Assembly (NCBI GenBank): GCA_030549335.1 | Contig: CM060188.1 | Span: 12,444,501 to 12,508,500 of the forward strand | Direction of reading: 5' to 3' | From: Pontederia crassipes | Taxonomy: Eukaryota > Streptophyta > Magnoliopsida > Commelinales > Pontederiaceae | Length of the DNA stretch: 64,000 bases | In this document: positions 1-64,000 of the stretch, one piece after another | Layout of the letters: the number at the start of each line of letters is the position of its first letter | How positions within the stretch are numbered: position 1 is the stretch's first letter | Notes under the pieces: generated by a model | Database searches by the model: none | Told to the model about the DNA's origin: nothing | Seen by the model: only the letters and a program-made list of their open reading frames with translations | Program-made: the position numbers and the translations under genes

Positions 1-3000
1 CAGACATACATATTTTCGTGGGTTGGAAAATCATCACATGCGCTTTTAATTAGAGTATTTACCTTCTGATCAACAAATGGTTAGTTATTTAGGAATTTAA
101 GTAGTTATGAATTTTTTCAATTACAAAACCACTATAATAAGAAAGGAATAAGTTATTCAGGAATATAATAAGCCACATTATTTATTTCCATTACACATGT
201 AGTCCATTATATATATTTCCCATGCCAATTAATGTGCAATATGCCAAGCATTCTCTCATGCCCCAAGTTTCCTTATGCTCATGGTGTCATCTATAATTCT
301 CATACACTAATTACTCCGAAGGAGCGTCCATATAACAATATAAGCATGGATATTATGCTCGAGTGCTTTTTTTTTTTTGCTTGAGTGCATATATTTTCAC
401 ATGCAATGGCTTGGGGTCTTTTATTCTTTCCTCATTAGCGCTCGTGTGCTATGTATCTCTTTTCGGTAACAGCGTTGTTCAAACATCCTAAGTGAAGAAT
501 AACATGCATGGGTCACGTCGGCGAGCGACACAGCATGCATGAACGCCAGCTTGAGTCAAAGCATTTCAGACCCTTGAGGGCTAGCGCACGACGGGGACGT
601 GAGGGATGGCCGCGAGCTGAGACCTGAGGGGTCAGCTGCCCCTTCTCGAATTATAAAAGATTAGGTTTTATTGTTAAGGTAAATGTCAAAATTGCATCTG
701 TACAAAATATTTTAAAAGAACACGACTAATAATTTATACATTGTATAGTAAGTATTTATAAATTAACTCTATCTTTCTCTCTCTCTGTATATAGTATTTA
801 CTTCCTCTTATGTGTAATGAGAATTTACTATTAACATCTTTCATAATCAACCTCCTCCGGTAAAGAAGCAGAAGAATGCTCTTCCTCCTATTATATTTAT
901 CCTTTTTGTTTTTTATTTAAGAAATCTCTCAATTTTAAATGGTTTTTGTACTTTCATAACCAACCTCCTCCCATGAAGATAATTATAATTATAGCAAATT
1001 CAACAATGACAAAAGTATTATAGATGCATTTGCATACACTATTTATAATTATATAAAGACAGAGAATTTTATGGTAATTTCACTTATAGCCAAACTCTAT
1101 AATTTTAAAAAGCTTCTTATTCTTTTAAAGTTATAGTTGTTAATAAGAAAAATATTAAATTCATATTGCTAATAAGTAAGATATTTTTAATACTTAATAT
1201 GTATATTCAAGGAGGATAATAGAAAAATTTATTAAAATTATTTTTCAATCGCGCTTGGTATTCACTAGTTTATTTATAACCAAGGGAAATGGATGGTGGC
1301 AGGGGGTGAATGGAATCATACATGTACTGTTGTCTTCCAATTTGGTTTATTAATGCACATTGGCCTTTAGATGCTAATCCATATATTCAGGTGATTATTA
1401 ATTTACTTGTAATCCAGTTTTAGTTGGGATTATAATGGTTTGAAAGAACTTGGTACTTGGTAGGTAATGCTTAAGATGGAGAAAGGTTTAACTCCAGTAA
1501 TTATTGATTTTACATTAAGGTTCATGATAACATGGACTTCTACTTTTGTTTGTCTTCCAGAGTTTATAATTTGATGGAAATAGTAAAAACGTTACCATTT
1601 AATAATTTTTTTCAAACCGTTTGAATAGAAAATTATTAAAATCGAAATATAAGTAAGCTCATTTATAAACTGACCAGACTAACTAGCTAGTAAATACGAT
1701 TTATTTGTTCGAAGTTACAAGTATTCGACTAATTTAATATCTGAGAACGAGAGTGAAAAGATAAATTATTATTAAAGTAACCACTTACACTTTATTAATT
1801 AGCTTTACTAATCAAATTGAATTTGGGTATATGTATTATATGAATTGTTATGTTGGGAACATCACGTGTAACTTAGTGGTGGGATCTACGTTTAAATTAT
1901 GATCAATTTCTAAATGAAAAATAGGTCTTGTTACATTAATGTAAACATTGTGATTTATGACAGACTCACGGGTTCTAAAATTCCATGGTAAGTTGCCTTT
2001 TTAAAAATGTTTTATTTGGATACAATTTTATGGATTCTTAGTAGTGTTCGATTACAATGTATAACGAATAGAGTAGTTAAAAAATGAAGATGGCACAACT
2101 ATTATATTAAATGGTATAATAGTGTAATATTATGATAAATAAAATATATGCATACTTAATAAACTAAAAGGAAAGCGAAAATTAACAATAAAAATAAACC
2201 ATATCAAAATAAGAAAAAATTGTCGAATTGGAAGAAAAGGCATATTTTTAAAATAAATATATATAAATAAGAAATAAATATGAAATATAAAATAATATAT
2301 TTTTAACAAAAATCAGCAAGATTCACCTAAACAATATTTACTTTAAATTATAAACATCCCTATTTTTTTTCTTACATAAATGCGAAAAAAAATGAAAGGA
2401 GCTCACTACGTAATATGTTGCATTATATCCATTTTAGCCCTTTTCTTTATTTTAGAGTGAGCCCAAAACTATGATTTTATATTTTCTCTCCAATATTTTA
2501 AAATCTAACATCATATAATAACGATGGAAGAAATAATTTTTGTCGACGATAATCCTATTTTTCATGAATAATTTTTATGTATTATGGGTCGTCAAGTAAG
2601 CTGTGAAAGTGATAAGGATAGGATCAGTTTCTAGATAAAAAGAACATTCATTATTTTTTATAATTGATTATTTAATTTATAAAAACTATTTTAAAGAAGA
2701 GAAATCAATTTTATCGGATGATTTTTTTTACAGTCATATTTTAATAAAATAATACAACAACAACAAAACATTATCTCAGTAGGTAGGGTCGGCTACATAG
2801 ATCATACGACGTCATTTCGCTCTTTTAATATAATAATATTTACAAAAATATATAATAAATCAAACTTAATATAGCACAGTTAATTTTATAGTTAAATATA
2901 TAATACAGTAGTAAAATTATTAAATTAGAGTTTCATAATGGGTTAACAACATATAAAATTATATTTAAAATTATTATATCAATAATAAAAAATATTAATT

Positions 3001-3700
3001 ATGAATTAATTATTTAAATAAAAATAATAAAAAAATGAGTTTCACCAAACCTTTACATTTTTTTTCGAATGAGGTACTAATTTGAGGGGATTAATTTTGA
3101 TCTATTAAAAAATCGTCTATTCCATCCCTGTTTTTCAGTTTTTTTCTATTGGAGTTTTTTGGATAATATTTTTTAATTACACCAAAAGAGTTCTCGAAGA
3201 TTCCTGATTGTTAGAAGTAAAGCTCCGGAGACGATTTTCTGAAATTACGATTTAATGATTCTTCATAAAAGTTAATCAAATTTTGTTTAAAATGAACCGG
3301 CATTAATCATATCACAGACTATATATATATATATATATATGTTTAATTTTTTTCATATATATTTGAATTAAAGTATCATTGATGATAAAAAGTAATTCAA
3401 ATTATCAACAAAAATTATACATATTATTTCAAGTATTTTATAAGTTTTTGAACATTTAACCTTCATGATAAATAAGATTATTTTTTATAATTTATTATGC
3501 TGTAAAACTATTTTGTAGGGTTCAAATTATTGCTAAAGAAAATATCGTTTGACGCGCGAAGGCACGATAATTTTAACAATATTATTACTTTGAGCACTAT
3601 AATTTTGTTTTGTTACTTTGATTTAAAATATTATTTTTTTAATATTTTTTTAACTATATATAGAATATATAATTATATCTGAAAAAAATTAAGACAACAT
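1..3700. other. AT-rich intergenic region
   Basis: No reading frame, RNA gene or conserved protein motif is visible on either strand. The stretch is strongly AT-rich with many short A/T runs and a small (AT)n tract near 3,320-3,341. The only recognisable piece is a retroposon tail at 2,755-2,820, listed separately. The distal part probably includes the upstream regulatory region of the MYB gene that follows. Confidence 0.6.
2755..2820 (-). mobile_element. 3' tail of a non-LTR retroposon (RTE/SINE-like)
   Basis: Read on the minus strand, a GTAGCCGACCCTACCTACTG-like segment runs into a short TTG-repeat tail (CAACAACAACAA on the plus strand at 2,755-2,766). A GTAGCCGACCCC box followed by (TTG)n is what I recall as the 3' end of plant RTE-type LINEs and the SINEs that share it. 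Only the last 65 or so bases are recognisable, so this is a 5'-truncated, old copy. The family is assigned from memory of the motif, not from a search. Confidence 0.5.
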
Positions 3701-3740
3701 AAATAAAAAATGGAGTGGTCTCACCACTGCGCTGTGATTT

Positions 3741-3748
3741 TATATAAA
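3741..3748 (+). promoter_or_regulatory. TATA box of the MYB gene
   Basis: TATATAAA lies immediately upstream of a pyrimidine-rich, CT-rich leader and about 860 bp before the MYB start codon. Transcription would be expected near 3,770-3,780. The leader from there to 4,603 is C/T-rich, as is usual for plant 5' UTRs, and may contain an unresolved intron. Confidence 0.5.
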
Positions 3749-4603
3749 GAAACAAGGGGAAGAGGAGCCTTTGAGCACCCATTTGGGTCGAGTGGCCTCC
3801 ACCAAAAAGCCAATCAGATTCCCACGCAGCTCTTCTTTCTCTCTCCTCGCTCTCCTTCTCCTCCTCCCTCCTCCTCCTCCACGTCTGCTTGCTTCAGATC
3901 TCCAACTACATCTGCTGCTGCAGGAGAACAACCAGCAGGAGGAACAGGGGAAGGAATAGAATCAAGGCATATTAATCCACTTGGGCGGAAAGAGCAAAAG
4001 GAAAGAAGGGGATAATAGAGAGATGGATTGGTAGATCCATCCCCCCTTCTTCTCCTTCTGGTTCCTCCTCCTTTCTCTCTCCTCTGTTCCCAGCTGTGCT
4101 TACAATTCGGTGCGTCTTTTTTACCGTCCCCCTGCTTCCACGCCGCGTCACCTTCTCTTGCTTTTCTCCTATCGATGTTGGATTGGCATCTGCTGTCTGC
4201 CTGCAGGCGACTGGAGCTGCCGTCTTGACTTGCCACACTGCAAAGGCGCAAGCTTGCAGGCTTCCGATCATTTCATAGTTCGATTGGTTCCTTTACTGGT
4301 GTGTCTACTGCGATTGTTGTTCTATCATAAGCTTTCTCGTGTCGTTTCTATTGCTCTTTCTTCAATTCCTCCTCCCTCAAGTGGTTGACTCGCTTCAAGA
4401 CGAGCCTGCGTTCTCTCGCGTTCAATTCTTTTGCTCTTGATTCTTTCCTCTGGAGCTGACAATTTCTCGAGCATTTGCTTCGCTGTATTCGTCCTATTCT
4501 CTCTCTCTCTCTCTAGAATTCTTACAATCAAATTTTAGCCATAAAGATTCCATCTTGAGATTGCGGGAATCGCTGGTTAGGAGGGAGCTGAACCAAAATC
4601 CAG

Positions 4604-5774
4604 ATGATGACGAGGTCGTGGATGGACGTCCTTCCGCCTGCAACGCCCTCCTCCTGTTATCCGGGCTCAAACTGGCTCTTTGGCCAGAGAATGAGCGGGA
4701 GCGGAACCTGGACTCACGAGGAGAACAAGAGATTCGAGGACGCGCTTGCCAGGTACGACAGGGATACCCCTGAGCGCTGGGGGCAGGTGGCAGCCATGAT
4801 CCCTGGGAAGACGGTGGACGACGTGGTGAGCCATTACAACGAGCTGTTGGACGACGTAACCGAGATCGAAGCCGGCCGGATTCCGTGCCCTGGTTACGGC
4901 CCGTCCTCTTTTACGTTGGACTGGGACAGCAGCTACAGTCTCGACGGCTTCAAGCAAGCATACTGCATAGGGGGGAAGGGAAGATCCGGTGGCAGAGCGG
5001 ATCAGGAAAGGAAGAAAGGAGTCCCATGGACTGAGGAGGAGCATAAGTAAGCTGTTTTTAACTGTGCTTTTCTCCTTAATTGGAATTATGCCAATGATCT
5101 CTGGAATACTAACCATTTCTAAAAAAGTAGGGGGGCATATCATATGTAAAATTCAGTAAACTCTAACATGACACCTGAACTACTTACCAGCAAAACTTGA
5201 TCCTCACCGTGTGATCCTTTGATATCAGTTGCATTAGTGCATTTGTTCATAATTGTTGTCAAAGATGTCGTTAGTGATGATACTTCCTTTTCTCTTTGCC
5301 CATTGCAGATTGTTTTTGCTTGGTTTACAGAAATATGGTAAAGGGGATTGGAGGAACATATCTAGAAATTATGTCACCACCAGGACTCCTACTCAAGTGG
5401 CCAGTCATGCTCAAAAGTACTTCATTAGGCTCAACTCAGGGGGTAAAGATAAGAGGAGGTCCAGCATACATGACATTACTACTGCCAACTTGCCAGATGG
5501 TAGACCTCTCTCACCATCTCAAGCATCTACAGTTGCCAGTCAATCAACTTCAGCTTCTGCGCCAACATTATCGAGCCAGTTTCCATTGCTGGCTGATTCG
5601 AACAAATCTGGTGATGTAGCTAGCATGTTTAAGGTGACTGCACACAGTGCATTCATGTCAGGTCAATTTGGAATTTCTCCGTACAGGATGAAACTGCAAA
5701 CTCAGAATTCACAGAATGACACTCTCAATGATACACTGGCACATGATGCTAATTTGCTATTTCAAGTGCAATGA
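4604..5774 (+). CDS. DIVARICATA-like two-repeat (SHAQKYF) MYB transcription factor
   Basis: Two exons are read: 4,604-5,046 and 5,309-5,774, with a 262-bp GT-AG intron (GTAAGC donor, TTGCAG acceptor), giving 302 aa. Repeat 1 is a SANT-type domain at about residues 34-85, starting [15 protein letters not shown] with W36, W59 and the PGKTVDDV turn. Repeat 2 is at about 138-188, starting [14 protein letters not shown] and ending in VASHAQKYF (SHAQKYF at 180-186). This arrangement defines the DIVARICATA/I-box-binding group of nuclear DNA-binding factors; in snapdragon, DIV specifies ventral petal identity and competes with RADIALIS. The intron splits repeat 2 right after HK, the position expected for the family. 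The start chosen is the first of two tandem ATGs; internal Met30 is possible. The C-terminus is Ser/Thr/Gln-rich, without a recognisable domain. Confidence 0.93.
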
Positions 5775-8622
5775 GGGTCAGCTGTGATTGATGAATTGCT
5801 ACAAAAAATAGCACCGTGAATTGTGCCTTGTTTGTAGACTTGAAACTTTATAGAGAAGACTGCTTGCATTTCTCAGACCGCAATCTTATAAACTCTAAGA
5901 TTAGAGGGAACATTTAGAATGCACAAATACCTGGACACTTGATCTGGGAGTGTCCACTCTTTCTCTGTGTCTTGAATATAATCTTTATAGTGAATTTCAT
6001 TGTGTCGTGTTTGTAAAGTATGCCATTTATAATTTATAGTATGATACTCAAGGATATTGTTGCAGCAAGGCATTACATGATGGAATTCATATCTCAATAT
6101 CTGAATATCTCAAGTGACACTGTGATCTAATGCATTTTCCCTCTAAATGCTTAGTCAACTTCTGCTTATTTTCTAATGCTTCTCAGGCATGGTCTCTCTA
6201 TTTACCTCAAATTAGGGCGGAGGTTGAAACCATGGATGTGTCATTTTCAAATCGTTAATGGAGCAGAGGCCACAGTAGAACCCCCCATTATTCCTTTCTC
6301 CACAGTGCCCCCCATTCTTTCAGGTGTTATGACATGTTGAACTTGTTATTACAGTAGTCCTTTTTGTTCTCGACATCTTGTACTTGAATTTTCTGGTATC
6401 TTCTGTGTTTCTTTTCCATTTCCAAGTAAGAATTCTCGGGGGAAAAGTGTAACTCAGATGTTTCACCTTTTGGACTCTGAACTAAATGTGACAAGGCACA
6501 TTTTTGTGATAAAATTTGTGTGAGGTGGTCAGTAATAACTTTGAATGATTAATGTATCTCAAGGGTAATTAATATAGACATAGACTTGAATCATTTGATG
6601 TTGTTGCAATGGTTACCGTCCATATTTATCAATCTGAGATGCCTGATTCATAGATCATTTCATTGTTCTATCTATCTGGCGCTTGTTGTTATTCCATTTC
6701 TGTAAAATTGTTTGGTCTGGAAATGAAATTAGCGAGCTTTATATTGCAAGTGCCATATAGTTTGTTGTTGTGGGGTTTGGCCACTTAACTAGTTGGAGCT
6801 GAGCTTGCATTCCATTAATTGCTGGGCGGCATCTCGTGCAGCTTCATTATCTCTCCCATTTATTTCTTCACTCGTTCACATTGTAGAAACCACTAAAAAA
6901 ATATGGATGACTAAAAAATCTCAACTCATATTTTCTGATTTCTATCTCAATTTATTATCTATTAGAATACAAGTCTTCCAAGAAATTGAAAGAAAAAAAA
7001 AAAGAAAGTTTCAATCTTTTCGCACTTTTTTTTTTCCTGTTCCTTTTTTAGGTCCGGCCAAGTGCATGCAAAGTGGTCGTCATAGTGGAGCGACTATTGC
7101 ATAAAGGTGTTATATACATTCTTCTTTATCTAGTATCTTCAAATTACAAGAAAATTTTCCGATGCTAATTTGCAGGATACTGATTCAGCAAAAGACAACT
7201 CCTACACAGATGTCCATAACAGGAAAGAACAACTATGTAATGAGACTTCAATACTCAACCTTTTGTTTACTCCCTAATTAATTCTGCTTCTGAAGCACTT
7301 GCTAATTTGCTATGAGTGTCATCTCTCTCTCTCTCTCTCTCGGTGGCTGTGGCTGTTGCCACATGATAGTTGGCAAGTTAATGATGTTATGGCTGCAGCT
7401 ATCAGCTGTCCTTCAGTGTGGAGCCAAGTCGTCACTGGCTAATAGGGCCCTGCAGGACGTCCATAAAATGAAAAGAAGATTCAAGCCAAAGAATGGCGAA
7501 GTGGCAAAGGAGGAGGTGGCACCGTGAGCTGCATTCTTTTGGCAGGTAAGTGACAAAAACTGACCACTTTTCCTTTGGCATGATGCTGCAACTTTTTTGT
7601 GCAAGTTGTGTTTTGCGAAAAGAATTATAAAGGTCTCACGAAGAATAGACATGTAAAAGGTGAGGTGAGGAGGCCTCTATTCCACTTTTCTCTTTTAATA
7701 TTGAGAGTTCAGGTCCAATTAATCAAAATATTTCTTAAAACTTATAGTAATTAAGATTTTTAATTGTATTAGTCTACTTAAGAGATAGGTTGTCAATTGA
7801 AACATATTCATCATATCCCTTTAGCCTCCAACTGGTTTTTTTCATCCACATATATATTTTTTTCTTTTCTTTTACTTATTTTCACTGTAGGATCTTATTT
7901 GCATCACAACTAACGCATTAGATGATCATATATAAATAGATAGGCTTTCCTAGAAATTTTATGTATATTGCAACAAACTGAAAACAATAGATATGGTTAG
8001 AAGTGCATCAGGACTTAATTCTGATTTGAAATCAATTTGATAGTTCACAGTAGAGATTGATCAAAATTTTAGACTAATATACATTATCGATAACTGCCCA
8101 ATACACTTCTTGTGCAAGAGGGCGTGTAATATACGACATAAGTACACTCATGGGTTTGTGCCACAAGATATTCATTCACACAGATAGGCTAATAATCTTG
8201 CACTCCAATATTTTTTTTAAAAGAAAGATGCTATTTAATTAACTGAGAGAGTCAAAATACAGATAGCGATGAATAATTGTGTATAGTAGTTGAATACTTG
8301 AATACTCCTACAATAATTGTATTTGGGACACTTATCAAGACAAATGTATTTAACATTACATTCTAGTTCAGATCAAATTGAGTTTTAGGGGATTAGATTC
8401 ACGAAGGCCAACATTTAGAAAAGAAAAAAAAAATGAGTTAAGCACCATATCCTTAGTTGCACAATGCTTGTGGGGGATCTCGAAGGATAACACACACTTA
8501 AGTCTTTAAAGTTTAGACGTACCACCAGCAGTTGGTTTGGGAGCCAGTGGCGAGCAAAGATGAGACGATACATCGCTCCAAGAGAAATCAACTCCTCGTT
8601 CCTCACAACCACATTGCAAATA
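5775..8622. other. MYB 3' UTR followed by intergenic DNA
   Basis: The first few hundred bases after the MYB stop are presumably its 3' UTR. Beyond that I see no gene. Short reading frames at 6,793-7,104 and 7,312-7,527 have low-complexity or T-rich translations and no homology I recognise. A (CT)n run lies at about 7,321-7,341. Confidence 0.5.
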
Positions 8623-9291
8623 GGTTCTCTTTGGTAATATTAACGGTTAGATAAGCCGAGAACGATTTAATAATGGATAGTGATTTAATCAACAGATAGT
8701 GGATAGCGAATAATAATTAACAATTAGAAATTTTAACAAATAAATATTTGATAAATTTAACGTTAGAATTAGTTGATGAATATAAAATGACATAATTAAA
8801 TATATGATAAATTATTCAATTCAAGCATTATACGAATTTTATTATAATACAATAAAAAAATTATGTATATCTCAATTAAATAAAATAAAATCACACAACT
8901 ATTTTTTTATTAAAATATATAAAATTTATATTAAAAATAATTTTATATAGTGCACTCATGATATAAAAATTAATTTTTTATTCATTGTTAACATATAAAT
9001 AACTTGCAATTAATTAAGCATGAATATAAAAAAATATATAGTTAAATGTTGCTAAAATAAAAATGAAAAATTAATAAGACAAATTCAGAAAAAAATAATG
9101 CATTTGATTAAGGGTAAAAAAAATTATAAGCCATTAACATCTAAACTCTAAACGCTAATAAAAATAGTTTTTCAATATTTTCATACGAAACGCCAAATAC
9201 TACTTAATTTTATCAATTATTAAATAAAAAATAATATTTAAATTATTAAATGCTATTTGAAACACTAATTTTAGTATTACCAAACAGAGCC
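8623..9291 (+). mobile_element. Tourist/PIF-Harbinger-like MITE, copy 1
   Basis: A 669-bp AT-rich element. Its ends are imperfect terminal inverted repeats: GGTTCTCTTTGGTAATATTA at the left, and GGCTCTGTTTGGTAATACTA when the right end is read in reverse. It has no coding capacity. It aligns along its length with the element at 25,116-26,110, including a shared interior block TTGATAAATTTAACGTTAGAA / TTGATAAATTTAACAGTGAA. The base triplet after the right end is TTA and that before the left end is ATA. This is consistent with a decayed 3-bp TTA/TAA target duplication, the Tourist hallmark; copy 2 shows a clean TAA. Confidence 0.6.
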
Positions 9292-10860
9292 TTAGATGGT
9301 TGACTTTGAAACAATGGCTTTCTTATCTTTTCAAATGTTTGGGATTATTATTTTTTAGTGTAAAAAAAGTTTAAATTGACAAAATTCATATAGTGACAAA
9401 ATTTAACATGAATTGGCCCTATTTTTGAGTTAGGATTAATTCATTAAACCTCTTTCAAACTATAGCAATTTTTCGAGTGATACTAATATATGAATTTAGC
9501 ATAGAACGTCTCTAAATTATTCATGATTTTTTAAATTTATCTGTCTAATTCTATTAACTTTTTAATTTTTTCATATTTATGAAAAGACTAAATTAACCTT
9601 CCAAAAGTTATCTTCTTTTTTATTTTTTTTAAAAATAAAATAATATATATTATAAAAAATATTAAAAAAGGAGGCATTTAGTTTTTTTTCTTATTTATTA
9701 TTATTTTCTTATTATTTTTAAAAAAGAAGACAATTGGAAGAAGGGCAATTTAGCCTTTTTCATAAATAGAAAAAATAAAAAAATAGAAAAGTTACCTAAT
9801 CAGATGGATGGACTAAAGCGGGAATCACGATATAATTTAAAAACGCAAATAAGTTCATATATTAGGATTTGATGCGAAAAATCATTATAGTTCATGAGAG
9901 ATTTAAAAAATTAATCCCAAAAAATAATCATATACCTTAAAATTCATATTTGTTGTTTTACTATGTAAAATATTATTTTAAATAGAGACATGAATAAATA
10001 AATTATAAAATATCATACATTTCAATTTTATTTGTATATAAAAAGTTATTCGTACATATTAAAATGACACGTGTATGAAAAGATAAAATCTAATTTTATA
10101 TATTATACTTTAACTTAATATTTGACTATAATTTTATTGATTTGGGTTGAGATATGAATAGATGACTTGTAGATAATTCTATTAATATTTTTTATAGAAT
10201 CAAGCATTACCTTATTCAGATATTTATACAAAAAAATATACAAAACAGTGAAAGCCTATGGAATTTTTAAAATTTAATATATACATTAAATTTTATATTA
10301 ACATTTGATCACGTGAGAAATAAATTTAAAAGCTATAGATAAAACTTTTATTTTCAATAAATATTTTTATACATCAATTCATCCTAGCATTTGTGTCAAA
10401 TGTTCCAACAACACAACTCCCTCGAAGCCTTATAATTCACGATTCCAACAGGTAACTTATTCATTGCCGGTGTGCTATCATATGATCTGAACTCTGTTCA
10501 CGGAAGTTTGGGTGTTTATGGGTTGACTACAGAGTCTTCATTTATCATTGACAGATATGATATGATGATTAATATTAAATTAGTTGAGTTCGATAATAAG
10601 TTAGATCTTTTAATTTGTGATGAGTTCATTCAATAATGTCGTGCGAATTGAATAATTGACGTCGCTTCCTCAAAATCGGCGGCTGAAGAGATCAATCTTC
10701 ACCGAATCATTGGCTAATTCGAAACGAAATCAGGACACTTGGCATCTCATGCAAACTTGCAATAATATTATTTCCAGGCGCGGTCAACATGGCGTGTATT
10801 TTTTTCTATTGACAAAAATTCTAAGACAGTAGGATTTTAATGTTCTCAGTCATGTTACTT
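9292..10860. other. AT-rich intergenic region
   Basis: No gene or recognisable repeat boundary is visible. The sequence is dominated by A/T homopolymers and short ATTA-type words. Confidence 0.5.
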
Positions 10861-11050
10861 AGGTCATGTTTGGCAAAATTAGAGGCTCGATTACATAATA
10901 GTGATTCGAGTAGAGTATAATGATTAGCTATTAGCAAATAATTGATAATAATTTATTTATAAATTTAATAAAAATTATTTGATAAATATAGCGATTAAAT
11001 TAGTATATTATATACAATGATAAAAATGGACATAAGATATAATTTATGAT
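10861..11050 (+). mobile_element. Tourist-like MITE, copy 3 (truncated)
   Basis: It starts AGGTCATGTTTGGCAAAATT and then follows the left half of the MITEs at 8,623 and 25,116. Shared words include AGTGATT, GATTAGC, AATTTAATA and TTTGATAAATATAGCGATTAA. The right end is not found, so only about 190 bp survive. Confidence 0.4.
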
Positions 11051-11289
11051 CGTTCTTATGCACATTATATTTGTAATGATTTATGATCTTCCCTACTTAA
11101 TATCCTACCTTTTGTACGTGCCAAATATTGTCTTAACCCAATTAAAACTTTAATTTGAAAAAAAGAATCCATGTCATTAGTACATTAAGCATAATGTACA
11201 TCATACTCACTGGCATAATTTAAGACAAATGGGGGAAAGAAAAAGAAGTAGCAACTTAAAAAGATAAATGGGAAAAAATTGAATTAGAA

Positions 11290-12830
11290 CTAAAGTTGTA
11301 ATTCCGACAAAAAAAAAAACTTAAAAGTTGCCAATTTATTTTCATACTTTTTTCTCCCCTTCTGATGTTTCCAATGACCCAATGATGGAGCAAATGAGTT
11401 TACTGACTTACCGAGGATGGTTTCCATTTCAGTCATTCTAAAACCACATCCAAGTGGAAATAGCGGATGATGCGTTCTGATGTTTGACCTCCTGACCTCC
11501 ATTGGCAATTGATCAACAAACCTGAACCATGTAACTGGAGGTACGACTTCGAAGCAGTCGTTGCAAATAGCATATCAGCAGCTCCTTCTCCCTCAGTTCC
11601 AATAATCAGGACTTCAACTTTCTTCATGTTGAGAATAAAACACCAAGGATCAATGAACAATGAAAACAACGAAAAAAAATAAACACAGAGATTTAACGTG
11701 GTAAAACTCTTTTGATCAATGTAAACAAAAGAGAAATATCCACAGACAAAGGAAGCCGCCGCCAAAAGAATTTTTATTACGAGCTTGGACCTAACGGCCC
11801 AAGTCCTCCGTTTCCGTCACAGATTCTCATTTTTCCTTCTTTCTTATCTTTTTTCTTTCATAATTTTAGATACATGGTACATAATTCAAGGCACATCAAC
11901 GCTTCAGAACTATTCCTCCATCCCAACTTTGATCATCGGATCAATGACTTTAATCGAGATTGCGATGAATCAAACCAATCGAGGCATAGCTTCAATGGAG
12001 AGATGTTTAGTACATATGAGTATACGATGCAAACAAATTTAGAACAACTGTGGGATTTGCCAGTATTGTTAACTAAAACAGTGTTGCTAATGTAGACAAG
12101 TTTACTATGAGACATTGCCAACCTGTGGTTCTTCCACTTTCGTGGTTTTCTCCACACCCTTGACATCTTTTTAATAGACAGATTCGCGGTTTCCTGAGAA
12201 GAACTATCATTCGAAGATATCTAAAGATGTGAAATCATATCGATAACAATTCTTTTGCCAGAGGAATTGTGCAGTATCAAAAATATTTTATAACGACAAG
12301 AAATGTCAAATCTTCCAGAAACTATTCATAATCTGAAGAGCTCCCATAAGTAACTGAATCAGTAATGCGATGGCGATAATATGATCTCTGTGGTTCACAT
12401 GACCCATCAATTCCTTCCCAGTCTGAAGACTACAGAGCCTTGGAGTTTAACAAAAGATTTGAGATCACTGTCAATATCTAAATGTTTCCCAGAGACATGG
12501 CAGTAAACTTTCTTAGTAGTCAGAAAATTTGTCTAAACAATTTTGCTGCAGAAAGACGAAGGCATGCATAGAAATTAACATGTACTCATGCATATGCATA
12601 ATCATTTAAGCTTCAGTTCCTTGGGGTTTTCTAAGCAGGTAATGGGAATAAATGTGGTAACCTTGGAGCCGAGTTTGCCATCGGATTTCTTGTTAAAAGG
12701 AAACAATTTACATGCAAAATGTGCACCATTCCGGGTTGAATATCATGCCCAAAAACAGTAGATACTCGGCGTTCCAGGCAATCGGGATAAGGCTTCATAT
12801 GGATCCTCTCCGTCATTTTAAAGAGAAGTG
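11290..12830 (-). pseudogene. Unrecognised gene-like remnant (minus strand)
   Basis: Several minus-strand blocks read like ordinary protein but never as one continuous gene. In minus-strand order they are: about 12,640-12,810 (containing FACKLFPFNKKSDGKLGSK), about 12,450-12,530 (KKVYCHVSGKHLDIDSDLKS), 12,340-12,432 (contains DWEGIDGSCEPQRSYYRHR, ending TYGSSSDYE and a stop), about 12,150-12,230 (SSQETANLSIKKMS), and 11,400-11,620 (LIIGTEGEGAADMLFAT, then FEVVPPVTWFRFVDQLPME in another frame). Several blocks are bounded by plausible AG/GT splice signals. I do not recognise the family, and the frames are interrupted. It could be a decayed multi-exon host gene or an expressed gene whose exons I cannot connect. 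An LTR-like end sits within it at 11,627. Confidence 0.3.
11627..11709 (-). mobile_element. Possible LTR-retrotransposon terminus (fossil)
   Basis: On the minus strand a U5-like stretch (ACGTTAAATCTCTGTGTTTA) is followed by a segment ending in CTCAACA, the TG...CA ending typical of LTRs. The same AACC/ACGTnAATCTCnGTGT theme occurs in the solo LTR at 52,583. The other end of the LTR was not found, so this is at best a partial, old copy. Ty1/copia is the likeliest superfamily. Confidence 0.3.
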
Positions 12831-13242
12831 AAATTTAATAAATAAAGGATATTATGCATTCACGAGTTACTTTTTTCTCTCGGGTTTGAAATGTTTAATG
12901 AATTACGTCATTAACAATAGCCGAAAGCTAAGAATCTTAGCCTCTTTCGGGAGATAAAAAGCAATACAAGGTTAAACTAGGCAGACCCAGAGGCCAAAAC
13001 TTGGAAGAGATTAAGAACGATGGTTGAAAAATATACACAAATGTGTTGAAAGCCTGCCAAAGTAAAAAAAAAATCACTGTGTACATTACCTATGCATGAA
13101 CCCGGCGATGCTTCCGAGTCTAGATTCTAGACATATGAACATGTTTCTCTCAGAAGAGAGGGAAAAATATACAGACATGTTCACCACTCAGCTCTAACTA
13201 GACACTTGATTAGAGGACAAGACTTAGGCGCATAATGTATGC

Positions 13243-16200
13243 TCACGGTGGACACAACGGAACAACGGAATCAGGAAAATCTGTTCTCTTTCCAGCGAGG
13301 GAGTAGTATGCCAGTATCTGAGCCTGGCTCTCTATGCCACCATGATTACCGCAACCTTGTCTTGGAGGTAGAAATTCTATGTTCCAGAACGGTCGCGCCA
13401 TAGTCAAGAGGTCACCCCCAGTTGAAGATGCCTTATAACCTTGCACCCATAAGTATCTCAAGACAGGCAGCTGCATCATTGCCGTTGCCAATGCACGCTC
13501 ACTGAAACAACAGCTCCGTAGTTCAAGTTTTTGTAATTTTCGGCAACCTCTAGCAAAGCGGAGTATTCCATCATCAGATTCTCCAACATTGCCCAGAAGC
13601 ATGTATTTTATATCACCACTGTATTCCCCGATATAACCAAGACCAACATCTGAAAGGCCTCCAGGTCTGAGATATAAAGCAAATCTCCGAAGTTTTGTAC
13701 ACCCTGTCAACAAAGCACGAACTCCATGGTCGAGGGGCAGGTCTGTGATCCTTTCTTCTTTGTCCAGCAAAACAAGCCGGAAATCACATAGGTTTTTGCC
13801 AAAAGTGCCAACTGCTTCAAAAGCTCCATTTGTGATATCAGAAACATATATTGCAATATATTCCAGTTCAGAGCATCCCTGTACAAGATTTGACAATCCA
13901 ACTTGTGTAACTCGACCATGTTCATCCTCCATCTCATCATCCCCTCGTTCTATTCTAAGCCTTCGAAGTTTTTTGCATGTCTGAGCGACAACTTCCAATC
14001 CTCTATCGCCAATCACATTTCTCACCTAGTAAAGATGGGGAACAAGAGTTATAGATATATTGATTTTATGCAATGACATAAAATAGAATTTCTTGTTGAG
14101 TTACCTCTAGGATTTCCAAATTGGGACACCGTTGAATTAGTTGACAGTGATCTTCAGTACTGAGTAAAGTATATTGCAAATCCAACTTCTTGAGTGAAGC
14201 AGCAAATGGAAATATTATTTGCATTTCATTTGTCCCCATATAAATGAGGCCCAAACAGGATGTCCTTGGAGGAAACTTCACCTTTGAGTACTTGTTGATC
14301 TCTCCTACTTGATCGTTAAATGTGCCCCCTCCAAACTCTTCCAATGATGATGCTGTGCGGAAAAATCCTAGCAGATCAGTGACATCACACTCACTGATCT
14401 TCAAAGAAACCAAAGATCGACAGTTCCTAGCAAGTAGCTCAAGATCCTGAGGGGAGACCCTAAGATCAGTCATATAGAAGTTCAATGTTTCCAACACAGA
14501 GTCGTTAGCAGCGAGCTCTCGGACCCATTCAACATCTTTCTCGGTAATAGAACATTCTTCCAAGTACAATGTTCTAAGGCATCTACAGAAATGGTTTTAG
14601 TTAGATCAAAATAGTTAAGAAACAGAAAAAGCAGAATAAGAAACATAAAGTGAGTTCTCATAGAAAGAAATCTAGTCGCAGGGCCATGGTCTACGATCAG
14701 ATATTTTTGCAAGTTATGAAAGTTATGTGCCACTGCAAATATAACCACAAGAATGGTCAAAGTGTCAGAACAGTGGTCAACGCTAGAGGATAAAGACTTT
14801 TTTTATTGTGAAAAATCAAACGCATCAGATAAAGGTATAGCTTACACTTCATGATCCACATTATCACTTTCACCACCATGTTTGACATTCTACCTTTCTT
14901 TCTTGGGTATTCTGTACTGAGAATTGGTTTACCATGTTTCCTCATATAGTCCTTCCATATGCAGATATTGATGAAAATTTATGGTATCTGTAGCAAACAA
15001 ACTTGCCGAAGCTGAAGGCAATGACCCTCCTAACAAAAGGTAAAATCAAGTACCTAAAGCCTAATTTGATACTTTTTATAAGGTAATTTACACAGCCCAA
15101 AATATTTATTTAACATATTCAAACATATAAAAGGGTAATGATCTCATTTTATATGAGACCAGAACAATAGTCGATGAAGAAAAAAAACATAAGCACATTG
15201 AGCAAGAGAGAAGCTTTGTGGTAAAGTAAAGATGTATGAAAAAGACATGTACACTAGATAAGGAAAATAATATCAGAGTACATTTATAGAATAAGTGGAA
15301 TTCGATCAAAGAGAACACATGTATGCCACTTGAGTACAACTTTGCAGTGTAAGAACTAAAAAGTATCAAGTAAGTTAAAAATGTGATTAGGAACAGCAAG
15401 GATTAATTACAAATATCAAGCACACTAAGAGAAGAATTTGAATTACATCTTCTTCTTGTTTGACTCGGTTGCAAGATTAAGGTCGAGAGGAATACAACTA
15501 ATGGGATTATGCATTTTCCCAGAATAAGGAAAGCAGAATGCATATCCAGCAGGAAGGATTAACATATTAGTGAGCCAATTGAGTGGCCATAAATCTCATG
15601 ACACATTTTACATGTAAAAATCCTGGTCAGACATCTTCACTAATTTGGCAACTATTAAGCTAGAAATTTTGGCCTAATCATTCTGACGTGCTAAATCTGG
15701 TAAAACTATCAGGTACAACATAATTGTTAGTAGCATACTGAAACAAGTTGATAATAAGTTTAGAACCAGACAACAAATGAGCAAAGTATGCTCGCACCAG
15801 ATACATACCGAAACATCAACATAGAAGAAAAAATTCATAATCTTAGGCAAGCAGCTACAAAACAAACAACCGTGCAGCAAAGTCATAATAGTCCTACTTG
15901 CAAGAGCTGGCGATGAGGAGGAGGCCATCGGTGGAGAATCCGGAGCATTTGTCGAGCTTGAGGGAGAGCAGCATGTGGCCTCTGGCCTTCACCAACACTC
16001 GGATGTCCTCGTCCTTCACTATCATGCGGCGGAGGTGTATGTGCTTGAGGCACTGAAGCCCATCGGCCACGGTCTTCATCCAGGGGCCGGCATACCCACC
16101 CCAGTCCTCGGGGATGAGGTTGAACATGGCGGCGCGGGGTTTGCCTTTGAGCTTCAGAAACTCCAGGGCGGGGAATCGCTGGCGGAGGCGGGCGGGGGTG

Positions 16201-16394
16201 GTGGAGTAGCAGAAGGCGATGGTGACGTACTTGCGGGAGATGGCGTCGATGTGGTGCCACTTCTTAGAGACCAGGGAGACGGCGTCGCGGTCCCGGGGAT
16301 CTTCGAGGTAGCCGAAGACGAACTCCAGGACCAAGTCCGGCACGCCGCAGGAGCTCGTCGTCGTCTCCGCCCGCTGCCGCTTCTCCTGCTCCAT
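13243..16394 (-). CDS. COI1: COI1-like F-box/LRR jasmonate co-receptor
   Basis: Three exons are read on the minus strand: 16,394-15,898, 14,582-14,105 and 14,025-13,243, all with GT-AG junctions, giving 585 aa (Arabidopsis COI1 has 592). COI1 is the F-box subunit of SCF(COI1), which binds jasmonoyl-isoleucine and JAZ repressors in the nucleus and marks JAZ for degradation. The F-box lies at about residues 15-55, followed by leucine-rich repeats. GKPRAAMFNLIPEDWGGY is conserved, so R87, M90, F91 and L93 match Arabidopsis ligand-pocket residues R85, M88, F89 and L91. DFRLVLLD holds the equivalent of R348. The C-terminus ends AHILAYYSLAG-like, as in the family. Intron 1 is 1,315 bp and intron 2 is 79 bp. 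The start is the first in-frame ATG, although the frame stays open about 99 codons upstream. A TIR1/AFB receptor is excluded by the COI1-specific pocket. Confidence 0.95.
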
Positions 16395-16730
16395 GGGTCG
16401 ACGGATCGAAGGAAAATTCGGATGATCTACGGACGGATCTACTTCGCAGGAGCCATTGACGCGATGGATCTCCAGTTGTTCGACAAAAAATCCCAAAGAC
16501 GAGAGCACCCGAAGGGCGGAGGCGAAGAGAGACGAATCTGCGACCAACTTATAACGCCCCGCGGCAGGAACGGAGGGCTTCGACGGCCGGCGGTGGCGGA
16601 GGCGGCGAAGTTGGAGATCGGAAGGAGGAAACGGAGCCGTCCATGGAGCGGGACAATTGGTGGTGGTGGTGAAGCAGAGCGTGGACAACAACAGCAGCAG
16701 CAGCAGCAGCAGTATATATGATTAGAGCTC
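16395..16730 (-). promoter_or_regulatory. COI1 leader and core promoter
   Basis: The region is GC-rich, unlike the DNA beyond it. On the minus strand a CATATATACTG TATA-like box (about 16,712-16,722) lies next to a CAG/CTG trinucleotide run (about 16,690-16,713). Transcription would start near 16,685, giving a leader of about 290 nt. The reading frame of COI1 is open throughout this leader but has no ATG. Confidence 0.4.
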
Positions 16731-17254
16731 CTAAATTCGCGTTTCTTTTTTATTCCCCTGTATTTTTTTCCTTTGGTTTAATAATAAAAAGTGAGAATAC
16801 TGTCACATTAAATTTCAATGGTCAAAATTTAAGCGATAAATATTAATTTTATAAAAAAAAGCCAATGCATAAATAAATAAAAATATATTATAAAGTTTTT
16901 TTTGTTAGATGATAAATCCATTTAATATTTGATCACAAGAAATTAATTGGTTACTAATACACGATTCGTTTGAACTTTTCCGTATAGGTCACTACTCTGA
17001 TACAACAAATAAAATAATGGAATTGACAAATTCCAAAATATGGAAGCGGACGTCAGCTGAAATCACATCGGTTGGTATATTATTTTCCTTTTCGGTTGAG
17101 TTAATTAATAGTAAGTTCTATGGGCGACATCTCAAGATATGGACAAAAAATCGCTCCTTACATGTTTGTTGTTAGTTGATATTTAATTATATCCGACCTT
17201 TCTCTCGAACGTTAATACGGATCGTTAGATTGGCTTCCTATGGCGTCCGATCAA

Positions 17255-17256
<2 letters not shown>

Positions 17257-17288
<32 letters not shown>
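17257..17288. repeat. (TA)16 microsatellite
   Basis: Uninterrupted TA dinucleotide run of about 32 bp. Confidence 0.9.
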
Positions 17289-17295
<7 letters not shown>

Positions 17296-20163
17296 TAAGA
17301 GGGTTGATGGAAACTAAAACGGAGGGGCAAGAGAACTAACGGTGGGGGCATAATAAAAATTTATTATTCCAAACCGTCCGAATAGAAAAACCGAACATGA
17401 TTGGTTCGGATTCGAGATCAATTTGATGTCCAAATGATTAAGTGAAAAAAATATTGGAAGAATATTTTTTTAATGTTGCGGTGCAGACGATGAGTTAATG
17501 ATCATTTGTATTATTCACAAATTAAAAATTAAGATCTTAATTAATTTGATAAAATTATTTAAAAATTATTTCACATTAGGCATTATTACGTATTTGACAC
17601 AAATAAGATTTCTCTGCATAAATCTTGATTGTGACGAGAAGTAGAAGCTTTATTTATATACTGCGGTTGACGTTTACCGCCACCAATCGATCTAACCGTT
17701 AATTATTCGTAACGCCAAGTGTGAGCTGTATCGGACTGTACAATTAAGACTTTGATGTTTATGCAAGTTGCCTCATTTCTACCCACGTCTGCCATGACGT
17801 GAACGGTTTTGGTAGAGAAAATAATATATATGCCAAGGTACTATATTTAATAATTTTTTAAAAAGTATCGGGTAGATAATTAATTTATTTGACTTAATAT
17901 AGTAAGTAACATTTAGTCGTCATTTTATGAAAAATCATTAAGTATAAATATGTTAAATATGGACGGCTCGATTGATGGAATAATCTTTCTCCAAAAGAAT
18001 TTTTTTTCAGACGGACATTTTTTTTTATGAACGAGCGAGATAAAAAAAAGTTTCATACATATAAGATCAACGAGTTCATTGTATCTAAAATGGAAAATTT
18101 TCGTTGCAATAGAATAAGATATGTGACTATGCGAGCATATTTACCGATAGAGGATTAACTTATTTGGTTAATATCAAACTAATTTGTTTTAACTTCGACG
18201 AATGAAACTTCTATAAATATATTATGCAGACACAAAAATTTTGAATTTTCAAATATATATTATTCGGAAACGCATACAAGATTACATTATGAATGAAATA
18301 AACCATCACACTCAAGATTACATGTTTAGCTTAATAAAAAAATATTTCTCGCATGGCATCATTTCGTTCTTGATTCTGTGTAGCTATAGTGAACATTAAT
18401 TATGGTCTAGACTACAAAAGTCTAATGACATCTGAAAAAAATTAAAAATAATAATCACATCTGAATAGAAAAAAAACAAGATTACTTTCTTTTACCGTTC
18501 ATACCTTAATTGTAATATCATGGAAATTTTCATCATAAAATTTCTGAACGTGTCACGTCGTCTTACACTGATAAGAATAATATGACAAAAAATTCAATTA
18601 AGAGTCGAGCAATTGGTTAAGAATAATAGGTCCTGAAATTCAATTAAAAGTCAACCAATCTAGGAACTAAAGCAATTGATTGAGTTTTCTACTACAACTA
18701 TTGAATCTTAGTCATGTGCAACCATCCATCACCGATCTTCAACTATCACTTGATTATATTCTCCATTACTTTTATAAATCTAGAATGCAAAGTTTTTCAT
18801 TTAAAGTGACATAACCTAGAAAAACCGATCTATATAATACTAATTATGAAATTGTCATATGGCATGAGCTAAACATGTCTTTACAATATTCAGCATATAA
18901 CTATGGAATTGTGTAGATATATTGTCATTCATTACTTACTTTCTTCATTTGTTATATATGTGCAATATAAAACATTTAAACAATATAATTTGTTTCATAA
19001 GTTTTAAAATATTCACAATTATATGACATATTTTTTTTATTAGTCATATAGATACAAATAGAAGTTCTTTTACAATTTTTGAAACATAAAGAAGGGTGTG
19101 ATACTTTCAGTATCATGTGATCAATTGAAGTACAATTCAGCCTTTGTGTTTTTTACATTATCATATGATATCTTATATCTTACAATAGTTAAATAATCAT
19201 GTCCATATCATCACAATATGTTAGTTAAATCATGTGTATATTTTGCATCTCAATTGTTTCGCCAATGAGCATTCTTAGAAAGTACACATATTTGTTATGA
19301 ATCTAAGAATAATTACTTCAATATAAGCATACACATCGTTATGTGCATGATGATAATTACTTTATACCATTGACAATGTGTGTCAAGACAGTCTTCAATT
19401 GTTATTGCTTTTCATTTCAACACAATAATCATTGCGTCCGAATTTTATACTTTTATACTTTTCTATGCCTTAATATATCATTATGATGTCTAGGTGTATG
19501 TCAATAATTTATCACAACGTTACTCATTTGATACTAGTAAAAGAACTTTACAAGTAATCAATAAATGATTTAAACTTCATACAATTGAATAATGGGTGGA
19601 CACGACTATGAACCAACATTTATGTTCGTGACTATGCTTAATTCAAGATTGTGAAGGTGTCCTTGACGATGAAGAGTGAGACGTCAACATCTACCGTCAT
19701 CAAGTCCACTTGCCCACAATCCTGATATGGAGGTTAGACCATGACTTCTAGTTATCACTACCATGAAAGGTTACTTCATGTCATGATCAAGGTTTGTCAT
19801 TCTCTTCTCGCTCATTTACTCGTGGTTGTGATAGTCATGCCCTTGAATGGCAAACCTTGCTCATTTGCTCATTCAAGGGTTGCTCATCAAGTTCAGAATA
19901 AAATAGGACGACATCGATTGATGTATCACATGCGTTGTCTATTCATCCGAATATTTGGACTTATTCCGACTGCCCTATTTGCTCTAGCATGAGCAGCCAT
20001 TATCAAATTCCTGAACTTGATGTCTGCTCATCACAATGGTGATTCATTATTCACACTCATTATGCAAATCCAATTTTTTTAATGTTTTGAAATTATTTTG
20101 CAAAAAGTTCCAAAATAATTCATACATCATTAGACATATGGATTTAAAGGAACCTAAAGAATA

Positions 20164-20287
20164 ACATAACTTTTAGGAATGAAACCCTAAACATGATCAA
20201 ATTCAGTTGATTCTATAATATATATACATAACTTTTAGGAATGAAACCCTAAACATGATCAAATTCAGTTGATTCTATAATATATAT
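20164..20287 (+). repeat. 62-bp perfect tandem duplication
   Basis: A 62-bp unit beginning ACATAACTTTTAGGAATGAA and ending in ATATATAT occurs twice, head to tail (20,164-20,225 and 20,226-20,287). I see no differences between copies, so the duplication looks recent. The unit contains CCCTAAA, a single telomere-like word, which is probably chance. Confidence 0.9.
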
Positions 20288-20569
20288 AACTATATAATGC
20301 ACTCAAAATTTTTTTTTCTAATGAGCTTAATCCAATACAAGAATATATTGAGCGGGAAGAAATGCGTCTGAATCCTCTTAGCTTATATTTGAAACTATGG
20401 ATCTAATATCATTTTTTTTCATAATATCTTCTTGTTCTCCTTCTTCGCCTATGTATAAACTTCATCCCAAGATCTTCTATCCTAAGGAAAAAGGTCTGAC
20501 AATAGAGAGAGAGGGGATTGGCGACTTGTTTGAGAGAAAAAGTGGGGAAAAAATTAACAGGTATGTTAT

Positions 20570-20572
<3 letters not shown>

Positions 20573-20618
<46 letters not shown>
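20573..20618. repeat. (AT)23 microsatellite
   Basis: Uninterrupted AT run of about 46 bp. Confidence 0.9.
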
Positions 20619-20622
<4 letters not shown>

Positions 20623-22192
20623 AGGATGGATTTTGCATTAAGATCATGATACTCTTTTAAGAAAAAATGAGGGTTACTTTAATGCCTGGCCTTGGGTTAA
20701 GATTTTAATTCATCATAAAACTTGATTAATTTGGTATTTATCTTGAAACACATCTAATTATAGGACAAACGGAAAATAATTTAGTTGTCTTAATTAATTG
20801 AATGCTTGTATGACATAAAGGTAAAGAATAAAATCTTAAGTTATCATTGAACTCGATTAATTTGGTGTTCATAATAAAGCTCGCATCTAATAATAGGATA
20901 TGCAGAAACACACCTTTAATTCACGCGAAACTTTTTGAATTATATAACCGACTTTGTCGCCTCAACTATTTGAACATGGGACTCATATTACCGACAGAGG
21001 TTAGGGTGGAATACTAAGCGGCTTTTTCGCTCAAGTAAGATTTTAAGTTCGAGTTCGAGTTCTTGTAGATATAATTTTTTTTTTGTTAAGAGTCTCTTCT
21101 GTCATTGTCAAATATATGATTCGAATAGAGATTGAGGCATGATGAATTTCTATGGGGAACCAACATATAGTAGTAATATATATATTTTATAATAGTTTAT
21201 ATATATATTATATAGGGTAATTAATCCTGTCTCTAAATTTGTAACGATGTTATCGAATTGATTGAACTTGATAATAGATTCAAACTTGAACTTACAAATT
21301 GAACCATGGACGTGCTTCTTCTTAGAAGTACATTAAACGCATAGAAAGAAGCATGGTACAACCATGTTGTTGCAAATTCGAGACAATAAATGCCGACACG
21401 CGAATTGCACCATTATTTTGACCGCTGGTTAGATTTCACACTCCTGAAGCTGCAGTTGCAGTGCAATACATATTATATATCAAAAGCATTCCAAAGACAA
21501 AACCAAGGATTATTAGCATAATGAATTAACGAAATTATGTTTTGAGTTATTTGAAAAATATTAGTACTAATTGTTTGTGATGATCAAAAGAATATCATTT
21601 ATCATTTTTTTAACTCTAAATTAATTAAATGCTAATAATTCTAAATATCAAAATTAAAAAGAACCCAGCAGACAAAAGTCCCTCCCACATGTCCTCCTTC
21701 CTGCATGGTCAGAGTGAGATTTGTCCCCTTCTCAGGTCTCTCTCATCACCTCCTCGTCCTCCTCATATGCTGTAGACGATGAGGAGTACATGGATTAGGA
21801 TCTATGATTACTATTATTTACATTATAATAATAATAACAACAATAACATGATCATGAAGAACAAAAAAGAAAATATTTAAATGTGGATGGTGGATCAGGA
21901 TGTGTAGTTAGTGGATGAGTGCAAAGCCGTGCAATTTGAAAGGTGGTCTATCTATCAACATGGAACCAGGAATTTAATTAATCTAATTAAACTAAATTAA
22001 ATTAATGGAGATTGGATGGGGGCATGACGTCGTCCATGGCAGGAGTTAGATTAGTGCAGTACAAATCAAAGTATACGACAAAAACCCTAAAAAGAAGACT
22101 ACCAAATCCGAGAGGTAAATCTAACGGCCTTTCCTTTCTTCACATAACAATCTAATATTATTATATTAAAATATTAGGCCTCTAGGCACATG

Positions 22193-22195
<3 letters not shown>

Positions 22196-22282
<87 letters not shown>
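22196..22282. repeat. Compound (TC)23(TA)20 microsatellite
   Basis: A TC dinucleotide run (22,196-22,242) passes directly into a TA run (22,242-22,282). A further (GA)n run follows at 22,481-22,503. Confidence 0.9.
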
Positions 22283-22284
<2 letters not shown>

Positions 22285-23687
22285 AGGAAGAGGAATTTAT
22301 ATATGTAAAAAAAAGAAGAAATTTGATATCTAAATTTAGTGATTGATCCCCTTTACCAGAAAAAAAAAGGATGATTGATTACGTAATTTATTTGGAGAAA
22401 TTTGAACTTCGAGATAAATTTCGAATTGTAATCTCTTAATTCGAACTGTGAAATATGCTGACAGACTGAGGGAGGGAGGGGGAGAGAGAGAGAGAGAGAG
22501 AGAGGGACGAAGGGTTGTTTTCATCTAAGAAAAAACAATGTAACGTCTTTATCTGAAAATGAAATGTGATAAATGCCATCCGTCAAAATAAACAAAAGTA
22601 ATTAATATTATCCACATGTACGGTACGGCTGGGAATGAAAGATAGGCATGTAAAGTTATTGTTTCCATGACTAATTTGGTTCGTCGATGGAAAGAAAACA
22701 AGAATAATGAGACGATGGGCAGAGTTGATGTTGGTGTGTATATATATATCTTTGATCTTGAGGAGCCGAGAGAGAGAGAGAGTGCAAAGAGGATGTAGAC
22801 ATGGAACACATTACCTTATTATTTTCGGATATTTTTTCCACTTAAAAACACGAATAACAATTAACTGATAATTGTTAAATTTTAGCGATTCGATGAATAT
22901 GATGGTTATAAATAGAAGTGTTAAATACATATAACATTTGGATTAGTTAATAAATATACAAATTAAGAAGATATGAACAATAATTTAATATTATTTATAT
23001 ATTCTAAATATGAAGTAATTCATTCTTATATATTTAATTTTTTTGCAAAAAATGACTATTATAATAAAGTCATGAAGTCCAAAGTTAACTTATTTTATTA
23101 ACAGTCATTACAAAAAATATGTATATTAAAATAAAAAAATCTAAATAATAAAGTGTCGGACATAAAAAACTATAATAAATAATAAAAGTCTGTTAGTTAT
23201 ATTTTTTATTTTTTTAGAAACTAATTGCTACCTCAAGATAAAAAATTTTCAAGCATTTCCAAACTCAACAATTTATTTGTCTGTATTAAATAAATAACAT
23301 GGCTCGAAAAAACCTAGTTAAAATGTTATATGTTATCTCAAATGTCATTTAAAAGGCAAACTAAATAGTGACTAAGCAAATCCAATAAAAGCATATCCAG
23401 TCTTCGAGTAACTAGTAACCAAAGTGAATGTTCTAATGGAATAGACAATTCTGGATTATTAAATTAATGGTAATCACAGGATAATCAACCCAAAAAATAT
23501 ATTCTAACAGAATAAACGAATTACCGAGAAAAAAAATACATAACTAAACTATCGAGAAAAAATATTACAAAAAACAATAATTGACTCAAAAAATTGAGCT
23601 TTGTAAAAGAGTTATCAGGCCCAACACCAAATGTTAATCGACCCTTAGAGTTTAGATTTCCAATAAAAGGATGGTCCAATTATAACC

Positions 23688-24713
23688 AATATTGTCTAGA
23701 TTGGACCGGATAACGATGTGAACAAATTCGTTTTAAGTCTAACCGATCAAACTAGTCGGACCATTTGGTAGGATAGAATAATAATAAAATATTATATTTA
23801 ATATGATATATTAATTAATATTAAGCTATCATATCTTAACTAGATACCTATATGAATGATGCTAAAAATTATTATATAAAAGGAAATTTTAAATTTAATG
23901 TTAAAATCATTACATATTTGATAAATTATAATCTTATTAAATTTATTTTTTTATATAAAGTTTCTTCTCGATAATTTTTTTGTATTTCATATCTTTATTT
24001 TTTATGTTAGAAGTAACATTATGATTATATATTTTATAAATAGACATGTAATATGATTAATGTTTGACTATCTAATTTGAATTTATTACGTACTAAAAGA
24101 AAATTAAAATTTGTATATTTATAATATTATATACATAACTATACTATACTAACTATTATAATATTATTGTATGTTATGCATATATATATGACAAAGAAGT
24201 TTGCACTCTCCATTCATAACAAATTGACTTAATATGATAAATATTATATATAATATAGTAAATATAAAATTAATGAATACTGTAATATGCATATATGATA
24301 TCAAAATTTTTAAATAAGATCATAATATATAAGATAAAAACTTAAAGTTTAACAAAACAAAACTAAATGAAAGAAAAAAGAACAAATAAGGGTGAAAATA
24401 TAGTCACATGTTGATAATAGTATAAAGATGAGAGTAAAGAGATAAGTATTAATAGAAGAGAATACTAATGGACCAATATAGGTTTTCATGAAGAAACTCA
24501 TCTTTAAATTTTTTTCAAATTTAAAATAATAATTTTATCAGATTATTATTTAACAAAAAAATTGGTTGATTCATAAAAAATGTGATTCAACTCGATTTGT
24601 TACTAATCTTGATCGGTTCAATCCGATTTAGACTGGTGATGGACACTCTTGGCAGTCAAGTCGATGATTGGACCCATCGACCTGACCGGTCCGATGAAGC
24701 CTTAATAACATTG
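23688..24713 (-). mobile_element. Non-autonomous Mutator-like element, copy A
   Basis: About 1,026 bp with GC-richer ends and an AT-rich core, and no coding capacity. The left end AATATTGTCTAGATTGGACC and the right end (reverse AATGTTATTAAGGCTTCATC) are imperfect inverted repeats. Flanking 9-mers ATTATAACC (23,679-23,687) and ATTATAATA (24,714-24,722) agree at 7 of 9 positions, as expected for an old Mutator-type 9-bp duplication. It is the inverted relative of the element at 45,643-46,629. The shared block near 23,970-24,030 (TTTTTTATGTTAGAAGTAAC) reappears there in reverse. Confidence 0.65.
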
Positions 24714-24801
24714 ATTATAATAAATATTCAATTAATGAGAACATGGTCCGATCAAGCTTTAATAACATTGATTATAATAAATAATCAATTAATGAGAACA
24801 C
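24688..24801 (+). repeat. 57-bp tandem duplication at a transposon end
   Basis: Two 57-bp units starting GGTCCGAT (24,688-24,744 and 24,745-24,801) differ at only a few positions. Each unit contains the right terminus of the Mutator-like element plus its flank (AATAACATTGATTATAATAA). The duplication therefore copied an end together with target DNA after insertion. Confidence 0.85.
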
Positions 24802-25115
24802 TTATTAACGAAAATTCCAAGTCAAGAACAGTAATTACACAGTGATATTTAACTAAGATTAAAAAATAATTGAACAATAACAACAAGGGAACTAGTAAGA
24901 TAAAATGGAGTAACAATAATATATTTTGAAACGACAATAGTGATACTCTAACAACAATAGTTAACATCTAGAATGAAATGAAATGTAAGAGTTGATGACA
25001 TTACTATTTCAAAGAGATAAAAAAAATAATTAAATAAGAAAACAATCAATATTCAAGAAAAAAATAAGCATTCAACATATAGAAGATTATTTATAATATG
25101 ATGGCAACATATTAA

Positions 25116-26110
25116 AGCTCCATTTGATATTATTAGCGGTTTGACGAGTGGATAGTAGTTTAAATAGCGGATAGTGACAAATGATTAGCAGTTAACGGTT
25201 CATTTAAGATATTAATAAATAAGCGTTTGATAAATTTAACAGTGAAATTAACGGATGAATATAAAATGACATAATTAAACATACAATAAATTATTCAATT
25301 CAATCGCTATACAATGTTTATTAAAATTTAATAAATAAATAATATATCAATGAAATAAAATAAAATTACACAAGTAAATTTGTTATTAAAATATATTATA
25401 ATACATTTTATATAGTTCGTACATGATCTAAAAATATTAATTATTAAATTAAATTTTACATCCATTGTTAATAAATAAATATTTTGTAATTAATTAAATA
25501 TGAATATAAAAGGACTATAGTTGAATTGTGATAAAATAAAAAAATGATAAACTAATAAGATAAATAGAAAAAAGAAATAATACATTTGAATAAGGAAAAA
25601 TTTGAAAAGAAAATATAAACCTCTAAATGCTAAAAGCTAAACGTCGTAGAAGTAATTGTTAATAATGCCTTGAATCTGAACCCAGTTAGTCCCCCTACAT
25701 AGTCAGACGCTTCAGCAGGGGTATTCTGTATGTGATTCGGATTTAATTTATTTCCTTATTACGAGATAGGTGTCTTATTTTTAGGAAATTTATTTAGAGT
25801 CTCAGTCCGTATGTAATTCCTATCATCTGTCAAAGAAAGTGCCTATATAAACTCCCTAGGGGTTTAGACAGAAACTTATTCTTGTAATTATCGTTATTCC
25901 ATAACAAAGAGCCGACGCCATTTTTTTCTTTTCGTGTTCTTCTGTGTTTCGTGCGATCCCTCTCTCTCTTTTCGTAATAGTAACTTTTTAATATTTTTAT
26001 TCAAAACACTAAACTCTACTTGATTATGTCTGCTACCAAATAGATAAAATAATGTTTCAACCGTTAAACGCTACTCCAAATGCCATTTTTTTACTTTGCC
26101 AAAGAGAGCC
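25116..26110 (+). mobile_element. Tourist/PIF-like MITE, copy 2, carrying a nested solo LTR
   Basis: The left end is AGCTCCATTTGATATTATTA. The right end, read in reverse, is GGCTCTCTTTGGCAAAG. The element is flanked by perfect TAA triplets (25,113-25,115 and 26,111-26,113), the usual Tourist target duplication. Without the 323-bp LTR inserted at 25,657 it is about 670 bp, matching copy 1 at 8,623. Confidence 0.65.
25657..25979 (+). mobile_element. Solo LTR, Ty1/copia-like family (copy 1)
   Basis: A 323-bp LTR fossil starting TGTTAATAATGCCTTGAATC and ending TTTTCGTAATA. Flanking pentamers GTAAT/GTAAC agree at 4 of 5 positions. Inside lies GCCTATATAAACTC, a promoter-like TATA region. There is no internal retroelement DNA beside it, so it is a solo LTR left by recombination. 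It has a reverse-oriented relative at 52,583-52,971. Copia is inferred from LTR size and U5 style, not from coding sequence. Confidence 0.7.
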
Positions 26111-26320
26111 TAAATCGAATGGATTAAACAATGAATTAATATGAAAATGATAAATGAAAGAACTAGTTAATTTTACTAATCCATACTTGTAAACGTGTAA
26201 TGGAGAAGATACAATTATAAGGTTATATAGTGAGGATAATGGTGAGCCCAAAAATAATTCACTGAAAAATGTGAAGGAACCGTTGGGATAACCAAGCCTT
26301 TTCACCAATTTGTGAAAAAT

Positions 26321-27145
26321 GGGTTTGTTCGGCAAATAATTAATGGAGGAATAGAATGGAGCGATGTGGTGAGTAATGGGGTGAGGTGGCGTAGTGTGTC
26401 ATTAGAAAGTTCATGTTTGGATAATAAATTATATAAGATGTGAGGTGGAGTAATGAATATTTTATTTATATAAAAGTCATTTTTATCCTTCATTATATAT
26501 TTAAAATATTTATAATCGTTAATTAGGGGGTGAGCATGAACCGGAATGATCTGGTCACTCTCGCCCACACCAACTAGGATTTTCTAAATTTTTTTCCGAC
26601 CCGATAGATAATTGGGTCATGACCGAGTCTCATTTCTTTAACACCCGACCGGGTCGGATTGGAACCGAATTCAGATTTTACGTCTCAACCTAATTGAATA
26701 TATTATATTAATATTAAATTATTTTAAAATAGTATATTTATATTTATTTTGAATAAAATTTTATATTTACTAAAAAGTTGTATTTAATAAAAAATTATAG
26801 ATAAATATGTATTCATATTAAAAAATATAATATATAATGATATATATCAATGAATGTGAGAGAGAGAAGAGAGAAGAGAGAGAGAGGGGGTGGTTTAATT
26901 TGACAACCAGAGAAATAATTTAATTTGGTGATAAAAAAAGGAAAAAAGTTAATTTGATTTAAAATAATTTATCCTTTCTCATTTCATTAATTTGATGGAA
27001 CGAAAAATATGGTGTTTACAGGGATTAACAATTCCATCCTACCTCTTTTAACTTAAATAAAAAAATATAACGAAACATAATTTAACTAATTTTATTCCCT
27101 CATATTTCATCCCACCCCTTCATATCCCTCAATCCAAACATACCC
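26321..27145. mobile_element. Putative MITE with GGGTNTGTTYGG ends
   Basis: The left end is GGGTTTGTTCGGCAAATAAT and the right end read in reverse is GGGTATGTTTGGATTGAGGG. The interior carries GA-rich and AT-rich DNA. A GC-richer insert with CGACCCGATAG/CGACCGGGTCGG motifs at about 26,525-26,700 may be a second element. The target duplication is not clear. Confidence 0.35.
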
Positions 27146-29280
27146 TAAATTCTTGTGAGAGCCTTGGATGACCTGTGCATTGCCTGGACTTCAGGGCAAG
27201 GCCGACCCAAGAGTGAGGCCAGTCAAGATTTACTTGAGGCCTCACTCAATGAAAGTCGACTAATTATGATTTATGTGTTAAGTATTAATTTTAATAATAT
27301 TAAATTATTATCAAAGATTTATAATTGAAAATCTTTATTGATTTTAAATCACTAAATATCTATTTTATCTTCTAATATTTTTTTACCTTCACTATATAAG
27401 TAATAATTAATTCATCATAATTAAACATCTTCTTATCTTTAAATTTAATTTATACCATGTTTATATTTGATTTTTTCTCTAAAATCATAATACTTTAATT
27501 AATTTTGTCATTAATATTATTATCACTCTTGTTCATAATTAACAACACTTTTGCATTGAAGAACTACATTTAAAAATAGTTCTTATGTATTATCTTCGTA
27601 AATTAATTATTTTTAACATATAATTATAATTTTTATATAACAAAATTTAAACAAATTAAATATAATAATATTTTATTGACGTAAAAAATTTAAATTTTGT
27701 TTAGGTCTCCCATTGTCTTGATCTGGCACTGCTTCAGGGTAGTGTGATTCTAGACACAATCTGGCAATGCTTATTAGAACTAACCAAAAGCAAAGACACA
27801 TCCTTATAAGGATGTTTTGTTTGATAATTTAATGATTGAGGAATATGTTATGACGGAGAAGTAAGGATTGATGAGATTAAATATAGTGGGTGTTTATAAA
27901 AACGATGTTGTATATGAATTCATGGGATATGTTGAATTATTTTAATTCACGATATAAGTTATAATACATAAATTATGAAAGATTAATTTATATAAACATA
28001 TTTATTATCCTAATTAATTAATTTATTTTTAATTTAATAAAAAAGGATAAAATAGATATAATTATTTCTTACTCAATTTGATGAGATTGAATATGACAAA
28101 TGTTTTCAAAAATCATATGAATTTATAGGTTGAGCTGGATGATTGGTTTAATCCATTTTTTATTTGGATACAAATTATAATATATGAGTCACGAAAGATT
28201 TAGTTAGGTAAATATTTTTTGTATTCTTAAGTAAACTTGTCTACTTTTAATTTGATTGAACAAATAAAAGGTAAAACAAGTATAGTTATTTTTAATCCTA
28301 AAAATTCACCAATTTGATAAAATTTGTTAGTATGGACATAATCTTTTTATTTAAATTTTTAAAAATGATATCCAAACACAATGTAAATTTTGTAAACTAA
28401 ATCTAACTAGTTTATTAATAACCTACTCCACTTGCCGGTGCCAATAAGTTTTATAAAGCCGTATTGATGTTATTGGATGTGTTTGAATAATGAAGTACAA
28501 TGGAAGAGAAGACGAGAGAGAGAGAGGATGGAACTTGCTTGAGGTTCCAGAATTAAGCATTAGCTTCGCTATTTCCAAGGAGCCAAGGACGTATCTTATA
28601 GTACATGACCGTTCCGACGTAGCATATTAACCCAAGGTTTGTCTTGGCCAAGTTAGATCCGACGAAGCATGACGCCCCTTCCGATATGCTGTAAATTAGA
28701 ACTAAAAATTCTTATACAAATTCACATTCAGAACACATACTCAGGGAAAAAGTCGCAACGTCCCATCTCTAAAAAAGTCTGTATTACAAAAATGGCAAAA
28801 GCATTGTATCGTTTTTTAGTGACTAAAAACCTTACATTCTTGTTATTTACTTTCATTACTTTATCACATGAATATGATTTGCCATAAACATAATAAAATT
28901 ATGTGCCACATGACACATGTTGACGACTAATGAAAATTTTATCAGACCTAAGGACCACATGTTTTGCACAATTAGTTCAAGGAGGCATGTTTACAAGGTT
29001 TTGCTGCAGCACATCAGTTGTTTAAATGCTTGAAAATTTTCAAAATATGGATTGCCTAATCAGTTTACCATGAAGGCACAAAACATAAATTGAGCCACAA
29101 AAGAAATCTACATTGGGCAAAGTGTTACTGCATTAACAGAATCCATTTTCGGATTAACCATGATACTCGACTTCAACCGACCAGCGCCTGTGGCCAAAAT
29201 TTGATGGTAAAATCAGCTGCGCTAAAACCTTGATTGTAGAAGCAGCTGCGCTTGATAATCCAGGGATATCATCATGAACT
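27146..29280. other. Intergenic region with weak repeat candidates
   Basis: No gene is seen. About 27,195-27,745 has GC-richer edges around an AT-rich core (AGGGCAAGGCCGACCCAAGA at the left, reverse GCAGTGCCAGATCAAGACAA at the right) and may be a small TIR element. About 27,860-28,300 contains two diverged head-to-tail copies of a 215-bp unit (AGATTAAATATAG.. and AGATTGAATATGA..). Confidence 0.35.
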
Positions 29281-29303
29281 CTAATTTTCACCGCCTTCAT
29301 CTC
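29281..29303 (-). CDS. Possible terminal exon of plastid RPL4
   Basis: The single-exon RPL4 frame ends ...VLPG with its stop lying inside a CAG|GTTAGC donor-like site (exon would end at 30,020). A good acceptor (ATTTTTATTGCGTATCAG) precedes 29,303. Splicing the two keeps frame and replaces the terminal Gly-stop with GDEGGEN-stop, extending the acidic tail in kind. The intron would be 716 bp. The alternative is that RPL4 simply terminates at 30,015 and this is chance. Confidence 0.4.
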
Positions 29304-30014
29304 CTGATACGCAATAAAAATACATTGTTAGCTTATCTGCACCTAAAGAGAAGAAACCAGCTACCAAGGTCAATCTAAACGTTCATATTTATAACTTTGT
29401 CTTGTTTTATTGCAACTTCTACCGATGACACAATGTCTTTGACTCTGTGATCTTGCTTAATACATTTTGATTAGTTTATCAATTCATGAATAACAGTATC
29501 TACTTGAGTACTTGCCAAACTCTAATATGTTGATGTAAGCAGGTTGTAATTTGATGCTACCCCTGGTCAACTGTCCATGGATTGCCTGCAACGAATCTAT
29601 GCTGCAAACATCAGAACCAGATCTCTACCAGAAACAAGTATCTGATTCATTCTGTGCGGTGCCAAAAGTTTTCTCCGCATCTGACCTTTTTCTTTTTTTT
29701 TTTTTGTCACTTGTCACCAATCGGCCGAGGATTTCGACTAATCGCACGATCATCTGACAGGATGGGCTTCCGGGCTAAACCACTATTCTGTTTGTGTCGA
29801 ATTCGAAAATTGCTTAAGCATAAACAGACTACTTACTGGCTTAATCAAACTCACTCAAAGTTGATAAGAATAAAAAGTATCGAATTTAAGTAAATTACAC
29901 TTGTTGTCCGAATGCCGTTTGTTAACTAAGTCTAACGCGTAGTGTACGATAGAAATGTTCGATCCCCATTGAGGCATTTCATCATAAAGCATCAGAGCAA
30001 AGGCGAGATGAGCG

Positions 30015-30896
30015 CTAACCTGGGAGAACCTCTTCTCCTTCGTCTTCATCCTCAACCTCATCGTCCAAAGAAACATCCTCTCCGTAGACGGAGTTGAGGT
30101 AGTCGATGGCCGATCTGGTGAAAATTAGCTTCTCCGCATCGAGAACGTCGAAGAGGTTGAGCGTCCTGGGCGTGAGCATCTTGACGGTGCCGATGTTCCT
30201 GCAGGAGAGCTGGACGTTGTCGGGGACGTCGGTCATTAGGAATGTCGACTTGCGCTTGGGGTCGAGCCCCCACCTCCGCATGGCGGCCACGAACTCCTTG
30301 GTCGTCGGTCCCTCCGGGAAGTCGAAGTCGTCGACGACTAGGGCGTCGGAGGCCCGGGCGGCGCTGGCGAGGGCAGTGGAGATGGCGAGGCGCTTCTCCT
30401 TCCGGTTGATCTTGATGGACCAGTCCCGGGGTTTGGGGCCGAAGATGACACCACCACCCGGGCGGAGCGGAGTGCGCTGGGAACCGCGGCGGGCTCCTCC
30501 GGTTTTCTTCTGGGGGTAGGGCTTCTTCCCGCCGCCGCGGACCTCGCCGCGGGTGAGGGTGGAGGCGGTGCCCCGGCGGGCGTTCTGGCGGTCGGCGATA
30601 AGGCCGCGGTGGACGACGGCGCGGGCGGTGTCGGAAGGCGCAGAGCGGAGGGTGAGGGAGGCCTCGCCAACGACCTCACCGGAGAAGGAGAGGACGGGGA
30701 GACGGGGCGCGTCGGCGGTAGGGGCGAGCTGGGCCTGAGCGCGGACGACGAGGCGGAGGCCGGACTTGGAGGCGATAGCGTGACTGTTAAAAAGGGATAG
30801 TTTGGGTGGCGCGAACGGAAGTTGAGGAGAGGAGGCGAAGAAGAGGGAAGACGACGAGGACAATGTTAACGACGAGGAGGAGAGCGGCGACGGCAT
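30015..30896 (-). CDS. RPL4: Plastid large-subunit ribosomal protein L4 (uL4c), nuclear-encoded
   Basis: The frame encodes 293 aa. uL4 is an assembly-initiator protein of the bacterial-type 50S subunit whose loop lines the peptide exit tunnel. Residues 1 to about 52 are Ser/Leu-rich with few acids (PSPLSSSSLTLSSSSSLFF) and form a plausible chloroplast transit peptide ending near VVRAQA. The mature part has the uL4 signatures RQNARRGTASTLTRGEVRGG, KKPYPQKKTGGARRGSQ and RPGGGVIFGPKPRDWS, then the C-terminal lobe (LVVDDF, NIGTVKML, NLFDVL). It ends in a plant-type acidic tail (DDEVEDEDEGEE). Codon use is extremely GC-rich, unlike the flanks. A short second exon at 29,281-29,303 may replace the last residue. 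A GA/CT repeat lies just 5' of the ATG. Confidence 0.95.
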   Translation of the reverse strand: MPSPLSSSSLTLSSSSSLFFASSPQLPFAPPKLSLFNSHAIASKSGLRLVVRAQAQLAPTADAPRLPVLSFSGEVVGEASLTLRSAPSDTARAVVHRGLIADRQNARRGTASTLTRGEVRGGGKKPYPQKKTGGARRGSQRTPLRPGGGVIFGPKPRDWSIKINRKEKRLAISTALASAARASDALVVDDFDFPEGPTTKEFVAAMRRWGLDPKRKSTFLMTDVPDNVQLSCRNIGTVKMLTPRTLNLFDVLDAEKLIFTRSAIDYLNSVYGEDVSLDDEVEDEDEGEEVLPG

Positions 30897-30918
30897 TTTG
30901 AACTGCCCAAATCTTCTT

Positions 30919-30920
<2 letters not shown>

Positions 30921-30955
<35 letters not shown>
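30921..30955 (-). repeat. (CT/GA)n tract in the RPL4 5' leader
   Basis: About 17 CT units on the plus strand, hence a GA run in the RPL4 leader 25-60 bp before its ATG. Plant GAGA tracts near transcription starts can bind BBR/BPC proteins; any regulatory role here is inference. Confidence 0.6.
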
Positions 30956-30957
<2 letters not shown>

Positions 30958-31191
30958 TGTTCTAATTGCTTTGGACTTCTCCTCCTCCCTTTACAGAAGA
31001 AGCAGAGGAAGATGGCGCAAAAGAGGGATGGAAGGCGGACACGTTATCTGTATGTTATCCAGACCGGCCAAAAACACAATAGATACACAAGCTTAATTTA
31101 ATTTAAGTTAATTACATATTACTACACTTAGTTCTTTTAAATTTTATCTATTATATATTTTGTTTATATGAAAGCCAAAAAACGATTTAAG

Positions 31192-31197
31192 AAAAAA
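31192..31197 (-). terminator. Pol III terminator of tRNA-Asp
   Basis: A run of six A on the plus strand (T6 on the transcribed reading) begins 5 bp beyond the tRNA 3' end, the expected RNA polymerase III stop. Confidence 0.75.
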
Positions 31198-31201
31198 TCT
31201 A

Positions 31202-31273
31202 CGCCGTTGCCGGGGATCGAACCCGGGTCTCCCGCGTGACAGGCGGGGATACTCACCACTATACTACAACGAC
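31202..31273 (-). tRNA. tRNA-Asp (anticodon GUC)
   Basis: A 72-nt cloverleaf on the minus strand without intron or encoded CCA. The acceptor stem pairs GTCGTTG with CAACGGC, followed by discriminator G. The A box is TAGTATAGTGGTGAGTA and the B box is GGTTCGATCC. The anticodon stem CCGCC/GCGGG-type encloses loop CTGTCAC with anticodon GTC, which decodes GAC/GAU. A T6 Pol III terminator follows. All stems look intact, so it is probably functional and nuclear. Confidence 0.96.
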
Positions 31274-31289
31274 TTCGGTGTTCGGACAC

Positions 31290-32335
31290 GAAAATTTTCA
31301 TGGTTAAAATCACCATACAAAAAGCAAAAGGTGTCTGAGACATTTGATATTCGCATGGAAATAATGTCTCTTTGTCTAGGACCAAATTTCTTCTGCCACA
31401 AACTGATCAGGACACTCGATCGATCCTATGTCGACTTATCTGCTTTTTTCTGTTGACATGCATATGTTCATAAACATATGTACACATAGCTGCAACTGGA
31501 GTGACAGAGCTCTTGTGTATGAATGACGAATTCTGTCATATTTGTCCTGCATTCAAAGGCGCCGACCACTGGTTTTCCAAGCCCTTTTGATCGACTGTTA
31601 CATTACACTAGTAACATCTGAACATGGCCAGGAGAAAACGATCGATGCGCAAAAGTTCACACAAAAGCACTCAACATCTTGTTTGTCCCCCACAACCGCA
31701 GCTCTCATCTGCTGCTCCATTAATCCTTTATTTCTGTACAGTGTATCTGTTATCTGCCCATATAACACCAACGGAACATAAGAGCCAAACAAAAGGCCAA
31801 CAAGAAGAGCCCAAGTACATGACAGCACCTCAAAAGCATAGCCGCTTCATTTGCTCTCTACATGCACAAAAATGCATTGAAGCTTGCCATGCCTTTGATG
31901 CAGTCCAGTTCTCTATCATGTCCTCGTCTTTCCATTCAAAGTTTCAAATCCCTACACAGTTCTCGCTTGCTTCAAGGATGGAGATTCCTCGAGCTACATC
32001 ACAACTTACGCAAGCCTCCAAATACAGAGGTTTTCTCTGAGCATACATAGTCGATCTCTTCTAGTTCCAGTTAACTTTGCTCGGGCAAAGATCCCCCCAA
32101 AGTACTTGCTCATTTGAGACAATTGTCAATGTCATCCAACAGTGCGCATGCATCATAATTCGCAACTCCACTGTGAGCATTTTGACTGCCTTTAATGCTT
32201 CCCTCTGCAACTGCTACTACTGTCTTCATCACTTCTTTTGCTAGCTATCCTCTTTTCCTTTTTCATTTTCTCGGAGATCGAATTCTCTGGTCCAGCCGTC
32301 AATTCCTTCCTTCCAGTTGTACACACGCGCACACG
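31290..32335. other. Intergenic/upstream region
   Basis: Mixed composition with no credible gene. Overlapping short frames at 31,542-32,050 lack recognisable motifs. It probably contains the upstream region of the small gene at 32,376. Confidence 0.45.
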
Positions 32336-32344
32336 TATATATAG
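32336..32344 (+). promoter_or_regulatory. TATA box of the small basic protein gene
   Basis: TATATATAG lies 40 bp before the first in-frame ATG (32,376) and 61 bp before the second (32,397). Initiation about 30 bp downstream would leave almost no leader for the first ATG, so the second is a serious alternative start. Confidence 0.5.
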
Positions 32345-32375
32345 AGCTCGCCAGGCCGGGCATGGCGACGCCTAC

Positions 32376-32897
32376 ATGGAATTCGAAAGTGGAAAGATGT
32401 CGAAGATCAAGGTGCGTGCCGGAACTGGCGGCAGTCGACGACTAAGTTTCAGCGTCAACGCCTACGAGAAGCCGGCCTTCTTTTTCGCGTTCGACAACCA
32501 AACGAGATCGTATGAAGCCTGCTGCGGCAAGTCGAAGCTGCAGAAACAGGTTCACAAGGGTTCTTCGTCATCTTCTTCTTCATCTTCCTACAGGTTTGTG
32601 ATCAGAAGGGCCCGCTGCTCCGTGGCGAGGCTCTTCCAGCGCATCAGGACCAGCGTGTCCATGGTGCAGCATTCGATCCCTCGGCATAGAACTGGAACCC
32701 AACCGACGTCGGCAGCGTCGACGAGGGGTCCTTTTGTCAGCGTGGCGCCGCAGAGTAGAAGCGCGCGTTTCGGGGATTGCCACCAGGCCGAAGCCATTGA
32801 AGACTGCATCAAGTTCTTGAAAAATTCGTCGTGCAAGGAGGAGTTCCTAAGCACTTCTTGTCAGCTTCAGCACCTGCTTCATGTCCAACGCCCTTAA
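32376..32897 (+). CDS. Small basic Ser-rich plant protein, unknown function
   Basis: A single exon of 173 aa (166 if the Met at 32,397 is used). I do not recognise a named domain. Visible features are a basic N-terminus (MSKIKVRAGTGGSRRLSFS), a Ser run of about nine residues near residue 65 and a strongly basic segment (RFVIRRARCSVARLFQRIR). A C-terminal AEAIEDCIKFLKNSS motif follows. That AEAIxDCIxFLKxSS ending recalls a group of short plant proteins annotated only as hypothetical. The frame is GC-rich and lies 31 bp after a TATA box, both supporting a real gene. There is no signal peptide or membrane segment. The upstream frame extension to 32,238 has only a TTG start and crosses the TATA box, so I excluded it. 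Confidence 0.7.
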   Translation: MEFESGKMSKIKVRAGTGGSRRLSFSVNAYEKPAFFFAFDNQTRSYEACCGKSKLQKQVHKGSSSSSSSSSYRFVIRRARCSVARLFQRIRTSVSMVQHSIPRHRTGTQPTSAASTRGPFVSVAPQSRSARFGDCHQAEAIEDCIKFLKNSSCKEEFLSTSCQLQHLLHVQRP

Positions 32898-33581
32898 TAA
32901 TCATTGGATTACTTAATGTTCTCAGAAACATATATATTAGATTAGACCGCATAGTACTACGTGAGTTTCGCAGACTGTACTGTTGGTTAGCGACATCAAC
33001 TGTTTCACCGATGTTAATTCTCAGACAATTTTGTTTCAACTTAAGCGTTCAAACTGCTGCTGATGGAAAAGTACTAGTAATATATTATTACCATGTATGG
33101 TATTTTTATTACTGTTGACCAAAGACGGAAGAGGCAGTACACCTCCATCTTTGCTCGATATCCTTCGACTTTAATTTATGACAAGAATTTTCTTTATCTT
33201 TTAACTCATTATATCTAATATACTTTTCATCATCGATCGCATAATTGACGTGATGTTCTTTTTCCGTGAGGCACTCATCCGATATGACATCATCACACAA
33301 ATTACCTTTCACGTCAATAAATTATTAAAAAATAATATATATAATAAAATTAAACTAAACTAATAATAAAATAAAAAAATAAAAAAGGAGGGGGCAACCG
33401 CTCTTTTCTCTCTATTCGATCACCGGTCACCTAAGCGTCGACGGCCGGAGGAAGAAGAGGAGGGGGCGACCGGTCCCACTCCTTTTCTCTTTAGCGTTGG
33501 AGAAGAGAGAAAAAATATTTTTTAGCTAATATTTTATTTTTTATTAATAGATAAATTATTAATCCATCTCTATTAAGAATC

Positions 33582-34175
33582 AATGCCGTAAAATTCGACC
33601 CAGCCATCGACCCATATCGATGGCCAGATACGGTTGAACCAGTCGGACCGAGTCAAACTGAAAGGTCGGACCGAATCAAATCGATCGATTGGATAGAATA
33701 ATATAAGTTAATAAAAAAATAAAATATGTTAAACAACTTTCTCTTTTATTCTTAATATCATTGTAAGATGCATAATAAATAAATTAAAACATAATAAAGT
33801 AAAATAAAATGATATAATAAGTTAAAAAATATAATAAAAGTAACTATCAATTAAATAATTGTTACCTAAAAGATGATATAATCTTTATAATTATAAGTTA
33901 AAAAATTATTAATAATATTATGAAGAAAAGTTAGGGCATGAATTTAAACAAATATATGTACAAGTAACGTGTCATAAATTTTTAAATTTTTTATACACTA
34001 TTTTTTATGTTGATCTGATCGGGTCGCTCAAATCTGTCACATCGGCCGATTGAACTCGAGTTTCGATCGAGTTTGACCAGGTCAACCTCAAGGACGAATT
34101 TGAGGTGACCTACGAGCTATTTTTATGGTCGGACACTAGTCCGACTGATCAGGCCGGGCTGAGTTTACAGCAATG
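33582..34175 (+). mobile_element. Non-autonomous Mutator-like element, copy B
   Basis: 594 bp, non-coding. Left end AATGCCGTAAAATTCGACCC and right end read in reverse (ATTGCTGTAAACTCAGCCCG) form an imperfect TIR. Flanking 9-mers TTAAGAATC (33,573-33,581) and TTAAGAGTG (34,176-34,184) share their first six bases. The ends are full of GACCGG/CCGGTC-type words around an AT-rich core, as in copies A, C and D. Confidence 0.6.
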
Positions 34176-34510
34176 TTAAGAGTGGAACGATGAGAGATAT
34201 GAATCATACTATTTAGAAAAAAGTAGCATAATCATTGTTTAGTATTTTAAAATATATTTTCCACTTTTAAATTTTTTCTCTTCTCTTTCTCTCACCAAAA
34301 GTAGGGCGGCGCATTGACCCCTGCAACAACCGCCCTCATTTTTTTTTTTTACATTAATTTATTTAAGAAAAAATACATTTAGATGAAGGATAGTTTGGTA
34401 ATTTGACTATAAAAATAGCTAAGGCATTTTTTACGAAAAAGCTAAGGCACTTTTGTCATGAAATATGAAACATATAAGGACTATCTTTTCCATAAATAAA
34501 TATTTAAGCT

Positions 34511-35050
34511 AATGTTGTAAAATTCGATCCGATCATTGACTTAGATTGTCTAATGAATCAGGTCGGATCGGTTGGACCAAGTCGAATCGAATGGTTGAAT
34601 CGAGTAATATAAATTAATAAAAAATAAATAAGTTAAGATGATTGTTGTAATATTATTAATATATAATATCTTATTTCGTAAAAAATACAAAATATAATAT
34701 TCACATCAAATAATATAATAAAGTGAACATTAATTGAATCATCAATTGAATATTTTCTAAACAAATCTCGTGAGGTAATTAAAAAATAAAAATATCGATG
34801 AAATGTATGATAAAAAAGAATGTTAAAACATAAATTTCAAATAAAGATATATATAAATAATATTTTTAAAACTTTTAATAAATTTTATATGTTTTATTTT
34901 TTATATTTTATAATTTGATTCGTCGGGATCGGTCAAAACCGTCGAGTCGACCGGTTGAACCCAGATTTTGACCGAATTTGATCGGATCAAAGCGGGTCAA
35001 TCCCATGACCGAGTTTTGATTGATCCGTTGATCATTTTAGTGTCCGGACA
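34511..35050 (+). mobile_element. Non-autonomous Mutator-like element, copy C (3'-truncated)
   Basis: It starts AATGTTGTAAAATTCGATCC, nearly identical to copy B's left end, and keeps the same order of GC-rich left arm, AT-rich core and GC-rich right arm. The right arm stops at about AGTGTCCGGACACA without the terminal inverted repeat, so the 3' end is lost. No target duplication is visible. Confidence 0.5.
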
Positions 35051-35608
35051 CAATTGATTTAATGAGACGCAGGAAGTTGTGCTGCATTAAATCTAGCCAT
35101 CAATTGAGCATCAAGTGGTTGGACGCAACAAAGATTGAACTGGATTAAGGTTAGCAGGCAATGTAGCCAAATAACTTGTCTTTATAAAGAAAGGCTCAAG
35201 GAGGAAAATGCATAAAAAGATATTTCGTTTTGTTTATAGTTGCCAAATTTAAAATCTATTAATTTATGAATAGATGGTTGTGACACTTATACTTCGTTTG
35301 GCAAAAGCCAAAAGGTAGAAGTGAGATAGAAGTGCATTAATCTCATAATTAATAATAATAATTGATGGAAATCTTTCTATACAATTTCTTATGGGCCTGC
35401 ATAAACGGGCCCTATTGATTTTATGAATGATACCGCATGCCGGCCCAAAATAGCATTTCTGCTTAGATGCAGTAAACCTTCTCATTCTTCGGTACATGCA
35501 GTCGACTTTTGTTCATCCCCAAATTTCCAATCCAATTTTGGACCTCGCCCTCGTCACTTCTCCATCCACTCAATTTGAGTAATTTGCCTCGAAGCAATTG
35601 GGGGCGAC

Positions 35609-37141
35609 ATGGAAGGTTTAGGCGGCTACTACTCCATTTTTACCTCCTCCATTGCCGCCTCCTTCTCGGCGATGCATCTTCTTAACGACGACGACTGCGT
35701 CAAGCTCAACGTCGGCGGTAAGCTGTTTCAGACCACCCAACGCACCCTCCAGTCCGCCGGTTCCGACTCCCTCCTCGCCGCCCTCTCCCTTCGCGCCGGC
35801 GACCGCGACCCCATCTTCATTGACCGTGACCCTGAGGTCTTCTCTCTGCTCCTCTCCGTCCTCCGGTCCCACCGCCTCCCCTCCGCGGCCCTTCGCCGCT
35901 TCTCAGCCCGGGACCTCCTTGACGAGGCCCTCTACTATGGCCTCGACTCCTTGCTCCGCTCCGCCATGGCTCCGCCGCCTCTCCTCGGCTTCGACGCCTC
36001 CCTCGTCGCCACCCTCCGCCCCGCCTCCGACGCCCTTCCCACCGCCTTCTCCGCCGGCTGCGACGATGGCTCCGTCTGGATCGCCCACGGCGGCCAGATC
36101 TCCGCTTACGATTGGACCCTCGCCCACGCCAGCACAATCCGGACGCACGTCGACGAGATCACCTCCCTCCGCCGCGCGTGGCCGGAGGTCGCGGCGGTCG
36201 GCTCCTTGGTGTCGCCGGGCCTCAACTTCTACGACGTCTCCAGCGGCCGCCACGCGGGCGGCGTCCACTGGACCGATCCGTCCGATCCCCGGGTCTACAA
36301 GGCGCGAGTCACCGCGATCGCCGCCGGCGTTTCCGACTCCGGGGACCCTCTGTACGCGGCGTTCGAGTGCCCCCACAGGGAGAACTGCATCCTGGCGGTG
36401 GACCGGGCGACCCTGCAGGTCTCGTCGGAGATCGGGCGCCAGAGCGGGAGTGCAGCGAAGTCGGCGTCGCCGGGGAAGCTAGTGCACGTGCGGGAGCGAG
36501 GGCTGGTGTTCGCGTCGGCGGTGAGCGCGGGGGCTTTTGGGTACGCCGGTTACATGAGGTTGTGGGATCCGAGGTCCGGGGAGGTGGTGTGGGAGACGAA
36601 CGAGCCAGGGGGAGCGGGGCGGAGCGGCCGGTTCGGGGACTCGTTCGCGGACGTGGAGGTGGACCAGGAGGAACAGACGATCGTGAAGGTGTGCTGGAAG
36701 TCGGGAGACGTCGGTGTGGCGGATATGAGGAAGCTGGGGGAGGATCCGTGGACGTACTTGGAGGAGCCGAGCGCCGCGGGGCTGAGGAGCCGGGGCGCGG
36801 AAGGAGGAGAAGGGGCGAACAGCGTGGTGCACTGCTACAAGAAGCAGGTGTTCGTGAGTCGGGAGGAGGGACTGGAGGTCTGGTCGCAGCTCAAGGAGGA
36901 GGAGGACGCTGATGCCGGGGCCGGAGGAGGAGGAGGAGACGACGACCGGAATGTGGATGGTGGCCGTGGAAGATGGCGGAGGTACAGGAGAAACTTTGTT
37001 GACAGGGAAGAGGACGCGAGGAGGGGACTGATAAGAAGGATGGAAGGTGGCGGAGATCGGCTGTTCGTGAGCAGGGAAGGCATGGAAGGGGTCGAAGTCT
37101 GGGCGAGCTCCGACTTGTCGGGCGCCGTATCACTCCTCTAA
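35609..37141 (+). CDS. BTB/POZ (KCTD-type) domain protein, At2g24240/At4g30940-like
   Basis: An intronless frame of 510 aa. A KCTD-type BTB/T1 domain lies at about residues 28-120: VKLNVGGKLFQTT, GDRDPIFIDRDPEVFSLLLSVLR, then LLDEALYYGLDSLL. The rest resembles a beta-propeller-like C-terminal region of this plant family, with repeated short blocks (GCDDGSVWIAHGGQISAYDW, YAGYMRLWDPRSGEVVWET, EEGLEVWSQ, EGVEVWASSDL). BTB proteins of this kind commonly act as CUL3 ubiquitin-ligase adaptors; no specific substrate can be read here. The first ATG is used; an alternative start is Met22 (MHLLNDDDC), which aligns better with shorter family members. A Gly/Asp-rich insert (AGGGGGDDD) near residue 435 makes it longer than the Arabidopsis protein. 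GC3 is very high. Confidence 0.9.
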   Translation: MEGLGGYYSIFTSSIAASFSAMHLLNDDDCVKLNVGGKLFQTTQRTLQSAGSDSLLAALSLRAGDRDPIFIDRDPEVFSLLLSVLRSHRLPSAALRRFSARDLLDEALYYGLDSLLRSAMAPPPLLGFDASLVATLRPASDALPTAFSAGCDDGSVWIAHGGQISAYDWTLAHASTIRTHVDEITSLRRAWPEVAAVGSLVSPGLNFYDVSSGRHAGGVHWTDPSDPRVYKARVTAIAAGVSDSGDPLYAAFECPHRENCILAVDRATLQVSSEIGRQSGSAAKSASPGKLVHVRERGLVFASAVSAGAFGYAGYMRLWDPRSGEVVWETNEPGGAGRSGRFGDSFADVEVDQEEQTIVKVCWKSGDVGVADMRKLGEDPWTYLEEPSAAGLRSRGAEGGEGANSVVHCYKKQVFVSREEGLEVWSQLKEEEDADAGAGGGGGDDDRNVDGGRGRWRRYRRNFVDREEDARRGLIRRMEGGGDRLFVSREGMEGVEVWASSDLSGAVSLL

Positions 37142-37903
37142 ATTCTTTGCAAATGCTGTTGTAACGTGGTTTTAGCAAATGGCAGTCCCATTGATTAAGA
37201 AGCACATGGTTCTGTCTCTGTTAAGTTTGTATAAAGTGTGTTCGTAATTGAAAGTCACACAATAATCTTTTCAACTGTCGAGAACATGTTCCTGAGAACG
37301 GTTCAAACAAATATGGAATGCCACAGTATTAACCTGAGATATTTCCTTACATCAGTATGCTATTCAAAAGCCTTCTTACTAAAGGCATGGTTTTCATCAG
37401 ATTATAAGCAGCCACCATATCAGGTAAAGGTTTTGGCAACTAAAAAAAGGTTTTGGCAACTGACAGCAGTGGACGATACGACTGTCTTTGCAACTCCAAA
37501 ATAAGCACAGATGAAATAATGAAAAAGGAACAAGGCGGATGACGATACGTCGTAGGTTCCAATATCAGTGGTCAACTTCACGTATATCAGAATATGCCCA
37601 TAGGTTCCGGTAACAGTATGTTCCAGTTGGATCAAATACGTCATCGAAGTGATGGGTAATAAATAATAATTAATTCAACATTTGCACATGCTGAACTAGC
37701 AAAATCAAAGCGTGGAAGAAAGACATTGGAATTAAGTGTGAATAATTCCATAAACATAAAAGGAGAAATACAAAAATATCCAGGATATATAGTTTAATCC
37801 ACAACCAACATGATATTCCATAAGACTTCTCACGGCATTTGGTTATCATAGAAACTCACGTAAGAAAAATGGCATGTAGCATCTTGACATCATATGTGAG
37901 CGT
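37142..37903. other. Convergent 3' intergenic region
   Basis: 762 bp between the stop codons of the BTB gene (+) and the KEOPS subunit gene (-), so it holds both 3' UTRs. A 15-bp direct repeat AAGGTTTTGGCAACT occurs twice near 37,426-37,462. No other feature is seen. Confidence 0.6.
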
Positions 37904-40900
37904 TTATAGAGCATCGCGTGCTGCAATTCTGCATACTAACGCATCGGAAAGAGAAGATATCTCTAACTCCTGTGGAGTTACTTTATAATGCTGTCCACGT
38001 ATTAAAGAACTAGAATAAATATTCAGGAAATAAATATGCCTAAAAGATGCACGAGACGGTCAAAGAAAAATTTAAAATAAATTTCAAACCTTTTGTATTT
38101 GGGCATTGTCAGCCCTCCCTTCCAACTCTTCTAAATCAATTTCTTCCCCACTTATCAGTTTCTCCACAGCTTTCATCTAAAAACAGGATGAATAACATTA
38201 ATAACAGTATTGAAGATGAAAAAATAAAAACATTGCGAGGCATTTTTCGGTCGGTCAATGTCAACATTTGGATCTTTCAAAGGGACGCTAAAGGTAAATA
38301 TTTTAAACCAGAAATTATAGAAAACTGGAACGTGCGGTGCCACAGGTAACAAATGGCTCGTATGAAATTGTGAAATATAACATCACCCACATCCCCCACC
38401 TCAGCCTAAAGATGGAATTTCGGGCAGGCCGCACGGCCCGGCCGCCTAAAATCCGTACTGGCTCGGCCCGGCACGAACACATCCCCGCGCACGAAAAAAC
38501 GGGCTGTGTCGTGCCATACCGTGCCGGGTCGCCCATCCGCACTGTTGGCAAGACACGGCTCGGGCACGGTGAACACGGACTCAGCACGACACAGCCCATT
38601 TTGGCACGGGTTATTTTTTTAACGTTCAAACACGGACCGTGTAATACAAGCACGGTCCACGTACTTCGATGATGGGACGCGTCGGATGCCGTATTTGTAC
38701 TTCAACACGGACCATGTGTGCCATAACACGGTCCGTGTTAAGAAGAGGACAACGGCCGATCAAACACAACCCGTTTTTTTTATTAAATAAGATTCGTGAT
38801 TTGACAACACAAACACGGGTGCGCGACTGTGCGGTCAAAAAGTTCAACACGGACCGTGTCAGTTCCAACACGGGCCGTGTTGGAGTATTTTTATTCCATT
38901 CATCCGCCTATAAAAGGCACGTTCGATTTCATTCCTTCTCCACACCTCCACTCGAAAATCCCTCTACTTCCATTCTTCCAAATCTTCTAATCTTCCATAG
39001 TGCTTTTTGTAACTCTCTCTGCCTCTCTCACACTGAGTGACTCAGTCGTTCTGCATTTTTCTTCTCTCCATTCGTGCTCTGCTCTCAAACTTTCTCACTT
39101 TTAATTTATATTTATATTGTAATATTTATTTAGTAGTATTTTTATATTATTATTCACTCTTAATTTCTTATATATAACTGCATAATGGACCCGCGAGATC
39201 CCTTTCGTCTATATGGTGATTTTGCTGCTTATTCACCTTATGGACCACTACCTACATATCCATATGGTACACCATATAATACTAATAGTAGTGGTGATTC
39301 TAATTTTTTATCAGCACAATTAAGTGACGATTCGTCGGGTTATATGAAAACTGCGGCGCCATCAACTAACTTCCCAATTACTCCAACTACATATGTTAAT
39401 CTTCCTGTCATTTTTAATCTTAATATTGCTTCAAGTTCTGCAAGTTCCGAAGGAGATTGTGCAACTGCGACAACGACACCTCCAGGTCCGTCAAGCTCAG
39501 ATGCTCCCGCGCAAGGTGAGATAATAGGTAAAAAAAGAAGAACATCAAAGTTAACTAGTGAAGTTTGGAATTATTTTGAAAAAATTATAGATGAAAATGA
39601 TCCAAAAAAAGATAAAGCTATTTGTAAAATTTGCAAGGCTAGTTATGCTGCCGCCTCTTCTTCGGGCACCGGTAGTTTAAAACGACATTTAGAATCGCAT
39701 CCTATAACTACTAGGGAACAATTTTTAGCGGGTCAATTACCGCAACAGACTCAACTAATTGCACCCGGTCGTGGTACCGCCGAGAGCTCTTTATTTGCTT
39801 ATAATCAAGAAAATATGCGTGAATGTTTAGCTAGATATGTTATACATGCAGAAATGCCTTACACATTTACTGAAGATGAAAAATTTTTATATTATCAACA
39901 AAATTATGTACAAGGTGCCTTTCGAAATGTTAGTAGAAAAACTGTTAAAGAAGATTCGATTAAATTATATCGTAAGAAGAAAAATGAACTAATTAATTAT
40001 TTTTTAGATTCTAAATTCATGTATAGTTTGACTAGTGACATATGAACTTCTTTAAATGGTGATGGTTTCTTATGTGTTACAATTCATTGGATTGATACAA
40101 ATTGGGTAGTGCAAAAAAGAATTATTGCGTTTAAAGAAATTGAGCATCCTCATAATGGTTTGCAAATTGCCAATGTGATAGAAAAAGTAATTAACGAATA
40201 TGGTCTTAAAGAGAAAATTTTATGTCTTACTCTTGACAATGCAAGTGCTAATAATTCCGCTGCACAATTTTTAATTCAAAGATTAAATCCTCCTTTAAAT
40301 GGAATTCTTTTTCATCAAAGATGTGCATGTCATATTATTAATTTGTGTGTTAAAAAAGAATTAAAGGTAGTTGTTAGAGTACTTGAAACTCTTAGAGCAG
40401 TTATTGTAAATCTACGTCACTCTGGACTTAGGAGACAAACATTTAAAGAAATTTGTCATCGTTATAATATTCCTTATAGAAAATTAAACACTGATGTGTC
40501 TACGAGATGGAATAGTACTTACGACATGCTTAAATTATGTATTCCATTTAGACATCCACTCGATAATTATATTTTAACTCGAATGACTGATGCAGAAAGG
40601 GATGTTGCTAATGCAGTTATGGAATTGTTACAAGTTTTTTATAATGCTACTTTAGAGTTATCTGCCATTTATTCTCCTACTTCACATTTAATAATTAATC
40701 AACTTCATGAAATGACAAGTTCATTTAATGAAAAACTTGAATTATCAAATGATTTTTCTGAAATAATTTATTTGATGGAATCAAAATTTTTGGAATATTG
40801 GAATAATTTGCCTCTCATAGGAATTTTAGCAATGACGATGGATCCTAGATTTAAAGGATCCGGTCCTAAATGGTACACCAGAGAGATTAAGAATTGTTTT

Positions 40901-43900
40901 CCCGAACAATATATAAAAAGTCATCCAGAATTGCAAACTGACGGTTTTATTAATCCAGATCATGATTACGAAAATATAATAAATAACTTATATAATATTT
41001 ATGAAGCAAATTTTGGTATACGTAGAGAGCAAGCATCTTCATCACGTCCACCAGTAGCACCCAGACCTTCCAATAATAGATCATTTTCTACATTCATGTC
41101 CTCTATTAGGGGGGGCACATCAAGAGGATCGGATGAAGGTTCATCCAATTCAACTGCCCCTTTGTATAATGAACTACAAGATTACTTATCACGTCCAAAT
41201 GAATGTGATAGTGAAATCGATATCTTGACCTGGTGGAGATTAAACTGTCGTACGTATCCAATTCTCTCCGCCTTAGCTCGAGATCTTTTAGCTGTTCCGA
41301 TGTCTACAGTGGCATCAAAACAATGTTTTTCTGCAGGTTCCAGAATTTTGGACGAGAGAAGAAATAGAATGAACTCTAAGTCGATGGAGGTTTGTATATT
41401 ATTAAAAGATTGGTTTGATGCAGATACTCAAACACAAGGTCAGGAATCCATATTACCATACATAGAAGATGATGATGAAACGGATGTCTCCTCCGCTTAT
41501 AATTCTTCATAAAATAATTGTTTGTACAAGATGTAATTTTTAATTTTTTATAATTTTGCATTTATTGATTATTTCATAATAATCAATAATAATAAAACAT
41601 TAAAACTTCCGTGGACGTAGGCTAAAATAGTCGAACCACGTTAATCTCGGTGTCCATTACTATTTTTACTATATAATAAATTAGTACTTAATTATCTATA
41701 GTATAGTAGTATCCTACCTAAGTACCTAATTATCTATACTACTTATGCATTATACAATAAATTATATATAATGTAGTACAATAGTACTAATGTACTATAT
41801 ATTATATTCTCTCTCTCAAACTCTCACTCTCACTTTGGGTAGAATACTAGAATACAATTAATTACTAATATATATTTATTAAATACTTACCAATTACTTT
41901 TATATATAAAGTTATAACTTATTAGTTATTACTCAAAACTCAATTAATCATTTTACAAATTTATTTACTTAATAATTATAAATTAAGGACTTAATGTATT
42001 TGAAATTTTAACTATATAGTTATTATCAATTGTATATTATAGAATAAATAATAATACTCATTATACTCTACTCTATCTCTATTCTATAATAATTTAATAA
42101 TTAAATTTATTTTATTATTTAAAAAGTTGAAATTAAAAAAAAAATGGGCCGCGGGCCGCCCGACCCGACCCGGCCGGCCCGATCAGGCCGGGCCTAAACC
42201 GTGTCGGGGTTGAAAACGGTCCGTTTTGCACTACAGCCCGTTTTGAAAACGTGTCGTGTGGCACGACACGGCCCGCGGCACGGTCAAACACGGGTTGACC
42301 GGCACGGGCACGGCACGACACCGCCCGTTTTTCCATCTCTACCTCAGCCCGACAAACACACAAATGATGCGACTCAAATGATAATTTACAAGCTTCTGGT
42401 ATTTTCTTTACAGAAAACTCTTATGTCTGCTTGATTGTGATATCAACACACACAAAAAAAAAACACAGTTTCCGTGCTGCTATATATAGCTCCTAAAATC
42501 AGTTAGTTAGCCCTTCTTTATTTTTCCTTTAAAGGTCAGTTAGCCCTTCATCTCTCTTTAGACCAAGACTGATTTTCCATGGTGTATCAAGATATCAGGA
42601 TTTGATCCCTACAATTATATAAACAAAAGCTTCAGGTGTAGTCAATCACTTGACATGGCGTGCTAGTGAACATCAAACCAAAGTTTCATCATTTGTTCGG
42701 TGAGTTTAAACCGGAAGAACTTATTGATGCTTCAGGAGTCCAAGCGCTTAAGAATTGTCAACATTGACAAGTTATTCTTTGTTGCTTTAACATCCATTTC
42801 TACAGTTTCTATCTCGAAGGCATTCCATTAATTGATTAAATCATATTTGACATAGAATGTTAAGCAGAAAACATAGGGTCAAAAGTGGATGAACAAATCA
42901 AACTGGCATACTGATAAATAATGATGATATAACAAATGAAAATATAATAAGCCAAAGAATGATTCAGTAGAGTTAAATCTGTGTAACTGAACAACTTCTT
43001 TTCACAAAAGATGCAACTAAATAACTGAGGAAACTCCGTGTAACAAAAGGTTGTACCTCATCGTGAGAATCAGAAAATAGGGCAGCAAGTATGTATGTTG
43101 AGTCATCGGATATCCCGCATCTCTTAAGGGATTCTCTTATCTGGCGAACGATCAAGAATGACAAGTTATCCTACAGTAAAATGGGAAGCACTGCATATGA
43201 TGAACTCTTATTGCTTACATGTTTAGACCCAGAGTAGTTATAAACAAGCTCCGAATGAAGAGTACGTGTCGTAAGAGATTCTCTCGATTTGGCAATAATA
43301 GCCTTCTGTGCTGCCGCCAAGACAGGAAATACATCTGGTACCTGCCCCATATAACAAAAAAAGTATCATCATTAAAAAGAGTGCCTTGACTATTCAAAGT
43401 GGACAAGCTTGTGAGTTCTAAAGTAGATAAAATAATTAATTACAATAGTGAAGCTAGAACAGGACAGAACATACAAGTGATGCATTGATTAGTGCAACTT
43501 CTGGTTCTAATTTTCCTGCCTGCATAGATTCCAGGAGCTCCCTGAAAATTGAAAGATAAATATTAATTTGTTCGGAGGTAGGCAAAACACTTTTTTCTGC
43601 TGTAACCCAATAAAAAGAATGCATGATACAGAAGGTTATAGGATACATCGTGAATACGAATGATTCATAGAGTATTCTATAGAAGCAGGTAGTGGATCAA
43701 AATCATCACAATTTCTTTTTTGCGAGAAGCCATCACACAGAACAAGAACGGAAAGCAGAACAAGAAAATACCAAATTTGTAGTTATGCGTTAATAATTCT
43801 GAGTGGACTTAACCTTATGCGATTGATACCTGGCATTCGTGACACCAGAGAAGAGGGCAAGGGCGATTGGGCGTTTGCTATTGCTGTTGTCGTCCTTCAC

Positions 43901-43915
43901 CTCGAACACCTTCAT
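37904..43915 (-). CDS. EKC/KEOPS complex subunit Cgi121 (TPRKB-like)
   Basis: Six exons assemble on the minus strand: 43,915-43,830; 43,541-43,475; 43,341-43,219; 43,140-43,057; 38,176-38,090; 37,990-37,904. All have GT-AG junctions and compatible phases, giving 177 aa. Cgi121 binds the Bud32 kinase in KEOPS, which makes t6A at position 37 of ANN-decoding tRNAs. Hallmarks are the start MKVFEVKD, RPIALALFSGV, MQAGKLEPEVALINASLVPD, KSRESLTTRTLHSELVYNYS, RCGISDDSTYILAA and, in exons 5-6, EEIDLEELEGRAD and PQELEISSL...CRIAARDAL before the stop. The full family length is present. Intron 4 is about 4.9 kb because a 3.9-kb hAT transposon sits in it in the antisense orientation. Whether splicing still works cannot be read from DNA, but all splice sites are intact. 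Confidence 0.92.
38570..38885. repeat. Subterminal palindromic repeats of the hAT element
   Basis: Repeated near-palindromes ACACGGNCCGTGT, for example ACACGGACCGTGT, ACACGGTCCGTGT and ACACGGGCCGTGT, recur about every 30-70 bp, with half-sites CACGGTCC and CGGACCATG between them. Subterminal motif clusters are the usual transposase-binding sites of hAT elements such as Ac; binding here is inferred. Confidence 0.65.
39185..41512 (+). pseudogene. hAT transposase, one in-frame stop
   Basis: A 775-codon frame from ATG at 39,185 to TAA at 41,510-41,512, interrupted only by TGA at 40,043-40,045. The frame is unchanged on both sides. A BED-type zinc finger lies at about residues 121-175 (C147-x2-C150, H168-x3-H172), then the RNase H-like core (TSDI, LTLDNASANN with D351, CHIINLCVK). 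It ends in the hAT C-terminal dimerisation domain at about 665-745 (DILTWWRLN, LLAVPMSTVASKQCFSAG, ILDERRN). The stop falls directly after TSDI, where the family usually has tryptophan, so TGG to TGA is the simplest explanation. The protein is related to RICESLEEPER/Ac-type transposases. Base composition is AT-rich, unlike nearby host exons. Confidence 0.9.
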
Positions 43916-44560
43916 GCTGCCTGCCGTTGTTTCTTTCAAACGGACGGTTTGTTAGTCCAACCTTTTGGCTTATTTCACACGGCGGTCCGCACATTTCAGC
44001 ATAGTTACAGAAAATGCCAAAAGAGAAAGATGCCTACTTGCTCGGTTAATTCGTCGAACACTTGATGTGCGGATTGCCACCCTTTAATGCACGGACCTTC
44101 AACTGCCGCTGCTACGAGTGCAGTGCGCTGGTTTCCTGAAGAAGCACCGTAGCGGACGAACCACCGCCCTGAATTTATCCAATGACCCTGCTACTCGAGC
44201 GGCTCCAATTCCGCACCGCACAACCTCTAGAACAATCGGGCAGGGCGGCCGGAGGTGTTAGTCGCTACTTCTCAGGCAGCCGCAGGGTGCGGTTCCTGCT
44301 GCACCTGCTTCAATAAGCAATATGAGGTGATGTAGAGCCACTGGTCTGAGAAAAGGACTCCTGTCGCTGACGACCCTTCTTCTGGCCGCAGCTGCGCGGT
44401 GCACCGACCAAATGCACGTTGGAAGGCAAAGTACGAAGGAGGAAGTGACGCGCCAACAGCCAGCCGTTACAAAGAAGACAAATTAAAGCCCTAAACCCTC
44501 AGAATGGTCTGCCGTGGACCTCGGTATTAAGAATACTTGGGTTTGGGCCGAGCCCAATAA
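43916..44560 (-). promoter_or_regulatory. GC-rich leader and promoter of the KEOPS subunit gene
   Basis: The region upstream of the ATG is GC-rich to about 44,480 and then turns AT-rich. On the plus strand CTAAACCCT (44,491-44,499) is a telo-box-like word, and TGGGCC/GCCCA (44,544-44,556) are site-II-like words. These are common in promoters of plant translation-related genes. The leader would be several hundred bases and may contain an intron. I found no second gene in it. Confidence 0.45.
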
Positions 44561-45320
44561 TTGTTTTATTTTTTCCAAGTATATATTAAATTTACATTCA
44601 TCATACCCGACAGATTCACAATTTTTTAAAAAAGTTGGATGGCATTATTGTTGGTCGAAAAAATTTATTATTGTCTTTCTATTTTATCACATAATGAAAA
44701 TATTAACTCATATGATGAACAGATAATGGTAATTTTTTAATGACGATAGAATTGCATAAAGAATTGATCAGCACCATGGGGTTGATGTTCTTTTTTTTCT
44801 TTTTCCTTGTCACTTATATATGATAATAGATATGAAATTGTGAAATTTGACATCTTTTTTGTATGTCCTTGTATAAATTTCTTATTTATGGAAAAGACCT
44901 CACCAAATTTATATTTTTTTATAGAAGTTTATTTGTCACAAAATATGATATATTAATATTAATATTAATTTTTTAAGATACAAGTTTTTTTCCTGATTTC
45001 AATGAAATGAATGCGCTTAAATGTAGAATGAAAAACTATAATGTTTATATGGGGGTTGGCCACAAAAAGTTACTGCAATAATTATTTAGATATAAATAGC
45101 ATTATGATTATAATGAGTAAAATACTCCCAGTGCTTCAAACTTAAGAATCCTAAAAGTTATTTCGTCCATAATTTTTTTATATGATGCAATAATTGCGAT
45201 ATATTCTTCTTGGTGTAAGATATATTTGTATATTGAATTGTCATGAGATTATTGATCACGCTAATATTATTAAGCACCCAAAAATAAAATTTCAACTATC
45301 AACATCATTCCCTCGAACAC
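44561..45320. other. AT-rich intergenic region
   Basis: Nothing recognisable beyond A/T-rich sequence. Confidence 0.5.
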
Positions 45321-45642
45321 TCTAGGACACAGACATGTGCTAGATGTGCTTCGCAAATATCTTAGAATTAATTTAATTGCATAATCAAAATTCAAAACAT
45401 CAATTTGTTCTTAAGTGTCCTTTTGTCATTATGAAACTTTACTAATTTGTATGTGATGTTTTCATGCAAAGACTTTATCTCATTTTGCATGGTGTTTATC
45501 CATTCATAATTTTGCTCGTTTGATGGTACTTCTTAACAACATGTCGATTCTCTACTTTCAATTAATAACACATACTATGTTGAAAGTATCACCTTTATTA
45601 TTTATTTCTTGAATTTTTCAATTGAGACTTTGGCTCTAATGC

Positions 45643-46629
45643 AATGTTGTCAAGACTAGATCCGATCGGCCGGTCCGACCGTTGACTGGTCATAATAGTG
45701 GCTCAGTTGAAGCCCAAAAATCAAATCCCTATTTGAACCAAATTTAACCGAATTAAACTGATAAAAAACTGATTAAAATCGGTCAAAATAAAAAAAAATC
45801 GAGTTGAACCACATTTTTTTGTTCAACCAAATTTTTTTATTAATTTTTTTTGTTAAGATAATTTGATAAAAGTTATTATTATAAATTTAAAAAATATTCA
45901 AAGAACTTTCTCTATAAATATTCATATTTGCCCATTAGTTTTCTTCTTCATTTATACTTATCAACTTACTCTCACTTTGCTATTACTATCAATGTAGGAC
46001 TATTCTTTTACACTCACTTGTTCTTTTTTTCCTTCAAGTCTTGAATTTATTAAATTTTGAGCTTCAACTTATGGATTATGATATTATTTAATTTTTTAAT
46101 ATCATAAATGTATATTATAATATAAATTAATTATATATTTATTATATTAATATAATATTTATCATATTAGATAAATTAGTTATGAATAAATGGTGCAAAC
46201 TTCTACAACAATACTATAATATGCTTAGTATAGTATAATATTATATATAACTACTAATTATAATATATAATCGTGTCATAATATTTTAGATAAAATATGT
46301 ATTTGTTGCTTCTAACATAAAAAAATAAAGATATGAAATACAAAAAGAATTAACCAATAGAAAATTTGTACATAATAATCAAATTCAATAAGATTTTAAT
46401 TTATTAAGTGTATAATAATTTTAATATCAAATCTTAAGATTAATTATACATTTATGATTGTTATTTTTTGTACAATTACATTTTGGCATCATATATCTAA
46501 TCAAAATTTCATAGCTTGATTTACTATATCATAAATATAATATTATATTATTATATGGTCCGATCGACTAGTCCGATCTGAAACGGACACTTATCCGAAT
46601 CGTCGTCCGGTCCGGTTCTAACAACATTA
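45643..46629 (+). mobile_element. Non-autonomous Mutator-like element, copy D, with 9-bp target duplication
   Basis: 987 bp, non-coding. Left end AATGTTGTCAAGACTAGATC, right end in reverse AATGTTGTTAGAACCGGACC. It is flanked by perfect 9-bp repeats CTCTAATGC (45,634-45,642 and 46,630-46,638), the target-site length of Mutator elements. The GC-rich arms contain CCGATCGG, GGTCCGACC and GGTCCGGTT; the core is AT-rich. Copies A, B and C share this layout. The clean target duplication makes it the youngest of the four. Confidence 0.8.
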
Positions 46630-47125
46630 CTCTAATGCATTTTATCTAACAATTGTCTCATCACCGGTGTTCTAAGTATTTAAATGTATATCTCATTATA
46701 TGGACTTCTATCTTTGTTATTGTCATTTACATAGTAGTATTATTTTCTAACAATGAATCATTTAAACTTAGTGTAGTGAGATAGTTTGGGAAGATAATTG
46801 ACTCTTTCTTTCAATTAGTCTTAAATTGTTTGATATTCTAATAAAATTCTTTGCCTTCGTACTCGATAAAGATACTATATGATTTGTTGTCAAGTTTTGA
46901 TTGTTCGTAATTAAGCATATTGAACAAAGACCCTACAACAACATCATAATATGTTTGCATGAAACATTCTTTTGTGATAGTTTTTTTAGAGGTACATCAT
47001 CATCCAAAATGACTTATGATTATGATTATGAATGAATGATCATTTCAAATTATCATTATTGCTTCACCTTAAATTTATTATGATAGCTTAGCATTAGTAA
47101 GCATACATTTGACACATTTCTTAAT

Positions 47126-47280
47126 TGTTCTTTTAATTCTCTCGGCAATGTTGTTTTTTAAGAAGTCTTGGGAATTATATTTTAAATGTGAATGTCACAA
47201 GTTGCTCTCTTAATTCTTTTGACAATATTATTTTTTAGACAAATCTTGGAAATTATATTTTAAATGAAAATGTGACAAGT
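47126..47280. repeat. Tandem duplication within the copia fossil
   Basis: Two diverged units of about 78 bp (TTGTTCTTTTAATTCTCTC.. and TTGCTCTCTTAATTCTTTT..) lie head to tail, each ending near GTCACAAG/GTGACAAG. Confidence 0.7.
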
Positions 47281-47400
47281 ATTTGGTATTGTTCAAATGA
47301 TCATTTTCATTCATTGTCATTGTTTGTCCAACATCATTTGAACTTTCTATCTATGGTTCTTTTTATTTTTTATTGTTTTTTTTCAATTTTATCAACACGA

Positions 47401-50060
47401 AATATTTATGCATTATAAAAGAGTTCAATAAATGTAATAAATAATAAATATCACATAACATTTTTTCCTTCACGTAGTAAATATCTTCCCCCACGTCATA
47501 TTTTGGTACAATGGGAGCCCCCTCCTCCTTCGAGTTTTAAACTTAATTCGATCTCACTCATTCTTGTTTATTACTACAAGACCTCTTAAGCGACTAGGTA
47601 TAGTTGGAGGCATAGAGTTGTTTGAAAGGTGTATGATGTGCTGCTTGGATTGGCATTCAACAATTGATCATGGAAATAAACTTCTTAACTCTACACAAAC
47701 TTATTACTACCGCCTGGCGCTCCTCCTGGTGCATCCGCTTGATAATTGAATATATAAAGATTTTGCTTATAAAGTTCAATGTATGGTCAATTAATCATTG
47801 TTATAGGGGGCTAACAGGGCAGCAAATTTTTTAGTAAATCTTGGTTGCAATGTATGTAGCGACACTTTTTGGGTGCGGGATCCACCTATGAATCTACGCA
47901 ATTTTTTGCATGTGGACAAATCTAGATGTTAGATCAATAGATAATCTTTATTATAAAAAAATATCGGTATGCACCAAATTAAGAACGTGCAAATTTCTAG
48001 ATGCAAAACTTATTAGAATATAACTTTAGTTTGCTTCCTAGTTAAATAATGAACACAAATATTAATTAGCGTGTCTTTTATATATAGTAACGAAAAATCT
48101 TTTGGATGTCATCCCAAGTCTACTAGAGGCATATGGTGTTCGAAGTTACTAACGTATCATGTGACGGGTCCAATAATAATTTATTTATTTTTCAATGTGA
48201 TAACTTGAAGACTCGAACTCATGGCTAGTAACATTGGGACTCGATATTATTGCTAGTTGAGCCATAACTTTGGCTTGTAATAATTGAGCTAGTATCCATG
48301 TGTTAATGTTCAAGATGACATATATGTAGTCATCTTTATCTTTCTAATGAATTATTGGACTTCAACTATATAAAGTACAAATCTCTTTGTTATCTCACTA
48401 TAATAAGTAAAAATTCATCATATTTTCATATTGCCATTTGAAATGAATGTAAACAACATATCACATGAGGTATTCAAGGATTGGTTCCAACCCGATCCAT
48501 GAAAAACTCGACTCGAATCGATAAAATTTGGTTGGGTCAGATCGGGTCAATGCCTTTTGAGATAACGAATCTGACCCACTCCGATACGATCACCCAATCA
48601 CCATTTTTTTCTTACTTTTTTGCATTATTTAATATCAAAAATCATTTTAAATATATTTTAAAGCTTAAAATAGGTCTTCTCAACATCTACATATATTTTA
48701 ATATTTAAGCTATTTTTATTTTATTACTTAAACTTTTAAATCAAATATATGATTAAAATGAATAAAAAGTAAACAATTTTAAAAATTACTAAGTCGTTGA
48801 GTCGAGATGGGCCAATTCTGATTAGGATTTTCCAACATGTACTCAACCCAAACCCCTTTACCATGTACAAACATATGATATAAGTTATAACCTTTACAAT
48901 GAATTCAATCTTAGTCAATAACTGGCATTGCGGATATGTCAATGCTTCAAATAAGAACTAGCTTTTCTCTCGAATAAGACAAAACATATAAATGATATCT
49001 ATCAATCTAACTGAATCAGAACAGTCATGAACCATTCATAAATAAACATGAAACCAAATTAAGCAAATGTCTAAGAGTACGGTGACTCGTCGAAAATCAT
49101 GTGACGTGAATGGCATGAAATGATAGAAAATAGTATGCTTTGTATTAAGGAGTCACTTATCAATTACTCATATACTTTTGTTTACTCTCATACAAACAGA
49201 TACCCTTACTTCACAAGAAAATATCGAATTAAGTTCTAAAATTTTTAAACTCTTAGCACACACGACGAGACTGCAAGCGCACAACAGTCAATAAAATACT
49301 TAAGGGTCAATCCACAAGGACAAAGTTGAAAAGTTCACACTCGAGCAAAACCGTTTAGAAGAAAAGGGTAAGTTTATAGATGTTCAAACCGATAAAATGA
49401 AATAACACCAAACTAAAAAATACAGCAAATAAAGTTACACTAATTTTTAAGTGTTTGTAGCATATGCATGGACTGAAGTTAAAGTGAATAAACACTATGG
49501 CTTAGGTCGCTTGATCTGAACAGTGTCATTGGGTTAACCACACAACCCAATGAATACTTCTAATATCTCACGCCATGTTTGCAGATATCTCCAACATCTT
49601 TTTGCAATTTTTGAGTCATATATTTTTTAAATTTTATAATTTATATGTTGAATATTGAACAAGGTACATAAATGGTACATAATTTATATTAATTTTAATT
49701 GATTTGTTGTAGCTTTTCTCATAGAGAATTGCACTATAACCTTTTCATCGATTATTTAACTTTTTTTTATTTTTATTCACTTACACACACTGACTACTGA
49801 TTGATTAGTTAATTAATTATTACATTATTTCGAAGTAAAGAATAAAATGTCATATTGCAACTTATTATTACACAATAAAGAAAAATGTGATAAGCAGGAC
49901 CCTCTTTGGCTCCTAAAAAAATCAGATTTATAATCTTATTCCCAACTTTTATTCAAAAAATTTTAAATTAGTTCGTGAGAGCAACTTATAATTATTCTAA
50001 GATTCAGAAAAAAAAGTTAAAAGTGTTTATCTTGCTAAGAACATTTTGCGGCACATGAAT
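47401..50060. other. AT-rich intergenic region
   Basis: No gene is seen. About 48,480-48,860 has GC-richer edges (CCAACCCGATCC, GGGTCAGATCGGGTCAA; then GTCGTTGAGTCGAGATGGG) around an AT-rich core. It is probably another small TIR element whose boundaries I cannot fix. Confidence 0.4.
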
Positions 50061-50170
50061 GAATTCAAATGGATTTAATGGTCGTGGACGCTCCCCCTAT
50101 CATCATGCCCATTGGATGCGTGATCGACAATTGATGTAAAATTCATGATTTAATGGGCAGTTCAACACGG
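50061..50170 (+). repeat. Dispersed repeat, copy 1 (inverted partner at 57.3 kb)
   Basis: The block GTGGACGCTCCCCCTATCAT..TTGGATGCGTGATCGA..TTCATGATTTAATGGGCAGTT aligns with the reverse complement of about 57,292-57,400 (GTGGACGCTCCCCTACCATC..TTGGATGCGTGATCGA..). The neighbouring 50,200-50,600 is GC-richer and codon-like but has no sustained frame. Confidence 0.65.
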
Positions 50171-51690
50171 TTCGGTATAGAAAAAAGGCATAACAACCCA
50201 ACTCCACTCCCCACCCCAAATCTCGTCATCACTCGTCTCCGACGCTGGCGTTGTTGTGTGACCTCCTCCTTAACCTTCGTCACTGACCGACCCTCCTCCT
50301 TGGACCTTGATCTTATATATGCTCCCCTCCCCAACCACCTCCTCCACGACAGTAGCAACGAAACTCGTCGCGGAAGGCGACGATGATGATGAATGGGAGG
50401 GGATCCTCGGTGATGATTTGACCATGAGATTCGCCTAGCTCAAGGGGCCATCTCCGGCTGTTGCTGTCGCCACCGTCCTCACCCTCACTCACCGTCGGTA
50501 TTGACTTAGTCGAGCTCTTCAGCCACCATGTACATGTTGTTATTGTGGGGTTTCATGCCACAGATCCCAAAGTTGGAGACGAACGAGGCTTGCTACTCTG
50601 TGTTGGTCCTGTAATAACTCCAATTTTTTAAAAAAGAGTATTTAAATAACTTAGAGGAAATCCTAAAAAAATCCAGGCTAAACCTTATAAAAAGCCCACA
50701 AACCTCCCCCTATCTTTTCTTTTCTTATTTTTTCTCTCCCTCATGATGGCTACAATAATAAAAATTTGAGAAAGAAATAGAAGAACAAGGATGAAGAGGA
50801 CAAAGAGGAAGTGAACATGGACAAGGGAAAGGGGATCAACATTGAGGAAGAACAAGATGTATGTAAAGGGGATCCAACCCCTCTTTCCTCTCTCAATAAT
50901 TTGCATATGATGAAATAAGAGTTTAAGGACACCTTGTCCTCATAATCAATTATGATTGATGATTGCATGAAAACATTAATTAGATCTAGATGCTTTAGAT
51001 GATGATTTATTGTTTTGTTATATTTCATGATCTAGATATAGAGTTTCATAAGATTTTAGGAAAAACCCTAAAAGATGTATTTTCATGATAAATTGATATT
51101 GTTAGCAAGTTTATATGTCTATGATTTATGCATTAAAAGTATTATAGATAATCTATATCTTTTCCCTTGATTCTACCTCAAAAATTTGTATTTTCGAATT
51201 AGAAATCGGGACTCCAGGACGTCGGCATGACTGTGTCAATCCTAAAAATGATCGTGACCGATCGAACGAGATTGAGGCACTTAAAAAGCTCTCGATCACT
51301 CTCATGACATCTCTGTCACGATTGTGACGAGGTCAAGCAAGACCATGATCAACTTGGTCACGATCGCGAATTTGGCTAAAGCTGTGAAAGGTTGTGAAAA
51401 GACTGAGCATGACCATGACAACTCTGGATACGACCGTGATAAGCCTCGACACAACTATGATATTGCTGGGCACAATTGTGACGTTGGGAAATGCATTTTA
51501 TGATATTTTAAGCCTTTTATCTAATGTATATAGGTTGTGTATTGATTGTATATGACACATATATACACGTAATGCATATTCAATCGTAATTAGACTAAAA
51601 TATGAAGAAAAATTGATGTGAATGTTTGATATATTGATGATCCTAATAAAGTATGAAATTGAAGGAAATACCTCGACACTCATTATGTTA

Positions 51691-52345
51691 AAGAAGTAAA
51701 TGTCTTTCACCTTATGGCGATTGAGATTTTTCTAAAAATAATGCCATCACTCAAAATGATTTTTGATATTTTCTAGTAGCCATTGGCTTGCTTGTAATGA
51801 TATTGTATTGAGCCTTCAATTAAGTAAAAATGAAATATGAGAAAGAAGTAAATGTCTTTCACCTCACAATGATTGAGACTTTTTTGAAATATAATGTCAT
51901 CACCCGAAAGATGTTTGAAATTTCTCAATGTCCTATGAACTAATGTAATAATGCGGTCAAGATGAAAGATGGGGCAAGAAGTAAATGATTTTCATTTTTA
52001 TGGTGATTGAGACTTATTTGGAAAATAAAGGCATCACCCAAAAGGTAATTGAGATTTTTTAAAAGTAAATGTCTTTCACATTATGACGACTAAGACTTCT
52101 TTGAGAAATAATGTCATCACTCCAAAAGTGTTTGAAATTTTTTAGTGTCCTATTAATTAATATAACAATGTCACTGACTATTATGCAAAGATGAAGCATG
52201 TTATATGATGAACGCAATGAAAGTAAATAAAAAATACAAAGATGAGAAGTAAATGCCTTTCACTTTATGTTTATTGAATTTTTTAAGAAATAATTCTATT
52301 ACCTAAAAGGATGTTTGAGATTTCTCAATGTAAAAATGAAAGATA
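51691..52345 (+). repeat. Degenerate tandem array (five units)
   Basis: Five diverged units start with AAGTAAATGTCTTTCAC-like words at about 51,691, 51,845, 51,975, 52,060 and 52,243. Most continue with GATTGAGACTTTTTTGA, an AATAATGTCATCACCC-like block and GTTTGAGATTTCTCAATG. Unit length varies from about 85 to 185 bp. Confidence 0.7.
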
Positions 52346-52582
52346 TCATAAAATAAGATAAGAAGAAAAGTAAAGTTTAACTTCAAAGTATCTTATAATA
52401 AAGAAAGTTAAGACGATGATAAAATAAAGTTCTACACTTATGTATGTAATTCGAGGGGACCTAAGTTCAAGAAGTAAAATCTTGCATATGTGTAGGTTCT
52501 TTTTAAAGAACAATGTCCATCATCGTCAAGTGCGTATTTTACTAAAGATGACTAAAAATAAAATCTCTCACAATTATGATAT

Positions 52583-52971
52583 TGTTACGAAAAGAGGGAG
52601 AGAGGGATCACACGAACACAAAGGAACACGGAGATTTACGAGGTTCACCCTAAATCGGGTTACGTCCTCAGGAAGCGATTATTTTTTTGTTATGGAATAA
52701 CGATGATTACAATGATGGGTCTCTGTATAGACCTCTAAAGAGTTTATATAGGCACTCACTTTAACAGATTATATGAATTACAGACCAACTAAGACTCTGA
52801 ATTAATTCTCAAAATAAGACACTTATCTCGTGATAAGAAAATAAATCAATTTCGAATCACATACAGAATACTCCTAAATTTTTTTGCTCAGGGGCTCCGT
52901 AGAGGAATTCTGCTGAAACGCTTGACTATGTAGAGGGACTAACTGAGTTCAGATTCAAGGCATTATTAAGA
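52583..52971 (-). mobile_element. Solo LTR, Ty1/copia-like family (copy 2)
   Basis: A 389-bp LTR fossil in minus orientation, the relative of 25,657-25,979. In its own sense it starts near TTAATAATGCCTTGAATCTG and ends CTCTTTTCGTAACA. Flanking pentamers GATAT/GATGT agree at 4 of 5 positions. It retains a TGCCTATATAAACTC promoter region and a U5 block (GAGGACGTAACCCGATTTAG.., GAACCTCGTAAATCTCCGTG) that is missing from copy 1, which explains much of the length difference. Confidence 0.7.
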
Positions 52972-53476
52972 GATGTATATTTCTAAGATATGACCTATGA
53001 CATGAAATGAAAGTAAAGATGATGTTATGTGATAAAGATGAAAGATGAAAATGACATTAGAAATATCACATAATAGAGAAAGAAAATAAAATGAAAGAAG
53101 ATCCAAAGAGTTATAAAACAATCCTGAGAAAATGTAGGTAAATTATGAAAGATGTTAACTTACAAATAAGGATTAAGAAGTTTTATAGAAACTCCTACGA
53201 TGCACATGTCTATGAGAATGAAATGCAATGATATGCTATGTCTTGTATGTTATGAACGATATGAATGCATATTCCTATGGTATGAGACTTGCGTATGATG
53301 ATTTTAAAGTGAAGTAGGCATGTCAAGATGATTATGTTTCAAGAATTACATATTAAGAATAAATGATAAACATTATGTGATGTCATGTAAGAATTATGAT
53401 ATAATTCATGGGATGCAAGTTTATATGTTATTTATTATTATTATTACGATGCATCATATGTAGTATCATATGATAG

Positions 53477-56000
53477 TGTCACACCCAACTCCGTGACTAA
53501 GTGCTAATCCCAATTATCATAAATTTTAGTTACGTTTAGCCATTCCAAAAATAAAATCGGCAAAATCTCCCTCCCTTACTTTCTTGTGTTATTAGTCAAC
53601 ACATACAAAAGATGGATATATATTCATCAAAGTTTTAAAAAAAACTATAAGATATGACATTCGCATATGGTCATTATATATTTTTTTCCACAAACCATTT
53701 CACATATAACCCACAGGATCAAGTCTCATACAATCTTACAAAATGATTCTAATAAACTCTAGTACAACTCTCGAGTTTATCTATTACATGCATGTTTTTT
53801 TAAAATGAAAGTGGAGAGAAAATAAAAGTGCTCCAACGGCTTGACCTCTTCTATATGCATCAAAGGCAAGCTTCGAGTTGACTCAACTCAAGAACTTATA
53901 ATTATCTGAAAAATTCAACAAGGGTAATGTGAGCAACAATCGTTTGCTCAGTGAGTAGAATAAATGTACAACATAGGGGAACAATACGAGTGCATATAAC
54001 ATTTAAATAACCACATTTCTTTCGTATGAGAAAACATTTAAAGCATAACTCATTTCATATAACTTTTCAAATCATATGAACTTTTACATAAATACAAATT
54101 ATTCAAGATATCATCATATTCATAGTTAAACTCCACACATATGTCATTGCACATACTCATCATGGGTCAATACATATCCCTCTATAATCATGTGTCATAC
54201 AGTTAAGCAGAGCTTCATAATCAAGATTCATTGATACGTAGAGCAAATCATGAGTCAATACGTATCCCTCTATGATTGTGTGTCATACAGTTAAGCAGAG
54301 CTTCACAATCAAGAGTCTCAGATACGCAGAGCAAATCATGGGTCAATACGTATCCCAATCATGATTGTGTGCCACCCAATCATGATTCTCAGATACGCAG
54401 AGCGATCATGGGTCAATACGTGCACGCAGAGCAGCCCCCAAAGGGCAAAGACATCTGATATACGCCCCAAAGACTTCATGTATATCGAATGCGGTCCCAA
54501 AGACATTTTTCAAACAGCATGACTAATGAACACACGGAGTTTAACAATATCAAAATACACATGTCATAATCTCATATCATTATCAAATAAAATCTATTTT
54601 AACTTCACAAGCATTGTTCCCTGAAAATATTTTCATGTAAAAGGTTGTTCCATCTCATATAAAATCATTGAAACATATCATAAATACTTTTCATAGTTCA
54701 AGATATGTTTCAATAATAATAATACTAATAATCTTTGCTTGAAATAATATCATAAATAAAAGAACTAACATATAACATTTTGCTACGTTGTAAATTTACT
54801 CACTCACCTTGTACTTTATCACTTCAAAGAGATTTATTAGATTTCCTCCCTTTCATTTGCAATTTGAGGTTTTCCTACAAATAATAATGTCTTCTTACTT
54901 CTCAATCACTAGTAAGGTAATATGTAATGCATGCTCATGATTTATGAATACTTATGCACCCTAAAATACATATAACCTCCTTTAATACCAATTTCTAATT
55001 TTAGACATTTATATTCATAAGTTATTCCACACTTAGAACTTTTTAATTCTCCAAAGCTTAACTAGGTGCTGTTTCAAGGTTTCAGACTGAGTGTCTGTCA
55101 ATCAATAATTCATAACTTCTTAATCACATGGGAAAATCTTATGATTCTAGATTAATTAGAAACTAGACATACTAATATTTCTAATCCCCAAATATCATTA
55201 TCAAATTTCAAGTGAGTAAGTTAGGACATCCCAAGCAATCTGACCTAGGGTTTGTGCCTTGGCAGACTGTATGTCACTGAAATATTGATTTATATGTTTA
55301 TTCATACTTGTCTATTTAACTAGGGCATAATTTTCTTGAAAACTATACTTCATTAGTATTTTGTCATAAAAATTAGAGAATTTAACTCCTTATATAGACT
55401 TATAATAAAAATAGTTAATTCGGGTCGCAATCTGTCAATGTCTTGGAATCTGACAGAAGACTCACTATGAAATGAAAAATTCATTTCTCCGCCTCTACAC
55501 ATCCAAATTGGATGCTTCCAATTCTCACCGAACCCTTGTGAAGTATAATTTAGCATGTATAGATTTCAAACCCTAATTATATTTACCCTAATCATACTCT
55601 AATCTACAAGGCGGACCTATCTCTGACTCGGGATAGAGTGAGCGACCTACGGTTTTCGGTTCATAACTTCCTCTACCAAAATTCTTTTTGTATGATTCTT
55701 GTGGTCATGGAAAGCTAACATCGGGAGGATGCATCATGTAAATTTTCAGGATTGATGAAGAACGACTCACGAAGATATGATCTTATGAAGTTGTAAGTCA
55801 GTTTCGGACCCGCAGATTCACCCTAACCCAGCGAACTTGTCTAATTTCCTCAGGCTGTTCGGCAATTGATCTGGTCTTGAAAATTTTTCATCTTGCAGAT
55901 AATACGAATAAATGATTTATATATTTTCTTTCAGAATTTTAACACGTTATATGACGGTTTGGAAAAATTGTTTTCTAAGCAGCTGGTGAGCTGTCTGCTT
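53477..56000 (+). mobile_element. Probable Ty3/gypsy LTR/UTR relic with tandem repeats
   Basis: It starts TGTCACACCCAACTCCGTGA, a typical plant gypsy LTR start. It contains TGAGCAACAATCGTTTGCTCAGTGAGTAG (53,931-53,959), a style I associate with long gypsy LTRs, and an 88-bp tandem repeat. The right boundary is not certain; CA followed by GATAA near 55,900 is a weak candidate against GATAG at the left. There is no coding region. It is an old fossil. Confidence 0.4.
54159..54436 (+). repeat. 88-bp tandem repeat, about 3.3 copies
   Basis: Units start ATCATGGGTCAATACGTATC at 54,159, 54,247 and 54,335, with a partial one at 54,405. The spacing is exactly 88 bp between the first three; unit 3 is shortened to 70 bp. 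Shared words are CAGTTAAGCAGAGCTTC and GATACGCAGAGC. Confidence 0.85.
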
Positions 56001-57291
56001 CAGCTGCTTGAAACCCTATTGGTTGAAATAAAGATCCAATCATATTATTTGGTTAAAAATTAGTGTTAAACTTTTAATTAACATTAGTTAATCATAATTA
56101 AACATGTTTATTATAATATTTACAATTATTATAATTTATTCTTAATAATCTTATATAATTTCTTTATAATGCTTATCGATAATTTAATTTTGATTATGCT
56201 TTAATCCAAGAGTTAATTGCTACATGCAACCATGACTATATAAGCATCTAAACTTACTTAAAATGTTCATTAAAAATAAGATTATGTTGAAATGATATTT
56301 GTGGATCACGTCTGTGATAGATATGATATCATGACATGTATGATCTTTTGCAAAATTCTGCATTCTAGATTCGTGCAAATAATCAAGATTTAGTGATGGA
56401 TGACAATTTAATCTCATGAAGAAGTGTTGCACATGCTTAAATTTAAATAAGTCATGTAGTTCTGTTTGAACATTGAGATTAACGATGTAATGAAGGTTTA
56501 GATATTTAACATTTTTTTAAGTATCAGTTATGGTATGATTAATAAAAAAATTTATTTATTATAATTTTTTAAATTATCACGTCTTTCGTTGTTAAATGAA
56601 GTATGGCGAACGGGCTAACAATGTAAAATTTCCTAAAGTCCTGTTTGAATTAAGAACTTGTAATTCAAAATACATATTTTGTATTATCTTCTTGCTCCAA
56701 TAGCCTTAATCTCACGAGAGCAGTGTGTTCGAGCAGAGATAACGAACATCAAAAACCAAGTTTTTTTTTACTTTTGTCATCATTGCATGTGGTTTCCCAC
56801 TTTTTAATCTAAAGGTTGCTTGGCAAAAATCATGAGAATAATGTCTTATTCTTGACCTTAATTCGATGTTAAATGGGGCATAAATGATTAAAACTTTTAG
56901 GATGGATTTTAGATCATTACATAACCTTGTGCCCTGATTAGGGCATTGTCATTGAAGTCACAGTCGACCACGCCACGTTGGCTCCAACAATATGTGGTTC
57001 CTGTCCCTATGGGCTTCAACTTGCAGGACAGGGTAAGGGATTACGACTCCGCAGTTCTCATTGTTGTTCAATAGGTCATGAGAATACATGAGATGTCGCT
57101 CAGGTGTCGTTCGTGATAGACAACTAGCAAGGATGTTGTCAAGAGCCTCGCTCATTGACCTCGCCGATGCTCATAGTCATCGATGATATCATCGATCATC
57201 TCCACCACCGACGCTCATGACTTCACTATTTGTCGATCATCACGATTCGAAGCACCTCCCTCACTCGCGAATCGGATGAACCAACAAGAAC
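56001..57291. other. Intergenic region
   Basis: AT-rich to about 56,900, then of mixed composition. A minus-strand frame at 56,958-57,155 (65 codons) reads like ordinary protein (VIPYPVLQVEAHRDRNHIL) but matches no family I know. It lies beside the dispersed repeat at 57.3 kb, so it may be part of that element. Confidence 0.35.
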
Positions 57292-57400
57292 AATCAGACT
57301 GAACCGTCCACTAAATCGTGAATTCTAAATCGACCATCGATCACGCATCCAAGGAGCGCGATGGTAGGGGAGCGTCCACCTCATTTTAAATCCAATTCAA
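57292..57400 (-). repeat. Dispersed repeat, copy 2 (inverted partner of 50.1 kb)
   Basis: Reverse complement of the block at 50,061-50,170; see that entry. The similarity runs for about 85-100 bp. Confidence 0.65.
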
Positions 57401-58320
57401 ATTGAATTATCATAATTTTGTTGTAAAATTGGTACGCATGATTTCATCGTATACATTATATTCGCAATTTATACACTTATACACTTTAAAATTTTGGGAA
57501 GGCTCACGTTTTGGGATGTAGTCGTCGTGTTACGTGAACCACCTCCTCGTGCACAGCTGTGAATGAAGCCCGAACTCTCTCTCCCTCCTCTCATTAGTTA
57601 GTTCTTTTTCCTTTTTTTGCTTATCACACGATTAATGAGGAGGCATCGTGGATGGTGATGGCGGTGGTTGTGGCAGAAACGACCTGCATCTTCTTGTACG
57701 CACATTTTTATTTTCCCACGAGCACTCAACATGTACGCTTTAAAATACTTGAACTACCAGATATTTCTTTCTTTCTCCACAATATATTAATTTGCAGATA
57801 CTTTTAGGTTTTTTAAGGCAGCTTATAAGTTATAAGACAAATATATGCATATATATTCGCCAGATATGTTTTGAGTATGAGATCTCACCATTTTAAAAAT
57901 TGATCTTAATTTTATTTTGGGAATATATAAAATATCTTATTTTAGTCATAGAATATATTCGATTTTATAAAATTTTAAATGATCATTTACATAACAACAT
58001 ATTTATGATATATTAACTAATTTATATAAAATTTAATGTTTTTTTCTCGTTCTATGATTTGATTTAAAAATCAGTAAAAATATGATTTATTGAAATATAA
58101 TTTCAAATGCAAGTACGATAAATTTATTAAAATATGTTTTTTTATTTTTTCAGCCACAAGAGACGAATATGGTCAAATACTCGAAACTTGAGCTGCGATT
58201 GCGACCTCATTCCCAGCTGTAGGTTATTTTTTTGGCGTTGTGTCGCGTTGTTCTTTCCTTTTTTTAAATTACTTTAAGGAATCACGGGGTCTGCAAGGAA
58301 ATTGGCAAGGGGGAGGGGAG
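57401..58320 (+). promoter_or_regulatory. Upstream region of the TPR gene
   Basis: AT-rich upstream DNA with CT-rich patches (CTCTCTCCCTCCTCTC near 57,585) and a T-rich stretch just before the gene. No clear TATA box could be assigned. The reading frame is open to 58,240 but without an ATG before 58,321. Confidence 0.35.
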
Positions 58321-60673
58321 ATGGGAGTTCAGATCACCGGGGCTTCTTCCTTGAATTGGTGCCATCAACTCCCTTCTCCTCCTCCTCCTCCCCCCACCAC
58401 CATTAACGCCGCCGGCCACCCCGCTGGCATCTCTTCCTCCGCCTCCGTGCACTCCGCCTCTGTTTTCACCTCCCTCTCTTCTAAGAAGTTTGCTCGCATC
58501 CACTCCGGCAGCGAGCGGGAACTCACCTCTCTGTTCCTCCTCGGAGCCGCTTCCACAGGTTTATTCAGATCACAATCTTTCGAGGCTCTTGCTACGACGA
58601 CGACGGCGAGGAGGAGGAGCCTGAGGAGAGTCTCCAGCGCCATCCTCGACTGCTTTGACGACGACGACGACGAAGAGGAGGAGTTCGTGCAGAGGATTGG
58701 GCATGATCAGAAGCGTCGACGGGAGGAAGAAGCAGGTCCCTGGGCGCCGCCGACTATTCGTCCCACAAGGATAATCTGCGATGCCGCCGCCTCTTCGTCG
58801 TCGTTCCCTACGTTTTCATCGATTCCGACGCCCCCGCCGGTCTCGCCTCCCGTCGCACCCGGGGGAATCCATGAACCCGTCGTCGAGTGCCCCTGGCGTC
58901 CTGTCCAGCCCCTGCCGCCGGCGTGGCCCGGTGAGGTCGTGCCAGCAGTGGTGGAGAAGAATGCCAACCGCGTCGGGCTGCCGCTCTCTCTCCGGATCAT
59001 CAAGGAGAAGAAGAAACGGCGGGACGATGGCATCTGGGAGGAGGTGGCGGGCGATTCCGCAGCTTGGCTCTGCTCCGTGAAGAAGGCCTTCTCGTCCATG
59101 GTGTTCATCATACGAGAGCTCCAGAGCTACACCCTGCAGCTGCGGCAGGCCCTTTTCTACGAGGACCTGCGGGGGGTTCTGGACCGCGTTCAGCGCGAGA
59201 TGAACTCCTCCTTCGTCTGGCTCTTCCAGCAGATCTTCTCCTGCACTCCCACCCTCATGATCTCCGTCATGCTCCTCCTCGCGAACTTCACTGTTCACTC
59301 CATGGGGCACGGCGCTGCTATCGCGGCCCCGGCCTCCGCCAATCTGCCTGCCCGAGCGGCGACCACCGTGGTGGCGATCCAGCACGAGGAACATCGCCGA
59401 GGCAGTTCGAGGTTCGATCATGCGGCTGTGAAGACGTTCTCCATCGGGAGGACCGCTTCCGTCGGAGGCAGCGGCGGGAGCGGCGGCGGGAAGACGAAGC
59501 CGGTGTCAGGGGACACTGACGACGGTCGTCCCGGCGAGTTCTCTTCGTTGCCGACGTACGGAAGGGTTCTTCCCGATGGCTTCTCCTCTTCGTCTGGGCC
59601 GGGGGCTGTCGACGGGGAGGAGGACGTAGGAGTCCGGCAAGACCACGGGAACGCTTGTACCATAGAAGAGACGGCAGAGGAGGAGGAGGAGGCGAGGATG
59701 TGGAGTGAGGTTTTGGAGGACGCGCGCAGGTTGAAGGCGACTGCGATGGACGAGGCGCTGTTGGACTCCGAGATACTTCGACAGTTCGTGTCGCCGGTGA
59801 CGGTGGAGGTGGAACCGGAGGACTACTTGGAGTACTTGAGAACGGAGGTCATGTACGAACAGGCAGTGCAGCAGGAGCCCAACAATGCTCTTCTCCTTGC
59901 AAATTTCGCTCAATTCCTCTACCTCGTCCTCCGTGATCACGACAGGTTTTCTTCATTCTTTTTCAGAGTTTTCTCATTCATTATATTTGAACGAATCTAT
60001 TCTTAAGCATTATATTCACTTTTAGATTCGGTTAAAATTTCTCCTTCCTCGCCCTGTTTGATAAGGTTAATGTTATGGTTTCTAGAATAATATATATCGA
60101 GACAGCACAAATTTTTTTCTATTTTTCTTATTCCATAATTATTATTATGGAGTTCAGCAAAATTGACGTTTAATAACATAAATGAGAATAAAACTTTATT
60201 CTCATGAATTATTCTATGCCAATCGGTGGCTTATGGTTCTGCTTCTGTGATCATGATATTTTAATGAAAATTGTGAAGAGAAAAATAGTACTGATATCTG
60301 ATGGAAAGTAGCAAATATATATGTATTTATACAAATCATGAAATATTTATCATTTATGAGAAAACATTGTGGAGTTGATGTTATATTTTTTTATTATTTT
60401 TTTCTCAAACGAGAATCTGGCGCTGGTTGCAGGGCGGAATTCTACTACAAGAGGGCGGTGGGCGTCCAGCCTGCAGACCCGGAGGCATTGAGCAAGTACG
60501 CGAGCTTCTTGTGGTTGGCGAAGAAGGATCTAACGGCGGCCGAGGAGACCTTCTTAGAGGCCATCGCCGCCGCCGATTCCAGCAACGCCGCCCATGTCGC
60601 GAACTACGCACATTTCCTCTGGAACACCGGCGGTGAAGACACATGCTTTCCGCTCCACGGCGACCACGCATAA
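58321..60673 (+). CDS. TPR-repeat protein (plant tetratricopeptide-like superfamily)
   Basis: Two exons are read: 58,321-59,945 and 60,433-60,673, with a 487-bp GT-AG intron, giving 621 aa. The C-terminal part (about 500-612) carries TPR-type helical repeats: YLEYLRTEVMYEQAVQQEPN, NALLLANFAQFLYLVLRDHD and AEFYYKRAVGVQPADPEALS. These continue as KYASFLWLAKKDLTAAEETF and then NAAHVANYAHFLWNTGG. TPRs bind partner proteins. The N-terminal half is low-complexity: Ser/Pro-rich, with an acidic DDDDDEEEE run near residue 118. A hydrophobic stretch near 308-330 (TPTLMISVMLLLANFTVHS) could be a membrane or plastid-targeting related segment. The family is known in plants (At1g80130/At2g29670-type), but its function is undefined. 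The ATG was chosen because the 27 upstream open codons lack one. The intron falls inside a TPR. Confidence 0.88.
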
Positions 60674-61549
60674 TTCAAGCACGTGATGCACGCCTATCAT
60701 ATATATGTGTATGCCACTGCTACTGCCACTGCCAATACAGTACAATATCATTGACACGAATATAATGCGAGAATGAGTGAATCAAATTTAGTTCTGTTGA
60801 TATTTATTATTTATTCATATTTATCAGCTTCTTTTGGGCTGCACTGCGCAACCAACGGCGTGCCTAAGCGTCGTCGCGTCAAGAAGAGACCGCTAATATT
60901 GTTTTATAATTCAATATGATTCTGATTTCTAAGGATTATCTAAAACGAAATATAATAGACAATAATTACTACTAAACTTACAATGCGCTATTATAATTTT
61001 TTTAACTAAAATTATTTTTACTAATAAAAAATCATGAATAAAATATAAGAGAGAAGAACATAAAACTAAATAGGTGATAAACATTATGTGGAATAAAAAG
61101 TGACATACATATATAAATCGTCGGACGATTCACAAATAAGTATCATCAAGATATTTACAAGTCTATTTATCAATGGTAAATCATATATATGGATTCAAAT
61201 ATTAATAAAAATACATTATAATGATAACAATTATATATAATTATATATCAACTAAATAATTTAAAAATAAATATGATTAAATATAGAACCATTTTCTCCT
61301 CCTCAACTATTTGTTAGATGAATTAATATTAAATAATAACAATCACATTATCTATGATTTATTTTTTAATGTGTGTAGTTAGGAAGTTAAAAAAAGTGGG
61401 AGAGAGTGGGGTAAGAAGAATAAATTTAGAAATTGATGAGAAAATAAAAAATTCTTCAAAAAAATGAATAATAAAATGAGAAGTGATTTAGCATATTTAT
61501 CAAAATCCAATGTGGTCAAAGTTGTGCTGGAGATGTATCTAGAAACAAA
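60674..61549. other. 3' UTR and AT-rich intergenic region
   Basis: The proximal part is the TPR gene's 3' UTR. The rest is AT-rich without recognisable features. Confidence 0.5.
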
Positions 61550-62969
61550 CACTACAAGAAAAATGTCAGTTTCTCACGGTTACAATCGTGGAAAAATATA
61601 GGAAAACTGTCGGAAACGTCATTTTCCGACGATTTTCTCGATGGGAGGCAATCGTCATAAAACTGCTCGTTGCAATACTTTTCTGACGGTTCTCCAGTAG
61701 CTGTTGAAAGTTCTCGCGGCCAAAACCGTGAGAAAATATTCTCACGGTTCAAACCGTGAAAAGGTTCCCATCGCTTTGGTCGCAGAAAAATATTTTGCAC
61801 GGTGCGAGTCGTTGGAACTCTTCACATGGTTGCAGCCATGGAAAATTCCCACAGTTATAGTCGTGAGAACTTTTTCCAGGATTTCAGCCATAGGAAACGC
61901 TTCTCACGGTTGCAGACGCAGGAAGGTTCCCACAGCTTAGGCCGCAGGATAAAGGGGAGCCGTGGGAAATGTTTCCCACGGTTCTAGCCGTAAAAAATCT
62001 TCCTATGGCTTCAGCCGCGGGAAGGTTTCAACGGCTTAGACCGTTGGAAGCGCTTTCTTTTCATGGCTTTAACCGTCGCAATGTTTATTTCTTTTTTTAA
62101 AAAAATCTGTCCATAGCCGGAACTGCCGTCCGCTTGGCCATTCCAACGGGCAGCAAGCGACATCATTGTCCGCCGTCCGTCAATATCCGGCCGCCCAATG
62201 CAGGATCGGCCGCTCGCAGCCGGATATGCAACTGGGCGGCCAAATCCGGCCGCCCGATGCCGCATCGACTATTGGGCGACCAGATCTGGCCACTCGACAT
62301 CCGATCGACCGACCGTAGTTAGTTTCGACTGCCCGTAGTCGTCTCGATCGTCGAGCGGCCAGATCCGGCCGCTCGTAGCACAATCGGCAGTTGGGCGACC
62401 AAATCCGGCTGCCCACAGCTCGATTTGCTATCAGGCGGCCAGATCCGGCCGGCCGCAGTCGGATCGACCGCGGGCCATGAGATCCAGTCACGAGAGGCCA
62501 GATCTTGTCACCGAACTAGAGGTGCCAATAGACACGTTGGTCGTGTCGGTCGATGTGCTGCCGATGAAGAGAGGGAGAGGGAGAGGGCTAATGGGAGAGG
62601 GAGCCACCAGAGAAGGCATCACCGTTGGAGTCAGAGCCGAAATCGAAAGCATCGAAGTCGGAACGTCATGGATGGAGATCGAAGATGGAACGACGGAGTT
62701 TATAATGGAACACCGCACATCCATCCGCCCAATTGGGAACCCGGGAGGGAAATGAAAATGGAATTTTCCATGGCTCCAGCCCCTTCGGCTCCAATCACGG
62801 GAACTTCCTAGCCATGGGAACTTCCCATGGCTCGCGTCGTGGGAAACTTTTCTACGGTTCGAGCCGTGGAAAATGCTATTTTTCATTATAAAAAGAATTT
62901 GAAAATGAAAATAGAAACTGAAGACAATTTTCATTATGCTTTCAAATGAAAAAAGATTCCATCGTAGTG
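61550..62969 (-). mobile_element. CACTA (En/Spm) transposon terminus with subterminal repeats
   Basis: It starts CACTACAAGAAAAATGTCAG, the diagnostic CACTA terminus. About 500 bp of closely spaced subterminal words follow: TCCCACGGTTCTAGCCGTGG, CTCACGGTT, GCCGTGGGAA and GGTTCCCAC. A GC-rich block at about 62,170-62,475 repeats GGCGGCCAGATCCGGCCG-type units. More subterminal words occur at 62,770-62,880. A second CACTAC (reverse of GTAGTG at 62,964-62,969) may be the other end of a small non-autonomous element, but the 3-bp duplications do not match (AAA versus TGC). The decayed transposase tail just beyond, in minus orientation, fits better with 61,550 being the 3' end of a larger element. 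Confidence 0.7.
62170..62475. repeat. GC-rich GGCCAGATCCGGCCG minisatellite in the CACTA element
   Basis: At least four diverged units contain GGCGGCCA(A/G)ATCCGGCCG-like cores spaced about 50-70 bp apart, with CGATCG-type words between them. Its GC content stands far above the surrounding AT-rich DNA. Confidence 0.6.
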
Positions 62970-63043
62970 TGCATTAGTTTTCAACCCGATTAAAAGAAGG
63001 TACAAATTCGAATATCATACAAATCATACTTAAAAGGCAACAA

Positions 63044-63400
63044 CTAATTTTCTTCTTCGTCTTCGTCGTCATCGTCTTGATGCCAGCCATGCATTGCCTT
63101 GCGAATCAATCTCCTCATCTCTTTTCGTTGTCGCGCTTTAAAGGCTTGTTGTTGCGCTTCAAATTCCTGACGAACCTCTTGACGACCTCTTTGCGAACCT
63201 TCTGTTGGACTTCCATTAATCGTTGATCTTACATCTTGTTAAATAGTCATCGCACATCTTCATCGGGAACATTGGATATTGATTTCCGTCCATAACCAAT
63301 ATCTGTACTACTAACGGACGACCCAAGGCTGTAGATCCGGCCCCTATTCACTCCAACATGGTTCGTCCATAATTGTCGACAAGTCGATAGTGTCGCCGAC
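63044..63400 (-). pseudogene. CACTA-type plant transposase C-terminal remnant
   Basis: Minus strand. The end reads EFEAQQQAFKARQRKEMRRL, then IRKAMHGWHQDDDDEDEEN and a stop at 63,044-63,046. Upstream, in another frame, NRGRIYSLGSSVSSTDIGYG is recognisable as the family's RIYGLG-type block. This is the tail of the plant Ptta/En/Spm transposase group. At least one frameshift and stop codons separate the blocks. It lies immediately inside the CACTA subterminal region, on the strand expected if 61,550 is the element's 3' end. Confidence 0.6.
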
Positions 63401-63424
63401 CCCTACATGACCTGTGAACGAGGC

Positions 63425-64000
63425 TCAACTTCTTTTGTTTTCAAGGACTCCTTTAAGTTGACGGAGTGACATTACGAGACTCAAAAATAATGATAGACGG
63501 TTTGAAATCCTTTTCCATATGGATGTAGTGCATGCAATTCCCTTGAGATCATCCAGAGTATAGCCGATGACATGCTTGTAGGACTTTAGCTTGTCGAGCA
63601 ACAATTGAAGTTGACTCGATTCTAAATTTGCATTGATGATTACCGGATAGATGGAGTCTTCTCCTAGGAATTTATATTTGAGGTTCTGGGGGAGTTTCTT
63701 CAACTCAGGTTTAGGTTGTTTCTTCAAGCTAGATGCTTACCCGAACTTGATAGGTTGAGTCTCTTGTCGGTTGTCCGAATCTTGTATCAGTGGTGGGAAC
63801 ATGTGGCTTGTATCAGTTTTGGATTAGAGGATCCATGTGCTCAGATTGGGAATAATAATCCACCATGTTTGGATAGTTGATGGTTTGATTTAACCGAAAC
63901 TTCACTATTATTGTCGTCTATTTGAAAAGTGAGATGACCTTATTTGACATCAATTACTCTTGCAGTGGCTAGGAAAGGTCTTCTTAGAAAAATGGGGGTT
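63425..64000 (-). mobile_element. Ty3/gypsy (Athila/Tat-like) pol fossil, runs off the window
   Basis: Minus strand. Near 63,900-64,000 a protease-end block is visible (RPFLATARVIDVK). At 63,425-63,727 comes the protease-to-reverse-transcriptase linker (ELKKLPQNLKYKFLG, YPVIINANL, HVIGYTLDDLKGI), which matches the LPxHLKYAFLG...AIGWTxxDIKGI region of Athila-type gypsy elements. It is a broken, old partial copy; the rest would lie past 64,000. Its edge near 63,420 abuts the CACTA transposase remnant. Confidence 0.7.

Follow-up and report, generated by a model that had tools for sequence, protein, structure and literature searches.

Intronic transposable elements have been surveyed in Arabidopsis, where about 3% of all elements are described as lying within gene bodies, mostly in introns, and where the genes that carry them in introns are described as relatively highly expressed (PMC4417168). 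According to the same survey, the loss of heterochromatic marks on such elements is associated with transcription defects of the downstream exons, longer elements being more affected and premature polyadenylation arising at selected genes; in epigenetic mutants, prematurely polyadenylated transcripts near long intronic elements increase (PMC4417168). The locus presented here is alike in that a kilobase-scale element sits within an intron of a host gene whose downstream exons are intact. It differs from the cases in that survey (PMC4417168) in that its host gene also exists as a near-identical second copy without the interruption, and in being known from sequence alone.

The closest described relative of the host gene is At4g34412, identified as Arabidopsis CGI121 (PMC11077089), with which homology extends over nearly the whole protein, whereas two gene copies are present here. 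As reported, CGI121 is dispensable for t6A formation in vitro with Arabidopsis proteins (PMC11077089), and the deletion of yeast Cgi121 is described as mild while the protein is reported to be essential in Haloferax (PMC3814370). The importance of Cgi121 therefore varies between organisms.

We argue, with a probability of roughly 0.85, that a hAT-family element inserted into one of two young CGI121 copies after these had separated, and that the element is now defective and likely spliced out.

The host gene and its interrupted intron

The window, meaning the whole stretch of 64,000 nucleotides analyzed here (C6:12444501-12508500), carries on its minus strand, from 43915 to 37904, a six-exon CGI-121/TPRKB (KEOPS) gene with GT/AG boundaries at all five introns (Table 1). 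The original prediction had correctly placed the end of exon 4 at 43057 and the start of exon 5 at 38176, some 4.9 kb apart. Its assignment of the gene to Cgi121/TPRKB is borne out as well: in searches with a 187-residue version of the product, ten residues longer than the final 177-residue protein, the Pfam domain CGI-121 (PF08617) was covered in full (1-159 of 159, E 2.3e-40), and the best solved relative in the PDB was At4g34412 (8k20_C, E 1.5e-63), matched over nearly the whole protein. Judging from this homology, the product would presumably assemble with Bud32 in KEOPS and contribute to t6A formation.

The ten extra residues come from an alternative start of exon 4 at 43170, which we rejected. 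They have no counterpart in any of the three aligned solved relatives (8k20_C and two TPRKB chains, 9x4g_C and 3enp_A, the latter from human), and exon 4 is therefore placed from 43140; the C5 copy of the gene has a CAG at the position matching this acceptor. The coding sequence then runs from 43915 to 37904 and encodes 177 amino acids.

Table 1. Positions of the CGI121 gene and of the inserted hAT element within the window.
Feature	Position	Strand	Remarks
CGI121 exon 1	43830..43915	-	ATG at 43915; counterpart in C5 copy, L019 5930-6015
CGI121 exon 2	43475..43541	-	gene model and C5 copy
CGI121 exon 3	43219..43341	-	gene model and C5 copy
CGI121 exon 4	43057..43140	-	acceptor CAG just upstream of 43140; homology to 8k20_C and two TPRKB chains
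CGI121 intron 4	38177..43056	-	4,880 bp; 896 bp in C5 copy
CGI121 exon 5	38090..38176	-	gene model and C5 copy
CGI121 exon 6, stop included	37904..37990	-	gene model and C5 copy
hAT element	38407..42341	+	3,935 bp, antisense to host gene; termini and duplication; absent at homologous C5 site
Target-site duplication CCTCAGCC	38399..38406	.	perfect 8-bp match with other side
Target-site duplication CCTCAGCC	42342..42349	.	perfect 8-bp match with other side
Transposase frame, N-terminal part	39185..40045	+	BED zinc finger; ends at TGA
Transposase frame, remainder	40046..41512	+	hAT RNase-H-like and dimerization regions; Lys codon at 41318

As predicted, intron 4 harbors an antisense hAT element between perfect target-site duplications, and the last two exons of CGI121 lie beyond it. 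The insert is assigned to the hAT superfamily, of which Ac and Tam3 are plant examples, because its plus-strand frame has a BED finger followed by hAT RNase-H-like and dimerization regions (PF02892, PF14372 and PF05699, each above the Pfam cut-off, in two pieces of one transposase frame). In addition to these regions it has in common with the superfamily, and with Hermes by sequence match, duplications of 8 bp and short, imperfect inverted termini, which agree at 15 of 19 terminal bases. The terminal pattern TARAGATGGAAWWWCGGGC, allowing up to three mismatches, occurs at only two sites in the window; these are the ends of the element, with no mismatch at either, against a chance expectation of 0.36 and with two or more matches reached in 6 of 100 shuffles. 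Across the 1.13-Gb genome (43 contigs), the 19-base left terminus was found 405 times (196 + 209) with up to two mismatches, compared with 3 times (2 + 1) for a reversed control. This genome-wide count, together with the empty paralogous locus described below, is stronger support than the statistic of TARAGATGGAAWWWCGGGC in the window.

A gene finder that split the gene at the hAT would wrongly yield a truncated KEOPS subunit, and the warning given earlier on this point is a useful one.

The empty site on C5 and the origin of the two loci

A protein search of the genome recovered one more full CGI121 copy, located on C5, and a fragment of exon 1 on C15. The fragment (L020, C15:3684001-3693000, positions 4399-4585) matches exon 1 and adjoining sequence at 71% DNA identity. 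The 10-kb C5 stretch that holds the full copy (L019) aligns to window 47000-35813 in three blocks of 92-94% identity. Two of these meet at the hAT (window 45579-42341 with L019 4267-7475; window 38406-35813 with L019 7467-10000), overlapping by 9 bp on L019 at the corresponding junction. Intron 4 of the C5 copy contains exactly one CCTCAGCC, no footprint and no hAT; it is a natural empty site. The proposed check for absence of the insert from a corresponding intron was thus run on the C5 copy within the same genome, and the 3.9-kb insert is absent there.

Since the C5 copy has a single CCTCAGCC and a short intron 4, the insertion of the hAT into the C6 copy most likely postdates the separation of the gene copies. 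We consider it highly improbable that C5 is instead the derived state, with a hAT that predated the duplication and was later precisely excised from C5. Two copies alone leave the order of states formally ambiguous, and hAT elements do excise, but their excision usually leaves a footprint, which the lone CCTCAGCC on C5 does not show. In addition, the window hAT has the shortest terminal branch of the 23 copies in the family tree outside the L033/L035 pair (see below), which speaks against excision as well.

The two loci are collinear over the 10-kb C5 stretch, apart from one 1-kb and one 3.9-kb difference. Window segment 58001-60000 lies 14 kb past the gene; apart from its own locus it is matched best, at 94%, by C5:56785447-56787482 on the minus strand, with the order and inverted orientation that a duplicated block should show. 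The matches that come next, on C14 (78%) and C13 (76%), seem to reflect a duplication older than the young C5/C6 one. The likeliest reading of this one 10-kb stretch and one 2-kb segment is that C5 and C6 carry a young homeologous pair. A recent segmental duplication, as opposed to homeologs of a polyploid, is rather unlikely; the small span of the comparison leaves room for it, but the best match of segment 58001-60000, again on C5 and in order, and the apparently older pair on C14 and C13 both speak for homeology. Whichever of the two holds, what is concluded about the hAT stays the same. We note that C25 accounts for 11 of the shorter matches listed as related to the same segment.

Two further features of the compared region deserve mention. 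Upstream of CGI121, the C5 copy lacks most of window 45580-46627 (about 1,048 bp, 23% GC), whose edges showed no clean target duplication in this comparison. Window 35609-37141 holds an intact single-exon BTB / At2g24240-like beta-propeller gene adjoining CGI121; its C5 counterpart, only partly inside the compared stretch, likewise adjoins the C5 CGI121.

Decay, family and age of the element

The original prediction called the hAT complete. This applies to its structure, with both termini and duplications in place, but not to its transposase, which, unlike that of a working hAT, is broken. A TGA stop at 40043-40045 breaks the frame. At 41318, a Lys codon falls opposite residue 572 of Hermes in the alignment, a position counted from an equal-length match (388-457/535-604) to 8edg_A, a chain of 612 residues; in Hermes this residue is a glutamate, and E572 mutants are reported to be inactive (PMC2533014). 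Furthermore, 21 bp present in 28-29 of the 29 other copies compared are missing. Consequently, the element should not be autonomous, and it lacks the open frame with intact catalytic residues by which an autonomous copy would be recognized. As far as its sequence goes, the window hAT thus appears structurally complete yet non-autonomous.

A genome-wide search with the internal region gave at least 34 near-full-length matches including the window copy, the others being 93-95% identical; this count is a lower bound, as 40 of 546 candidates were scored. Among 29 other copies, whose terminal pairs were picked by a score that rewards matching duplications, the duplications were perfect in 11, agreed at 7 of 8 positions in 8, at 6 in 3 and at three or fewer in 2, while 5 copies had no terminal pair. 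Two copies, L033 (C24) and L035 (C2), are nearly identical and have identical flanking duplications, which suggests either that host DNA was duplicated later on or that the assembly contains a duplicate.

When the match is read straight through from its first codon, the transposase frame is uninterrupted in none of 30 copies, the window's included; the window copy has the fewest stops (one internal and the terminal one). Of the 29 other copies, 4 also have the TGA and a different one has the Lys codon. We therefore set aside the idea of one dead subfamily spreading in trans, parallel mutation being at least as likely. The element may have been broken already and moved by transposase supplied in trans, or it may have been intact when it inserted and have decayed later.

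A tree was built from the 25 copies whose ends were resolved, omitting the 5 that lacked a terminal pair. In it the terminal branch of the window hAT measures 0.0165, compared with 0.0234-0.0415 in the 22 other copies outside L033/L035; the latter two have branches of 0.0045 and 0.0017 above a common stem of 0.0220. Owing to this short branch, the window hAT looks like one of the younger family members. Between the C5 and C6 copies, 60 of 1464 aligned intron bases and 6 of 122.5 synonymous sites are different. Because transposons and introns may mutate at different rates, we assign no date to the insertion.

Expression of and selection on the interrupted copy

Exons 5 and 6 remain intact, as do their splice sites; the two exons differ from those on C5 at 3 bases, and one amino acid is conservatively replaced. 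Four crude patterns, applied to the sense strand of the gene, detected no strong splice sites within intron 4. Normal splicing across the hAT is likely: the gene most likely is still transcribed through the element, with the 4.9-kb intron spliced out as usual. The hAT strand that is carried in the gene's RNA has 12 AATAAA motifs, compared with 4.6 +/- 2.1 in mononucleotide shuffles. Some transcripts may consequently end early, through premature polyadenylation inside the element. The reading frame continued past exon 4 runs for 27 codons of intron 4 before a stop, which lies upstream of the hAT; if the intron were retained, the product would thus be truncated whether or not the element is present.

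These motifs and this stop could also be taken to mean that the hAT has turned the C6 copy into a partial loss-of-function allele, whose transcripts often end inside the element and whose function the C5 copy carries. The product, with intron 4 unspliced, would consist of 120 correct residues and 27 intron-coded ones, and the last 57 would be missing. The increase of premature polyadenylation near long intronic elements in Arabidopsis epigenetic mutants (PMC4417168) fits this view, as does a second copy that could relax selection. We nonetheless regard it as unlikely. The exons and splice sites downstream of the element are preserved almost as on C5, the Arabidopsis genes with intronic elements are described as relatively highly expressed (PMC4417168), and the first stop in intron 4 would act even if the element were absent. 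Still more doubtful is the proposal that the hAT serves as a copy-specific attenuator, intronic polyadenylation lowering full-length CGI121 from one homeolog only. If it were true, the natural filled and empty pair would gauge the effect of an intronic hAT on transcript processing in one nucleus.

The coding sequences of the two copies differ at 7 of 534 bases, 6 of the differences being synonymous and one nonsynonymous (L/I at residue 167, in exon 6), and hence their proteins at one of 177 amino acids. Residue 167 is I in the three aligned solved relatives and L in the hAT-bearing copy, where L is thus probably derived. The resulting pN/pS is 0.05, and the probability of one or fewer nonsynonymous differences would be about 0.002 had one copy drifted neutrally throughout. 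For exons 5-6 alone, however, P = 0.24, so the test does not resolve selection after the insertion.

It had been argued that selection should keep splicing functional. This was overstated: an intact copy without the hAT exists on C5, and, as described above, t6A formation in vitro with Arabidopsis proteins reportedly does not require CGI121 and deletion in yeast is reported as mild. The two copies would be functionally redundant, and any loss of full-length transcript from C6 would be covered by the uninterrupted copy.

By the standards of plant genomics it is ordinary for one of two near-identical genes to carry a defective antisense hAT in an intron. The filled and empty copies, otherwise nearly identical, nevertheless provide an internal control with which to judge how a 3.9-kb hAT in an intron affects splicing and polyadenylation. 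Elsewhere in the window, a tRNA-Asp (GTC) gene lies on the minus strand at 31202-31273.
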